From Akkermansiaceae bacterium (GTDB lineage Bacteria; Verrucomicrobiota; Verrucomicrobiia; Verrucomicrobiales; Akkermansiaceae), in assembly GCA_903826205.1 (NCBI GenBank), contig CAIKDP010000124.1, positions 1 through 41,456 on the forward strand: a stretch of 41,456 bases of DNA. The letters run 5' to 3'. The notes under the pieces are model-generated. The model was given only the letters and a program-made list of their open reading frames with translations, did no database searches and was not told the DNA's origin. Position numbers and translations under genes: made by a program. Shown piece after piece: positions 1-41,456 of the stretch. Every line of letters starts with the position of its first letter. Positions within the stretch are counted from its first letter, which is position 1.

Positions 1-30
1 AATCGCGTGGTCCGATCGGACCACGCGATT
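1..30. repeat. Perfect 30-bp palindrome
   Basis: The first 15 bases (AATCGCGTGGTCCGA) are followed directly by their exact reverse complement, so the element has no spacer. As RNA or as a cruciform it could fold into a GC-rich stem of about 13 bp with a minimal loop. No T-run follows, so it is not a textbook intrinsic terminator when read rightward. It may end an upstream gene outside the window, be a protein-binding site, or be a dispersed palindromic repeat. The palindrome is seen directly and the function is unknown. Confidence 0.8.
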
Positions 31-145
31 GTCGCGGTGGAGGCAGCGTTTCTTCGCGGCCATGAAATTGCGGGTTTGGGAGCAACAAGGCACCCCCCCG
101 CGGATTCCACTTGAGATTGGTGCAAGTCGGGGCCAGTGTCAGCCC

Positions 146-604
146 ATGTCAGACATTCTCCCGCGACTTCAGGAAGACCTCAAAGCCGCGATGCGGGCCA
201 AGGACGTCGTCGCCCTCAATGCCTTGCGCGCCTTGAAAACGGCGCTGACCAACGCCGCCATCGAAAAAAGCGGATTGGGCGCCGCCCTGGATCCTGCCGA
301 GGCCGTTTCGGTAGTTAGAAAGCAGGTCAAGCAACGGCACGATTCGCTGGCGCAATACGCGGCCAACGACCGTCCCGAGCTGGCCGCCATCGAGCAGGCG
401 GAAATCACCGTGTTGGAGCGCTACCTACCCGCCGCCCTGACCGCCGAAGAGCTCGATGAACTGGTGGCCGCCGCCATCGCTGAAACCGGCGCCAGCAGCA
501 AGGCCGAGCTCGGCAAGGTCATTAAATTGGCGCAAGACAAAGCCGCCGGCCGCGCCGATGGCAAGACCCTCTCGCAAGCCGTGATGCAACGGTTGGGGAG
601 ATAG
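146..604 (+). CDS. yqeY: GatB/YqeY domain protein
   Basis: The product is 152 aa and matches the YqeY family, small proteins that share the tail domain of the GatB amidotransferase subunit and are thought to bind tRNA. Seen in the sequence: an N-terminal helical segment (ILPRLQEDLKAAMRAKD), the central block with LERYLPAALTAEEL, and the C-terminal GKVIKLAQDKAAGRADGKTL type sequence typical of the family. The length is normal. I chose ATG 146 because the family begins with a short MSDIL-like segment. The 39 residues upstream in the same frame look non-coding and run into the palindrome at 1-30. No Shine-Dalgarno precedes the start. The exact cellular role of this family is not established. Confidence 0.88.
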   Translation: MSDILPRLQEDLKAAMRAKDVVALNALRALKTALTNAAIEKSGLGAALDPAEAVSVVRKQVKQRHDSLAQYAANDRPELAAIEQAEITVLERYLPAALTAEELDELVAAAIAETGASSKAELGKVIKLAQDKAAGRADGKTLSQAVMQRLGR

Positions 605-657
605 GGGATCGTGGATAGCGGATTGCCGATCGTAGATAGAAGATCATCCACTATCCA

Positions 658-769
658 CTATCCGCTATCCGCTATCCGCTATCCGCTATCCGCTATCCGC
701 TATCCGCTATCCGCTATCCGCTATCCGCTATCCGCTATCCGCTATCCGCTATCCGCTATCCGCTATCCG
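658..769. repeat. Heptanucleotide tandem array, 16 x CTATCCG
   Basis: Sixteen perfect CTATCCG units run head to tail, flanked by degenerate units (CTATCCA at 651, CTATCTT at 770, CTATCCA at 777). The upstream stretch 611-640 contains GGATAGCGGA and GATAGAAGAT, the reverse complements of the array unit and of its right edge, so the transcript could fold back on itself. Every frame is free of stops and encodes a permuted LSAIRYP heptapeptide. It lies in the yqeY to beta-propeller gap, ending 24 bp before the ATG at 794. It resembles the short tandemly repeated heptamers known from cyanobacteria, and copy number is probably unstable. Confidence 0.95.
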
Positions 770-793
770 CTATCTTCTATCCACTCGCCCCTC

Positions 794-1744
794 ATGAAAA
801 CCGCAGCCCTGTTATTTACCTTGTTCGCCCTGCCACAGTTGATGGCGGCGGAGGCCCCGACCTTGACGCTCATCGCCGAAGTCAAGGGCTTTGCCAGTCC
901 CGAGAGTGTGGCCTGGGATGGCACGCACTACTATGTATCCAACGTCGGCAAGGAGCTCAAACCGATGGACAAGGACGGTGACGGCAGCATCAGCCGCATG
1001 GACGCCAAGGGCGAAAACCTGGAGCTGAAATTCATCGACAAGCTCAACGCCCCCAAGGGGATGCTCGTGGCGGGCAAGACCTTGTATGTCTGCGACATCG
1101 ATGTTTTGTTAGGATTTGACCTTGCCAGCGGGGAAAAGACTTTTGAAATTTCCTTCGCCAAGGACGGCGTGCAATTCCTCAATGACGTGTGCGCTGCCGG
1201 AGCGGGCAAGCTGTTGGTGTCCGCCACTGACAAAAACAAGGTGTATGTGGTGGACACGGAGAAAAAGAGCGCCACCGAAATCGCCTTTGACAAGGCACCC
1301 AACGGGCCGAACGGTTTGGCGTTTTTCAAGCAGGATGACGACCACTGCCTGTTGCTCGTGGAATGGGGCCGCGACAACCAACCCAATGGCAACCTGAGAG
1401 GATACCTGCTGGATGACACCCTGCTCAAGGGGACCTTGCAGGAAAGCCCCGAAGACTTTCCGGTGAAAAACGGCTATTTGGACGGCCTCGCGACGATTTA
1501 CGACGCCAAGGGCGAGCCGCAATGCGCGCTGTATTCGGACTGGGTGGCCTTCAAACCGGAAGGCAAGGTCTATTGGATAGGCGAGGGCGGGAGTGGCAAG
1601 ACCACTCAAGTCGCCCTGAAAATCCCCATGGGCCCGCCGGGCGGTCCCGCCGATTTCTTCTTCGAGCCGAAGGGCTCGGTGCTCGTCCTGCCCTGCATGC
1701 TGGAAGGACGCGTGTTGCTGCTGAAAGCAGAGTGGCCGAAGTAG
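794..1744 (+). CDS. Secreted SMP-30/gluconolactonase-like beta-propeller protein
   Basis: The product is 316 aa. Residues 1-20 form a signal peptide (MKTAALLFTLFALPQLMAAE) with a likely cut near AEA, so it should be periplasmic. The rest carries repeated propeller-like phrases: SPESVAWDG, APKGMLVAGKTLYVCD, GPNGLAFF, NGYLDGLA. These resemble the SMP-30/NHL six-bladed fold of lactonases and related enzymes. An acidic DKDGDGS loop at about residues 56-62 looks like a calcium-type site. The frame is open back to GTG 611 through the heptamer array, but the signal peptide makes ATG 794 the convincing start. The array directly upstream could affect expression. The substrate cannot be read from the sequence. 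Confidence 0.8.
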   Translation: MKTAALLFTLFALPQLMAAEAPTLTLIAEVKGFASPESVAWDGTHYYVSNVGKELKPMDKDGDGSISRMDAKGENLELKFIDKLNAPKGMLVAGKTLYVCDIDVLLGFDLASGEKTFEISFAKDGVQFLNDVCAAGAGKLLVSATDKNKVYVVDTEKKSATEIAFDKAPNGPNGLAFFKQDDDHCLLLVEWGRDNQPNGNLRGYLLDDTLLKGTLQESPEDFPVKNGYLDGLATIYDAKGEPQCALYSDWVAFKPEGKVYWIGEGGSGKTTQVALKIPMGPPGGPADFFFEPKGSVLVLPCMLEGRVLLLKAEWPK

Positions 1745-1751
1745 GGGTTCT

Positions 1752-3113
1752 TCAGAACTCGCAGTTGCCCGGGGTGCGGGCAAACGGGATCACGTCGCGG
1801 ATGTTGGCCATGCCGGTGACAAACATCAGCATGCGCTCAAAGCCCATGCCAAAGCCCGCGTGCGGCACGCTGCCGTACCTGCGCAAATCCGCGTACCAGC
1901 CGTACGCCTCGGGGTTGAGACCGTGGCGGGCGAAGTTGCCTAACAAAACATCCAGGCGTTCCTCGCGCTGGCTGCCGCCGACGATTTCGCCGATGCCGGG
2001 CACCAACACATCCATGGCGGTGACGGTTTGGTCATCGTCGTTGAGGCGCATGTAGAACGGTTTGATTTCCTTGGGGTAATTGAAGACGGTGACCGGTTTC
2101 TTGCAATGCTCCTCGGTGAGCCAGCGTTCGTGTTCGGATTGCAGGTTGAGGCCGTAGGCCACCGGGTAATCGAAGGTCTTGCCGCTGGCTTCGAGCAACT
2201 TCACGGCGTCGCTGTAGCTGATGCGCTCAAACGGCCGGCTCGCCACAAACTCGAGCCGCTCGCGCAGGCCCTTGTCCACGAATTTTTCAAACACCGCCAG
2301 ATCCCCCTCGTGGTTTTCCAGCGCCTCTCTAACCAAATACTTGACCAGGGCCTCGGCCAGCTCCATGTCGCCGGCCAGATCGCAGAACGCCACTTCCGGC
2401 TCGATCATCCAGAACTCGGCGGCGTGCCGCGAGGTGTTGGAATTTTCCGCGCGGAAGGTGGGGCCGAAGGTGTAGATGTTAGACAAGGCGCAGGCGAAGG
2501 TTTCCCCCTCGAGCTGGCCGCTGACGGTGAGATAGGCGCGTTTGCCGAAAAAATCCTCGGCGTCGCTGGCGATTTTGTCATCGGGCAGGGTGGTGACGCG
2601 GAACATCTCGCCGGCGCCCTCGCAATCGCTGGCGGTGATGATCGGGGTGTGGACGCAGATGAAATCGCGCTCTTGGAAAAACCGGTGCACGGCGTAGGCC
2701 AGGCGGCTGCGCATCCGGAACACCGCACCGTAGAGATTGGTGCGGGGCCGCAGGTGCGCGATGCTGCGCAGGAACTCGGTGCTGTGGCCCTTTTTTTGCA
2801 GCGGATAGTCATCGGGCGCCTCGCCTATCAACCTGATGGATGCGGCATGCATTTCCCACCGCTGGCCCGCGGCGGGTGAGGGGATGAGTTTGCCGTGCAC
2901 CTCCACCGAGGCGCCGGTGCTCATTTTGGCGATCGCCTCGTAGCCGGGAATGGCGGCATCGGCGATGATCTGGAGATTGCCGAGGCACGAGCCGTCGTTG
3001 AGTTCGATGAAGGAAAACGCCTTGGAATCGCGCCGGGTGCGGACCCAGCCGGCCACCTGGAGGTCGTCACAGGGGGCGTCGCGGTGCAGGACATGCTTGA
3101 GCAGTGAGCGCAT
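1752..3113 (-). CDS. asnS: Asparaginyl-tRNA synthetase
   Basis: The product is 453 aa, of usual length for class II asparaginyl-tRNA synthetase, which charges tRNA-Asn in the cytoplasm. The N-terminal OB-fold anticodon-binding domain is seen at residues 1-100 ([20 protein letters not shown]). The class II catalytic core follows, with motif 2 around [21 protein letters not shown] and motif 3 near the C terminus ([15 protein letters not shown], then [16 protein letters not shown]). That ending distinguishes AsnRS from AspRS. ATG 3113 (MRSLLKHVL) was chosen over the in-frame start at 3242 because the OB-fold begins right after it and a sigma-70-like promoter sits only 7 nt upstream, implying a leaderless mRNA. 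It is divergent from dinG and ends 7 bp from the propeller gene. Confidence 0.96.
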
Positions 3114-3120
3114 GTCGCGG

Positions 3121-3149
3121 AGTAGAACCCATCCGCGCCCGCTTGTCAA
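3121..3149 (-). promoter_or_regulatory. Promoter of asnS, predicted leaderless
   Basis: On the minus strand TTGACA (3144-3149), a 17-nt spacer and TCTACT (3121-3126) form a good sigma-70-type promoter. Only 7 nt separate the -10 box from the asnS ATG, so transcription should begin at or next to the A of the start codon. It lies in the 150-bp divergent region shared with dinG. The boxes are seen in the sequence; the start point is inferred. Confidence 0.6.
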
Positions 3150-3263
3150 AGCGCGCCACCAAAGATTGCGGCGGCGGGATTCCGCCACGGCCAACCGGGA
3201 AGTTGTGGCCGCATGGAAGATGCGGCTTGGCAGGCGGGGCAATGCAGGGTGTGATGGGGCGCG

Positions 3264-5276
3264 ATGATCTCAATGACGGACGGGCATCCGTTGCCAGGCT
3301 TCTGTGATGCGGTGCGGGACGCTTTTTCCAAGAAAGGCGTGCTGGCCAAGTCGCGTGATTTCGAATACCGGCCGCAGCAACAGGAGTTGGCGGTGGCCGT
3401 GGCGGAGGCGTTGCTCAACGCCACCTCGCTGGTGGCGGAGGCCGGCACCGGGGTGGGCAAGTCACTGGCGTATTTGTTGCCGGCGGCACGCTTCGCGTTG
3501 GAGACGGGACGCAAGGCGGTGATTTCCACCCACACCATCAACTTGCAGGAGCAACTGGTGCGGAAGGACATTCCGATTGTGCGCAAAATGTTAGGTGAGG
3601 ACTTGCCGGCGGTGTTGTTGAAAGGCCGGCAGAATTACCTGTGTCCGCAACGCTTGCGGCGGGCGCTGGAACAGACCGACGATTTGTTCACCAGCACGGA
3701 AAACACCGAGTTGGAACGCATCCGCGTGTGGGCGGAAGCCACCCGCGACGGCACCCTGAGCGATCTGGATTTCCAGCCCCAGCCGAAAGTCTGGCTGCAA
3801 GTGTGCAGCGAGACGCACCTGTGCACGGCGCGCTCGTGCGGGCCGCGGGGGAATTGTTTTTTCCAAGAGGCACGCAAGGCGGCGTCCGACGCCGCGCTGG
3901 TGGTGGTCAATCACACGTTGTTTTTCGCGTTGCTCAACAAGAGCGAGGAACCGGATGAGGAAGACGAAGAAGCGCATGGCAAACCCGGCGGGTTTTTGTT
4001 TCCCAACGATTTCGCCATCCTCGATGAGGCCCACACCATCGAACAGGTGGCCGCGGTGCAACTCGGGTTGCGCCTGTCGCAGGCCGGCCTGCGCTTCGAT
4101 CTGCAACGGCTCTATCATCCACGCACCCGCAAGGGCCTGCTCAAGGCGTTTCACAAGGCCTCGGCCATGTTGGCGGTGGAGGAAACCCTGGCCGAGGTCG
4201 AACGGTTTTTCCTCAGGATCGGGGATGCGGCTCGCTTCGGCGATTTCTCCAGGGAATGCCGGATCCGCGAGCCGGAAGTGGTCTCTAACACGCTCGCCGA
4301 ACCCTTGCGCAGGCTGTGGCAGGAGGTCGACGCGCTGGCCGCTGACGTGGAGGCCGAGCCGACCCGGGCTGAATTGTTAGATGCGTCGCGGCGTCTGCGC
4401 GAGATGCACGGCTCGCTGGGGGTGTTTCTCGAACAGCGCGATGAGGCCAGCGTTTACTGGGTGGAGCGCAGCGGGCGCGATGAGACCCAATACAGCCTGC
4501 ATGCCGCGCCGGTGGATGTGGCGGAGCGCCTGCGGCCGCTGTTGTTCACCGGCAAGAAAAGTTTGGTGCTCACCAGCGCCACGCTCGGGGTGGGCGACCC
4601 GAAGCTCGACTATTTCCGCGGCCGGGTGGGGGCCGAGCGGGCGCGGGCCCTGTGCATCGGCAGCCCGTTTGATTACCGGCGGCAAATGCAGGTGCGGATC
4701 TACAAATCGGTGCCGGACCCCGGCACCCCGCGCTACGACGAATTGTTGGCGGAGGGGATCCGGCAGGCGGTGAGTGAGAGCGAGGGACGGGCGTTTGTGT
4801 TGTTCACCAGCTACCGGACGATGCGCGATGCGGCGCAACGGTTGGAGGGTTTTTTCCGGGGGAAAAAGTGGCGTTTGTTAGTGCAGGGCGAGGGTTTGCC
4901 GCGGCACCGGATGATCGAGGAATTCCGTGCCGACCTGCACAGTGTGTTGTTTGGCACGGACAGTTTTTGGGCGGGGGTGGATGTGCCCGGCGAGGCGCTT
5001 TCCAACGTGGTGGTCACGCGGCTGCCGTTTGCGGTGCCGGACCACCCGTTGGTCGCCTCGCGGCTGGAAGCCATCGAGGCCGCCGGCGGCAATCCCTTCA
5101 TGGACTACTCAGTGCCGGAGGCCATTCTCAAGCTGCGCCAAGGGGTGGGCCGCCTGATCCGCACCCAGAGCGATCACGGCTTGGTCTGCATCCTCGACAA
5201 CCGGATTCTAACCAAACGCTACGGAGCCTTGTTTCTCAAGGCTTTGCCGGACGCCCCAGTCGAGGTAATCGGCTGA
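3264..5276 (+). CDS. dinG: DinG-type ATP-dependent DNA helicase (XPD/Rad3-like, Fe-S)
   Basis: The product is a 670-aa superfamily 2 helicase, a 5'-3' helicase family that resolves R-loops and D-loops. Walker A is EAGTGVGKS (about 59-67) and the Walker B box is DEAH (254-257). The Fe-S cluster cysteines are C127, C187, C192 and C198. The C-X4-C-X5-C spacing of the last three is the one known from E. coli DinG, and an extra C181 is present. C-terminal helicase motifs include [20 protein letters not shown] and QGVGRLIR (motif VI). The start could be ATG 3264 or ATG 3273. The 3' end overlaps the convergent aroD by 41 bp. It is divergent from asnS. Confidence 0.93.
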
Positions 5277-5964
5277 TCGCGTCCCTGAGCACGCCGCACT
5301 CCCACTGGCCGGGAGCCGTCGGCGCCTCTCCCAGATAGCCATAGTTCAAAACACTGCCGCTCTGGGCACACAGCAGACGGGAGACCGGCCCGAGCCCACC
5401 CATGCCCATGGTGGCCAGCGGCAACCCGTGGGCGGCCAGCTGGAACTCCGCCAAGCGCGCCAGATCGGCGGGGGAGTGGAGCATGGCCGCCACCTTGAAC
5501 GCGGCGGCGCCTGCGGCCAGTGCCCGTTGCGCGGCCTCTTCCAGCACGGCGCTGGGAGGCAATTTTTCGAAATCATGATACGAAGCGATCCACGGGATGG
5601 AGCGGTGGGCGGCCTCCGCCAGCAATTCGCGCATGGCGCCATGGCTGGCCAGTTCGACGTCGATGAATGCCGCCGTGTCGAGTGTGGCGAGCAGCAAGGC
5701 ACTGCGCTGGGACGCGTCGAGTTCCAGCGCGCCCCCCTCGGCCTTGCATCTGGCGGTGAACAACAATGGAACGCCCGCAAGGTGCTGCCAACATGCCCGG
5801 TCGAGGGCCGCTCCTTCCGCCCGCAGCAGATCCAGCCGGATTTCCGCGAGGTCGCAATGTTGCATCACGACGGACTGCTCGGCATCGCGCAGGGATGCGG
5901 CATGGCCAAAGCTGCCGACCACCCATGGGCGTCCGGTCCGCAGAGAAAGATTCGTGTGTGGCAT
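5236..5964 (-). CDS. aroD: Type I 3-dehydroquinate dehydratase
   Basis: The 242-aa product fits type I dehydroquinase, the shikimate-pathway enzyme that dehydrates 3-dehydroquinate through a Schiff base. Visible active-site elements are E41 in AEIRLD, H130 in SYHDF and the Schiff-base K157 in AAFKVAAM. A phosphate- or carboxylate-binding [13 protein letters not shown] block follows, and the C terminus has the [10 protein letters not shown] loop. Length is normal. ATG 5964 is the only sensible start. The last codons lie inside the 3' end of dinG on the other strand. The gene stands alone rather than in an aro cluster. Confidence 0.92.
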
Positions 5965-6117
5965 GCCTCAGTGATGCGTACCGGACGGCTATCCGTCAAG
6001 TGCCGCGGCCCCTTGCTGCGCCTGTGTATTTACTTTCACCATTTTTTTTCCGGCAATCGGCCTTTTGGCTGGTCAAGCCCGTAGCCGGTTTCCTACTGTT
6101 TGAGAAATTCGAACCCG

Positions 6118-6744
6118 ATGAGTGCCAAAACTTACCAACCCGCCTTGTTATCCGTCGCCGTTGCCGCCCTGTTTTTGTCCCCCTGCGCGGCCTTGGGTGA
6201 AGCCAAAGTGGTGGCCGAGAAGCCGAAATTCGACAGTCTGCTCTCACCGGAATTTGGCGGGGCGAAGATGAAAACTTTCAAGCCGAAAGAATGGCTCGAG
6301 GTGGAGTCCAAGATCAAGATCATGATGAGTCCCGAGCCCAAGTCCAAGACTTGCGACCGCATCACCGTCAAATGGTATGTCGCGGTCAAAAATCCGGACA
6401 AGCCGAGCACCTTCCTCAAGCTCACCAAGGAGGTGGAACACGTCAATATCCCGCTCAATGAGGAGGTCTATGTCTCCGCCTACCTGTCCCCCGCCTCAAT
6501 CATGCGCCTGACCGGTGGCGACCGGGCCTCCAAGCAGGCCGTGAAATTCGTCGGTTACGAGGTGCTCATCGACGGCAAGGTGCTCGCCAGCGAAACCGAC
6601 AAGGGCGAACCCAAATGGTGGAGCCTGCCATCTAACAACATTGCCGAAAGCACCACGGTGCCGGTTCTCAGCAAGGCGGAAACCCCCTTTGCCCAAATGT
6701 GGTGGGACCGCTACGCCGAGGTGAAATCGAAAACAGGACCGTGA
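6118..6744 (+). CDS. Exported Amuc_1102-like protein, first gene of the pilus-like operon
   Basis: The product is 208 aa with a signal peptide at residues 1-27 (hydrophobic PALLSVAVAALFLSP, cut after CAALGEA or nearby), so it should be periplasmic. The mature part is beta-rich with features I recall from Akkermansia Amuc_1102: a WLEVE segment, ITVKWYVAVKNP, a YLSPASIMRLTG stretch and a WW pair late in the chain. Amuc_1102 is reported to have an immunoglobulin-like fold. ATG 6118 was chosen over TTG 6100 because it leaves a compact signal peptide. It lies 70 bp upstream of the pilM-like gene, same strand. The resemblance is from memory and the function is unknown. Confidence 0.72.
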   Translation: MSAKTYQPALLSVAVAALFLSPCAALGEAKVVAEKPKFDSLLSPEFGGAKMKTFKPKEWLEVESKIKIMMSPEPKSKTCDRITVKWYVAVKNPDKPSTFLKLTKEVEHVNIPLNEEVYVSAYLSPASIMRLTGGDRASKQAVKFVGYEVLIDGKVLASETDKGEPKWWSLPSNNIAESTTVPVLSKAETPFAQMWWDRYAEVKSKTGP

Positions 6745-6814
6745 TTTCCCCGCTTGCCGCAGATGATTTTGTTATTGCCCGTCTCCGCACTTTCTCTTTT
6801 CATAGCTCCGCACC

Positions 6815-8692
6815 ATGGCTGATACTTTGACCACCGTCGCACTCAATATAGGTTCCCAGCGCATTGGTATGGCCGTTTTCGAAACCTCGAAAAATGGCGG
6901 CCTGTTGCTCAAAGCCTACGCTTCAGAGAACATCATCGCCGACCCTGCGCTGGAGGCTTCGCGAATTGGCCAGATGCGGGTGGCGGTGACCGACCTTGCC
7001 CATCGGTTAAAGGTGGGCAAGTCCAAGGTGCGCTACGCGATCTCGGGTCAGGCGGTGTTCACGCGGTTTGTGAAACTGCCGCCGCTGCAGGAGGACAACA
7101 TCGAACAACTGGTCACCTTTGAGGCCCAGCAGCATGTGCCGTTCCCGATCAACGAGGTGGTCTGGGATTATGAGATGATCGAAGGGGCGGGGGAAAAGGA
7201 AGTGGTCATTGTCGCCATCAAGGGCGAGTCGCTGGATGAGATCAATGCCGCGGTCAACGACAGCGGCCTGACCACGGCGGAAGTGGATGTGGCGCCCATG
7301 GCGCTCTTCAATGCGTTCTGTGCCTCCTATGGCCCGTCAAGCGAACCGGTCCTGCTGATCGATATCGGCGCCAAAACCAGCAACCTGCTCTATATCGAAG
7401 GCAAACGCTTTTTCACCCGCAGCATTCTGGTCGGCGGCGCGGCCGTCACCGCGGCCATTGCCAAGGAATACAACGTGTCGTTTTTGGAAGCGGAGCAGCA
7501 GAAGCTCGTGCATGGCTTGGTGGCCCTGGGTGGCGGCCATACCGAACAACTCGATGAATCCGTGGCGGCGCTGGCGATGGTCATCCGCAATGCGCTGACG
7601 CGTCTGCCTTCGGAGATTGCGCGCACCACCAACTACTACCGCAGCCAGCACGGTGGCAATGCCCCCAAACGTGTCTATCTCTGCGGCGGCGGTGCCAACC
7701 TGCCATACACGCTCGAATTCTTTGAAGAAAAGCTCAACCTGCCGATCGAGTATTTCAACCCGCTCAAGACTTTGGCCGTCGGTAAAGGGGTGGAGACCGC
7801 CGTGCTCCAGCGTGAAGCCCACTTGATGGGGGAGTTGGTTGGTCTGGGCCTGCGCGGCATTGGCAAGTCCGCCATCAACATTGACCTGGTACCGGCGGTG
7901 GTCGAGCAAACCCGGGCGGCGGATCGCCGCAAGCCCTTCCTGATTGGAGCCGCGGCGCTGTTTCTCGCCGGGGTGGGCACTTGGGCGGTCTATCAGATGG
8001 TCGCGGCCGGCGCCGCGGAGGACAAGAACCGCACCATGACCGAAAGCAAGGAAACCTTGGAGCCCTTGGCCGGAGATATCCTCACGCTCATGAAGACCCA
8101 GGAGGCGCTTCAAGCCGTGGCCACCAGCTTCACATCCGCGGAGGCGGATCACGCGTTTTGGCCGGACCTGTTGTCCGAGTTGACCGGAGCCCTTGCCAGT
8201 GATGCCGTATGGATCACGGACTTGGAACCGCTCAGCGGCTTCAATCCGTTGGTGGAGGAGACCAAAGCACCCGCCACCGGTGCCCAAGCCGCCAACGGCC
8301 ACTCGGTGGTCAAGCCGGATTTCTATTCCGGTGTCTACGGCAGCAGCGGCCTGATGGAGGTGCGCAGCGAGCCGGTGGTCGAGGCCACCAAGGAGCCCAG
8401 GCCACAAGCCGCGGCGGCCAGCAGCAGCCTCACCGCCGATGCCGTGCGCATTCACGGATATTGGCGCGAGAATCCGGACAGCCAGAACGTCGTTTCCAGG
8501 CTGCTCAAACGCCTGCGCGACAAGCCGGGGTCCTTCCGCTTCAGTGCCACCGGCGCGGACGGAAAAACGGTGCCACTCAAAGACGAGCAAATTCTCAAAA
8601 TCACCCTCAAACCCGCCTCCAGCGAAAAGGGTGAACTGGCCTTTCCTTTCGAAATCACACTGCCCCTCAGCCGCAAGGTCAGCATCAAGTAA
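6815..8692 (+). CDS. pilM: PilM-PilN fusion-like protein (Amuc_1101-like)
   Basis: The product is 625 aa, far longer than a stand-alone PilM (about 350). Residues 1-345 are the actin-like PilM domain: N-terminal LNIGSQRIGMAVF phosphate loop, VPFPINEVVWDY (108-119), DIGAKTSNL (183-191) and the nucleotide motif LCGGGANLPY (289-298). Residues 354-360 read INIDLVP, close to the INLLP peptide by which PilN binds PilM, followed by basic RRK and one membrane helix (about 374-396). The remaining 230 residues are periplasmic and include two short helix/beta segments, as expected of a PilN C-terminal domain. So PilM and PilN functions appear joined in one chain. It should sit on the cytoplasmic face of the inner membrane. 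No Shine-Dalgarno precedes ATG 6815. Confidence 0.88.
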   Translation: MADTLTTVALNIGSQRIGMAVFETSKNGGLLLKAYASENIIADPALEASRIGQMRVAVTDLAHRLKVGKSKVRYAISGQAVFTRFVKLPPLQEDNIEQLVTFEAQQHVPFPINEVVWDYEMIEGAGEKEVVIVAIKGESLDEINAAVNDSGLTTAEVDVAPMALFNAFCASYGPSSEPVLLIDIGAKTSNLLYIEGKRFFTRSILVGGAAVTAAIAKEYNVSFLEAEQQKLVHGLVALGGGHTEQLDESVAALAMVIRNALTRLPSEIARTTNYYRSQHGGNAPKRVYLCGGGANLPYTLEFFEEKLNLPIEYFNPLKTLAVGKGVETAVLQREAHLMGELVGLGLRGIGKSAINIDLVPAVVEQTRAADRRKPFLIGAAALFLAGVGTWAVYQMVAAGAAEDKNRTMTESKETLEPLAGDILTLMKTQEALQAVATSFTSAEADHAFWPDLLSELTGALASDAVWITDLEPLSGFNPLVEETKAPATGAQAANGHSVVKPDFYSGVYGSSGLMEVRSEPVVEATKEPRPQAAAASSSLTADAVRIHGYWRENPDSQNVVSRLLKRLRDKPGSFRFSATGADGKTVPLKDEQILKITLKPASSEKGELAFPFEITLPLSRKVSIK

Positions 8693-8721
8693 CCCTTATC
8701 AATTTCCCGTCACCCGCACTT

Positions 8722-9780
8722 ATGAGTTGGATCAAGGATAACAAATTCGCCGCCACGACTGGAGGAGTCACCCTCGTCGTGACGTTGGCGCTGCTGTATG
8801 TGGGCATGCACGCCCGCACCCGCTACGCCACCGCCCTCGAAAACTATCAGAACGCCGCCAGCGAAGTGGAGGGCTTTGAGGCGATTGCGCTGTATCCGAG
8901 CCGGGAAGACCGGGCCGGGAAAAGCAAGGCGCTCAACGACTACCGCACGGCGATCACCGGCATGCAGGCCGCCTTCGAGAAGTACCGTCCCAAGGATCTT
9001 AAAAAACTATCGCCGCAGGACTTTACGGATCATGCCAAGGCCGCCAGCGAGGAAGTGGGCAAGGCCTTTGAAGAGGCTCACACCAAACTTCCCGAAGGTT
9101 TTTTCCTCGGCTTTGAGTCGTACACGGGAACCCTCGCCCGCGAGGATGCCACCAGCCTGCTCGACTATCAACTCGGGGCTGCCAAGGAACTGATGTTGGC
9201 CCTGGCCAAGGCCAAGCCCTCGCAACTCCAGAACCTCCACCGGCTGAAGTTCGCCGAAGAAGACGGCGACAAGTGGCAAGCCGACCCCAGCGATGCGGGC
9301 CGGCCATTTCCAATCGAAATCACCTTCAAGGGCAGTGAGAGCTGCGTGCGCGAGTTCCTCTCCGCCATGAGCAAGTCGCCCAACTACTTTTATATCGTGC
9401 GCAGCCTGCGCATCATGAACGAAAAACAACGCGCGCCACTCGTCGCGGATGCCAAGTTTGAACCCGCCACACCCGCTGCGGGTGCCGGCAAACCCGGTGC
9501 CGACCCCTTCGGCGGAGCCGCGGGGTTTGTCACACCGCCGGAAGAACCCGCCACTCCCGCGACGCCGTCCGCCACCCCGCCCAAGACGCCGGCTCCGGCG
9601 ACGCCCTCCCCGGCCGTGGCTCCAGCCCCGGCTCCCGCCGCCACTCCCGCGACGGCGGACACCGGCCGCATCCTCAATCAGGTGCTTGGCAACGAAGAAC
9701 TGCAAGTGTTCCTCCGCCTTGATGTGCTTCAGTTCCTTCCGGTCAAGCCCTTGCCTGAAGTACCCAAATCCATCCCCTGA
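8722..9780 (+). CDS. Amuc_1100-like single-pass membrane protein (PilO-like position)
   Basis: The product is 352 aa. A short cytoplasmic start (MSWIKDNKFAA) precedes a membrane helix at about 11-28, a helical or coiled region (35-170), and an alpha/beta part containing PFPIEITFKG and YFYIVRSLRIMNEK (196-235). Next comes a Pro/Ala-rich linker (about 245-315) and a final strand segment with VLGNEELQVFLRLDVLQF (320-337). These match Akkermansia Amuc_1100 in order and wording: its start MSNWITDNKPAA, a PLEIAFQG block, an NSIRIRNER block, a P/A linker and a QVFVQVSLNLVHF end. The topology parallels PilO. It is 29 bp after the pilM-like gene and 20 bp before the next. Host effects known for Amuc_1100 cannot be assumed here. 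Confidence 0.88.
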   Translation: MSWIKDNKFAATTGGVTLVVTLALLYVGMHARTRYATALENYQNAASEVEGFEAIALYPSREDRAGKSKALNDYRTAITGMQAAFEKYRPKDLKKLSPQDFTDHAKAASEEVGKAFEEAHTKLPEGFFLGFESYTGTLAREDATSLLDYQLGAAKELMLALAKAKPSQLQNLHRLKFAEEDGDKWQADPSDAGRPFPIEITFKGSESCVREFLSAMSKSPNYFYIVRSLRIMNEKQRAPLVADAKFEPATPAAGAGKPGADPFGGAAGFVTPPEEPATPATPSATPPKTPAPATPSPAVAPAPAPAATPATADTGRILNQVLGNEELQVFLRLDVLQFLPVKPLPEVPKSIP

Positions 9781-9800
9781 TACCAGCCTCACATCCCACC

Positions 9801-10853
9801 ATGTCCTGGTTCTCCCAGAATTACGAAAAGGCCGCCGTCGGCGGAGCCGCCCTCGCCGCCATCGGCTTCGCCTTCCTCGGTTGGCTCAAGCTCGGCGACG
9901 TCCCAGCTGATTTCAGCGCCAACACCAAAGGCACCGGCGTCACCGACCCCTCCATCCCCGACGCCGACCTCGTGCCCAAGGCCATCGCCTCGCTCGGCCT
10001 CGATCGCACATGGCATCAGGCGGAAGCCGAAAACCGCCCGGTCGACTTGTTCACCGGCGTTCCGCTTTTCATCGCCCGCGATCATCCGGACAAACCCGTC
10101 GACCTCTACACCAGCCCCCCGGTGCATCCGCCCATTCCTAACATTTGGTGGATCGAGCACGACATGGATCCGGGATATGCCGATTCCCCGAGCCGCGATG
10201 CCGACGAGGATGGCTTCACCAATCTTGAGGAATACAAGGGCAAGACCGATCCCAAGGATGCCAAATCCCATCCGCCACTGCTGGCCAAGTTGAAATTTGA
10301 AAAGGTGGAAAGTCTCAACTGGTGTGTGCGTCCGGGGTACCCGGAGGGCGAAAACTTCACGGGCACATATGTGGACAGCCTTGGGGGCAAAAACAAAACC
10401 AAGACCGGCGCCAGCGTCAAACCCGGCGAGATGTTCTTTGCCGACGGGGTGATGAAAAACCGCTTCAAATACCTGGGACTGGAAAAGCGCCGGGAAATGA
10501 ACAATGCCATCCACATGGAAATGGAAGTCACCTACGCCAAGATCGAGGACCAACTGCCTAACAAAAAGGGCGTGGTCTATGAAATTCCGCAGTTTGCCGA
10601 AGGCCGGCAGCAGGAGTTTTCCAAGTACGACCGGAGCGCGGTGCTCACCTTGGAAGCGATCGGCAACGCAGGCAAAAACGAAACCATCAAGGAAAACACC
10701 CCCTTCGGCTTGCCGTTTGACGCGCCCAAGAAGGATTTTCTGCTCAAAAAGGTCACTCCCGAGAGCATCGAGATTGAAGCCACCGATGGCGCCACCGGCA
10801 ATAAAAAGACCACCACCATCCGTCTGGGCTCGTTCCCGGAAATGACCCCCTGA
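9801..10853 (+). CDS. Amuc_1099-like single-pass membrane protein with calcium-type loop
   Basis: The product is 350 aa with a membrane helix at about residues 8-28 (AVGGAALAAIGFAFLGWLK) after a short SWFSQNYEK start, then a periplasmic region. Residues 133-157 contain DADEDGFTNLEEYKGKTDPKDA, the Asp-rich dockerin/thrombospondin-3 style calcium loop also used in many secreted PVC proteins. The C terminus (TTTIRLGSFPEMTP) is beta-rich. It is fourth in the operon, immediately after the Amuc_1100-like gene and before the secretin, the place PilP occupies in a canonical pilMNOPQ operon. There is no lipobox, so it is not a typical PilP. Homology to Amuc_1099 is inferred mainly from position and architecture. 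Confidence 0.72.
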   Translation: MSWFSQNYEKAAVGGAALAAIGFAFLGWLKLGDVPADFSANTKGTGVTDPSIPDADLVPKAIASLGLDRTWHQAEAENRPVDLFTGVPLFIARDHPDKPVDLYTSPPVHPPIPNIWWIEHDMDPGYADSPSRDADEDGFTNLEEYKGKTDPKDAKSHPPLLAKLKFEKVESLNWCVRPGYPEGENFTGTYVDSLGGKNKTKTGASVKPGEMFFADGVMKNRFKYLGLEKRREMNNAIHMEMEVTYAKIEDQLPNKKGVVYEIPQFAEGRQQEFSKYDRSAVLTLEAIGNAGKNETIKENTPFGLPFDAPKKDFLLKKVTPESIEIEATDGATGNKKTTTIRLGSFPEMTP

Positions 10854-10918
10854 AACTTTTTTTCAGAAATCGCTTTTCAAACCCCCCAAACACCGTCAGA
10901 AACCGCCAGCAAAAAATC

Positions 10919-13576
10919 ATGCAAAAGCCTCCCATGTATCTATCCAGTCGCACCGCCATCGCCTTGATGACCGTGGCATCTGTCATGCCCATCACCATCA
11001 CTGTTGCCAATGCCGCGGAGATGTCGGGCTCTTCGCAAGTCAGCCTGGCGGAGCGCGAAATGATTCGCCGGCAACAAGCCGTCACCGAGGCGGACGTCCT
11101 GTTGCTTGAAGGCCGCGCGGCCTATGCCAAGAAAGATTACCAACAGGCCTTGGACAAATTCACCCAGGCCCTGACCAAACTGCCAGAGGCACCGATGCTG
11201 GCCGACCGGCGCAAGTCCGTCACCGATCAACTCACTGACGCGAGTGTGGCCTTGGCCCAACAATTCCGCCGCCAGGGCGGCAAGGACCCGGCCAAGGGCG
11301 GTAAAGGCAAGTATGAGGATGCCCGGGCCTTGCTCGAAGACGCCCTCAAAGCCGACCCGCAAAACGCCGTTGCGAAGCGCGAGTTGGCCTATCTGGACGA
11401 TCCGATCCGTACCAACCCCACGCTCGACTACAAGCACAGCCAGGACATCGATGCGGTTCGGCGCGGCCTGTACACGGCGGAAGGTTACTACAACAACGCG
11501 AAATATGATGCCGCCAAGCGCGAATACGAAAAAGTGCTGCGCATCGACCCCTACAACACCGCCGCCCGTCGCGGCATGGAAGTGCTCGCCTCCGCCAAGC
11601 GCTCCTACTATCAAGCCGCCTATGATCAGACGCGTGCCGAATTGCTGATGGAAGTGGACAAGGCTTGGGAGCTGTCGGTGCCTGCGGACATGCCGGTGGG
11701 TGGCATCTCGGTTTCCGATGGTTCAGGAGTGAGCTCCGGCATCGCCTACATCAACGAAAAACTGCGCCGCATCATCATCCCCAATATCGCCTTTGACGAT
11801 ATCACGGTGGAAGAGGCCGTCGATTTCCTGCGCTTGCGGGCCGCCGAATTGGATCAGCTCGAGCCCGACCCCAACCAGAAGGGTGTGAATTTCCTCATTC
11901 GCCGGCCGACGACGACCGCCGCTGCCGGTGGCGACGCCGGTCTGGAGGCCGCACCTGAGGCCGGCGCGTTGCCGACAGGCGTTAGCCCGGGATCGCTGCG
12001 GATCAAGACGCTGCGCCTCACCAACATTCCGCTCGGCCAGGCGCTCAAATACATTTGCGAACAAACCAAGCTGCGTTTCAAGGTGGACGATTTCGCGGTG
12101 ACGCTCGTGCCCATGACTGAGACGGGCAATGAGACCTTCACCCGCACCTTCCGCGTGCCACCCGGATTTTCGGATTCGCTGGCGGGCAGCGGCGGGGAGG
12201 AAGCCGGCGCGACCGTCGATCCTTTTGCCGGTGCGGCCGAGTCGGGCGGCAGTGGCGGTGGCAAGGCCATCAAGCCCCGCAGGCCGATTCTTGAATTGCT
12301 GAAAAAATCCGGCATTATTTTTGCCGAAGGCAGTTCCGCCACCCTCAGTCCCGGCGGCCTGCTCGTTACCAATACCGCGGCGGAACTCGACAAGATCGAG
12401 CAGTTGGTCAACAACATGCGCGGCGGCCAGCCCAAGCAAATCAAGATCACCACCAAGTTTGTTGAAATTTCCCAGGAAAACAACGACGAGCTCAGCTTTG
12501 ACTGGTTGGTCACCCCCTTCGGACTCAACGCCAACACGCTCTTTGGCAGTGGTGGCACCGTGGGCAATGGAACGCCACGCCGCGGCCAGGATATGGTCAA
12601 TCCCGTCAATGGCGTGTCCCTGCCGGGAGTTCCCTCCAACCCGCTGCTGCCCATCTCCAATACCAGCACTGCCGGCCTCCGCTCGGGGGACGCAGCGCTT
12701 AATCGCAACAGCATTGATGCCATCCTGAACAACCCGCTGCGCACGGCCAGTGCCACCAAGGTGGCGCCGGGCATTGCGGCCGTCACCGGCCTGTTCTCCG
12801 AAGGCCAAGTCCAACTCCTCATGCGTGGCCTCGCCCAGAAAAAGGGCACCGACCTCATGACCGCACCGTCTGTCATGGCCAAACCCGGGCAAAAAGCCAC
12901 CATCGAAATTGTTCGTGAATTTATCTATCCGACTGAATACGAACCCCCGGAACTTCCCCAACAAAACAACAACAACTTCGGCGGCCTCGGTGGCGGCGGC
13001 GGCGGTGGTGGCATTGCCACTCCGGCGACTCCGACCGCATGGGAAACCCGCAACACCGGGGTCACGTTGGAAATTGAACCCAGCATCACCGAAAACGACT
13101 ACGTCATCGACCTGCGGTTCGTACCTGAAATTGTCGAGTTCGAAGGGTTTATCAACTATGGCAGTCCGATCCAGGCGCCATCCACGGACATTTTTGGCAA
13201 TGCCATCACCTCCACGATCACGGACAACCGCATCGAGATGCCGGTGTTCTCAACCCGGCGGGTCAACACCTCCCTTTCCATCTATGACGGCTACACCGTC
13301 GCCGTCGGTGGTTTGATTCGCGAGGATGTGCAGAACGTCAATGACAGCGTGCCGATCTTTGGTGACATCCCGCTCATCGGCCGGTTGTTCCAGTCCAAGG
13401 CGGAAAACCACATCAAGAGCAATCTCATCATCTTTGTCACCGCTCAGATCATTGATGCCACCGGTCGCCCGTTGCGCGGAGAAACCAGCTTGCCGCCAGT
13501 GGCCCCGGCCATCCCGGCCACCCCTGGCACGCCGGTGGGCGGCCCAGGCGATGTGCCGCCTCCCGTGGAGCAATAA
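10919..13576 (+). CDS. TPR-secretin outer-membrane channel (PilQ/GspD family, Amuc_1098-like)
   Basis: The product is 885 aa. A signal peptide (about 1-32) is followed by TPR-like helices (about 55-240: DVLLLEGRAAYAKKDYQQALDKF, then AEGYYNNAKYDAAKREYEKVL). An N0-type module follows (IIIPNIAFDDITVEEAVDFL, 284-303), then N-domain repeats and the secretin core. The core has the diagnostic VGGLIRED (about 796) and VPIFGDIPLIGRLF (about 812-825) and ends in NLIIFVTAQIID. A Gly-rich insert with eight consecutive glycines lies near residue 695, and the tail is Pro-rich. The family forms multimeric outer-membrane gates. The N-terminal TPRs replace the AMIN domains of classical PilQ. It closes the operon and is followed by a strong hairpin. 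Confidence 0.92.
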   Translation: MQKPPMYLSSRTAIALMTVASVMPITITVANAAEMSGSSQVSLAEREMIRRQQAVTEADVLLLEGRAAYAKKDYQQALDKFTQALTKLPEAPMLADRRKSVTDQLTDASVALAQQFRRQGGKDPAKGGKGKYEDARALLEDALKADPQNAVAKRELAYLDDPIRTNPTLDYKHSQDIDAVRRGLYTAEGYYNNAKYDAAKREYEKVLRIDPYNTAARRGMEVLASAKRSYYQAAYDQTRAELLMEVDKAWELSVPADMPVGGISVSDGSGVSSGIAYINEKLRRIIIPNIAFDDITVEEAVDFLRLRAAELDQLEPDPNQKGVNFLIRRPTTTAAAGGDAGLEAAPEAGALPTGVSPGSLRIKTLRLTNIPLGQALKYICEQTKLRFKVDDFAVTLVPMTETGNETFTRTFRVPPGFSDSLAGSGGEEAGATVDPFAGAAESGGSGGGKAIKPRRPILELLKKSGIIFAEGSSATLSPGGLLVTNTAAELDKIEQLVNNMRGGQPKQIKITTKFVEISQENNDELSFDWLVTPFGLNANTLFGSGGTVGNGTPRRGQDMVNPVNGVSLPGVPSNPLLPISNTSTAGLRSGDAALNRNSIDAILNNPLRTASATKVAPGIAAVTGLFSEGQVQLLMRGLAQKKGTDLMTAPSVMAKPGQKATIEIVREFIYPTEYEPPELPQQNNNNFGGLGGGGGGGGIATPATPTAWETRNTGVTLEIEPSITENDYVIDLRFVPEIVEFEGFINYGSPIQAPSTDIFGNAITSTITDNRIEMPVFSTRRVNTSLSIYDGYTVAVGGLIREDVQNVNDSVPIFGDIPLIGRLFQSKAENHIKSNLIIFVTAQIIDATGRPLRGETSLPPVAPAIPATPGTPVGGPGDVPPPVEQ

Positions 13577-13610
13577 GCACCGGCGAAAACCGCCATTCTA
13601 ACTCACAACT

Positions 13611-13642
13611 CGAGGGGTGGAGAAATTATTCTCCACCCCTCG
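13611..13642 (+). terminator. Hairpin terminator after the secretin operon
   Basis: A perfect 14-bp stem (CGAGGGGTGGAGAA with its reverse complement) encloses the 4-nt loop ATTA, beginning 34 bp after the secretin stop codon. The sequence after it is A/T-rich (AAAATTAT) but lacks a clean T-run. It most likely ends the pilus-like operon and separates it from the HAD gene. The stem is seen; terminator activity is inferred. Confidence 0.7.
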
Positions 13643-13700
13643 AAAATTATACGAGTCGTACTTGCATTGCTCAGGATTGCTAGGTACATCCCTGCCCGCA

Positions 13701-14318
13701 ATGGCAACCATCGGCCCTATCGAGTTTCCCCGCAACGGCTTTGACGCCGTGATCTTTGATTGTGACGGCACCTTGGTGGATTCCATGCCGGCTCATTTTG
13801 AAGCCTGGCGTGACGCGCTGGCCCTATACGGAGCGCATGGGGTGATGCAGGAGGATGTGTTTTTGGCGATGGGTGGGCGCCCGTCGCGCGACATCGTGGC
13901 GGAGCTCAATGACCAATACGGCTTGAAGTTGGATCCCGAGGCCATCGCGCTGGCCAAACGCGAGGCGTTTTTCAAGCGCATTGGTTCCATCACTCTGATC
14001 GATGAGGTGGCGGCGTTTGCCAAATCCTTGCGGGGCCGGGTGCCGATGGCGATTGCTTCGGGCAGCACCCGCAGGGTGATAGAAAAAACGCTGCAACGCT
14101 TGGGCGTTTCCGATTGGTTCGATGAAGTGGTGACCTCCGAGGATGTGGTCGAGGGCAAACCCTCACCGGATATTTTCCTGTATGCCGCCAAACTGCTCGG
14201 GGTCACACCGCTGAAGTGCCTGGTGTTGGAAGACGCGCCGGCCGGAATTCTGGCGGCGCAACGCGCCGGCATGCAGGTTCTGAGCATCCCCATGCCGATC
14301 GCCTCGAACCACTCCTGA
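13701..14318 (+). CDS. HAD-superfamily hydrolase, beta-phosphoglucomutase-like
   Basis: The 205-aa product has all HAD motifs. The nucleophile motif is FDCDGTLVDS with D20 and D22, motif II is IASGS, the motif III lysine is in VEGKPSPDIF, and the metal-binding motif IV is LVLEDAPAGILAAQRAG. An alpha-helical C1 cap lies between motifs I and II, as in beta-phosphoglucomutase and phosphoglycolate phosphatase-like members. The true substrate cannot be told. ATG 13701 (MATIGPIEF) was chosen because the longer frame to 13617 would run through the terminator hairpin. The 79-bp gap to guaB contains a small GC stem (GCGCGA/TCGCGC near 14348-14365). Confidence 0.85.
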   Translation: MATIGPIEFPRNGFDAVIFDCDGTLVDSMPAHFEAWRDALALYGAHGVMQEDVFLAMGGRPSRDIVAELNDQYGLKLDPEAIALAKREAFFKRIGSITLIDEVAAFAKSLRGRVPMAIASGSTRRVIEKTLQRLGVSDWFDEVVTSEDVVEGKPSPDIFLYAAKLLGVTPLKCLVLEDAPAGILAAQRAGMQVLSIPMPIASNHS

Positions 14319-14397
14319 GGCACGCGGCACACTGGAAATTTTCGCGCGCGATGGAATTCGCGCTTGCCAGGCGGGCCCTGTTTCTATTGCCTTCCCC

Positions 14398-15852
14398 ATG
14401 GCGGAGATTTCTCTTGGACTTTCATTTGACGACGTGCTGTTAGTGCCGGCCTTGAGTTCGGTGCTGCCCGGTGAGGCGGATATCGCCACGCACGTCACGG
14501 CGGGTATTGCGTTGCACATCCCGGTGGTATCGGCGGCCATGGATACGGTGTCCGAGCACGATTTGGCGATTGCCCTGGCCCGTGAGGGAGGCATGGGTGT
14601 GATTCATCGGGCGTGCTCGATCGACGAGCAGGCGGCCATGGTCTCCAAGGTCAAACGCTCGGAAAACGCCGTGATCCAAAAACCGCTCACCGTCCGCAAA
14701 GAGCACAGCGTCGATCACGTCCGCGCCCTCATGGCCAGCAATGGCTTCTCCGGCTTCCCCGTCATTTCCGCCGACGGCTTGCTCGAAGGCATGGTCACCG
14801 GCCGCGATGTCCACTACCTCGACCGTCAGGACGCCACCGTGGCTGAAGTGATGACGCCGCGCGACAAACTCGTCACCGCCCCGCCCCATACCAGCCTGGA
14901 GGAGGCCCGGCGCATTCTCTATCAAAATCGTATCGAGAAGTTGCCGTTGGTCGACGCCAACGGCCACTTGGTCGGTCTCATCACCGGCTCCGACATCGAA
15001 AAGCGCCTCACGTTCACCAACGCGGCCAAAGACCAGAACGGCCAACTCCGCTGCGGTGGCGCGGTGGGCGTCGGCCCGGATTGCATCGACCGCGGGCGGG
15101 CCCTGATCGATGCGGGAGTGGACGCGCTTTTCATTGATGCGGCCACCGGGCATACGCGCCACGTCATGGCGGTGATCGGCAAACTCCGCGAGCTATCCGA
15201 CCGTCCGGTAGTGGCTGGCAACGTCGTGACCGAACAAGGCGCGCGGGACTTGGTGTCCGCCGGTGCCAGCGCGGTGAAGGTGGGCGTAGGCCCCGGCTCG
15301 ATCTGCACCACGCGTGTCATCGCCGGCGTGGGCATGCCGCAATTCACCGCCATCCAGAATGTGGCCGGTTATTGCCGCGAGCAGGGCGTCAAGGTCATTG
15401 CTGATGGAGGCATCCGCTATTCGGGGGATATTGTCAAAGCCCTCGCGGCAGGCGCGGATCTGGTCATGCTCGGGTCGTTGCTGGCAGGCACGCGCGAAGG
15501 CCCCGGCCAAATGGTCCAGTCCCAAGGCCGGCGCTTCAAAGCCTATCGTGGCATGGGCTCGATCGGTGCCATGCAAAAAGGCGCGGGCGACCGCTATGGC
15601 CAAAACAGTTCGGGCAAACTCGTGGCCGAGGGCGTGGAAGGCCGCGTCCCCTACAAAGGACCGCTCTCCGATGTGATCTTCCAACTCATGGGCGGCCTCA
15701 AGTCCGGCATGGGCTATCTCGGTGCCTCCACCTTGGCGGACTTGCGCGAGCGAGCCACTTATGTGCGCATCACCGCCGGCGGCCTGCGCGAGAGCCATGT
15801 GCATGACGTGGTCATGACCGAGGAGCCCACCAACTATCAGCCAGTCACCTGA
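14398..15852 (+). CDS. guaB: IMP dehydrogenase
   Basis: The 484-aa product oxidises IMP to XMP, the committed step of GMP synthesis. The N terminus [21 protein letters not shown] is the family signature. Two CBS domains occupy about residues 90-205 ([34 protein letters not shown]). The catalytic loop is GPGSICTTR with the nucleophile at C303. [19 protein letters not shown] and the flap region [21 protein letters not shown] are present. The stop codon overlaps the ATG of the following methyltransferase (TGATG), implying translational coupling, and guaA follows. Confidence 0.96.
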
Positions 15853-16619
15853 TGTTGCAGGAATTGCTCAAGCAGCTCGCCTATCGTTGTGGCTTCAGCC
15901 TGCGCCGCATGCGCGGTGTGAAGACCCATGGGGATGGAGCTGGCAGTGCGAGGCTTGGCAATGACGGCGAGGCCCTGCGGCAGGCCATTCATGCGCTTGA
16001 CCCTTATGCGGGGTTTGCCCATGAAGCCATCGCTTTCGACGCCCGGGGCTGGGGCAGCCAGTCCCCGGCATTCGGCAAACTCGTGGAGCGGATCCGCCCG
16101 CGCTTGATCATTGAAGTCGGTACCTGGAAAGGCGCCTCTGCCATTGAAATGGCGGAACAGTTGGAGCGGCTCGGTCTGACAAGTTCCAAGATCCTGTGTA
16201 TCGACACCTGGCTCGGGGCCTTGGAAATGTGGGGCGACCACACGGACCGCGACCGCTATGGGTCACTGGACCTCAAGCATGGGTATCCGCAACTTTACTA
16301 TCAATTTCTCGCCAACATCTGTCACAAGGGCTTGCAGCAGCGCGTCATTCCCTTCCCCCTGCCGTCCGTTACCGCCGCCCAGTGGCTGTCCTTGCGCGGA
16401 GTCCGCGCGGAATTGATCTACCTTGACGGCAGCCATGAGGAGGAGGACGTTTACGCCGATCTAACCGATTTTTGGGACCTGCTGGCCGCCGGGGGGGTGC
16501 TTTTCGGCGATGACTATGCCTGGACCGGGGTGAAAATGGCCGTGGACCGCTTCAGCACCCAACACCGGTTGCAGCTCCAACATCTGGAAGACAAGTGGTG
16601 GCTCGCCAAAGCCGCCTGA
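15852..16619 (+). CDS. Class I SAM-dependent methyltransferase between guaB and guaA
   Basis: The 255-aa product has a Rossmann-type methyltransferase core: motif I IIEVGTWKGASAIEMA (from residue 86), an acidic motif II ILCIDTWLG, then LIYLDGSHEEEDVYADL and LLAAGGVLFGDDY. This fits the Methyltransf_24-type group often linked to glycan or small-molecule methylation. The first 60 residues are basic and unlike the core. ATG 15852 overlaps the guaB stop, and guaA starts 26 bp after its end, so the three are probably one operon. I see no sequence reason for a link to GMP synthesis and the substrate is unknown. Confidence 0.8.
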   Translation: MLQELLKQLAYRCGFSLRRMRGVKTHGDGAGSARLGNDGEALRQAIHALDPYAGFAHEAIAFDARGWGSQSPAFGKLVERIRPRLIIEVGTWKGASAIEMAEQLERLGLTSSKILCIDTWLGALEMWGDHTDRDRYGSLDLKHGYPQLYYQFLANICHKGLQQRVIPFPLPSVTAAQWLSLRGVRAELIYLDGSHEEEDVYADLTDFWDLLAAGGVLFGDDYAWTGVKMAVDRFSTQHRLQLQHLEDKWWLAKAA

Positions 16620-16645
16620 CCCCCGACTCATTCTAACATTCAATC

Positions 16646-18169
16646 ATGCACGACCAACATCACGTAGCCGTACTCGACTTCGGTTCCCAATACACCCAGC
16701 TCATTGTCCGGCGGGTGCGCGAACTGGGATTTTTCGCCAAGCTTTATGCGATCGAGGATTTTCCCGACATCGGGCAACCCGGCGCGATCATTCTATCAGG
16801 CGGACCGCGCAGCACCAGCGAGGCGGATGCGCCGGACCTGGACTTCGGGGCGCTCCAGGGCTTCGGGGTGCCGGTGCTCGGCGTGTGCTACGGGATGCAA
16901 CTGCTCAACATCAAGTTTGGTGGCACGGTGGTGGCCAGCAACCGTCGTGAGTATGGTCCGGCCGATCTGTTTCCCGGCGAATGCAGCGGGCTGTATGAGG
17001 GGATCTCGCCGTCATCACAAGTGTGGATGAGCCACTCGGATACCGTTAAAGTCATCCCTGAGGGAGCCAAGGTGATCGCCACCAACCAGCATGGCACACC
17101 GGTTTCCCTGCAATGGAACGAACGCTTTTTCGGCATCCAGTTTCATCCGGAGGTCACCCACAGCCACGAGGGCCTGCGCATCCTGCACAATTTCCTCCTG
17201 CATGCCACGGATCTCCAGCCCTTCCGCATCGATGACTTCAAGCGTGAGATCATCGAGGGCATCCGCCAAAAGGTGGCGGGCAAGCAGATTGTTTGCGGCG
17301 TTTCCGGCGGGGTCGACAGCACGGTGCTCGCCGTCTTGCTCCACGAAGCCGGGGCCAAGGTCCGCGCCATCTTTGTCGATCACGGGTTGATGCGCAAGGA
17401 CGAGGGCGAGGAAGTCCGCAGCAACTTCCACCGCATGGGCGTGCCCATCGAGACGGTCGATTGCGCGGAACGCTTTCTAACGGCTTTGGCCGGGGTCGAT
17501 GATCCGGAAAAAAAGCGCGTCATCATCGGCAACCTGTTCATCGATGTGTTCTGGGATTCGGTGGGGGATGCGGAAATGTTGGCCCAGGGCACGCTCTATC
17601 CGGATGTGATCGAAAGCGCGTCCAACGCCAAATCCAAGGCCTCCAAAATCAAGACCCATCACAACCGGGTGGACCGCATCCTGGAATTGCAGGCGCAGGG
17701 CAAGGTGTTGGAACCGCTGGCGGAGTTGTTCAAGGACGAGGTCCGCGCGCTCGGCACCTCGCTGGGAATCCCGCACGACATTCTCCAACGCCATCCGTTT
17801 CCCGGCCCCGGTCTGGCGGTGCGCTGTCCCGGCGAGGTGCGCGAGGACAAGTTGCGCATCATCCGCGAGTGCGATGCCATTTTCATCTCAAAGCTCAAGG
17901 TCCACGGATGGTATGACAAAGTCTGGCAAGCCTATGCCGCCCTCATCCCCGTCAAGACCGTCGGCGTCAAGGGTGACGAGCGCAGTTACGAATGGGCGAT
18001 TTCCCTGCGCGCCGTCATTTCCGAAGACGCCATGACCGCCGATTGGGTCGAGTTGCCGTATGCCATCCTGCGCGAGACCAGTCACCGCATCCTCAACGAG
18101 GTCAAGGGCATCAACCGCGTCCTCTACGACGTCTCCACCAAGCCCCCCGCCAGCATCGAGTGGGAATAG
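16646..18169 (+). CDS. guaA: GMP synthase (glutamine-hydrolysing)
   Basis: The 507-aa product converts XMP to GMP using glutamine nitrogen. The class I glutamine amidotransferase domain is residues 1-200, with catalytic C81 in GVCYGMQLL and H167/E169 in QFHPEVTHSHEG. The ATP-pyrophosphatase domain follows, with the P-loop CGVSGGVDST (about 218-227). The C-terminal dimerisation domain contains RHPFPGPGLAVRCPGEV and ends in the typical SKPPASIEWE-like tail (here STKPPASIEWE). Length is normal. It completes a guaB-methyltransferase-guaA group and converges on the minus-strand channel gene. Confidence 0.96.
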   Translation: MHDQHHVAVLDFGSQYTQLIVRRVRELGFFAKLYAIEDFPDIGQPGAIILSGGPRSTSEADAPDLDFGALQGFGVPVLGVCYGMQLLNIKFGGTVVASNRREYGPADLFPGECSGLYEGISPSSQVWMSHSDTVKVIPEGAKVIATNQHGTPVSLQWNERFFGIQFHPEVTHSHEGLRILHNFLLHATDLQPFRIDDFKREIIEGIRQKVAGKQIVCGVSGGVDSTVLAVLLHEAGAKVRAIFVDHGLMRKDEGEEVRSNFHRMGVPIETVDCAERFLTALAGVDDPEKKRVIIGNLFIDVFWDSVGDAEMLAQGTLYPDVIESASNAKSKASKIKTHHNRVDRILELQAQGKVLEPLAELFKDEVRALGTSLGIPHDILQRHPFPGPGLAVRCPGEVREDKLRIIRECDAIFISKLKVHGWYDKVWQAYAALIPVKTVGVKGDERSYEWAISLRAVISEDAMTADWVELPYAILRETSHRILNEVKGINRVLYDVSTKPPASIEWE

Positions 18170-18226
18170 TCAAGCTCCGGTCACCTTGCCCTTCGCATCG
18201 ACGCGCATGGCGTCCACGCTGCGTTC

Positions 18227-20599
18227 CTACGGTGGCGGCGTTCCCGCCCCTTGCTGGCCGTGGGGCGGGCCGCTGGCGAGGTGGACGACGCGCTGCGGGA
18301 AAGGCAGGTTGATACCCGCCTCGCCAAGGCGTTTTTCTATCATCAGGCGCAAATCGCTGGTGACAATCATGGCGTTGGCCGGGCCCCCGAGGTCCAGCCA
18401 GAAATACAGGCTGAAAATCAGCGCACTGTCGCCAAAGTCATCCAACACCACAAACGGCGCCGGTTCCTTGCACACCAGACCGTGGCGCCCGGCCACTTCC
18501 GTTAGAATATCGGTGAGCTTGTGGGGCGGGGTGCCATAGGCGACGCCCACGCGCAGCGAGCGGCGCATCTTGGGACTGGTGAGCGTCCAGTTGGTCACCC
18601 GGTTTTCCAGGAACACCGAGTTGGGAATCATCGTTTCCACATCGTCGGGACCGCGCACCACCGAGGAGCGGGTGTTGATTTCGGTGATGGTGCCGGCAAT
18701 GCCATCGACGTCCACGATGTCGCCCACGCGCACCTTGCGCTCGGCAAGCACGATGATGCCGCTGATGAAGTTCTTGATGAGGGTCTGGGTGCCGAAGCCG
18801 ATGCCGATGGCAAGCGCGCCGCCGAAAAACGCGAACACGGTGAGCGGAATGCGCAGAAACGACAAGGTGCCGATGACAAGAAACACCGAAAAGACGATCA
18901 TCCCCCAATTGCGCAGCGTGCGGGCCTGGGCGTCGGCAATGTGGCCGCGTGTGACGAGGCTCGTTTGCAGACGCTTGGCGATCCTTGCGGCGACCCAGTA
19001 GCCGATGAGGAAAAACAACGCGGCCCGCAATAACAGACCGAGGGTGACGGGGATGTTGCCGGTGATCGTCTGGCCATCGACCACCAACTTGTCCTCGAAA
19101 CTCAGCACCTCCCACGACCAGATTTTTTTCACCGTGTTCCAAACGCCGGTGCCGAGGGAGGAAAGTTTGTCCCACATCCCTGCCTTGGCCGGGTCCGGGG
19201 TATGCTCCAGCACCCAGCGCTTGACCAGCTTGCGCTGTGCCATGACCGCTTGTGAGACGCGCTGGAGCATGGCGAGTTTTTCGCTGGTGGTCGCCCGTTG
19301 TTCGTTGAGCAGGCTGAAGCGGGGATCCTCGGAACTGATCGAAGTGGCGCGGGCCTCGAGCTTGCTCAACTCGGCGCTGCTGTTGGCTATCTCATCATCG
19401 AGCACGTTTTCCCATGCCCAGAGGCGCTCGCGCGGCACCCCGAGGGATTCGAGCGCCTTGGCCCGCTGCTGCGGTGCGGGTGCGGCCACGAGGGTCTGGC
19501 GGTCTTGATAGGCCTTGATCCCGACGTCTTCCAAGTGCAGCAGGCTTTCCAGCGCTTCAATGAGCGTCTGGGTGGCTTCCACGCGGCCCTCCGCCACCTC
19601 CTGCCGGTATTTCGCCAGTTCCATGCCCGGCGGATCGCCGGTCGGCGGCACCGTCAGCGCGGCAACCGCGGCCTGGGCCTGGCTGCGGGCGCTGATGGCC
19701 GATTTGAGCCGCTTGGCCACGGCGTCGATCTCTTTGCGGATCGACTGCTTGCGTTCGGCTGAGACTTTGCTGATCTGGGCCAGATCCTCGTCGCCGAAGC
19801 GGGCGTTGGCCTTGGCGATTTTGACCTGGCGTTCAACCAACGAGAGATCGATCTTGGCCGCGGCGACGCGGTCCTTGAGGCTGTCTAACATGTTTTGCGC
19901 GGCGCTGGCACGCACGGCGAGCATGCGGGATTTGGCGCGGGCGGCCTCGAGGCGCCACTTGGCCGCTTCGGTGCTGCCGTTGGCGGCTGCTTGGACGGCG
20001 GCGAGCGCATTGCCTGCGCTATCCTCTGCGGCCTTGGATTCGGTCATGGCGGCGGCTAACAGGCGCTCGTAATTGGATAACGAGGATTCGTACGACGAGA
20101 GGTTGGATTTGATCGCATCCCGCTCGTTGAGCAAATCGTCAATCATCAGCAACGAATAGGGGGGCTTTTTCTTGAAGCCGGTCCATGCCGCATCCTCGGC
20201 GCGGGAGTTTTCAAGGGCCTTGCGGGCATCTTCGACCACGTTGGAGGCCTTGAGCGCGCGGGCGGTGATGAGAATCATCTGCTCCAAGTCACGGCGGCGC
20301 TCTTCAAGTTCCACCGTGCTGATGCCTTCCGGCAGGGCGGCGGCGGCGCCGGCGGCCTCCACGCGCCCCAACGTGTCGCGAGCCTCCTTCAGCCATTGGC
20401 TGAGGCGGGTGCGGGCGTCATCCGGTTTTTCTGCGGCCGGGGGTTTGGCGGGCTCGAGGATTTCCGCCACCTTTTTCAAGTTGGCTACCTGGCCCTGCGC
20501 GGGGGTCGGGCCAAGTGCGGCCAGGCAGCAGGCTAACAGCCAGCCCCAAGGCAGCACCGATTGGAGGGGATGGAAACAGGCCGTGGCGGGGCGGTTCAT
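18227..20599 (-). CDS. Large MscS-family mechanosensitive channel
   Basis: The product is 790 aa. A signal peptide or first hydrophobic segment is at about residues 18-37 (WGWLLACCLAALGPTPAQ). A long, mostly helical, charged periplasmic region follows (about 40-500, coiled-coil-like stretches rich in Ala, Glu, Lys). Several membrane helices come next (about 530-620), including the pore helix GGALAIGIGFGTQTLIKNFISG. The MscS beta and alpha/beta domains close it: VRVGDIVDVDG, ETMIPNSVFLENRVTNWTL and the terminal INLPFPQRVVHL motif. This resembles the MscK/YbdG-type long channels. ATG 20599 was chosen over the frame start at 20773 because it opens the signal peptide. It is likely to protect the cell from osmotic downshock. 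It shares strand with yebC, 127 bp upstream. Confidence 0.88.
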   Translation of the reverse strand: MNRPATACFHPLQSVLPWGWLLACCLAALGPTPAQGQVANLKKVAEILEPAKPPAAEKPDDARTRLSQWLKEARDTLGRVEAAGAAAALPEGISTVELEERRRDLEQMILITARALKASNVVEDARKALENSRAEDAAWTGFKKKPPYSLLMIDDLLNERDAIKSNLSSYESSLSNYERLLAAAMTESKAAEDSAGNALAAVQAAANGSTEAAKWRLEAARAKSRMLAVRASAAQNMLDSLKDRVAAAKIDLSLVERQVKIAKANARFGDEDLAQISKVSAERKQSIRKEIDAVAKRLKSAISARSQAQAAVAALTVPPTGDPPGMELAKYRQEVAEGRVEATQTLIEALESLLHLEDVGIKAYQDRQTLVAAPAPQQRAKALESLGVPRERLWAWENVLDDEIANSSAELSKLEARATSISSEDPRFSLLNEQRATTSEKLAMLQRVSQAVMAQRKLVKRWVLEHTPDPAKAGMWDKLSSLGTGVWNTVKKIWSWEVLSFEDKLVVDGQTITGNIPVTLGLLLRAALFFLIGYWVAARIAKRLQTSLVTRGHIADAQARTLRNWGMIVFSVFLVIGTLSFLRIPLTVFAFFGGALAIGIGFGTQTLIKNFISGIIVLAERKVRVGDIVDVDGIAGTITEINTRSSVVRGPDDVETMIPNSVFLENRVTNWTLTSPKMRRSLRVGVAYGTPPHKLTDILTEVAGRHGLVCKEPAPFVVLDDFGDSALIFSLYFWLDLGGPANAMIVTSDLRLMIEKRLGEAGINLPFPQRVVHLASGPPHGQQGAGTPPP

Positions 20600-20726
20600 G
20601 GCATGAGTCTCGTCCGTGACGGGCGTGTGATCAAGCCGGAAGAATGATATGTCAGGCGCCCCTCCTTGGATCGAGGGCGATTCGGAAGCGGAGAGAGTCG
20701 TAGGCAAATCGCCCCTCCTTGATTTG

Positions 20727-21437
20727 TCAGGCGATGTTGGTGAACACCGCCTGCACATCATCATCGTCCTCAATGCGGTCGAGGATTTTCTCGACGTCCT
20801 CCATTTGTTCCTCGGTCAGTTCGATCGGTTGGGTGGGCAGACGCTTGAGGCTGGCCTTGGGGGCGGGGATGCCCAATTGTTCGACCGCCTGGCACAGGCT
20901 GGCAAAGGCGCTGTATTCGCCGATCACGGCGACGATGCCATCATCCACCTCCATTTCCTCAAGGCCGGCATCAATGAGTTCGAGTTCGATTGCCTCAAGG
21001 TCGACGCCCTGCGGCACGGGAAATTCGATCACTGTTTTGCGCGAGAACATGAAGTCCAGCGAACCGGAGTTGACGAGTTGGCCGTTGTTCTTGTTAAAAA
21101 TGGTTTTCATGTTAGTCACCGAGCGGTTGGAGTTGTCGGTGGCGCACTCGATGAAAAACAACGAACCGTGCGGCCCCTTGCCCTCGTAGCTGACTTCCAT
21201 GATGTCGGCGGCGTCCTTGCCGGCGGCGCGCTTGATGGCGGCTTCGATGTTATCGCGCGAAAGGTTCTGGGCCTTGGCGTTGTTGATGGCCACCCGCAAC
21301 GGCGCGTTGCTTTCCGGATCGGGCCCGCCGTTTTTCGCCGCGAGGGTGATCGACTTGGCCAGCTTGGGAAACACCTTGGACATCGTGGCCCAACGCGATT
21401 CCTTGGCCCGGCGGCGGCATTCAAAGGCTCTTCCCAT
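20727..21437 (-). CDS. yebC: YebC/PmpR-family regulatory or translation-factor protein
   Basis: The 236-aa product has the family's three-part layout. An N-terminal basic segment (MGRAFECRRRAKESRW, then SKVFPKLAKSITLAAKNGG) leads to the conserved AINNAKAQNLSRDNIEAAIKR block (about 53-73). A central YEGKGPHGSLFFIECATDN region (about 85-103) follows, and the C terminus is acidic and ends in a DDDDVQAVFTNIA motif. ATG 21437 gives the canonical MGR start. YebC proteins are described as DNA-binding regulators and, more recently, as ribosome factors for proline stretches. That second role would be complementary to EF-P at 24405 in this window. The gene is divergent from the homocysteine methyltransferase-family gene. 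Confidence 0.94.
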   Translation of the reverse strand: MGRAFECRRRAKESRWATMSKVFPKLAKSITLAAKNGGPDPESNAPLRVAINNAKAQNLSRDNIEAAIKRAAGKDAADIMEVSYEGKGPHGSLFFIECATDNSNRSVTNMKTIFNKNNGQLVNSGSLDFMFSRKTVIEFPVPQGVDLEAIELELIDAGLEEMEVDDGIVAVIGEYSAFASLCQAVEQLGIPAPKASLKRLPTQPIELTEEQMEDVEKILDRIEDDDDVQAVFTNIA

Positions 21438-21588
21438 GGTTCGTGTGTGTGGTTCCCGGGGGCTGCCCGGCGCGGCCATTCAAGCACACCCGCAGCATAG
21501 CTCAATAGCGGAAATGAATTGGGGCGGGGTTTTCACTTGGCACTGCGGCGGCAATGCTCTTTGCTGCCCCCCTCACCCCATTCCTCCC

Positions 21589-22470
21589 ATGAACAAGCCC
21601 TCTCTTGCCGATGCCTGCCTGTGTTCCGCGCTCACCTGTGATGGCGCGATGGGCACGCAACTCATCCAACGCGGCATGCAGATTGGCGAATGTGGCATGC
21701 GCTGGAATGACGAGCAGCCGGACGCCATCAAGTCCGTGCATCAAGCCTACCGCGATGCCGGTTGCCGCTTGATCACCACCAATTCCTTCGGCGGCACGCG
21801 CTCGATGTTAGAGCGGCATGGGCTCGGCGCCAAGACCGCGGATTGGAACCGGCTCGCGGCCAAACTGGCGGGCGAGGTGGTCGGGCCGGACGGCTGGGTG
21901 ATCGGGGACGTCGGGCCGTTCGGGGATTTCCTCGAACCGCTGGGCGACACCACGGCGGCGGAGTTGGAGGCGATTTTCCGCGAGCAAATCAGCGCGTTGG
22001 TCGAAGGCGGGGCGGATGCCATTCTGGTGGAAACCATGAGCGACCCCAGTGAACTTTGCGTCGGCGTTCGCGCCGCCCGCGCCGTCACCGACTTGCCGGT
22101 CATCGCCACCTATGCTTTTCAAAAAAGCGCCGGTCAATTCCGCACCATGATGGGAACTCAAGTCGCCGAGGCCATCACCGCCGCCTTTGACGCGGGGGCT
22201 GCCATCGTCGGCGCCAATTGCGGCACCGACCTTTCGCTCGCCGATTACGTCGAATTGGCCAAGGAAATTGTCGCGGCTGCCGGCGGGCGACCCACCATCA
22301 TGCAGCCCAATGCCGGCGCACCGCATCAAATCAACGGCGAGATTCGCTACGATGCCACACCCGAGGAAATGGCGGCGCTGACCCACACGTTGCGCGCGCT
22401 CGGCATTTCCATTGTCGGCGGATGCTGTGGCACCTCTCCCGCGCACCTCGCGGCGATGTCCAAGGCTTGA
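21589..22470 (+). CDS. Homocysteine S-methyltransferase family protein
   Basis: The 293-aa product matches the zinc-dependent homocysteine methyltransferase barrel, as in the N-terminal module of MetH, BHMT and MmuM. It opens with TCDGAMGTQLIQRG, followed by TNSFGGTRSML and ILVETMSD. The zinc cysteines are visible in GANCGTDLS and in GGCCGTSPAH near the end. It lacks the pterin, cobalamin and SAM-reactivation domains of full MetH, so the methyl donor is unknown. ATG 21589 was chosen because the open frame extending to 21199 overlaps yebC and is not family-like. It is possibly part of methionine recycling, and a UroD-type protein lies further on at 31659. No Shine-Dalgarno is present. Confidence 0.88.
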   Translation: MNKPSLADACLCSALTCDGAMGTQLIQRGMQIGECGMRWNDEQPDAIKSVHQAYRDAGCRLITTNSFGGTRSMLERHGLGAKTADWNRLAAKLAGEVVGPDGWVIGDVGPFGDFLEPLGDTTAAELEAIFREQISALVEGGADAILVETMSDPSELCVGVRAARAVTDLPVIATYAFQKSAGQFRTMMGTQVAEAITAAFDAGAAIVGANCGTDLSLADYVELAKEIVAAAGGRPTIMQPNAGAPHQINGEIRYDATPEEMAALTHTLRALGISIVGGCCGTSPAHLAAMSKA

Positions 22471-22532
22471 GGTTCGTCCGCCCCTCCCATGTAGGCGCGC
22501 TCGTGTGAGCCGCAAATGATCTGCGTTGGGCA

Positions 22533-22561
22533 TTGACGGGATCTGGATTTTGATGCAGATT
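22533..22561 (+). promoter_or_regulatory. Candidate promoter for skp-lpxD
   Basis: TTGACG (22533-22538), a 17-nt spacer and CAGATT (22556-22561) lie 42 bp upstream of the Skp-like ATG at 22604. The -35 box is strong and the -10 box weak. It would drive the periplasmic chaperone and lpxD together. This is by inspection only. Confidence 0.4.
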
Positions 22562-22603
22562 CGCCGCCGAACCTTCTGATCGGAACCAACCCCACCCCAC
22601 CTT

Positions 22604-23254
22604 ATGAGTATGATTCGTCGATTTCTCACCGTTGCCATGGCTGCCTCCCTCACCTGCTGGGCCGCCGCTGAAGATGCCAAGCTCAAGATCGCGACTGTCG
22701 ACATGCAGGAGCTTTTCAAGCAATATTACCGGACCAATGATGCGCAAAAGCAAATCAATCTGGAGCGGGCACGCATCCAGAAGGACAACAACGAGCGCAT
22801 GACCAAAATCCGCGACATCGAAACTTCCCTTGGCAATCTGCGCAAGCAACTCGATGACCCCGCCATCAACGATTCGAAAAAACAGGCGCTCTTCAAAGAC
22901 TGGCAGATGCAGCAACAGGAAGGCATCGCCCTGGACCGCGAACGCCGCGAGTTCCTCCAACGCCGCAACCAGATGCTCAACGAGAAGATGCTGCAACGCA
23001 TGAAAGGCATCCTCGAGGAAATCCGCAAACTGGTGGAAGAGCACGCGAAAGCCGATAACTTTGATTACGTGTTCGACAAGTCCGGACTGAGCACCTCGCA
23101 AGTGCCCTTCCTGCTGTACACCAAGGACGCGACGGACATCACCGCCAGCCTTCTCAAGGATCTCAACAAGGATGCCCCGGCGGGATCCCTGCCTGCGGCC
23201 GGCGATCCAGCCCCGGAGATTCCGGCCCCGGCTCCCACAGGCGGCAACCCTTGA
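22604..23254 (+). CDS. ompH: OmpH/Skp-like periplasmic chaperone
   Basis: The 216-aa product has a signal peptide (residues 1-22, ending in CWAAAEDA) and a mature N-terminal strand KIATVDMQELFKQYY typical of Skp/OmpH. A long charged coiled coil follows (about 45-140) rich in Glu, Lys, Arg and Gln, then FDYVFDKSGLS, the second half of the Skp body domain. The C-terminal 25 residues are a Pro/Ala tail. Skp proteins hold unfolded outer-membrane proteins during transit across the periplasm. It is followed 35 bp later by lpxD, the skp-lpxD neighbourhood conserved across many Gram-negative bacteria, which supports the assignment. Confidence 0.9.
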   Translation: MSMIRRFLTVAMAASLTCWAAAEDAKLKIATVDMQELFKQYYRTNDAQKQINLERARIQKDNNERMTKIRDIETSLGNLRKQLDDPAINDSKKQALFKDWQMQQQEGIALDRERREFLQRRNQMLNEKMLQRMKGILEEIRKLVEEHAKADNFDYVFDKSGLSTSQVPFLLYTKDATDITASLLKDLNKDAPAGSLPAAGDPAPEIPAPAPTGGNP

Positions 23255-23289
23255 GTGGCGCGGCTTGAACCTCTTCCACTTCTCCTGCG

Positions 23290-24327
23290 TTGGCATTCGC
23301 CCTCACGCTTTCCGAACTCGCCCGCTTGGTCGATGGTGACATCGTCCGGGAGGGCCTCGTTTGTGATATGACTGGTGTCGCCTCGCTGGATACAGCCAAC
23401 CCGGGGGATATCAGTTTTCTCGGCAACGACAAATACCGGGGGCAATTTCTATCAACCAGGGCCAGCGCGGTGATTGTGGCCCGCGGCGAAACGGGGGCGG
23501 CTGAATCCACGGCCTTGGTGGCAGTGGACAATCCCTCGCTGGCTTTCTCCGAAGTGATCCGCCATTTTTCCGCCACCGCCAGCACGCCCACCCCCGGCGT
23601 ACATCCGCGGGCAGTGGTCGATCCGACGGCCATCCTTGATCCGGCCAGCGTGCGGGTTCATGCGGGGGCCGTCATCATGGCGGGCGCCCGCATCGGCGAT
23701 GGCAGTGAAATCGGCCCGAATGCCGTGATCGGCGAGCAGGTGGTCATCGGCCGCCATTGCCGGATCATGGCCAACGTCACCATCCGCGAGCGCTGCGTTT
23801 TGGGCGACCGCGTTTTTCTCCAACCCGGTTGTGTCATTGGCTCGGACGGTTATGGCTATGCGTTCCATGAGGGACGGCATGTGAAAATCGACCAAGTGGG
23901 CATTGTCGAAATCGGCGACGACGTGGAAATCGGCTCCAACACCACCATTGACCGCGCCCGCTTCGGCAAAACCCTCATCGGCGAGGGCACCAAGATCGAC
24001 AACCTGGTCCAAATCGCCCACAACGTGGTCATCGGCAAGCACTGCCTCATCATCTCGCTCACCGGCATCTCCGGCAGCGCCCAACTCGGCGATTACGTCA
24101 CCGCCGCCGGTCAGGTCGGCATCGTCGGCCATGTCACCGTCGGCGACCGCGCCATCCTCACCGCCCGCACCGGCGTCAACTCGAGCATTCCGGGCGACCT
24201 CACTTATTCCGGCAGGCCTGCCACGCCCATCCGCGAGGATATGAAACTGCGGGTGCTGGTCCGCCGCCTGCCGAAGCTCGTCGAGCGCGTCAAAGCCTTG
24301 GAGGATGCCATCCGGAAAAATCCGTGA
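23290..24327 (+). CDS. lpxD: UDP-3-O-(3-hydroxyacyl)glucosamine N-acyltransferase
   Basis: The 345-aa product catalyses the third step of lipid A synthesis, N-acylation of UDP-3-O-acyl-glucosamine. The N-terminal uridine-binding domain (LSELARLVDGDI, then NPGDISFLGNDKY) is followed by a left-handed beta-helix of hexapeptide repeats (about 110-305). The catalytic histidine is H244 in VQIAHNVVIGKH. The start is TTG 23290: the family begins directly with a LSELARLV-type helix and no better ATG is in place. LpxD shows that the organism makes lipopolysaccharide-type lipids. It sits directly after the Skp gene, and efp follows. Confidence 0.93.
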   Translation: MAFALTLSELARLVDGDIVREGLVCDMTGVASLDTANPGDISFLGNDKYRGQFLSTRASAVIVARGETGAAESTALVAVDNPSLAFSEVIRHFSATASTPTPGVHPRAVVDPTAILDPASVRVHAGAVIMAGARIGDGSEIGPNAVIGEQVVIGRHCRIMANVTIRERCVLGDRVFLQPGCVIGSDGYGYAFHEGRHVKIDQVGIVEIGDDVEIGSNTTIDRARFGKTLIGEGTKIDNLVQIAHNVVIGKHCLIISLTGISGSAQLGDYVTAAGQVGIVGHVTVGDRAILTARTGVNSSIPGDLTYSGRPATPIREDMKLRVLVRRLPKLVERVKALEDAIRKNP

Positions 24328-24404
24328 CCCCCGAGGTTTTTGAGCGGATTCGGCATTCCGGGCTTGCCAGTCTGCGTCACACCCCGTATCCCCTGCCACG
24401 CACC

Positions 24405-24968
24405 ATGGCCAGCACTCCCGTCATCAACCTCCGCAAAGGACACGCCGTCCGTCACAACAACGAAGTCTGCATCGTCATCGATCACGAACTGAAAACGCCT
24501 CCCCGGATGGCGTCCTACGTCCAGATGTCGATCCGGAGCGTGGCCACCAAGAAGGTCTTCAACCTTCGTCTCACCTCCAATGATTCGCTCGAAGGGGTTC
24601 TCCTCGAGCGCATCCCCCATGAGTATTCCTACAAGGACAGCAGTGGCTATCACTTCCTCAATCCCGATAGCTACGAAGATACCGTGGTTTATGAGGATCT
24701 CATCGAGCCAGTGAAAAACTACCTCATCGAGGGTCAGCTCTACACCGTGCTCTTCGCCGATTCCATCGTTGCCTCCATCGACTTGCCCCCATCCATGGTG
24801 ATGACCATCACCGAGTCTTCGGAGGGCGTCAAGGGCGACTCCGCCAACAATGTCTACAAGCCCGCCACCATGGAGACCGGCCTCATCATCCAGGTCCCCC
24901 TCTTCATCAATGTCGGCGAGAAAATCAACGTCAAAACCGAGGATAATTCCTACCTCGGCCGCGCCTGA
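24405..24968 (+). CDS. efp: Elongation factor P
   Basis: The 187-aa product has the three beta-barrel domains of EF-P, which rescues ribosomes stalled at consecutive prolines. The KOW-like N domain (NLRKGHAVRHNNEVCIVID) and the C-terminal OB-domain ending (PLFINVGEKINVKTEDNSYLGRA, here in two parts) are clear. The tip loop that enters the peptidyl-transferase centre reads LKTPPRMASY, so R34 occupies the modified position where many EF-Ps have lysine. The preceding Pro-Pro is unusual. ATG 24405 was chosen since the extended frame overlaps lpxD. TTGCCA and TATCCC, 17 nt apart, upstream of the ATG may be a weak promoter. Confidence 0.93.
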   Translation: MASTPVINLRKGHAVRHNNEVCIVIDHELKTPPRMASYVQMSIRSVATKKVFNLRLTSNDSLEGVLLERIPHEYSYKDSSGYHFLNPDSYEDTVVYEDLIEPVKNYLIEGQLYTVLFADSIVASIDLPPSMVMTITESSEGVKGDSANNVYKPATMETGLIIQVPLFINVGEKINVKTEDNSYLGRA

Positions 24969-25028
24969 TAGTTAACAAAAGTTAATTTTATTTGACGACG
25001 GCGGATTTTTTTGAAATTCTCCCGCGTC

Positions 25029-25640
25029 ATGAAACGCTCGCTGCTGTTGGCTGTCATCCCGCTGGTCTTCGGATCCTCACCGGTCTGGGCGAAGAGCGAG
25101 CTTGAAACCCTGCGCGCCCTGTGTGCCGAGCAGGAGCGCCAAATCCGCCAGTTGGAGCAAGAAAACGCCAGATTGCACGAGGAGCAGAAACCCAAGGCTC
25201 CCGATAAGCCTGCCACTGTCAGTAAAGCGGCTGCGTCCGACAAGCCTGCGGCGGCGGTCCCCGCAACTTCAAAGCCAGCGTCACCCAAGACGGACAAGCC
25301 CGCCGCCCTTGCGGTGGCGGCACCCAAGGCAGACAAGTCCACCTCCCTCACGGTGGCGGCAGCCAAGGCGGCAAGCCCGACCGTAACGAGTGCCAAACCA
25401 CCGACAGGCAAGGCGCCCGTGGCTGCGGCCACCGCCGCGAAAGCCGGCGCGTCCCAATCCACGTCGCCTGCAAAGCCGGGCATCCGCTCGGTGACCCTGA
25501 CCGGCACGACCACCTATGGCGAGTTTGCAGCGAAGCACGGCACCAATGTTCGCCATCTCAATGATCTGAATGCTCTCGACTTGGTCGAAACCACCGTCTT
25601 GGCCAAAGGCTCGGAATTGTATATCCCCGCCCAGCCATAA
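25029..25640 (+). CDS. Secreted LysM-domain protein with coiled coil and Ala/Pro/Lys linker
   Basis: The 203-aa product has a signal peptide (residues 1-21, hydrophobic LLLAVIPLVFGSS, cut near VWA). A short coiled coil follows (ETLRALCAEQERQIRQLEQE and on, about 24-55), then a low-complexity Ala/Pro/Lys/Thr linker (about 56-150). The C-terminal LysM-like motif is TTTYGEFAAKHGTNVRHLNDLNALD to the end, a fold that binds peptidoglycan or other N-acetylglucosamine polymers. It is probably a periplasmic cell-wall-associated protein. ATG 25029 is preferred to TTG 25011. A hairpin series follows the gene. Confidence 0.78.
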   Translation: MKRSLLLAVIPLVFGSSPVWAKSELETLRALCAEQERQIRQLEQENARLHEEQKPKAPDKPATVSKAAASDKPAAAVPATSKPASPKTDKPAALAVAAPKADKSTSLTVAAAKAASPTVTSAKPPTGKAPVAAATAAKAGASQSTSPAKPGIRSVTLTGTTTYGEFAAKHGTNVRHLNDLNALDLVETTVLAKGSELYIPAQP

Positions 25641-25674
25641 GCGTATACGCCCTTGGCCCATCACGATGCACAGG

Positions 25675-25704
25675 GCCCGCCCGGCAGATTGCGCCGGGCG
25701 GGCC
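25675..25704 (+). terminator. GC-rich hairpin after the LysM gene
   Basis: GGCCCGCCGGC pairs with GCCGGGCGGGCC as an 11-bp stem with one bulged G, starting 34 bp after the LysM stop. It lacks a T-run, so it may act as a pause site or transcript-stabilising end rather than a true terminator. Confidence 0.45.
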
Positions 25705-25725
25705 ACTGGGTGAAGCATGTAGGAG

Positions 25726-25752
25726 TCCGCACAGGTTCCTGTGCGGATTTTT
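25726..25752 (+). terminator. Intrinsic terminator after the LysM gene
   Basis: TCCGCACA and TGTGCGGA form an 8-bp stem around GGTTCC, immediately followed by five T residues, a standard rho-independent terminator reading rightward. The same palindromic core recurs at 25816-25835. Confidence 0.75.
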
Positions 25753-25815
25753 GGTGAATGAGCTGCGAAAATGGCAGCGGGAGGAAGCGTGATAGGGTCA
25801 TTGCGGGTGGAGGAC

Positions 25816-25835
25816 CCGCACAGGGGGCTGTGCGG
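25816..25835. repeat. Second copy of the CCGCACAG palindrome
   Basis: CCGCACAG, a GGGG loop and CTGTGCGG form a perfect 8-bp stem directly after the stop codon of the minus-strand GH116-like gene. It shares its core with the hairpin at 25726-25747 and may end transcription leftward, although no T-run follows on that strand. Confidence 0.6.
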
Positions 25836-25836
25836 A

Positions 25837-28800
25837 CTACCCCTTCATGCGAATGTCAAGGCCTTCACCAGCATTGAGGACCAGCTCCTGTGGCAGGCGG
25901 ATGACCAGACGACGGCCGGTGAGTTCCTGTTTCACCTCGATTTTTTTGCCGCCCGCCTCGACTGTTAGGGTGGGTGCCTTGCCTGCGGCGGCGAGTTCCA
26001 GGGCGATGCTCTTGAGATGCAATTTCCCCCAGCGCAGTTCGATGCGGGCGTCGCGCCCGCCCGCCACGTCGTGCTGGCTGAAGGTCCCCCAACCTTCGGG
26101 TGCGGTGAAGGCGCAGCGGAAGTCGTTAGGTGTGAGGCGCGGGGCAAACCCGATGTGTCCGTTAGGTCCGTGGTTCTCAAACCCGCAGGCCGCCAGATAG
26201 ACGCCGTAGCTCGCCATCGAGCGCGCATAGTGGTCGCCGCATTCCACCTCGTTCCACGGATTGCGCCGCGACGCGTGATAGCGGTCGTGCACCGCACGGG
26301 TGATGGCCATGCCTTCCTGCACCATGCCTTCCCACACCATGTGGCCGGCCACCTGGTATTCGAAGCCGTTCATGCACTCGTTGAAATAACCGGCGAAGGT
26401 GTTGTCGCCGCCGCCTTGGGCCTGTTTGAAATCCCAATCCTTGCGCGGGAACGTGCACATCAGCAGGCCCGCCTCGCCCGCCATCGCATACCAACGACCG
26501 GCCTTGTAGCGCGCGCGGTATGGCCCGACGTCCGGACTGAAGTTGTATTTCCACAACGACTGCAACGCGGTCTTGGTTTCCTTCTCCGGAAACACCCGCG
26601 GCAAGCCGACTTGGAACGCCCAGCTTTGCCCCATCACCTGGTCGATCTCGCAACCGGTGCCGGAGTTGATCGTGTTGGCATGCGCCGGATCGACCTTGTT
26701 GATGAAGTAGTCGCCGTCAAACAATTCGCCCACCATGGTCGTCTTGCCCTTGGCCGCGATCGTCCGGCATTGGGTGGCGAATTCCGCGTCGCCCGTCTCG
26801 TCGGCCATGGCGGCGGCCGCCAGCAGCGCTGCCTGATAGAGTCCGCTCAGCCACGCCACCGCGCCGAACCAATCGGCGTCGAGCGTGTTGTGCTGGTTGC
26901 TGACAATCAGTCCGTCGCCGTCGCCGTCCTTGTTGATCAACCACTGGGTGGCGCGCTTGATGCCCGGCCAGTTCTTCTTCAAAAACGCATCGTCCACGCT
27001 CATCTGGTGTTCGCGCAGCGCCCGCAGGATCGAACCGGCCTGGGCGTCGATGGCCGGGATGTTGTTGTTTTCGCCGCGGAAAAAGATCGCACCGTCGGCT
27101 TGCAGGGCGAGGCCGAAGTCCACCCGCTCGCGCAGGATCCGTTCCAGATCCGGGAACATGCGCCCCATCGCCTGCGCATATTGCCACACGTGGCCGCAGG
27201 TCCCATGGCAACAGCCGACGCCTTCCCACGCCCAAAACCGCCCGGACTTGAAACGATAACAAGTGGAGGTCGCCAAAATCGAGGTGTTGAGCTGCGTGCG
27301 GTCGAGAAACCAATACGGCAGCGTCGAGTCATACCAGGTGTCGAGCCAGAGCCTGGTGTGCTCTGATAGACGCTTGAAGTTCTTTGCCACATAGGTGGCC
27401 ACCTCCAGTGCCGAGGCAAACTGGCTGCCATACCAGCGGCCGGTGTCGGGCACGCCGTTTTTGCGCAGGTTCGGGAAATACCAGGTCAGCACAAATTCCA
27501 CCGTGGCCGAGGTCCCCGGATCTAACGAAAGCTTGCGGCCAATCGAGCCGGTCAGTTTCGCCACCAGCGGGGCGGTCAGGCCGTCCGCACAGCTATCCGC
27601 CGGTTTGCCTAACAACGCAATCCCCATCGACCCGTGATCTGGCATGCCCTCCATGCCGGGTGCCGGAGCGGGTTGGTCTGCCATGGAGATGCGGCCCACA
27701 CCGATGTGGCCCCAGTCACCCGGTTGCGCATCCACAATCTCCAACACCGCTTCCTTGCCTTCCCAGTCCCGCACGTCGAGCGATTGCAGGGCCAGCTGGT
27801 TGTTGCGCTTGCCGGTGGCGGTGCGCACCATCTGGCCATCGACGAGCAGGTTGACGCAGGTGCGCCCGGCATGATCGCCACCGCCCACCCACACCCGCAA
27901 AAAATGCCGCTCGAGCTTGAACTTGCGGCTGGTGAGCTTGCCGGTTGCGGTGTCGCGGGCCGCGGCGTCGGCACCCGGCGCGGTGGCATGGGAATTGACG
28001 ACCCGCTCGGTATCACCGCCGACGTCGCCCTGATAGGGTGGCATCGCGGACTTTTTCACCGGGCCGTTGCCAAAGGCGCTGCCCTCGGCGGTCCACCCCT
28101 GATAGGTGTCCTTGCTCCAATCCTCAAACACAATTTCCGGGCGCGTGCCGTCCGCCACTTCCTCCGGCTTGGCCACCGTGCAGTCGAGAAACGTGAAACC
28201 CTCACCCGCCACCCGCTTGATGTGCCGCACGCCGGGCCGGTCCCGCCGCCCCTGGCACACCGCGTTTTCTAACAATCCAGACAATTCCAGCTCCAACTTT
28301 TTCTGCGAGGTGTTGCGCACGGTGTAGCGCAGCACGGTGGCGGGCAGGCTGGAGTCCGCCGTGTTGAGCGGAACAAACGGCGAAAACGCCTCGAGGTCGA
28401 CTTCCACCGGAGCGGCGGGATCACGGTAGGCGACCTTGCCCACCGGATACTCGCCGCGGAACGTGATCGCACTGAAGCCGCTGCGGTCGAGCGCGCGCTT
28501 CTCCCCGTCGATGGTTAGACCAAACCCCTGCTCGATGGGCGATGCCGGCACGGGCGGATTGGCGTAATTGCGGTCACCGGTTGCGTTCTTGCGGTTGAAA
28601 ATGTCCCACAGCCACAGCTTGCCGTCGCCACCCAGATAGAGTTGGCCGGTGCATAGGCCGCCCACCGGCATGCCGATGAAGCGCAGTTCCTCGCCACGCA
28701 GGATTTCCGGCGCGCCGCGATCAAACAACGATTTGAGCCACTCCGGGCGCAGTTTCTTGTCGGCTGGCACCAGACTATCAAAATCCTCACGGCTGAACGG

Positions 28801-28938
28801 TCCGGCCATCGCCGGCCAGCGTGCCGCCAGCAGCGAGAAGCCGCCGATACCCATGCCGCGCATGAAATGGCGCCGCGACAGGCTGCGGCTGGGGGATTCC
28901 GTGGTCGGCGAGGGAGGAGTGACTGGGTGGGTGTTCAT
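25837..28938 (-). CDS. Tat-exported GH116-like glycosidase (GBA2/DUF608 family)
   Basis: The product is 1033 aa. A twin-arginine signal (SRRHFMRG, arginines near 22-23, hydrophobic to about 45) directs folded export. GBA2-type N domain: GMPVGGLCTGQLYLGGDGKL. Residues of roughly 270-420 are an inserted jelly-roll-like segment (starting FEDWSKDTYQGWTAEG). The C-terminal (alpha/alpha)6 domain carries AWEGVGCCHGTCGHVW, where the Glu (about E572) matches the nucleophile of the human GBA2 YLEGQEY motif. The acid/base Asp is probably D687 in TLDADWFG. GH116 enzymes are beta-glucosidases, glucosylceramidases or xylosidases; the substrate here is unknown. ATG 28938 opens the Tat signal. It is divergent from the secreted helical protein at 29172. 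Confidence 0.85.
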   Translation of the reverse strand: MNTHPVTPPSPTTESPSRSLSRRHFMRGMGIGGFSLLAARWPAMAGPFSREDFDSLVPADKKLRPEWLKSLFDRGAPEILRGEELRFIGMPVGGLCTGQLYLGGDGKLWLWDIFNRKNATGDRNYANPPVPASPIEQGFGLTIDGEKRALDRSGFSAITFRGEYPVGKVAYRDPAAPVEVDLEAFSPFVPLNTADSSLPATVLRYTVRNTSQKKLELELSGLLENAVCQGRRDRPGVRHIKRVAGEGFTFLDCTVAKPEEVADGTRPEIVFEDWSKDTYQGWTAEGSAFGNGPVKKSAMPPYQGDVGGDTERVVNSHATAPGADAAARDTATGKLTSRKFKLERHFLRVWVGGGDHAGRTCVNLLVDGQMVRTATGKRNNQLALQSLDVRDWEGKEAVLEIVDAQPGDWGHIGVGRISMADQPAPAPGMEGMPDHGSMGIALLGKPADSCADGLTAPLVAKLTGSIGRKLSLDPGTSATVEFVLTWYFPNLRKNGVPDTGRWYGSQFASALEVATYVAKNFKRLSEHTRLWLDTWYDSTLPYWFLDRTQLNTSILATSTCYRFKSGRFWAWEGVGCCHGTCGHVWQYAQAMGRMFPDLERILRERVDFGLALQADGAIFFRGENNNIPAIDAQAGSILRALREHQMSVDDAFLKKNWPGIKRATQWLINKDGDGDGLIVSNQHNTLDADWFGAVAWLSGLYQAALLAAAAMADETGDAEFATQCRTIAAKGKTTMVGELFDGDYFINKVDPAHANTINSGTGCEIDQVMGQSWAFQVGLPRVFPEKETKTALQSLWKYNFSPDVGPYRARYKAGRWYAMAGEAGLLMCTFPRKDWDFKQAQGGGDNTFAGYFNECMNGFEYQVAGHMVWEGMVQEGMAITRAVHDRYHASRRNPWNEVECGDHYARSMASYGVYLAACGFENHGPNGHIGFAPRLTPNDFRCAFTAPEGWGTFSQHDVAGGRDARIELRWGKLHLKSIALELAAAGKAPTLTVEAGGKKIEVKQELTGRRLVIRLPQELVLNAGEGLDIRMKG

Positions 28939-29171
28939 GAGGCAAAACGCAGGGGTTCCAGTGGTCGCGGACAGCGCGCCATGGGTTGCAAGCGATCCCA
29001 TTAAGCGCGTGGCCGTTGGATGTCAAACGGAAAGATGGATCATCCGACTCACGTAGTTTGTGTCAACCATCCCCCGCGCCAGGCAATCACGGTCTAACAG
29101 TCAGCTTCTCACCCGAAACGATCGAGAAGGTTACCGTTGCTCAACCCAAACCGAAAAACTAACCGAATAGG

Positions 29172-31517
29172 ATGAATCCAACGAAGCCATTTTGCTTTTC
29201 GCCGCACCTCTGTCTTGTGACAGCCATGTCCGCCACGCTGGCAGGCGCTCAAGCCGCGGTGGAGGACGGTCCCGCGCGGATCGAGGGGGCCCGCGTCCGG
29301 GTCGAGGCAACGATTGCCGGCGGCCAACTGGAGGAGCGTTATTCCGTCCGGGTGGATGAGCGCTGGATTCCGGCAGCCGTTGCCGCCGGCCGCAGCGTAG
29401 GTCCCATCTCGCTGATCGGTCCGGATGGCAACGCCCTCCCGGGCAAGGCCGAACGCGCGGAGGTGGTCAACGGCGCCCTCGTCGAACATTTCGCCGTGGG
29501 CAAGCACCGCGTGATCCGTACCGTGAGCGTGGCCGACGGCGGCGATTGGCTGCGCGTGATAACGCGGCTCGAGCCGGAGTCCGCCATTTTGCTCCACGCC
29601 TTTGCCGATCGGCTCCGGTTCCCCGAGCAACCCGATTGGTCGTATGCGCCGTCGGTCGGCGGGTTTATCCCGGACGCCCAGTACAAGGCGCCGGTGGTGC
29701 TGGTGCAGGCGGGCCGCACCGCCTTGGCACTGGTGCCAGATTTGGACGGGCTCACCGCGGAGTTGCTCAAACGCTGCAATCACGCGCTGGACTTGGACGT
29801 GCCGGCCGGACCGTTTCTGGGGGTGGGATTCATTCCGGCGAAGCCCGTCCGCCACTCGGTGTTTGCCGAGAACCCGGGACGCACCTGGTCGGTTGAAGGC
29901 CCGCTCGAAAACCGTTATTATATCTTTCTAACAGGGAGAGCCGATCCGCAGCAGGCCTATCGCCAGATCGTGCGGTTCCACTGGGACCGGTTTGGTGCCC
30001 CCGCGCAGGCCGAAGCCGCGCTCCAACAAGCCAGCACCGATCCCTCCTTCGGCCCCACACCCCTCGGACTCTGGGACGCCTGGCGCCCCGAGGTGTGGGA
30101 CAAACAATCCGTGGCACGCTGGCTGCGCGTCCCGCTGCCCGGCGGCGGACAGGGTGGCGCCGTGCGCCTTCACCGCATGAACAACCGCGACGCCATTTAC
30201 ACCACGGCTTGGTTCCAAGGCCTGCGCACGAGTTATGGCATGGCTCTCTACGCGCGCCGGACAGGCAACCCGTCGTTGCTCGATCTGGCGGGTGAAACCT
30301 TGAAGTTCACCCTCGGGTCGCCGGACCATGACGGTGCCTTCAAATGCATCGCCCTGCCTAACAATGACGGCAGCGTGACATGGGCCGCGGGCGACGGCTG
30401 TCTCAACGGGGTCAAGGAGGGCTTTCTGGGCTACGACATGGCGTGGGCCGGTTACTGGATGTTGCGCTGGCGCGACGCGAAGTTGCCGGGTGCCGACGGC
30501 GTGCTGGAGCGGGCGCGAAAATTGGCCGATTTCTTCGTGTCCCGCCAAACCTCCGACGGCATGTTGCCCACGCGGCTGAACGACGACGGAGCGGTCGATG
30601 TGGAAAAATCCAAGCAGGTCAAGGCGGAGACTGCGCCGGTGGTGCTTTTTCTCCTCAAACTTTACAGCCATGACCCACAGGCCAAATACCTCGCGGCGGC
30701 GCGGCGGGGATTGGAGTTTCTCGACAAGGAAGTGATCCCGTTGCGGCAGTGGTACGATTTCGAGACCTTCTGGAGTTGCAGTCCGCGTTCAATCAGCTTC
30801 GACGAGCGGACCCAACAGTGGCCGGCCAATAACCTGGCCATGAGCCAGGCCCCACAAGCGTATCTGGACGCCTGGCGCATCACCGGCGAGCCAAAGTACC
30901 TGGCTCAAGGAGAGGCTGTGCTCGATTACCTGCTCTTGTTCCAACAGTGCTGGACGAACCCGGCCATCGACGGACTCAGTTGCCGGACGATGTTGTTAGG
31001 CGGTACCACCACCCAGAACTCCGACGCCGAGTGGTCCGATTGGCGGCACAGCCAGATCGGCAACGTGCTTCTGGATTACCATCGCGCCACGGGTAAAGCG
31101 GAATACCTGCTGCGCGGTGTGGCCGCGTTGCGGGCGTCGTTCCCGGTGGCCCCGGCAGAGAATTGGGCGCACACTGGCTATGGGGGGCGCGCCGGCGAGT
31201 CGAGCTTCCACACCGGCACGGGCAGCGGCATGGCGGGCATCGAAATCGAGCACGACTATCTGGGCGACGCCGTCGTCGATGTGAAGGCCGCCCGGGGCGT
31301 CGGCGTCAACGGCATCAACCTCACCGATTGCCAAGTGACGGCCGGCCAGGTCAGTCTGACCATGAACAGTCCCTTTCCGTGGACGCGCCCGGCGCGCGTC
31401 GTCCTCTGCAACGCCGAAGTGGGGAAGCGCTACCGCTTGCGCGTGAACGGCCGGGATCTGGGCGAGCGCAGCGCTGCCGAGATGGCGGGCGGCATCGAGG
31501 TCGCCTTGGCCCCTTGA
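29172..31517 (+). CDS. Secreted protein with predicted (alpha/alpha) toroid, possibly glycan-active
   Basis: The product is 781 aa. It begins with a signal-like segment (cut near GAQAAVEDG), possibly starting at ATG 29226 instead. Residues 30-260 look beta-rich. Residues 300-680 are repeated helical hairpins with aromatic-rich motifs (YTTAWFQGLRTSYGMALYAR, GFLGYDMAWAGYWMLRW, TGEPKYLAQGEAVLDYLL), as in six-hairpin glycosidases and polysaccharide lyases. A C-terminal beta segment ends in VNGRDLGERSAAEM. I cannot name a CAZy family. It is divergent from the Tat-exported GH116-like gene with 233 bp between, so joint use of a sugar polymer is plausible but not shown. Confidence 0.7.
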   Translation: MNPTKPFCFSPHLCLVTAMSATLAGAQAAVEDGPARIEGARVRVEATIAGGQLEERYSVRVDERWIPAAVAAGRSVGPISLIGPDGNALPGKAERAEVVNGALVEHFAVGKHRVIRTVSVADGGDWLRVITRLEPESAILLHAFADRLRFPEQPDWSYAPSVGGFIPDAQYKAPVVLVQAGRTALALVPDLDGLTAELLKRCNHALDLDVPAGPFLGVGFIPAKPVRHSVFAENPGRTWSVEGPLENRYYIFLTGRADPQQAYRQIVRFHWDRFGAPAQAEAALQQASTDPSFGPTPLGLWDAWRPEVWDKQSVARWLRVPLPGGGQGGAVRLHRMNNRDAIYTTAWFQGLRTSYGMALYARRTGNPSLLDLAGETLKFTLGSPDHDGAFKCIALPNNDGSVTWAAGDGCLNGVKEGFLGYDMAWAGYWMLRWRDAKLPGADGVLERARKLADFFVSRQTSDGMLPTRLNDDGAVDVEKSKQVKAETAPVVLFLLKLYSHDPQAKYLAAARRGLEFLDKEVIPLRQWYDFETFWSCSPRSISFDERTQQWPANNLAMSQAPQAYLDAWRITGEPKYLAQGEAVLDYLLLFQQCWTNPAIDGLSCRTMLLGGTTTQNSDAEWSDWRHSQIGNVLLDYHRATGKAEYLLRGVAALRASFPVAPAENWAHTGYGGRAGESSFHTGTGSGMAGIEIEHDYLGDAVVDVKAARGVGVNGINLTDCQVTAGQVSLTMNSPFPWTRPARVVLCNAEVGKRYRLRVNGRDLGERSAAEMAGGIEVALAP

Positions 31518-31534
31518 GCATCCGCTGGCAATGG

Positions 31535-31586
31535 GGAACACCTATCAAGTGTCCGCTGGGCGATTGTGCCTTCAAAGGGGTGTTCC
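31535..31586 (+). other. Possible stem-loop before the UroD-family gene
   Basis: GGAACACC (31535-31542) is the exact complement of GGTGTTCC (31579-31586) and would close a 36-nt loop that contains a smaller GGGC/GCC pairing. It lies between the stop at 31517 and the UroD-family start. It could be a leader structure or chance; I recognise no known riboswitch. Confidence 0.3.
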
Positions 31587-31658
31587 AGATGAGGCGCAGC
31601 AACCTGCCTTCTCATGGACGAAATACCCGTTGCATGCGGCACGTATCAAGGCATCACC

Positions 31659-32669
31659 ATGACCGGCTTTGAGCGCTACCTCGCCACCCTTGATGGACGC
31701 CCCACCGACCATCTGGCGCGCGTCCCGATTCTCATGCAATTCGCTGCTGAACACATCGGTAGCTACTATGGCGCATTTGCCTCGGACTACCGCGTGCTGG
31801 TCGATGCCAATCTCGCTTGTGCCCGTGACTTTGGCCTCGACCAAGTGAGCACCATCTCCGACCCGTACCGCGAAACCCAGGGGTTTGGCGCGACCATCAT
31901 CTATGAGCGCGACATGGTGCCCCATTGTCTGAAACCGCCGTTGGAGGATGATCCGGACATCGGCAAACTGCCGCGGCCCAACCCGTTGGAAGCCGAACGC
32001 ATGCGCGACCGCATCGAGGCGGTCAAACGTTACAAAAAACTCACCGGCGACGAGTATTCGGTCATGGGATGGGTCGAGGGACCGGCTGCCGAAGCCGCCG
32101 ACCTGCGCCGGTTGGACAATTTTTTCATGGATCTGATGGATGACGCGGGCTACATCGGCGAGTTGATGGACCTGTGCGTGGATGTGGCGCTGGACTTCGC
32201 ACAGGCGCAGGTGGCGGCTGGGGCGGATACCATCGGGATTGGTGATGCCGCAGCCAGCCAGATATCACCCGATCTCTACGAACGCCTGGTCCTGCCGCGT
32301 GAACAGCGCTTGGTACGCGGACTCCAACAGATGGGCGCCAAAGTGCGCCTCCACATCTGCGGCAACATCACCCGCCTGTTACCCGGCATCTCCACTCTCG
32401 GTGTCGATATCCTCGACGTTGATCACATGGTGGACTTGCGCCGCGTGCGTGCCGCGCTGGGACCCGCGACCGTTATTGCCGGCAACCTTGATCCGGTAGC
32501 CGCCGTGCTGCATTCCACTCCTGCGGCCATCCGCGCCGCCGTGCTGGATTGTTACCAGCAGGCCGGCAATCCCTTCATGGTCAACGCCGGTTGCGAAATC
32601 CCCAGCGCCACCCCACCTGCCAACCTCCTCGCCCTCTGCGAGCCGCTGCCATTCCGGACCCCGGGATAA
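31659..32669 (+). CDS. Uroporphyrinogen decarboxylase-family (MtaA/CmuA-like) methyltransferase
   Basis: The 336-aa product shows the UroD/MtaA TIM barrel. It begins MTGFERYLATLDGRPTDHLARVP, the usual family opening. GAKVRLHICGN (zinc ligands His and Cys of the H-x-C motif) and NAGCEIPSATPP (third zinc Cys) follow. Zinc ligation argues for the methyl-transfer branch (methylcobalamin to a thiol) rather than haem synthesis, which uses no metal. An in-frame ATG at 31614 would add 15 unrelated residues, so 31659 is preferred. No corrinoid protein is adjacent. It might feed methyl groups to a thiol such as homocysteine, but the substrate is unknown. Confidence 0.8.
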   Translation: MTGFERYLATLDGRPTDHLARVPILMQFAAEHIGSYYGAFASDYRVLVDANLACARDFGLDQVSTISDPYRETQGFGATIIYERDMVPHCLKPPLEDDPDIGKLPRPNPLEAERMRDRIEAVKRYKKLTGDEYSVMGWVEGPAAEAADLRRLDNFFMDLMDDAGYIGELMDLCVDVALDFAQAQVAAGADTIGIGDAAASQISPDLYERLVLPREQRLVRGLQQMGAKVRLHICGNITRLLPGISTLGVDILDVDHMVDLRRVRAALGPATVIAGNLDPVAAVLHSTPAAIRAAVLDCYQQAGNPFMVNAGCEIPSATPPANLLALCEPLPFRTPG

Positions 32670-33001
32670 CCCGCGGCGTGACCCTATTCGGCCAGTGGCT
32701 TGGCTTGCGGCCCGCCCGGTCCCGCTAGCAATGTTAGAAATCGCCGCCAAGCAAGTTCGGCAAAGGGATTTTTTAAACTCAACTCGCCGCTTTCCTTGGA
32801 GTTTCAAGCACTCCACGCCCCCATGAAATTGCTCGCCTAGAGCCGTGGGAGTTGCAGGAAACTTGGCATTTTTTTCTTGGCCAAAACTAGCCCTAGTGGC
32901 ATGATGAGCAAGCCAAATACCACATCTAGTAACCCCCTCGATTTTTCAAACTTCAAACCCAAGACCTAGCCCCACCAGTCCACCTTCACCGCCATTTTGC
33001 C
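32670..33001. other. 332-bp gap: nrdJ leader region, no gene seen
   Basis: No reading frame here looks like a gene. It holds the candidate nrdJ promoter (32877-32905), an A/T-rich C/A leader, and several CTAG tetramers (32707, 32836, 32887-32897, 32927, 32967), a word otherwise rare in this window. I looked for a cobalamin riboswitch, as expected for a B12-dependent enzyme, and did not recognise its conserved boxes. Confidence 0.6.
32877..32905 (+). promoter_or_regulatory. Candidate nrdJ promoter with an operator-like palindrome in the spacer
   Basis: TTGGCC (32877-32882), a 17-nt spacer and CATGAT (32900-32905) resemble a sigma-70 promoter. Inside the spacer, ACTAG-CC-CTAGT (32886-32897) is a perfect 12-bp palindrome, a natural place for a repressor. 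A partial copy (CTAGTAAC) lies near 32926. Which protein binds, if any, is unknown; it does not fit the NrdR-box consensus well. Confidence 0.4.
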
Positions 33002-36000
33002 ATGACTCCGCCACCACCAACCCTTGATTTCCCCTCCCGTCGTATGTCCACACCCGCCCCTGAAGCCGCATGCGGCCTGTTATTTGAAGCCCAGTTCAGC
33101 ACCCCTGAGGTCGATCCGTTCGAAGATGTGGAATGGGAATTCCGCACTGCGGAAATCACCGACAGTTCTAACAAATCTATCTTCCGCCAGGAAAACGTCG
33201 AAGTGCCCAAGAATTGGAGCGAGCTGGCCACCAAGATTGCGGTGTCGAAATATTTTTACGGTGACCTGGCGCGCGGCACGGACCCAAAGGCCGGCGGGCG
33301 GGAAAGTTCGGTGCGCCAACTCATCCATCGCGTGACGCGCACCATCACGGATTGGGGGATTGCCGACGGTTACTTCGCCGACAAGGAAAGCGCGGCGGCG
33401 TTTTACGGCGACCTGACCTGGTTGTGCCTCAACCAACACGGGGCCTTCAATTCCCCCGTGTGGTTCAACGTCGGCCTCTATCACCAATATGGCACCGGCA
33501 AAAATTCCGGGGAAGGCACCTGGTATTTTGACCGCAAGGCGGGCAAGGCGATGCGTGCGCCCACCCAATACCAATACCCGCAAGCCAGCGCCTGTTTCAT
33601 TCAAGGCGTGGGGGATACCATGGAGGACATCATGCGGCTGGCGGCGTCCGAGGCGCTGTTGTTCAAATACGGATCGGGCACCGGTTCGGATCTATCCACC
33701 TTGCGCTCAACCCGTGAAAAACTTTCCGGAGGCGGTCGCCCGTCCGGCCCGCTGTCGTTCCTGCGCGTCTATGACCAAGTGGCCAACGTGGTGAAATCCG
33801 GCGGCAAGACCCGCCGCGCCGCCAAGATGAACACCCTCAAGGATTGGCACCCGGACATCGAGGAATTCATCGAGGCCAAAACCCTCGAAGAGAAAAAGGC
33901 CTGGGCTCTCATCGAGCAAGGCTATGATGGCAGCTACAACGGCGATGCCTACGGCTCCGTCATGTATCAAAACGAAAACCTTTCCGTGCGGGCCAGCGAT
34001 GAATTCATGCAGGCCGCCGTCGAGGGCCGCGACTGGTGGACCAAGCGCGTCAGCGATGGCGATCCCTGTGAGAAAAAGAACGCCCGCGAATTGTTGCACA
34101 AAATCGCGGAAGGCACCCATGTCTGCGGCGACCCGGGCATGCAATTCGACACCACCATCCACGAGTGGCACACCTGTAAGGGCACCGGCCGCCAGAACTC
34201 CACCAACCCCTGTTCCGAGTATCTGTTCCTCGACGACACCGCCTGCAATCTGTCGTCGCTCAACCTGATGCGCTTCAAGCAAGGCGATGGCTCGTTTGAT
34301 ATCGAACGCTTCCGCGCCGCCGTGCGCATCTTCATCACCGCCCAGGAGATTCTCGTCGACAACGCCTCCTATCCGATCAGGTCGATCACCGAAAACTCGC
34401 ACATTTTCCGCACCCTCGGCCTCGGCTATGCCAACCTCGGCGCGCTCATCATGAGCTACGGCCTCGGCTACGACAGCGAGGAAGGCCGCGCCCTGGCCGG
34501 CGCCATCACCGCCGTGATGACCGGTCACGCCTATGCCTGCAGCGCGGAAATGGCTGCTGTGTTAGGCCCGTTCAAGGGCTATCACGACAGCCGCTGTTAT
34601 AGCGTGAGCGAGCCGCCGATGGACTCCAACGAGGCGGCGATGCTTGCGGTCATCCACAAGCATGAGGCTGCCATCGGGCAGATTCCGGACGAACCCCGCT
34701 CCGCTCCTATCAAACAAGCCGCCCGCAAGGAATGGCACCGCGCCCTCGAGCTTGGCCGCAAGCACGGCTACCGCAATGCCCAGGTCACCGTGCTCGCCCC
34801 CACCGGCACCATCGGCTTCCTGATGGATTGCGACACCACCGGCATCGAACCCGAAATCGCCTTGGTCAAATACAAGCTGCTCGCCGGTGGCGGCATGCTC
34901 AAGATCGTCAACCAAACCGTGGAGCCGTCGCTGCGCAACCTCGGCTACAGCGAGCCGGAGATCACCGCCATCCTCGCCCATATCGCGCGCTATGACACGA
35001 TTGAAAACGTGGTGGACGAACAGACCGGCCAACCTGTGGGCAGTGGCCTCCGGGACGCACATCTGCCGGTGTTTGATTGTGCCTTCAAGGCGCATCTGGG
35101 CACCCGCAGCCTGCACTACCGCGGCCACATCCGCATGATGGCCGCCGCCCAGCCGTTCCTCAGCGGCGCCATCTCCAAAACCGTCAACCTCCCCGAAAAC
35201 GCCACCGTCGAGGATGTCATGCAAACCTACATCGAGGCCTGGCAGCTCGGCCTTAAAGCCGTCGCCATCTATCGCGATGGCTCGAAACGCAGCGCCCCGC
35301 TCAACACCCGCCAAACCAAGGACATGGGCGGCGACGCGCCGGCTGTCCCGGAAATGTTGGAATTCGGCAAACGCATCGCCGAACTCACCGCCGAAAATGC
35401 CAACCTGCGCTTGCAGCTCGACAGCCCGCACCGCCGGAAAATGCCCGACACGCGCATGTCTCTAACGCACAAGTTCGAGATCGCGGGTCACGAAGGCTAC
35501 ATCACAGTGGGACTTTACGCGGACGGCCAACCCGGCGAGTTGTTTGTGCAAATGTCCAAGGAAGGCAGCACCATCGGCGGCCTCATGGACACCGTGGCCA
35601 CGCTTACCTCCATCTCCCTGCAATACGGCGTGCCGTTGGAACAAATGGTGAAGAAATTCGCCTATCAACGGTTTGAGCCCAGCGGGTTCACCAAAAACCC
35701 GGACATCCGCACTGCCTTCAGCATCACCGACTATGTCTTCCGCTGGATGGGTTGCCAGTTCATCAAGGGTTATCGCGAAGCCACCTCGCCGGAATCCTAT
35801 CAGGAAGACCTGCCCATGCCGGAAATCACCGAGATGGAAAAAGCCGCCGTCAACCGTCCGGTCCGCGAATTGAGCCGCACTGGCGATGATGTCCCCGTGG
35901 CGTCAGTTGCCACCGCGGCCAGCCGCGTCAAGACCGCGCTCGGCAGCGCCTTCATGGGCATCACCTGCTCCAACTGCGGCTCGGACAAGGTCGTCCGCGC

Positions 36001-36052
36001 CGGCGCCTGCGGCTGCTGCACCCAGTGTGGCACCAGCCAGGGCTGCAGTTGA
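33002..36052 (+). CDS. nrdJ: Adenosylcobalamin-dependent (class II) ribonucleotide reductase
   Basis: The 1016-aa product reduces ribonucleotides to deoxyribonucleotides using B12 and needs no oxygen. The N-terminal domain is followed by the catalytic barrel with the half-cystine in ASACFIQG (near residue 199), [22 protein letters not shown], and the catalytic finger loop [42 protein letters not shown] and the late block around [19 protein letters not shown] are typical of the NrdJ-Z type. The C terminus has a Cys-rich zinc/redox tail ([18 protein letters not shown], QGCS). ATG 33044 is an alternative start. folC follows 9 bp downstream, suggesting one operon for DNA precursor supply. Confidence 0.94.
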   Translation: [1016 protein letters not shown]

Positions 36053-36061
36053 TTTTCCACC

Positions 36062-37297
36062 ATGAATTACCCCGAAGCCATCGCCTGGCTATTCTCCACC
36101 CAGATGTTTGGCATCAAGCTCGGGCTGGACGGGACGCGCCAACTGCTCAAGGAATTTTTCGCCTATCCCAAGCCGGGCGTGACGGTCATTCATGTTGCCG
36201 GCACCAATGGCAAGGGCAGCACCTGCGCGATGATGGACGCCATTGCCCGCGCCTGCGGCCAACGCTGCGGGCTCTTCACCTCGCCGCACCTCATCGACTT
36301 CCGCGAACGCATCAAGGTCTCCGGCCAGGACATCCCTGAGGCGGATTGCGCCGCCGGTCTAACCGAACTGCGCGCCCTTTGCGAACGCCTCGACCCGCAC
36401 CCGACATTTTTTGAAATTTCGTTGGCTTTGGCACTGCGCTGGTTCGGCCAATGCAACTGCGAACTCATCCTGCTGGAAACCGGCATGGGCGGCCGTCTCG
36501 ATGCCACCACTGCCGTGCCCGCGGATGTCTGCGTCGTCACCCCCATCGGCCTCGACCACGCCGAATGGTTAGGCGAGAGCCTGGAACAAATCGCCGGCGA
36601 AAAGGCCGGCATTTTCCTCCCCGGCGTGCCTGCCGTCTGTGCCCCCCAGCCGGATTCCGTTAGACAGGTCTTGGAGCAAGCCGCCAATCAAACCCGCGCA
36701 CCGCTCGAATTCATCGCGGACCCATTGTTAGGTTACGCCATCGCCCTGCCCGGACCGCATCAAAAAGGGAATGCCGCGCTGGCCGTCGCCGCCCTCCACC
36801 ACGCGGGTGTGCCGCTCACCTTCGATGGCATCCAATACGGTCTGAGCCACCTGCGCTGGCCGGGACGGTTTGAAGTTTTCCCGGCGGCGGCCGTGGCCGG
36901 CGCAACCCAACCCGTGGTCCTGGATGGGGCACACAACCCGCATGCCGCGGATGTGTTAGCCGCCACCTGGCAGAGTGTCTTTCCCGGTCGCAAGACCGCC
37001 TTGGTTTTCAGCGCCGTGGCGTCCAAGGACATCGCAGGGATCCTCAAGCCGCTGGCCCCCCTGGCGTCCCACATTTTCTTCTGTCCCGTCGCCACCCCGC
37101 GGGCCGTCGCCTGTGCGGAACTGGCCGCCGCCTTGCCACCGGGGGCTCCGCCGCACCAGGTGTTCGACGCCTTCCCCGCCGCTTTTGCCGCCGCGCTTGC
37201 CACCGGCGTTCCCGTGCTTGTTGCCGGCTCCTTGTTTCTGGTCGGTGAAGCCCGCGCCTATCTAACAAACAAATGCTTCCAAGCATCAGCCCAATAG
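36062..37297 (+). CDS. folC: Bifunctional folylpolyglutamate/dihydrofolate synthase
   Basis: The 411-aa product adds glutamates to folates. It shows the Mur-ligase-like signature: P-loop HVAGTNGKGSTCAMM (about 42-56), then FTSPHLIDFRERIKVSG, LLETGMGGRLDATT, ITPIGLDHAEWLG-like (VVTPIGLDHAEWLG) and the C-terminal domain with VVLDGAHNPHAA. Length is normal. ATG 36062 is 9 bp after the nrdJ stop. Folate-dependent thymidylate synthesis and ribonucleotide reduction both feed DNA precursors, so co-transcription makes sense. The convergent neighbour is the glycerophosphodiesterase, with 141 bp between, in which I see no clear terminator. Confidence 0.92.
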   Translation: MNYPEAIAWLFSTQMFGIKLGLDGTRQLLKEFFAYPKPGVTVIHVAGTNGKGSTCAMMDAIARACGQRCGLFTSPHLIDFRERIKVSGQDIPEADCAAGLTELRALCERLDPHPTFFEISLALALRWFGQCNCELILLETGMGGRLDATTAVPADVCVVTPIGLDHAEWLGESLEQIAGEKAGIFLPGVPAVCAPQPDSVRQVLEQAANQTRAPLEFIADPLLGYAIALPGPHQKGNAALAVAALHHAGVPLTFDGIQYGLSHLRWPGRFEVFPAAAVAGATQPVVLDGAHNPHAADVLAATWQSVFPGRKTALVFSAVASKDIAGILKPLAPLASHIFFCPVATPRAVACAELAAALPPGAPPHQVFDAFPAAFAAALATGVPVLVAGSLFLVGEARAYLTNKCFQASAQ

Positions 37298-37438
37298 CGC
37301 AGCCGGTGTTCGAGGGCGATCCCGCGGGGGACTCGGGCCATTCATCCAACAAATGAGAGCGAACCATCGGGACCGACATCAGGCGCCTCGAAGACGACTT
37401 CATGAAAAGGCTCAAGGAGGTGGCTATATACTTGCGCC

Positions 37439-38494
37439 TTAGTAGCGGCCGGGCACGGGCAATCCGCGGGCGGCGAGCATGGAAATGAGCCGGCCGGGAT
37501 CGTCCGTAATGATGCCGTCCACTCCCCAAGCGATCATCTTTGCGACCAACTCCGCATCGAAGGCGCTTCCCAGCTTTTCGGGCCAACTCCACACAACGAC
37601 CTTGAGCCCCAGACGGTGAGCCTCGTCCAGGGCCTCCTTGGTGAGTTCGGCGTCTTCCGGATCCCAGGCGTACCCGCCCATGGCCTTGACCATTGCAGGA
37701 AGGGAGCCGCCGTAATCCTGTAACAGCTTCCCCCCTGTCCACTGCCCGGCGACCTTCGGATCCGGACTGAGGAAACTTTCCTCTCCCCCCTGTTCGTTGT
37801 CGCGTGAGGTGAGATAGGCGGTCCTGATGCGACGGTCGAGCCTCTGGAGTTCGTAGAGGCATCTGAAATCAAAGGCATGGACCTCGACTCGATCGATGAT
37901 CCCCTCGTCCCTGAGCACCTTGTAGACGGCCGCAGCGAAAGCCTCGGGAGGCGGACTGTAATCAGGGTGGGCGGGGTCGGTTTTGATTTCGATTTGGTAG
38001 CGGATCCGCTTCCGCGTCTCCTTCTCCGCGAAGCGCACGACGTCGCGCAAGGTGGGCATCCGGATCCCATCCGCAGGAACCTGGTCCGGGAAGAATCGTG
38101 AGTAGGCGCTTCCCGGGCGCAGCCGGCCGACGTCGTAACCCTGGAGTTCCCTGAGAGTGAGACCCATAACAGCATACTTCCGGTCGTACGCGTCGCGCTG
38201 CGCCTGTGGCAGCTTCATCATCGCCTCCCGGCTTGGAGCCAGAAACTGCGCCTGGTCGTCGCGAGTTATATCCGGATTGAGAACCAGGTCGTGGGAAAGC
38301 AGAACCTCGTGCTCTTTGGTGAGGACCACATCCATGTCGATGTAGTCCGCGCCGATGCGCAAAGCCGTCTTGTAACCCGCCATGGTGTTTTCAGGCGCAA
38401 ACGCACGAGCGCCGCGGTGCGCATAGACCTCGATGCGCTTGGCGGGCTCAGACTGTGCCGCCGGGGCTAACAGAATGCACATGGCGAGTAACAT
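37439..38494 (-). CDS. Secreted glycerophosphodiester phosphodiesterase (GlpQ-like)
   Basis: The 351-aa product hydrolyses glycerophosphodiesters to glycerol 3-phosphate and an alcohol. A signal peptide (residues 1-15, cut near AAQSEPA) places it in the periplasm. Catalytic motifs: YAHRGARAFAPENT (H26, R27, E35), metal-site block DYIDMDVVLTK (D53, D55) and SHD (H68), then QIEIKTD and the final VDGIITDDP. The first metal ligand of the usual E-x-D is Asp instead of Glu, a conservative change. The 72-residue insert after H68 is GlpQ-like. ATG 38494 is preferred to the start at 38632. The gene ends convergent to folC. Confidence 0.88.
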   Translation of the reverse strand: MLLAMCILLAPAAQSEPAKRIEVYAHRGARAFAPENTMAGYKTALRIGADYIDMDVVLTKEHEVLLSHDLVLNPDITRDDQAQFLAPSREAMMKLPQAQRDAYDRKYAVMGLTLRELQGYDVGRLRPGSAYSRFFPDQVPADGIRMPTLRDVVRFAEKETRKRIRYQIEIKTDPAHPDYSPPPEAFAAAVYKVLRDEGIIDRVEVHAFDFRCLYELQRLDRRIRTAYLTSRDNEQGGEESFLSPDPKVAGQWTGGKLLQDYGGSLPAMVKAMGGYAWDPEDAELTKEALDEAHRLGLKVVVWSWPEKLGSAFDAELVAKMIAWGVDGIITDDPGRLISMLAARGLPVPGRY

Positions 38495-38637
38495 CAGAAA
38501 GTGGGGTCTCGTGGCTGGCGTTGCGAACGCCGAGGAGCCAGGCGGCAGGCCGGCAAGCCGCCTACGGGCCGCAGCGGAGACGGTGCGGGGAATTGGCTGG
38601 TCAGAAAGCGGCGGAGTGGAATGGCTTGGCACGACGA

Positions 38638-38666
38638 ATCGTATGGTCGGGAAATTTCAAGGTCAA
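38638..38666 (-). promoter_or_regulatory. Candidate promoter of the glycerophosphodiesterase gene
   Basis: On the minus strand TTGACC (38661-38666), a 17-nt spacer and TACGAT (38638-38643) form a good sigma-70-like pair, leaving a leader of about 137 nt to ATG 38494. The rest of 38495-38709 shows no gene. Confidence 0.5.
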
Positions 38667-38709
38667 GAAGTACGGGCGGCGGGCGTAAGAACATAGATAA
38701 GCTCTGCCA

Positions 38710-39345
38710 TCATTCCTTCGTAGATGTTGAGCTCGTCACCTGCCAATGGCCGCCACGATCCGGGCCGATACGACGGATGAGGCCGCTGGTTTTGAGTTTT
38801 TCCAGATGATATTTCACTCCGTTTTCGGTGATGTCTCCGAGCAGGGTGGCGAGTTCCCTCCGGCTAATGGCAGGGTGCTCGCGCAGAATTCCAATGATTT
38901 TCTGGGTAGTCTTCTGGGTAGTCTTCTGGGTAGTTTTCCCCGACGTTTTCCCCGACGTTTTCCCCGACGTTTTCCCCGACGTTTTCCCCGACGTTTTCTC
39001 TCGGATGATGTCCAGATACGCTGGAGCAAAGGGGAACTCGATCCAGAGGTCATTGGGCTTGTAGTCGATGATCGGCTCGGGAACGCCCGCTTCGCGGCAG
39101 GCTTCAAAGATGCGCTGGATGCCGCGGCCCCAAGTCTCGATTTCGCCGGCGCGGAAGAAGGCATTGGCCAGGAACGGGTTGTAGGGGCTGGAGGCATGAT
39201 CCGCCAACAGGTGTTCCAAGGTCCAGCCTTCCGGCAGGACAGCCGGGTTCCAGATTTTCAGGCGGTTTTCATAAACGCGGATTTGCACCGGCGCGCCGAC
39301 AGCATAGTCGCGATGCACCAGTGCGTTGAGGATTGTACCCGTCGC
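38710..39345 (-). pseudogene. Truncated AlbA_2/HATPase-type regulator (RecG-like), N terminus lost
   Basis: This encodes the C-terminal part of the family once annotated as RecG-like or transcriptional regulator: TILNALVHRDYAVGAPVQIRVYENRLKIWNP, then EIETWGRGIQRIFEAC. A hydrophilic repeat linker follows, then a winged helix (ISRRELATLLGDITENGVKYHLEKL). The N-terminal AlbA_2 DNA-binding domain and the start of the ATPase-like domain are missing. The frame upstream (MPPTPARSWASSATG) is not family sequence, because at about 39333-39345 the reading frame passes into an antisense-phase fragment of a DUF932 gene. It is probably non-functional. The junction is seen by comparison with remembered family sequence. 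Confidence 0.72.
38899..38994. repeat. 12-bp tandem repeats encoding a (GKTS)/(KTTQ) linker
   Basis: Three copies of TTCTGGGTAGTC-type units (38899-38934) are followed by five of TTCCCCGACGTT (38935-38994). On the minus strand they encode a lysine/threonine-rich linker of 4-residue repeats before the winged helix. Because the unit is a multiple of three, copy-number change alters linker length without a frameshift. Such linkers are common in this regulator family. Confidence 0.9.
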
Positions 39346-39502
39346 CGACGACGCCCACGATCTCGCCGGAGTCGGCGGCAACGAGCGCCTTCTTGTGGGG
39401 CACGATCACATCCATCTTGGCACCATTGCGGGTGACGGTCGCATGGATGGGCGTTTCATGGACCGGGAAAAACCAACCGTTTCGCAGGGGATTGAAGTTC
39501 AT
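39334..39502 (-). pseudogene. 5' fragment of a DUF932 (phage/plasmid-related) gene
   Basis: From ATG 39502 the frame encodes MNFNPLRNGWFFPVHETPIH, then NGAKMDVIVPHKKALVAADSGEIVGVVGDGY, which resembles the N terminus of DUF932 proteins found on mobile elements. After about 56 residues the match stops at the fusion with the AlbA/HATPase fragment and the frame runs out into unrelated sequence. Most of the usual protein is missing. The start codon lies 2 bp after the stop of the VWA fragment, suggesting they were once an operon. Confidence 0.6.
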
Positions 39503-39504
39503 GG

Positions 39505-39912
39505 CTATTTCTTGCGGGATTTTTTGAGGGATTCGCCCATGGATTCATTGGCGTAGGCGGCTTCGGCGACGGCGAGGTCACACTGGGCGGCTTCGCGGCG
39601 TTTGGCGGATACTTTGCACGCAAAGGCGAGGCTGCCGGCTTTGATGTCGTCGTCATCGGCGATGAAGGTGGCGGAGTTGTGTGCCTGGATGCCCATGTGG
39701 GCGGCGGTGGCGATGGCGTCCTGGTTGGCACCGAGGAACAGAAACTCCCATTGGTATGCCTCGGTCTGATGGGTGATGCGCTGGTTGATGTCGGCCATGG
39801 AAAACTTGCGGGACGAATTTTCCTCGCCGTCGGTGAGGATGGCGATGATGACCTTGGACGGTCGCTCGGGCTCGGGGGTGGCGGCGAGTTCGCTGCCGAT
39901 GTAGTCGATGGT
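39505..39912 (-). pseudogene. 3' fragment of a von Willebrand A-domain gene
   Basis: The fragment encodes the C-terminal half of a small VWA protein: DYIGSELAATPEPERPSKVI, then ILTDGEENSSRKFSMADINQ, and WEFLFLGANQDA. The N-terminal half, with the metal-binding D-x-S-x-S motif, is absent. At about 39907-39930 the homology ends where an opposite-strand WYL fragment begins. A short ORF from ATG 39936 could still be translated. It precedes the DUF932 fragment by 2 bp on the same strand, an arrangement I associate with plasmid or integrative-element genes. Confidence 0.62.
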
Positions 39913-39920
39913 GGGTGACG

Positions 39921-40100
39921 CTCCAGGTGCGGCCACATCGGGGACTGAGCGATGAACAACGCAAGGCCGTGGAGCGCGATTACGCCATGCGCAGCGGCGT
40001 GCTGAAACTCAAGGTTAGAAAAGCGATGGAAGGCTATTTGCGCGACCGCCTGGGTCTAACCATGGCCGACGGCAAGCCGGCGCTGAGGTTGCTTGAATAA
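39921..40100 (+). pseudogene. 3' fragment of a WYL-domain regulator
   Basis: The plus strand encodes VRPHRGLSDEQRKAVERDYA and then MRSGVLKLKVRKAMEGYLRDRLGL, ending at 40100. This is the typical C-terminal tail of WYL-domain transcription factors (family form: LSxEQRxxVERDYGMxxGVLxLxVRxALLxYxLRRLGL). The DNA-binding and WYL domains are missing, cut off at the junction with the minus-strand VWA fragment. It is most likely a remnant of a rearranged gene. Confidence 0.6.
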
Positions 40101-40116
40101 GTCACGAGAGCATATG

Positions 40117-41307
40117 TCAGAGTTCTTTGAGGAGTGGGGTGAGGCCTAGCCACGGGAGGACGGTGACGGTTTCGCGGTGTTGGGCCGTGTCGCCGCCATA
40201 GACCAGCCAGGAGCGGGAGGTTTTGCCGGGCAGGAGTTTCGGACGCCAGAAGTCGAGGCCTTTGAAAGCATCGGATGGAATCGTTTGACCGGATTTCGCC
40301 TCGATGGCGTGAAGGATGTTGCCGCTCTCGACGATGGCGTCGATTTCATGACCCTCCTTGTCGCGGAGGAATCCGACGGAGGGCACTCGACCGGCATGAG
40401 CGGTCTGTTTTGCGAGTTCGGTCATCAGCCAATTCTCGAAGATGGCTCCGCGCAGCGGATGGGTGCGCAGGTGCTCGACGCTGCGGATGCCGATGAGCCA
40501 GGCGGCAAGGCCAGGGTCAGTGAAGTAGATTTTGGGAGCCTTGATGAGGCGTTTCGAAACATTGGTGAAGTGTGGACGGGCAAGGAAAACAAGGAAGCCG
40601 GCCTGGAGAACAGACAACCATGCCTCGGCGGTGGCGCGGCTGATGCCAGTGTCCGAGGCGAGCGAGGAAAGGTTTACCAGTTGGCCGATGCGGCCGGCAC
40701 ACAACTGGAGGAAGCGCTGGAAGGTGGCCAGGTCCTTGACATTGATCGACATGCGGACATCGCGCTCCAAGTAGGTGGCGACGTAGCTCTGGAGCCATGC
40801 GTCCGGGTCCACCGGGCGGTCGTGGATCGGCGGGAAGAGGCCGGCGTGGAGCAGGGTGTCGAGCGAGACCGGGGCGCGGTTCGCGTCCTGAAGTTCCGAC
40901 AGCGAAAATGGCCATAGGCTGAGCAATGAAACGCGTCCCGCCAGCGATTGGGTGATGGCCTCGATCATGCCGAACTGCTGCGAGCCGGTCAGAATGAAGC
41001 GTCCCATGCGGCGGTCAGAGTCCAGGATGCCCTGCAAATAGGAAAACAGCGGCGGGCAGCGCTGGATTTCATCGAGCACCGCGCCATCCGGGAATTGGGA
41101 TAGGAAGCCACGGGGATCTTCGTCTGCAAAACGGCGGACGTCCGGATTTTCCAAGCTGGCGTAAGGGCGATGCCCGCCGAGTTCACGGGCCAAGGTCGTC
41201 TTCCCCGATTGTCGCGGGCCGGTGATCGCAATGGCCGGGAATCCCCGCATGTTACGCAGTGCGACCGCTTTCAAATGGCGTGGTATCGTCTGGGGAGCGG
41301 CGCTCAT
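40117..41307 (-). CDS. AAA ATPase with DUF4143 domain
   Basis: The 396-aa product is a full-length member of the AAA_14/DUF4143 family. Walker A is ITGPRQSGKTTLARELGG (about 29-46), Walker B is AVLDEIQRCP (about 75-84) and a sensor-like ILTGSQQF follows. The C-terminal DUF4143 part holds YLERDVR, a helix-turn-helix-like SSLASDTGISRATAEAWLSVL, and a nuclease-like HEIDAIVESGNILHAIEAKSG (E-x-K), which resembles PD-(D/E)XK folds. The function of the family is not established; members are common in accessory regions. The ATG lies 6 nt from a -10-like box, as with asnS. It is intact, unlike the genes on its left. Confidence 0.88.
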   Translation of the reverse strand: MSAAPQTIPRHLKAVALRNMRGFPAIAITGPRQSGKTTLARELGGHRPYASLENPDVRRFADEDPRGFLSQFPDGAVLDEIQRCPPLFSYLQGILDSDRRMGRFILTGSQQFGMIEAITQSLAGRVSLLSLWPFSLSELQDANRAPVSLDTLLHAGLFPPIHDRPVDPDAWLQSYVATYLERDVRMSINVKDLATFQRFLQLCAGRIGQLVNLSSLASDTGISRATAEAWLSVLQAGFLVFLARPHFTNVSKRLIKAPKIYFTDPGLAAWLIGIRSVEHLRTHPLRGAIFENWLMTELAKQTAHAGRVPSVGFLRDKEGHEIDAIVESGNILHAIEAKSGQTIPSDAFKGLDFWRPKLLPGKTSRSWLVYGGDTAQHRETVTVLPWLGLTPLLKEL

Positions 41308-41313
41308 GGCTTA

Positions 41314-41341
41314 TTTGTAAGTCAATTTAGCAATTGGTCAA
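41314..41341 (-). promoter_or_regulatory. Candidate leaderless promoter of the DUF4143 gene
   Basis: On the minus strand TTGACC (41336-41341), a 16-nt spacer and TACAAA (41314-41319) end 6 nt before ATG 41307. The region is A/T-rich compared with the rest of the window. Initiation would be at or within a base or so of the start codon. Nothing else is recognised to the window end at 41456. Confidence 0.42.
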
Positions 41342-41456
41342 GATAAAAGCGACTTGGACAGAGTTGGGTTCGGTCAACCGGCCGTTCGGCATCATCCCCT
41401 GAAGCATGGCTTGCCGCGGGGCACTCGCCCGTACGACTGTCTGGAGCCCATCCATG

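Follow-up and report, generated by a model that had tools for sequence, protein, structure and literature searches.

PilM and PilN are usually separate partner proteins at the base of the type IV pilus. In the type IVa pilus (T4aP), the tail of PilN holds PilM to the membrane (PMC3724824), and PilM serves as the stator socket for PilB (PMC11656802). The window analyzed here, a 41,456-nucleotide stretch of an Akkermansiaceae genome, carries a gene in which the two partners appear to be joined, raising the question of whether the peptide by which PilN docks onto PilM has been preserved within a single chain and, if so, onto which PilM domain it docks. The gene belongs to the family of Amuc_1101 from Akkermansia muciniphila, which NCBIfam describes as "PilM-like". 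In the text open to searching, Amuc_1101 was earlier given as a predicted FtsA (PMC5332112) and, in a 2026 paper, as "MUL2B, a PilM protein", its reference structure being absent (PMC13174399). No mention of a PilN half or a docking peptide in Amuc_1101 was found in the searchable literature, beyond the reach of which many subscription papers lie. What is already known is that the family has a name and that GspL of the type II secretion system (T2SS) provides a parallel.

Organization of the fused protein

The gene and its segments, with window positions and residues of the protein, are as follows.

6815..8692, + strand: PilM-PilN fusion gene (Amuc_1101 / MUL2B family); ORF with ATG start, 625 aa; NCBIfam NF045709
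6821..7861, + strand: cytoplasmic actin-like PilM domain, residues 3-349; Pfam PilM_2, TIGR01175, VIA-align
7862..7936, + strand: cytoplasmic linker of 25 residues, 350-374 (PilN docking motif and basic residues); conserved spacings
7880..7894, + strand: IDLVP, residues 356-360, putative PilN-type docking motif (equivalent to I-N-L-L-P); homologue alignment, phmmer alignment to 5eou_A, pLDDT
7937..7993, + strand: single membrane helix, residues 375-393; hydropathy, homologues, helix in the AlphaFold model
7994..8194, + strand: predicted periplasmic coiled-coil helix, residues 394-460; AlphaFold helix 361-460, profile aligned to PilN 55-125
8195..8689, + strand: periplasmic PilN-like ββ-α-ββ domain, residues 461-625; profile and fold searches

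The NF045709 model (Amuc_1101 equivalog) spans residues 1-625 with an E-value of 2.7e-258 (858.8 bits against a curated cut-off of 650). Pfam PilM_2 (PF11104) covers residues 10-348 (E 1.3e-34, 120.1 bits against a cut-off of 27), and no domain C-terminal of it was returned by the Pfam search of the 625-aa protein. TIGR01175 pilM also lies over its cut-off (156.1 bits against 133). In VIA-align the domain matches PilM 2ych with a Z of 35.5 and 2.7 Å across 323 residues, and its fold is the FtsA-like actin fold (PilM structures, Z 33-35; 5eou_B, Z 33.5; FtsA, Z about 32). The domain is thereby a member of PilM, whereas the protein as a whole is not a canonical PilM, which is stand-alone, soluble and devoid of a membrane segment; this one has 625 residues and a membrane helix at 375-393.

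Beyond the actin-like domain, the ORF bears out what a sequence-only reading of the locus had described: INIDLVP at residues 354-360 (window 7874-7894), RRK at residues 371-373 just ahead of one membrane helix, and a periplasmic domain. The best hydrophobic 19-mer begins at residue 375, a position shared by 66 of 68 homologues. A frame or assembly artefact was ruled out, the same open frame having been seen again in hundreds of genomes.

Residue 11 (6845-6847) is Asn, here and in 22/68 homologues, where most relatives have the Asp of LDIG, the first phosphate motif. Judged from this substitution, nucleotide hydrolysis has possibly been lost in the clade of the window protein.

Conservation of the docking motif

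The linker was compared in an alignment of 86 sequences including the window protein, 68 of them less than 70% identical and representing some 55 families. All 68 non-redundant homologues have Leu358 and Pro360, and position 356 is I, V or L apart from one Thr. Position 357 is more variable (N 39, D 13, S 11, E 4, A 1). The commonest form of the linker is CPIEINL(M/L)P, in which INL(M/L)P is the motif of PilN itself. The pattern [IVLM][NDSE]LxP is present in 66/68 non-redundant linkers. Its occurrence by chance was ruled out, the expected number being 0.98 by within-linker shuffling (500 shuffles, maximum 5/68) and about 0.8 from its rate elsewhere in the same proteins. The spacings are equally regular: R347 to P360, from PilM to the motif, is 13 residues in 67/68 homologues, and P360 to P374 is 14 in 68/68. 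Among the 68 homologues, L358 and P360 rank at 0.86 and 0.97 in information and many flanking positions below 0.5. As in PilN, a cytoplasmic INLLP-type motif is accompanied by basic residues and one membrane helix. Conservation of this kind indicates that the PilN peptide is retained under strong constraint in the fusion linker.

The sequence-only reading had expected a linker conserved as N-x-x-L/V-P, with Asn355 as the Asn of INLLP. The conserved motif was found, but not in that register: position 355 is N in 9 of the 68 homologues and E in 52, and the real pattern, (I/V)-(N/D/S)-L-x-P, lies one residue further along. The register is I356-D357-L358-V359-P360, placing Asp357 at the Asn of PilN. 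The counterpart of this Asn is Asp in the clade of the window protein, while other clades have Ser, Glu or Ala, a point against the proposed reading.

The PilM-PilN pairs of T4aP, including those of Thermus (2YCH), Pseudomonas (5EOU) and E. coli K-12 (HofM/HofN), show the same domains, motif and order, whereas they are two proteins and that of Verrucomicrobiota is one chain. For instance, in E. coli K-12, taken as the unfused control, hofM lies directly upstream of hofN, and the N-terminus of HofN reads MNPPINFLPWRQQRR.

Identity of the C-terminal domain

A profile was built from the alignment of the isolated C-terminal domains. Its best match among PDB sequences is PilN 3jc8_Na from a type IVa pilus model (E 9e-6), the next standing at E 0.086. 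Pfam PilN (PF05137) matches 20/52 family members (best E 8.3e-6), while other families match two members each at most; the C-terminal domain of the window protein itself has no Pfam PilN match. The domain also aligns with E. coli HofN (E 5.7e-4). Predicted alone (pLDDT 88.3), it forms a long helix followed by ββ-α-ββ, inside which residues 475-539 make up a long insert of lower certainty. The best structural neighbours in VIA-align are PilO of 3jc8 (Z 6.7) and the GspL protein XcpY (Z 6.7, 2.6 Å over 78/80 residues), and further ones are EpsL, PilO, Amuc_1100 (Z 5.0) and EpsM, within a middling range of Z 4.5-6.7. Foldseek with the C-terminal domain returned no significant match. The topology is that of the ferredoxin-like alpha-beta-beta fold of PilN, PilO, GspL and GspM, at modest Z. 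Taking sequence profile, topology, position and fold in combination, the C-terminal domain is PilN-like, and the claim that PilM and PilN are fused in one protein holds. The sequence-only reading had named two outcomes that would overturn it, a peptide lacking conservation among homologues and a C-terminal domain without a PilN-like fold, and neither was observed.

Operon context and distribution in Verrucomicrobiota

The fusion is the second gene of an operon in which the following neighbours were recognized.

6100..6744, + strand: Amuc_1102 family pilus-like protein, putative start codon; NF042424, E 2.5e-76
8722..9780, + strand: Amuc_1100 family, in the PilO position of the operon; NF038287, E 4.6e-96
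9801..10853, + strand: Amuc_1099 family, in the PilP position by gene order alone; NF042425, E 1.1e-114
10919..13576, + strand: Amuc_1098 family secretin, in the PilQ position; NF042912, 1060.5 bits; Pfam Secretin, E 5.2e-30

The gene order Amuc_1102-1101-1100-1099-1098 is that of the Akkermansia MUL2 locus, and the likeness to Amuc_1101 / MUL2B consists in this order, as given in the searchable text of PMC13174399, together with the full-length equivalog match. The T4aP order M-N-O-P-Q ending in a secretin is found both at the window operon and at the deep loci, O and P being assigned by order and topology. Downstream of the fused gene at the deep loci come two proteins, each with a single membrane helix at the N-terminus, and next a large ORF where the secretin would lie. 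Position and length, rather than a family search, identified these downstream genes, and at two of the eleven loci listed (L039 and L048) the gene in the PilO position was missed by the greedy choice of ORFs. In the window, the Amuc_1100 homologue is rich in Pro and Ala over a long stretch close to the C-terminus (approximately 9449-9700).

The same genome contains two PilB-like ATPases together with a PilC-like protein, two PilT-like ATPases and prepilins, as well as a distinct T2SS-like cluster that includes a GspL-like ORF. Searched against this genome, the C-terminal profile of the family has a single match, the fused copy; the suggestion that there is no free PilN agrees with this, no other protein in the genome matching that profile. 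As candidates for a separate PilN elsewhere, Pfam PilN gives two sub-threshold places, one of them in the GspL-like ORF of the T2SS-like cluster, and these were rejected. In the GspL-like protein of that cluster (L189:4841-6073), the membrane helix is preceded by KLLPADVRAARRAARRRR; a Pro-containing join resembling that of PilN is thus present in the T2SS of this lineage too.

The fusion is not peculiar to the window. Among 387 sampled Verrucomicrobiota genomes, 371 match the family at E 0.001, probable FtsA cross-matches included, and 36 lie above the curated cut-off. In a further 115 sampled genomes, the strong full-length PilM matches fall in frames of about 500-700 aa, except for one cut by a contig end, while weaker partial matches fall in frames of 310-390 aa that may encode MreB or PilM-like proteins of divergent sequence. 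Since the strong full-length matches lie in such long frames, the fusion is a phylum-level trait, present in almost all of the Verrucomicrobiota genomes examined, those of Akkermansia among them. Viral contigs yielded no relatives.

Probable docking of the peptide and alternative explanations

GspL (EpsL, XcpY) of T2SS likewise has an actin-like cytoplasmic domain, one membrane helix and a ferredoxin-like periplasmic domain. The window protein might on this ground belong not to the pilus but to type II secretion, as a GspL orthologue: besides the common domain order, the closest small folds to its C-terminal domain are those of periplasmic XcpY and EpsL, weak matches to Pfam T2SSL (PF05134) occur in 10/32 members, and the secretin of the operon is nominally best against GspD among general families, though below the cut-off. 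Nevertheless, such an assignment is very improbable indeed. The cut-off of the TIGR01175 pilM model is exceeded, the window protein has no T2SSL match at E 1, PilM structures are recovered with no GspL cytoplasmic domain among the matches listed, the C-terminal profile finds PilN and not GspL among PDB sequences, and the genome keeps its GspL-like ORF in the separate cluster. Unlike those of GspL, the PilM domain and the operon of the fusion are of pilus type. Furthermore, the join in GspL reads LLQGEF, LLTGEF or MLHGIF without Pro, whereas the fusion has INLxP (IDLVP in the window) with its Leu and Pro in every homologue.

Within a pilus protein, the peptide could dock in cis, onto its own PilM domain, which is likely. 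In the full-length AlphaFold monomer (pLDDT 86.7), residues 351-360 form an ordered coil with a mean pLDDT of 93 that connects the last PilM helix to the helix 361-460. With chimera 5eou_A, the phmmer alignment continues as far as residue 360 and enters the PilN portion of the chain. 5EOU is an engineered PilM:PilN1-12 chimera in which, similarly, the C-terminus of PilM is joined to the N-terminal peptide of PilN; made for crystallography, it ends after 12 PilN residues, whereas the natural protein continues through the membrane. The VIA-align match to 5eou_B reaches model residue 364 (versus 366), as end points only and not as a register, while other PilM chains stop at 349-351 among the matches listed; some MreB/actin alignments also pass 351, making this extension weaker as evidence. 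Cis docking is favoured because the peptide is ordered in the model, corresponds to that of 5EOU and follows the PilM domain at near-invariant spacing.

The same fusion could instead, as the sequence-only reading had suggested for an alternative, place its peptide on a neighbouring PilM domain and so link the cytoplasmic ring, and a 1:1 ring would bring neighbours close. Docking in trans is nonetheless unlikely, the peptide being already ordered in the monomer model; a reach to the neighbour would have no obvious need for the fixed length seen in the homologues, and the linker of the 5EOU chimera exceeds the natural one by only a single residue. It is more doubtful still that the peptide is a juxtamembrane relic, serving membrane insertion or helix capping and docked nowhere. 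Conservation extends to P374 and the basic residues ahead of the membrane, and the whole juxtamembrane segment is hence under some constraint, but conservation peaks at L358 and P360 above many weaker flanks, and the segment is extended at high pLDDT. GspL made the same join, yet has LLQG or LLTG, so that retention of INLxP after fusion is not automatic.

Proposed architecture and its significance

This type IV pilus protein is a natural fusion of PilM and PilN, and its peptide probably occupies the PilN-binding groove, most likely its own. The cytoplasmic PilM domain, as motor ATPase socket, is joined by a short linker, constant in length, to the former N-terminus of PilN. There the docking motif (IDLVP; INLLP or INLMP in most relatives) would bend back into the PilN groove, most likely that of the same chain, which would then span the membrane once and end in a PilN-type coiled coil and ββ-α-ββ domain. 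The latter may pair with Amuc_1100, in the place of PilO, and connect to the Amuc_1098 secretin. PilM is thereby covalently and permanently anchored to the membrane, in a 1:1 ratio with PilN, and may act as stator for PilB and PilT. More tentatively, Verrucomicrobiota may have rebuilt the pilus base, with PilM locked in its PilN-bound state and no reversible switch between motor partners; the result would be a covalent membrane stator ring as in T2SS, reached via a separate fusion which, unlike GspL, kept the docking peptide.

An identity is thereby given to the C-terminal half of Amuc_1101 (MUL2B), the protein without a reference structure in the searchable text of the 2026 paper (PMC13174399). 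Amuc_1100, studied as a probiotic factor, would be placed beside the PilN domain in the position of PilO instead of at the surface. In addition, the fusion is a natural, phylum-wide counterpart to an engineered crystallography chimera, and lets evolution be used to ask whether PilM and PilN need to bind reversibly: GspL lost the Pro after its fusion, whereas Verrucomicrobiota kept it invariant.

Tandem repeats in the window

The window contains two repeat regions. At 646-782, the heptanucleotide ATCCGCT is repeated in tandem (19.6 copies, 96% matches) upstream of the likely start of an ORF ending at 1744; the region is possibly phase-variable, since gain or loss of one 7-bp unit shifts the frame. 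At 38900-38998, 12-bp tandem repeats occur, with GTTTTCCCCGAC in 5.5 copies at 100% adjoining an array of TTCTGGGTAGTC.

Follow-up and report, generated by a model that had tools for sequence, protein, structure and literature searches.

A 1.4-kb mosaic at positions 38710-40100 of the window, the 41,456-nt stretch of DNA analyzed here, is best explained as the leftovers of a regulator-and-partner gene set, in which the middles of the genes were deleted and the remains joined by ordinary decay. We consider it probable that this is what decay has left of a defence-island leader, two or three deletions having cut through the leader and into its cargo. The window is one entire contig (C124) of a 5.57 Mb metagenome assembly of 469 contigs. 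From left to right it carries an nrdJ-like gene, a folC-like gene, a GDPD gene on the minus strand, the mosaic, and an intact DUF4143 ATPase gene on the minus strand, after which the contig ends. The features of the mosaic and its surroundings were as follows.

38511..38553, minus strand: relic, inner piece of a DUF4143/AAA_14 ATPase gene (blastn to L264 and L265, 84% over 44 nt)
38550..38684, minus strand: relic, 5ʹ piece of a DUF4143 ATPase gene (blastn to DUF4143 5ʹ ends in L262-L265, 71-89%)
38685..38737, no strand: stretch between the DUF4143 relic and the AlbA piece, no match found
38710..39333, minus strand: 3ʹ part of an AlbA/HATPase_c_4 regulator gene, with winged helix (residues 307-503 of 504)
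39333..39338, no strand: join 1, DUF932 to AlbA, 0-1 nt shared by the parents (alignments to L210/L211 and L170/L180/L181/L188)
39334..39502, minus strand: 5ʹ part of a DUF932 gene (residues 1-57 of 311)
39505..39912, minus strand: 3ʹ part of a VWA gene (residues 92-226 of 226)
39912..39913, no strand: join 2, VWA to WYL, 2 nt (TG) shared, about 1.2 kb missing compared with L173
39912..40100, plus strand: 3ʹ part of a WYL regulator gene, assigned to the CapW/BrxR family (residues 230-291 of 291)
40117..41307, minus strand: intact DUF4143/AAA_14 ATPase gene, full length by tblastn

The limits of the pieces were set by tblastn with full-length relatives as queries. The AlbA piece aligned at 38731-39333 (residues 307-503 of 504, 88% at the amino acid level to L170), the DUF932 piece at 39332-39502 with the DUF932 protein of L210 (61%, E 3e-17), the VWA piece at 39508-39912 with P0002 (79%, E 5e-64), and the WYL piece at 39912-40097 with P0003 (85%, E 3e-28). 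The names and strands that an earlier note had given to four truncated genes were thereby confirmed. Its statement that VWA and DUF932 are 2 bp apart was also correct, the VWA stop lying 2 bp ahead of the DUF932 ATG, and the adjoining ATPase is intact as it had said (Pfam DUF4143 1.2e-43, AAA_14 7.8e-26; PADLOC candidate PDC-S01 9.4e-99). Pfam alone names only this ATPase and the AlbA part, which encodes the entire HATPase_c_4 (E 1.9e-21) and helix-turn-helix domains; it gave no match on the short DUF932, VWA and WYL pieces. The DUF932 protein of L210 matches PF06067 (5.1e-13). The full-length VWA relative also falls under the VWA cut-off of Pfam, and plasmid records annotate matches of this kind as VWA proteins. 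The full-length WYL relative P0003 matches the structures of CapW (7tb6, 1.5e-36) and BrxR (7t8k, 2.5e-32), and by this relative the WYL gene can be assigned to the CapW/BrxR family. The WYL domain of P0003 comprises residues 148-212, and the piece in the window (230-291) contains neither the helix-turn-helix nor the WYL domain.

Longer homologues of all four pieces were present in relatives; therefore the pieces are not complete short genes, and the proposal that broken genes had been joined here by rearrangement held. Each of the four still has its own frame open. At codon positions 1, 2 and 3, the AlbA piece differed from close relatives by 11, 7 and 54 changes (194 codons), the VWA piece from L175 by 19, 13 and 30 (134 codons), and the WYL piece from L184 by 3, 2 and 15 (61 codons), a pattern that we read as a trace of earlier selection on the protein, most evident in AlbA. 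Because all four frames are open and AlbA shows an excess of third-position changes, the decay of the mosaic looks recent. Deletion-made pseudogene remnants occur inside bacterial defence islands, and the mosaic resembles them in keeping gene ends and losing middles, in having short or no homology at the joins, and in its still open frames. Within the AlbA frame, perfect or near-perfect 12-bp tandem repeats (KTTQ, KTSG) were observed at 38900-38998, and their copy number differs among relatives.

Two sharp joins had been proposed. Both were found, the first at 39333-39338; the second lies at 39912 and does not extend across 39907-39930 as had been thought. It reads GTCGATGG-TG-GGTGAC, with TG common to both parents. 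A DNA search of 73 genomes of the genus, including the source genome itself, gave a match in 40 of them, with up to five candidates scored per genome. Among the matches listed, those to AlbA stopped at 39333 or earlier, those to VWA stopped at 39913 (one at 39916), and those to WYL started at 39911-39912 (one at 39907). The window aside, none of these matches crossed either join by more than a few bases. The joined frames of the window were in no match listed from the 73 genomes, and intact homologues of the fused frames, which the earlier note had named as evidence against a scar, were likewise absent from these matches. Both joins are thus known from a single metagenome assembly, which comes without reads, and a chimera is possible.

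The gene neighborhood of relatives bears directly on join 2. Divergent WYL and VWA genes separated by under 1.5 kb were found at 10 of the loci fetched, from 8 genomes (L171, L172, L173, L174, L179, L183, L334, L335, L336 and L337; 112 loci compared, some places twice), so that the two sides of the join at 39912 are neighbors in the same order and orientation in 10 relative loci. In L173, where VWA and WYL are both whole, the points fused in the window are 1206 bp apart, and in L179, where WYL itself is damaged, they are about 860 bp apart. L179 also repeats the order of the window, with VWA, WYL and a broken DUF4143 gene beyond WYL. Since VWA and WYL are natural neighbors and an intact pair spans the gap, join 2 is an internal deletion and not the edge of an insert.

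This result disagrees with the idea that a VWA-DUF932 slice had been inserted by a mobile element between the AlbA and WYL genes, with its ends deleted later. In its favor are the two sharp joins with different partners on each side, and the survival of VWA-DUF932 as a unit. That the pair looks like a slice of an operon was borne out by a VWA remnant followed by DUF932 in three loci (L171, L185 and L297), all of one genome (G033) and all decayed. In the related locus L182 (10395-11870), a phage-integrase gene (PF00589, 2.6e-11) lies about 1.2 kb from a VWA remnant preceding MzaB, C and E, and capture by an element in general is possible. However, the VWA side needs no foreign insertion, as WYL is its natural neighbor in 10 loci, and on this ground we rejected insertion between two unrelated genes, a very unlikely course of events. 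Traces of a mobile-element relic were also lacking: the six ORFs scanned in the window matched no integrase or transposase model, no inverted or direct repeats bounded the segment in a scan of 37300-41456 (the contig ends at 41456, leaving one flank unseen), and no tRNA was predicted anywhere in the window by ARAGORN. We also rejected the idea that VWA-DUF932 came from a phage, since DUF932, WYL and AlbA gave no match in the fetched flanks of viral contigs carrying VWA relatives, of which the best 80 of 108 were compared.

Join 1 was approached through the relatives of AlbA. In L170, L181, L188 and L189, the AlbA kind of the window is flanked by an HKD-Snf2 helicase and a type IIG-like gene, a set corresponding to PADLOC C3a139 and REase_MTase_IIG, and the best relative of the fragment, with 88% protein identity, is the AlbA from one of these sets, in G052. 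The window differs in that the helicase and the type IIG gene are absent beside its AlbA piece. Of 40 fetched AlbA-match loci (E 1e-4; some places twice), none had this AlbA kind beside DUF932. VWA was nearby in three (L172, L174 and L186), where AlbA belongs to another subfamily than that of the window, and DUF932 is merely a 3ʹ remnant in two of the three. No intact WYL/VWA-DUF932-AlbA locus was found among the fetched loci. The AlbA and DUF932 pieces have the strand and order that a deletion would leave, and deletion would be the simplest reading of join 1, though a rearrangement of some other kind may have occurred on the AlbA side. An AlbA gene in G032 is also internally deleted (residues 1-130 followed by 287-363).

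A third join, beyond those of the earlier note, was found near 38737. The final AlbA codons are replaced there, with homology to G052 and to contig C284 of the source genome beginning at 38735-38738, the place where the three sequences diverge. C284 starts with the last 107 nt of an AlbA gene of the same kind (L005:1-107), 106 of which are identical to the window, and continues, unlike the HKD-Snf2 set, with a PLD-Snf2 gene and a HIT-PLD-Snf2 gene. This AlbA end is possibly a second copy or an alternative allele of the scar region, and since the contig ends within sequence common to both, the assembly may continue from there in two alternative ways, into C284 or into the right part of the window. 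A second WYL copy in the source genome, on C369, is cut by the contig start. The source genome was rejected as the source of the intact genes, because neither the N-terminal part of AlbA nor a full VWA was found in it.

The sharing of 106 of 107 nt with a contig end marks a spot where an assembler can err. Together with the fragmented assembly of 469 contigs, of which the window is one whole contig, and with the presence of the same families in several copies in relatives, it raises the question of whether one or both joins are assembly chimeras between multi-copy defence genes. We judge this unlikely. The genes on the two sides of join 2 are natural neighbors with order and orientation as expected, an outcome that would be rare for a random chimera, and this join lies inside both genes with 2 shared nt, too short for a repeat-driven misjoin. 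Moreover, damage of the same style is seen in independent assemblies, affecting VWA in five loci of three genomes and DUF932 in five loci of G033.

The VWA damage consists of residues 1-27 fused to residues 148-226 in L171, L172, L174, L182 and L183. The fusion is out of frame in four of the five copies and in frame in L183. VWA in L176 is cut at the same residue (27) from the opposite side. Copies that share the deletion precede different defence genes. The VWA 3ʹ parts did not group by deletion form: an AU test on this 237-nt part rejected one clade (p 0.0002), in a poorly resolved tree with 3 of 12 inner branches well supported. A single origin of the deletion form was rejected by this test on a weak tree, and the form may have arisen by repeated deletion or by gene conversion, which the tree does not tell apart.

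For DUF932, a mini-gene in which residues 1-49 are joined in frame to about 256-308 was present in five loci of G033 (L171, L185, L297, L298 and L299, distributed over contigs C529, C172, C277, C19 and C221). It has lost almost the entire Pfam domain (residues 49-269). G033 is an assembly of 12.6 Mb with 6% contamination and may be a mixture. Random decay alone would not predict that similar breakpoints recur in paralogues of several relatives, as they do at VWA residue 27 and DUF932 residues 49 and 256. The fivefold recurrence of an in-frame deletion that removes almost exactly the Pfam domain could mean that shortened frames, including those of the window, are selected mini-genes rather than debris, and the AlbA piece, with its HATPase_c_4 and helix-turn-helix domains whole, would suit such a role. 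For the window we find this hardly credible. Its DUF932 piece extends past residue 49 to residue 57, and is thus not derived from the short form, and then runs out of frame into AlbA. In addition, its joined frames recur in none of the matches listed from the genus, and the VWA deletion form is mostly out of frame.

Decay by deletion is therefore the reading we retain. Starting from the observed identities of the pieces, the positions of the joins and the natural neighborhood of VWA and WYL, we propose that the ancestral locus would have had a CapW/BrxR-type WYL gene divergent from VWA, DUF932 behind VWA, and a defence system behind DUF932. A deletion of about 1.2 kb at 39912, with 2 nt of microhomology, would have taken out the intervening promoter region together with the 5ʹ parts of both VWA and WYL. 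The joining of DUF932 codon 57 to AlbA codon 307 would be due to a second deletion, which must have spanned at least about 1.7 kb if AlbA was the gene immediately following DUF932, and a third event near 38737 would have removed whatever lay past AlbA. We infer both the order of these events and the plain deletion at join 1. By analogy with BrxR and CapW, WYL may have regulated the genes behind VWA, and in an intact module it would repress them until infection or DNA damage. As the promoter region, the DNA-binding part of WYL and the N-terminus of VWA are lost, the locus very probably no longer has its former function.

We compared the genes behind the WYL/VWA pair in relatives with PADLOC models (E up to 1e-8; up to 1e-3 in one scan). 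The neighbor proteins were picked by eye and not blind, and the results serve as leads, not as an enrichment test. Matches on the VWA side were found in 8 of the 10 WYL/VWA loci, as follows.

L171: DndC, DndD and DndH-like
L172: PDC-S13 and the start of DndD
L174: PDC-M26A only (a candidate model)
L179: a piece of Cas3c
L183: MkoA
L334: PDC-S13 and Cas7g
L335: Cas12b and Cas4/Cas1
L336: two methyltransferases

Of the other two, L173 lies on a contig that stops 169 bp past VWA, and L337 gave no match with a single ORF scanned. The Cas12b-like gene of L335 (1835-6193) encodes 1453 aa, and it lies with Cas4/Cas1 behind the WYL/VWA pair in a single-contig genome (G019).

Defence genes were also seen beside VWA genes with no visible WYL: Cas3e and Cas8e in L177, whose contig begins at VWA, MzaB, C and E in L182, and SoFic in L175. 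L176, L187 and L186 gave no defence match in the parts scanned; L178 and L228 end too soon and were outside the scan. Among DUF932 loci, a methyltransferase and MzaB were found in L185, Cas3g and Cas7g in L298, Cas7g and Cas56g in L302, type I restriction in L212, and AbiEii, on the other side, in L211; L297, L299, L303 and L304 were outside the scan. A HIT-PLD-Snf2 gene comes directly after DUF932 in G056 and directly after a 3ʹ remnant of DUF932 in G034 and G050; the L210 copy of the HIT-PLD-Snf2 gene matches PADLOC type IV restriction models (mREase_IV). As controls, none of 10 proteins near folC loci or on contig C255 of the source genome matched PADLOC, and in a distant VWA group without WYL, 1 of 10 proteins matched (one protein each from 10 of 16 loci). 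This single match was an N-terminal piece of a methyltransferase at L351. L350, one of the six unscanned loci of that group, adjoins a DUF4143 gene, and L343, scanned with no match, has a type IIG-like stretch about 4 kb off on the other side.

We tentatively suggest that WYL/VWA, often followed on the VWA side by DUF932 or AlbA, serves this verrucomicrobial genus as a common leader module that keeps its place at the front of defence islands while their cargo is exchanged; the evidence as it stands falls somewhat short of making this the expected outcome. The cargoes would include CRISPR I-C, I-G and V-B, Dnd, MkoA and methyltransferase sets, and, with no visible WYL, also CRISPR I-E and Mza. 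The different cargoes behind copies with the same VWA deletion and the ungrouped VWA 3ʹ ends would fit recombination shuffling the module, and the scar in the window would be a loss of cargo at such a site. The scar itself is ordinary, a case of deletion decay of accessory genes, and its value is mainly as a pointer to a CapW/BrxR-type regulator consistently divergent from VWA and ahead of very different defence systems in one verrucomicrobial genus. If this holds in a blind count, unrelated immune systems would have one control unit in common, and islands would be rebuilt at an edge that stays fixed.

WYL regulators of the BrxR family beside diverse defence systems have been published (PMC9122601), and BrxR/CapW regulators ahead of defence systems were also described in PMC9122589 and PMC9122588. 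The accessible text of PMC9122601 counts one BrxR homologue in 110 verrucomicrobial genomes and does not contain the terms VWA, von Willebrand or DUF932. In the literature searched, as far as its text was accessible, no VWA or DUF932 partner of BrxR-family regulators was found, and the WYL/VWA leader gene set looks undescribed and little studied. The relatives of the window resemble the BrxR/CapW systems in that the full-length WYL protein matches both structures and its divergent neighbor leads into varied defence genes. They differ in that the gene divergent from WYL encodes a VWA protein and is in some cases followed by AlbA or DUF932, and the window itself retains only the last 62 residues of WYL. 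A simple scan for operator-like inverted repeats in 8 WYL/VWA gaps found none that stands out; in the best case, L336, 8 of 100 shuffles were as good, and the others were weaker.

Comparison with relatives, proposed earlier as a way to find an intact donor and an empty site, gave the intact WYL/VWA pair of L173 but, to the left of the mosaic, no clean empty site beside folC. In the folC loci of 8 relatives (L255-L261 and L266), folC faces a sugar-kinase-like gene in L255, L256 and L258, and none of the 8 gave a GDPD match, L261 ending shortly past folC. In the source genome the sugar-kinase-like gene is on C255, next to a different gene. Because the surroundings of folC differ among relatives and the kinase of the source genome is on C255, the site is variable and defines no clean empty site, which was rejected as a candidate.

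Past the third join, a second DUF4143 gene survives solely as a relic that lacks its middle, a feature absent from the earlier note. The piece at 38511-38553 derives from a site about 780 bp deeper in the gene than that at 38550-38684, and it matches the intact DUF4143 gene of the window at 40479-40507 (86% over 29 nt). The apparent GDPD ORF (37439-38632) is too long, since its start at 38632 falls inside this relic, and the true start is probably near 38494. Far to the left in the window, the 7-bp unit ATCCGCT is repeated about 20 times in tandem at 646-782.
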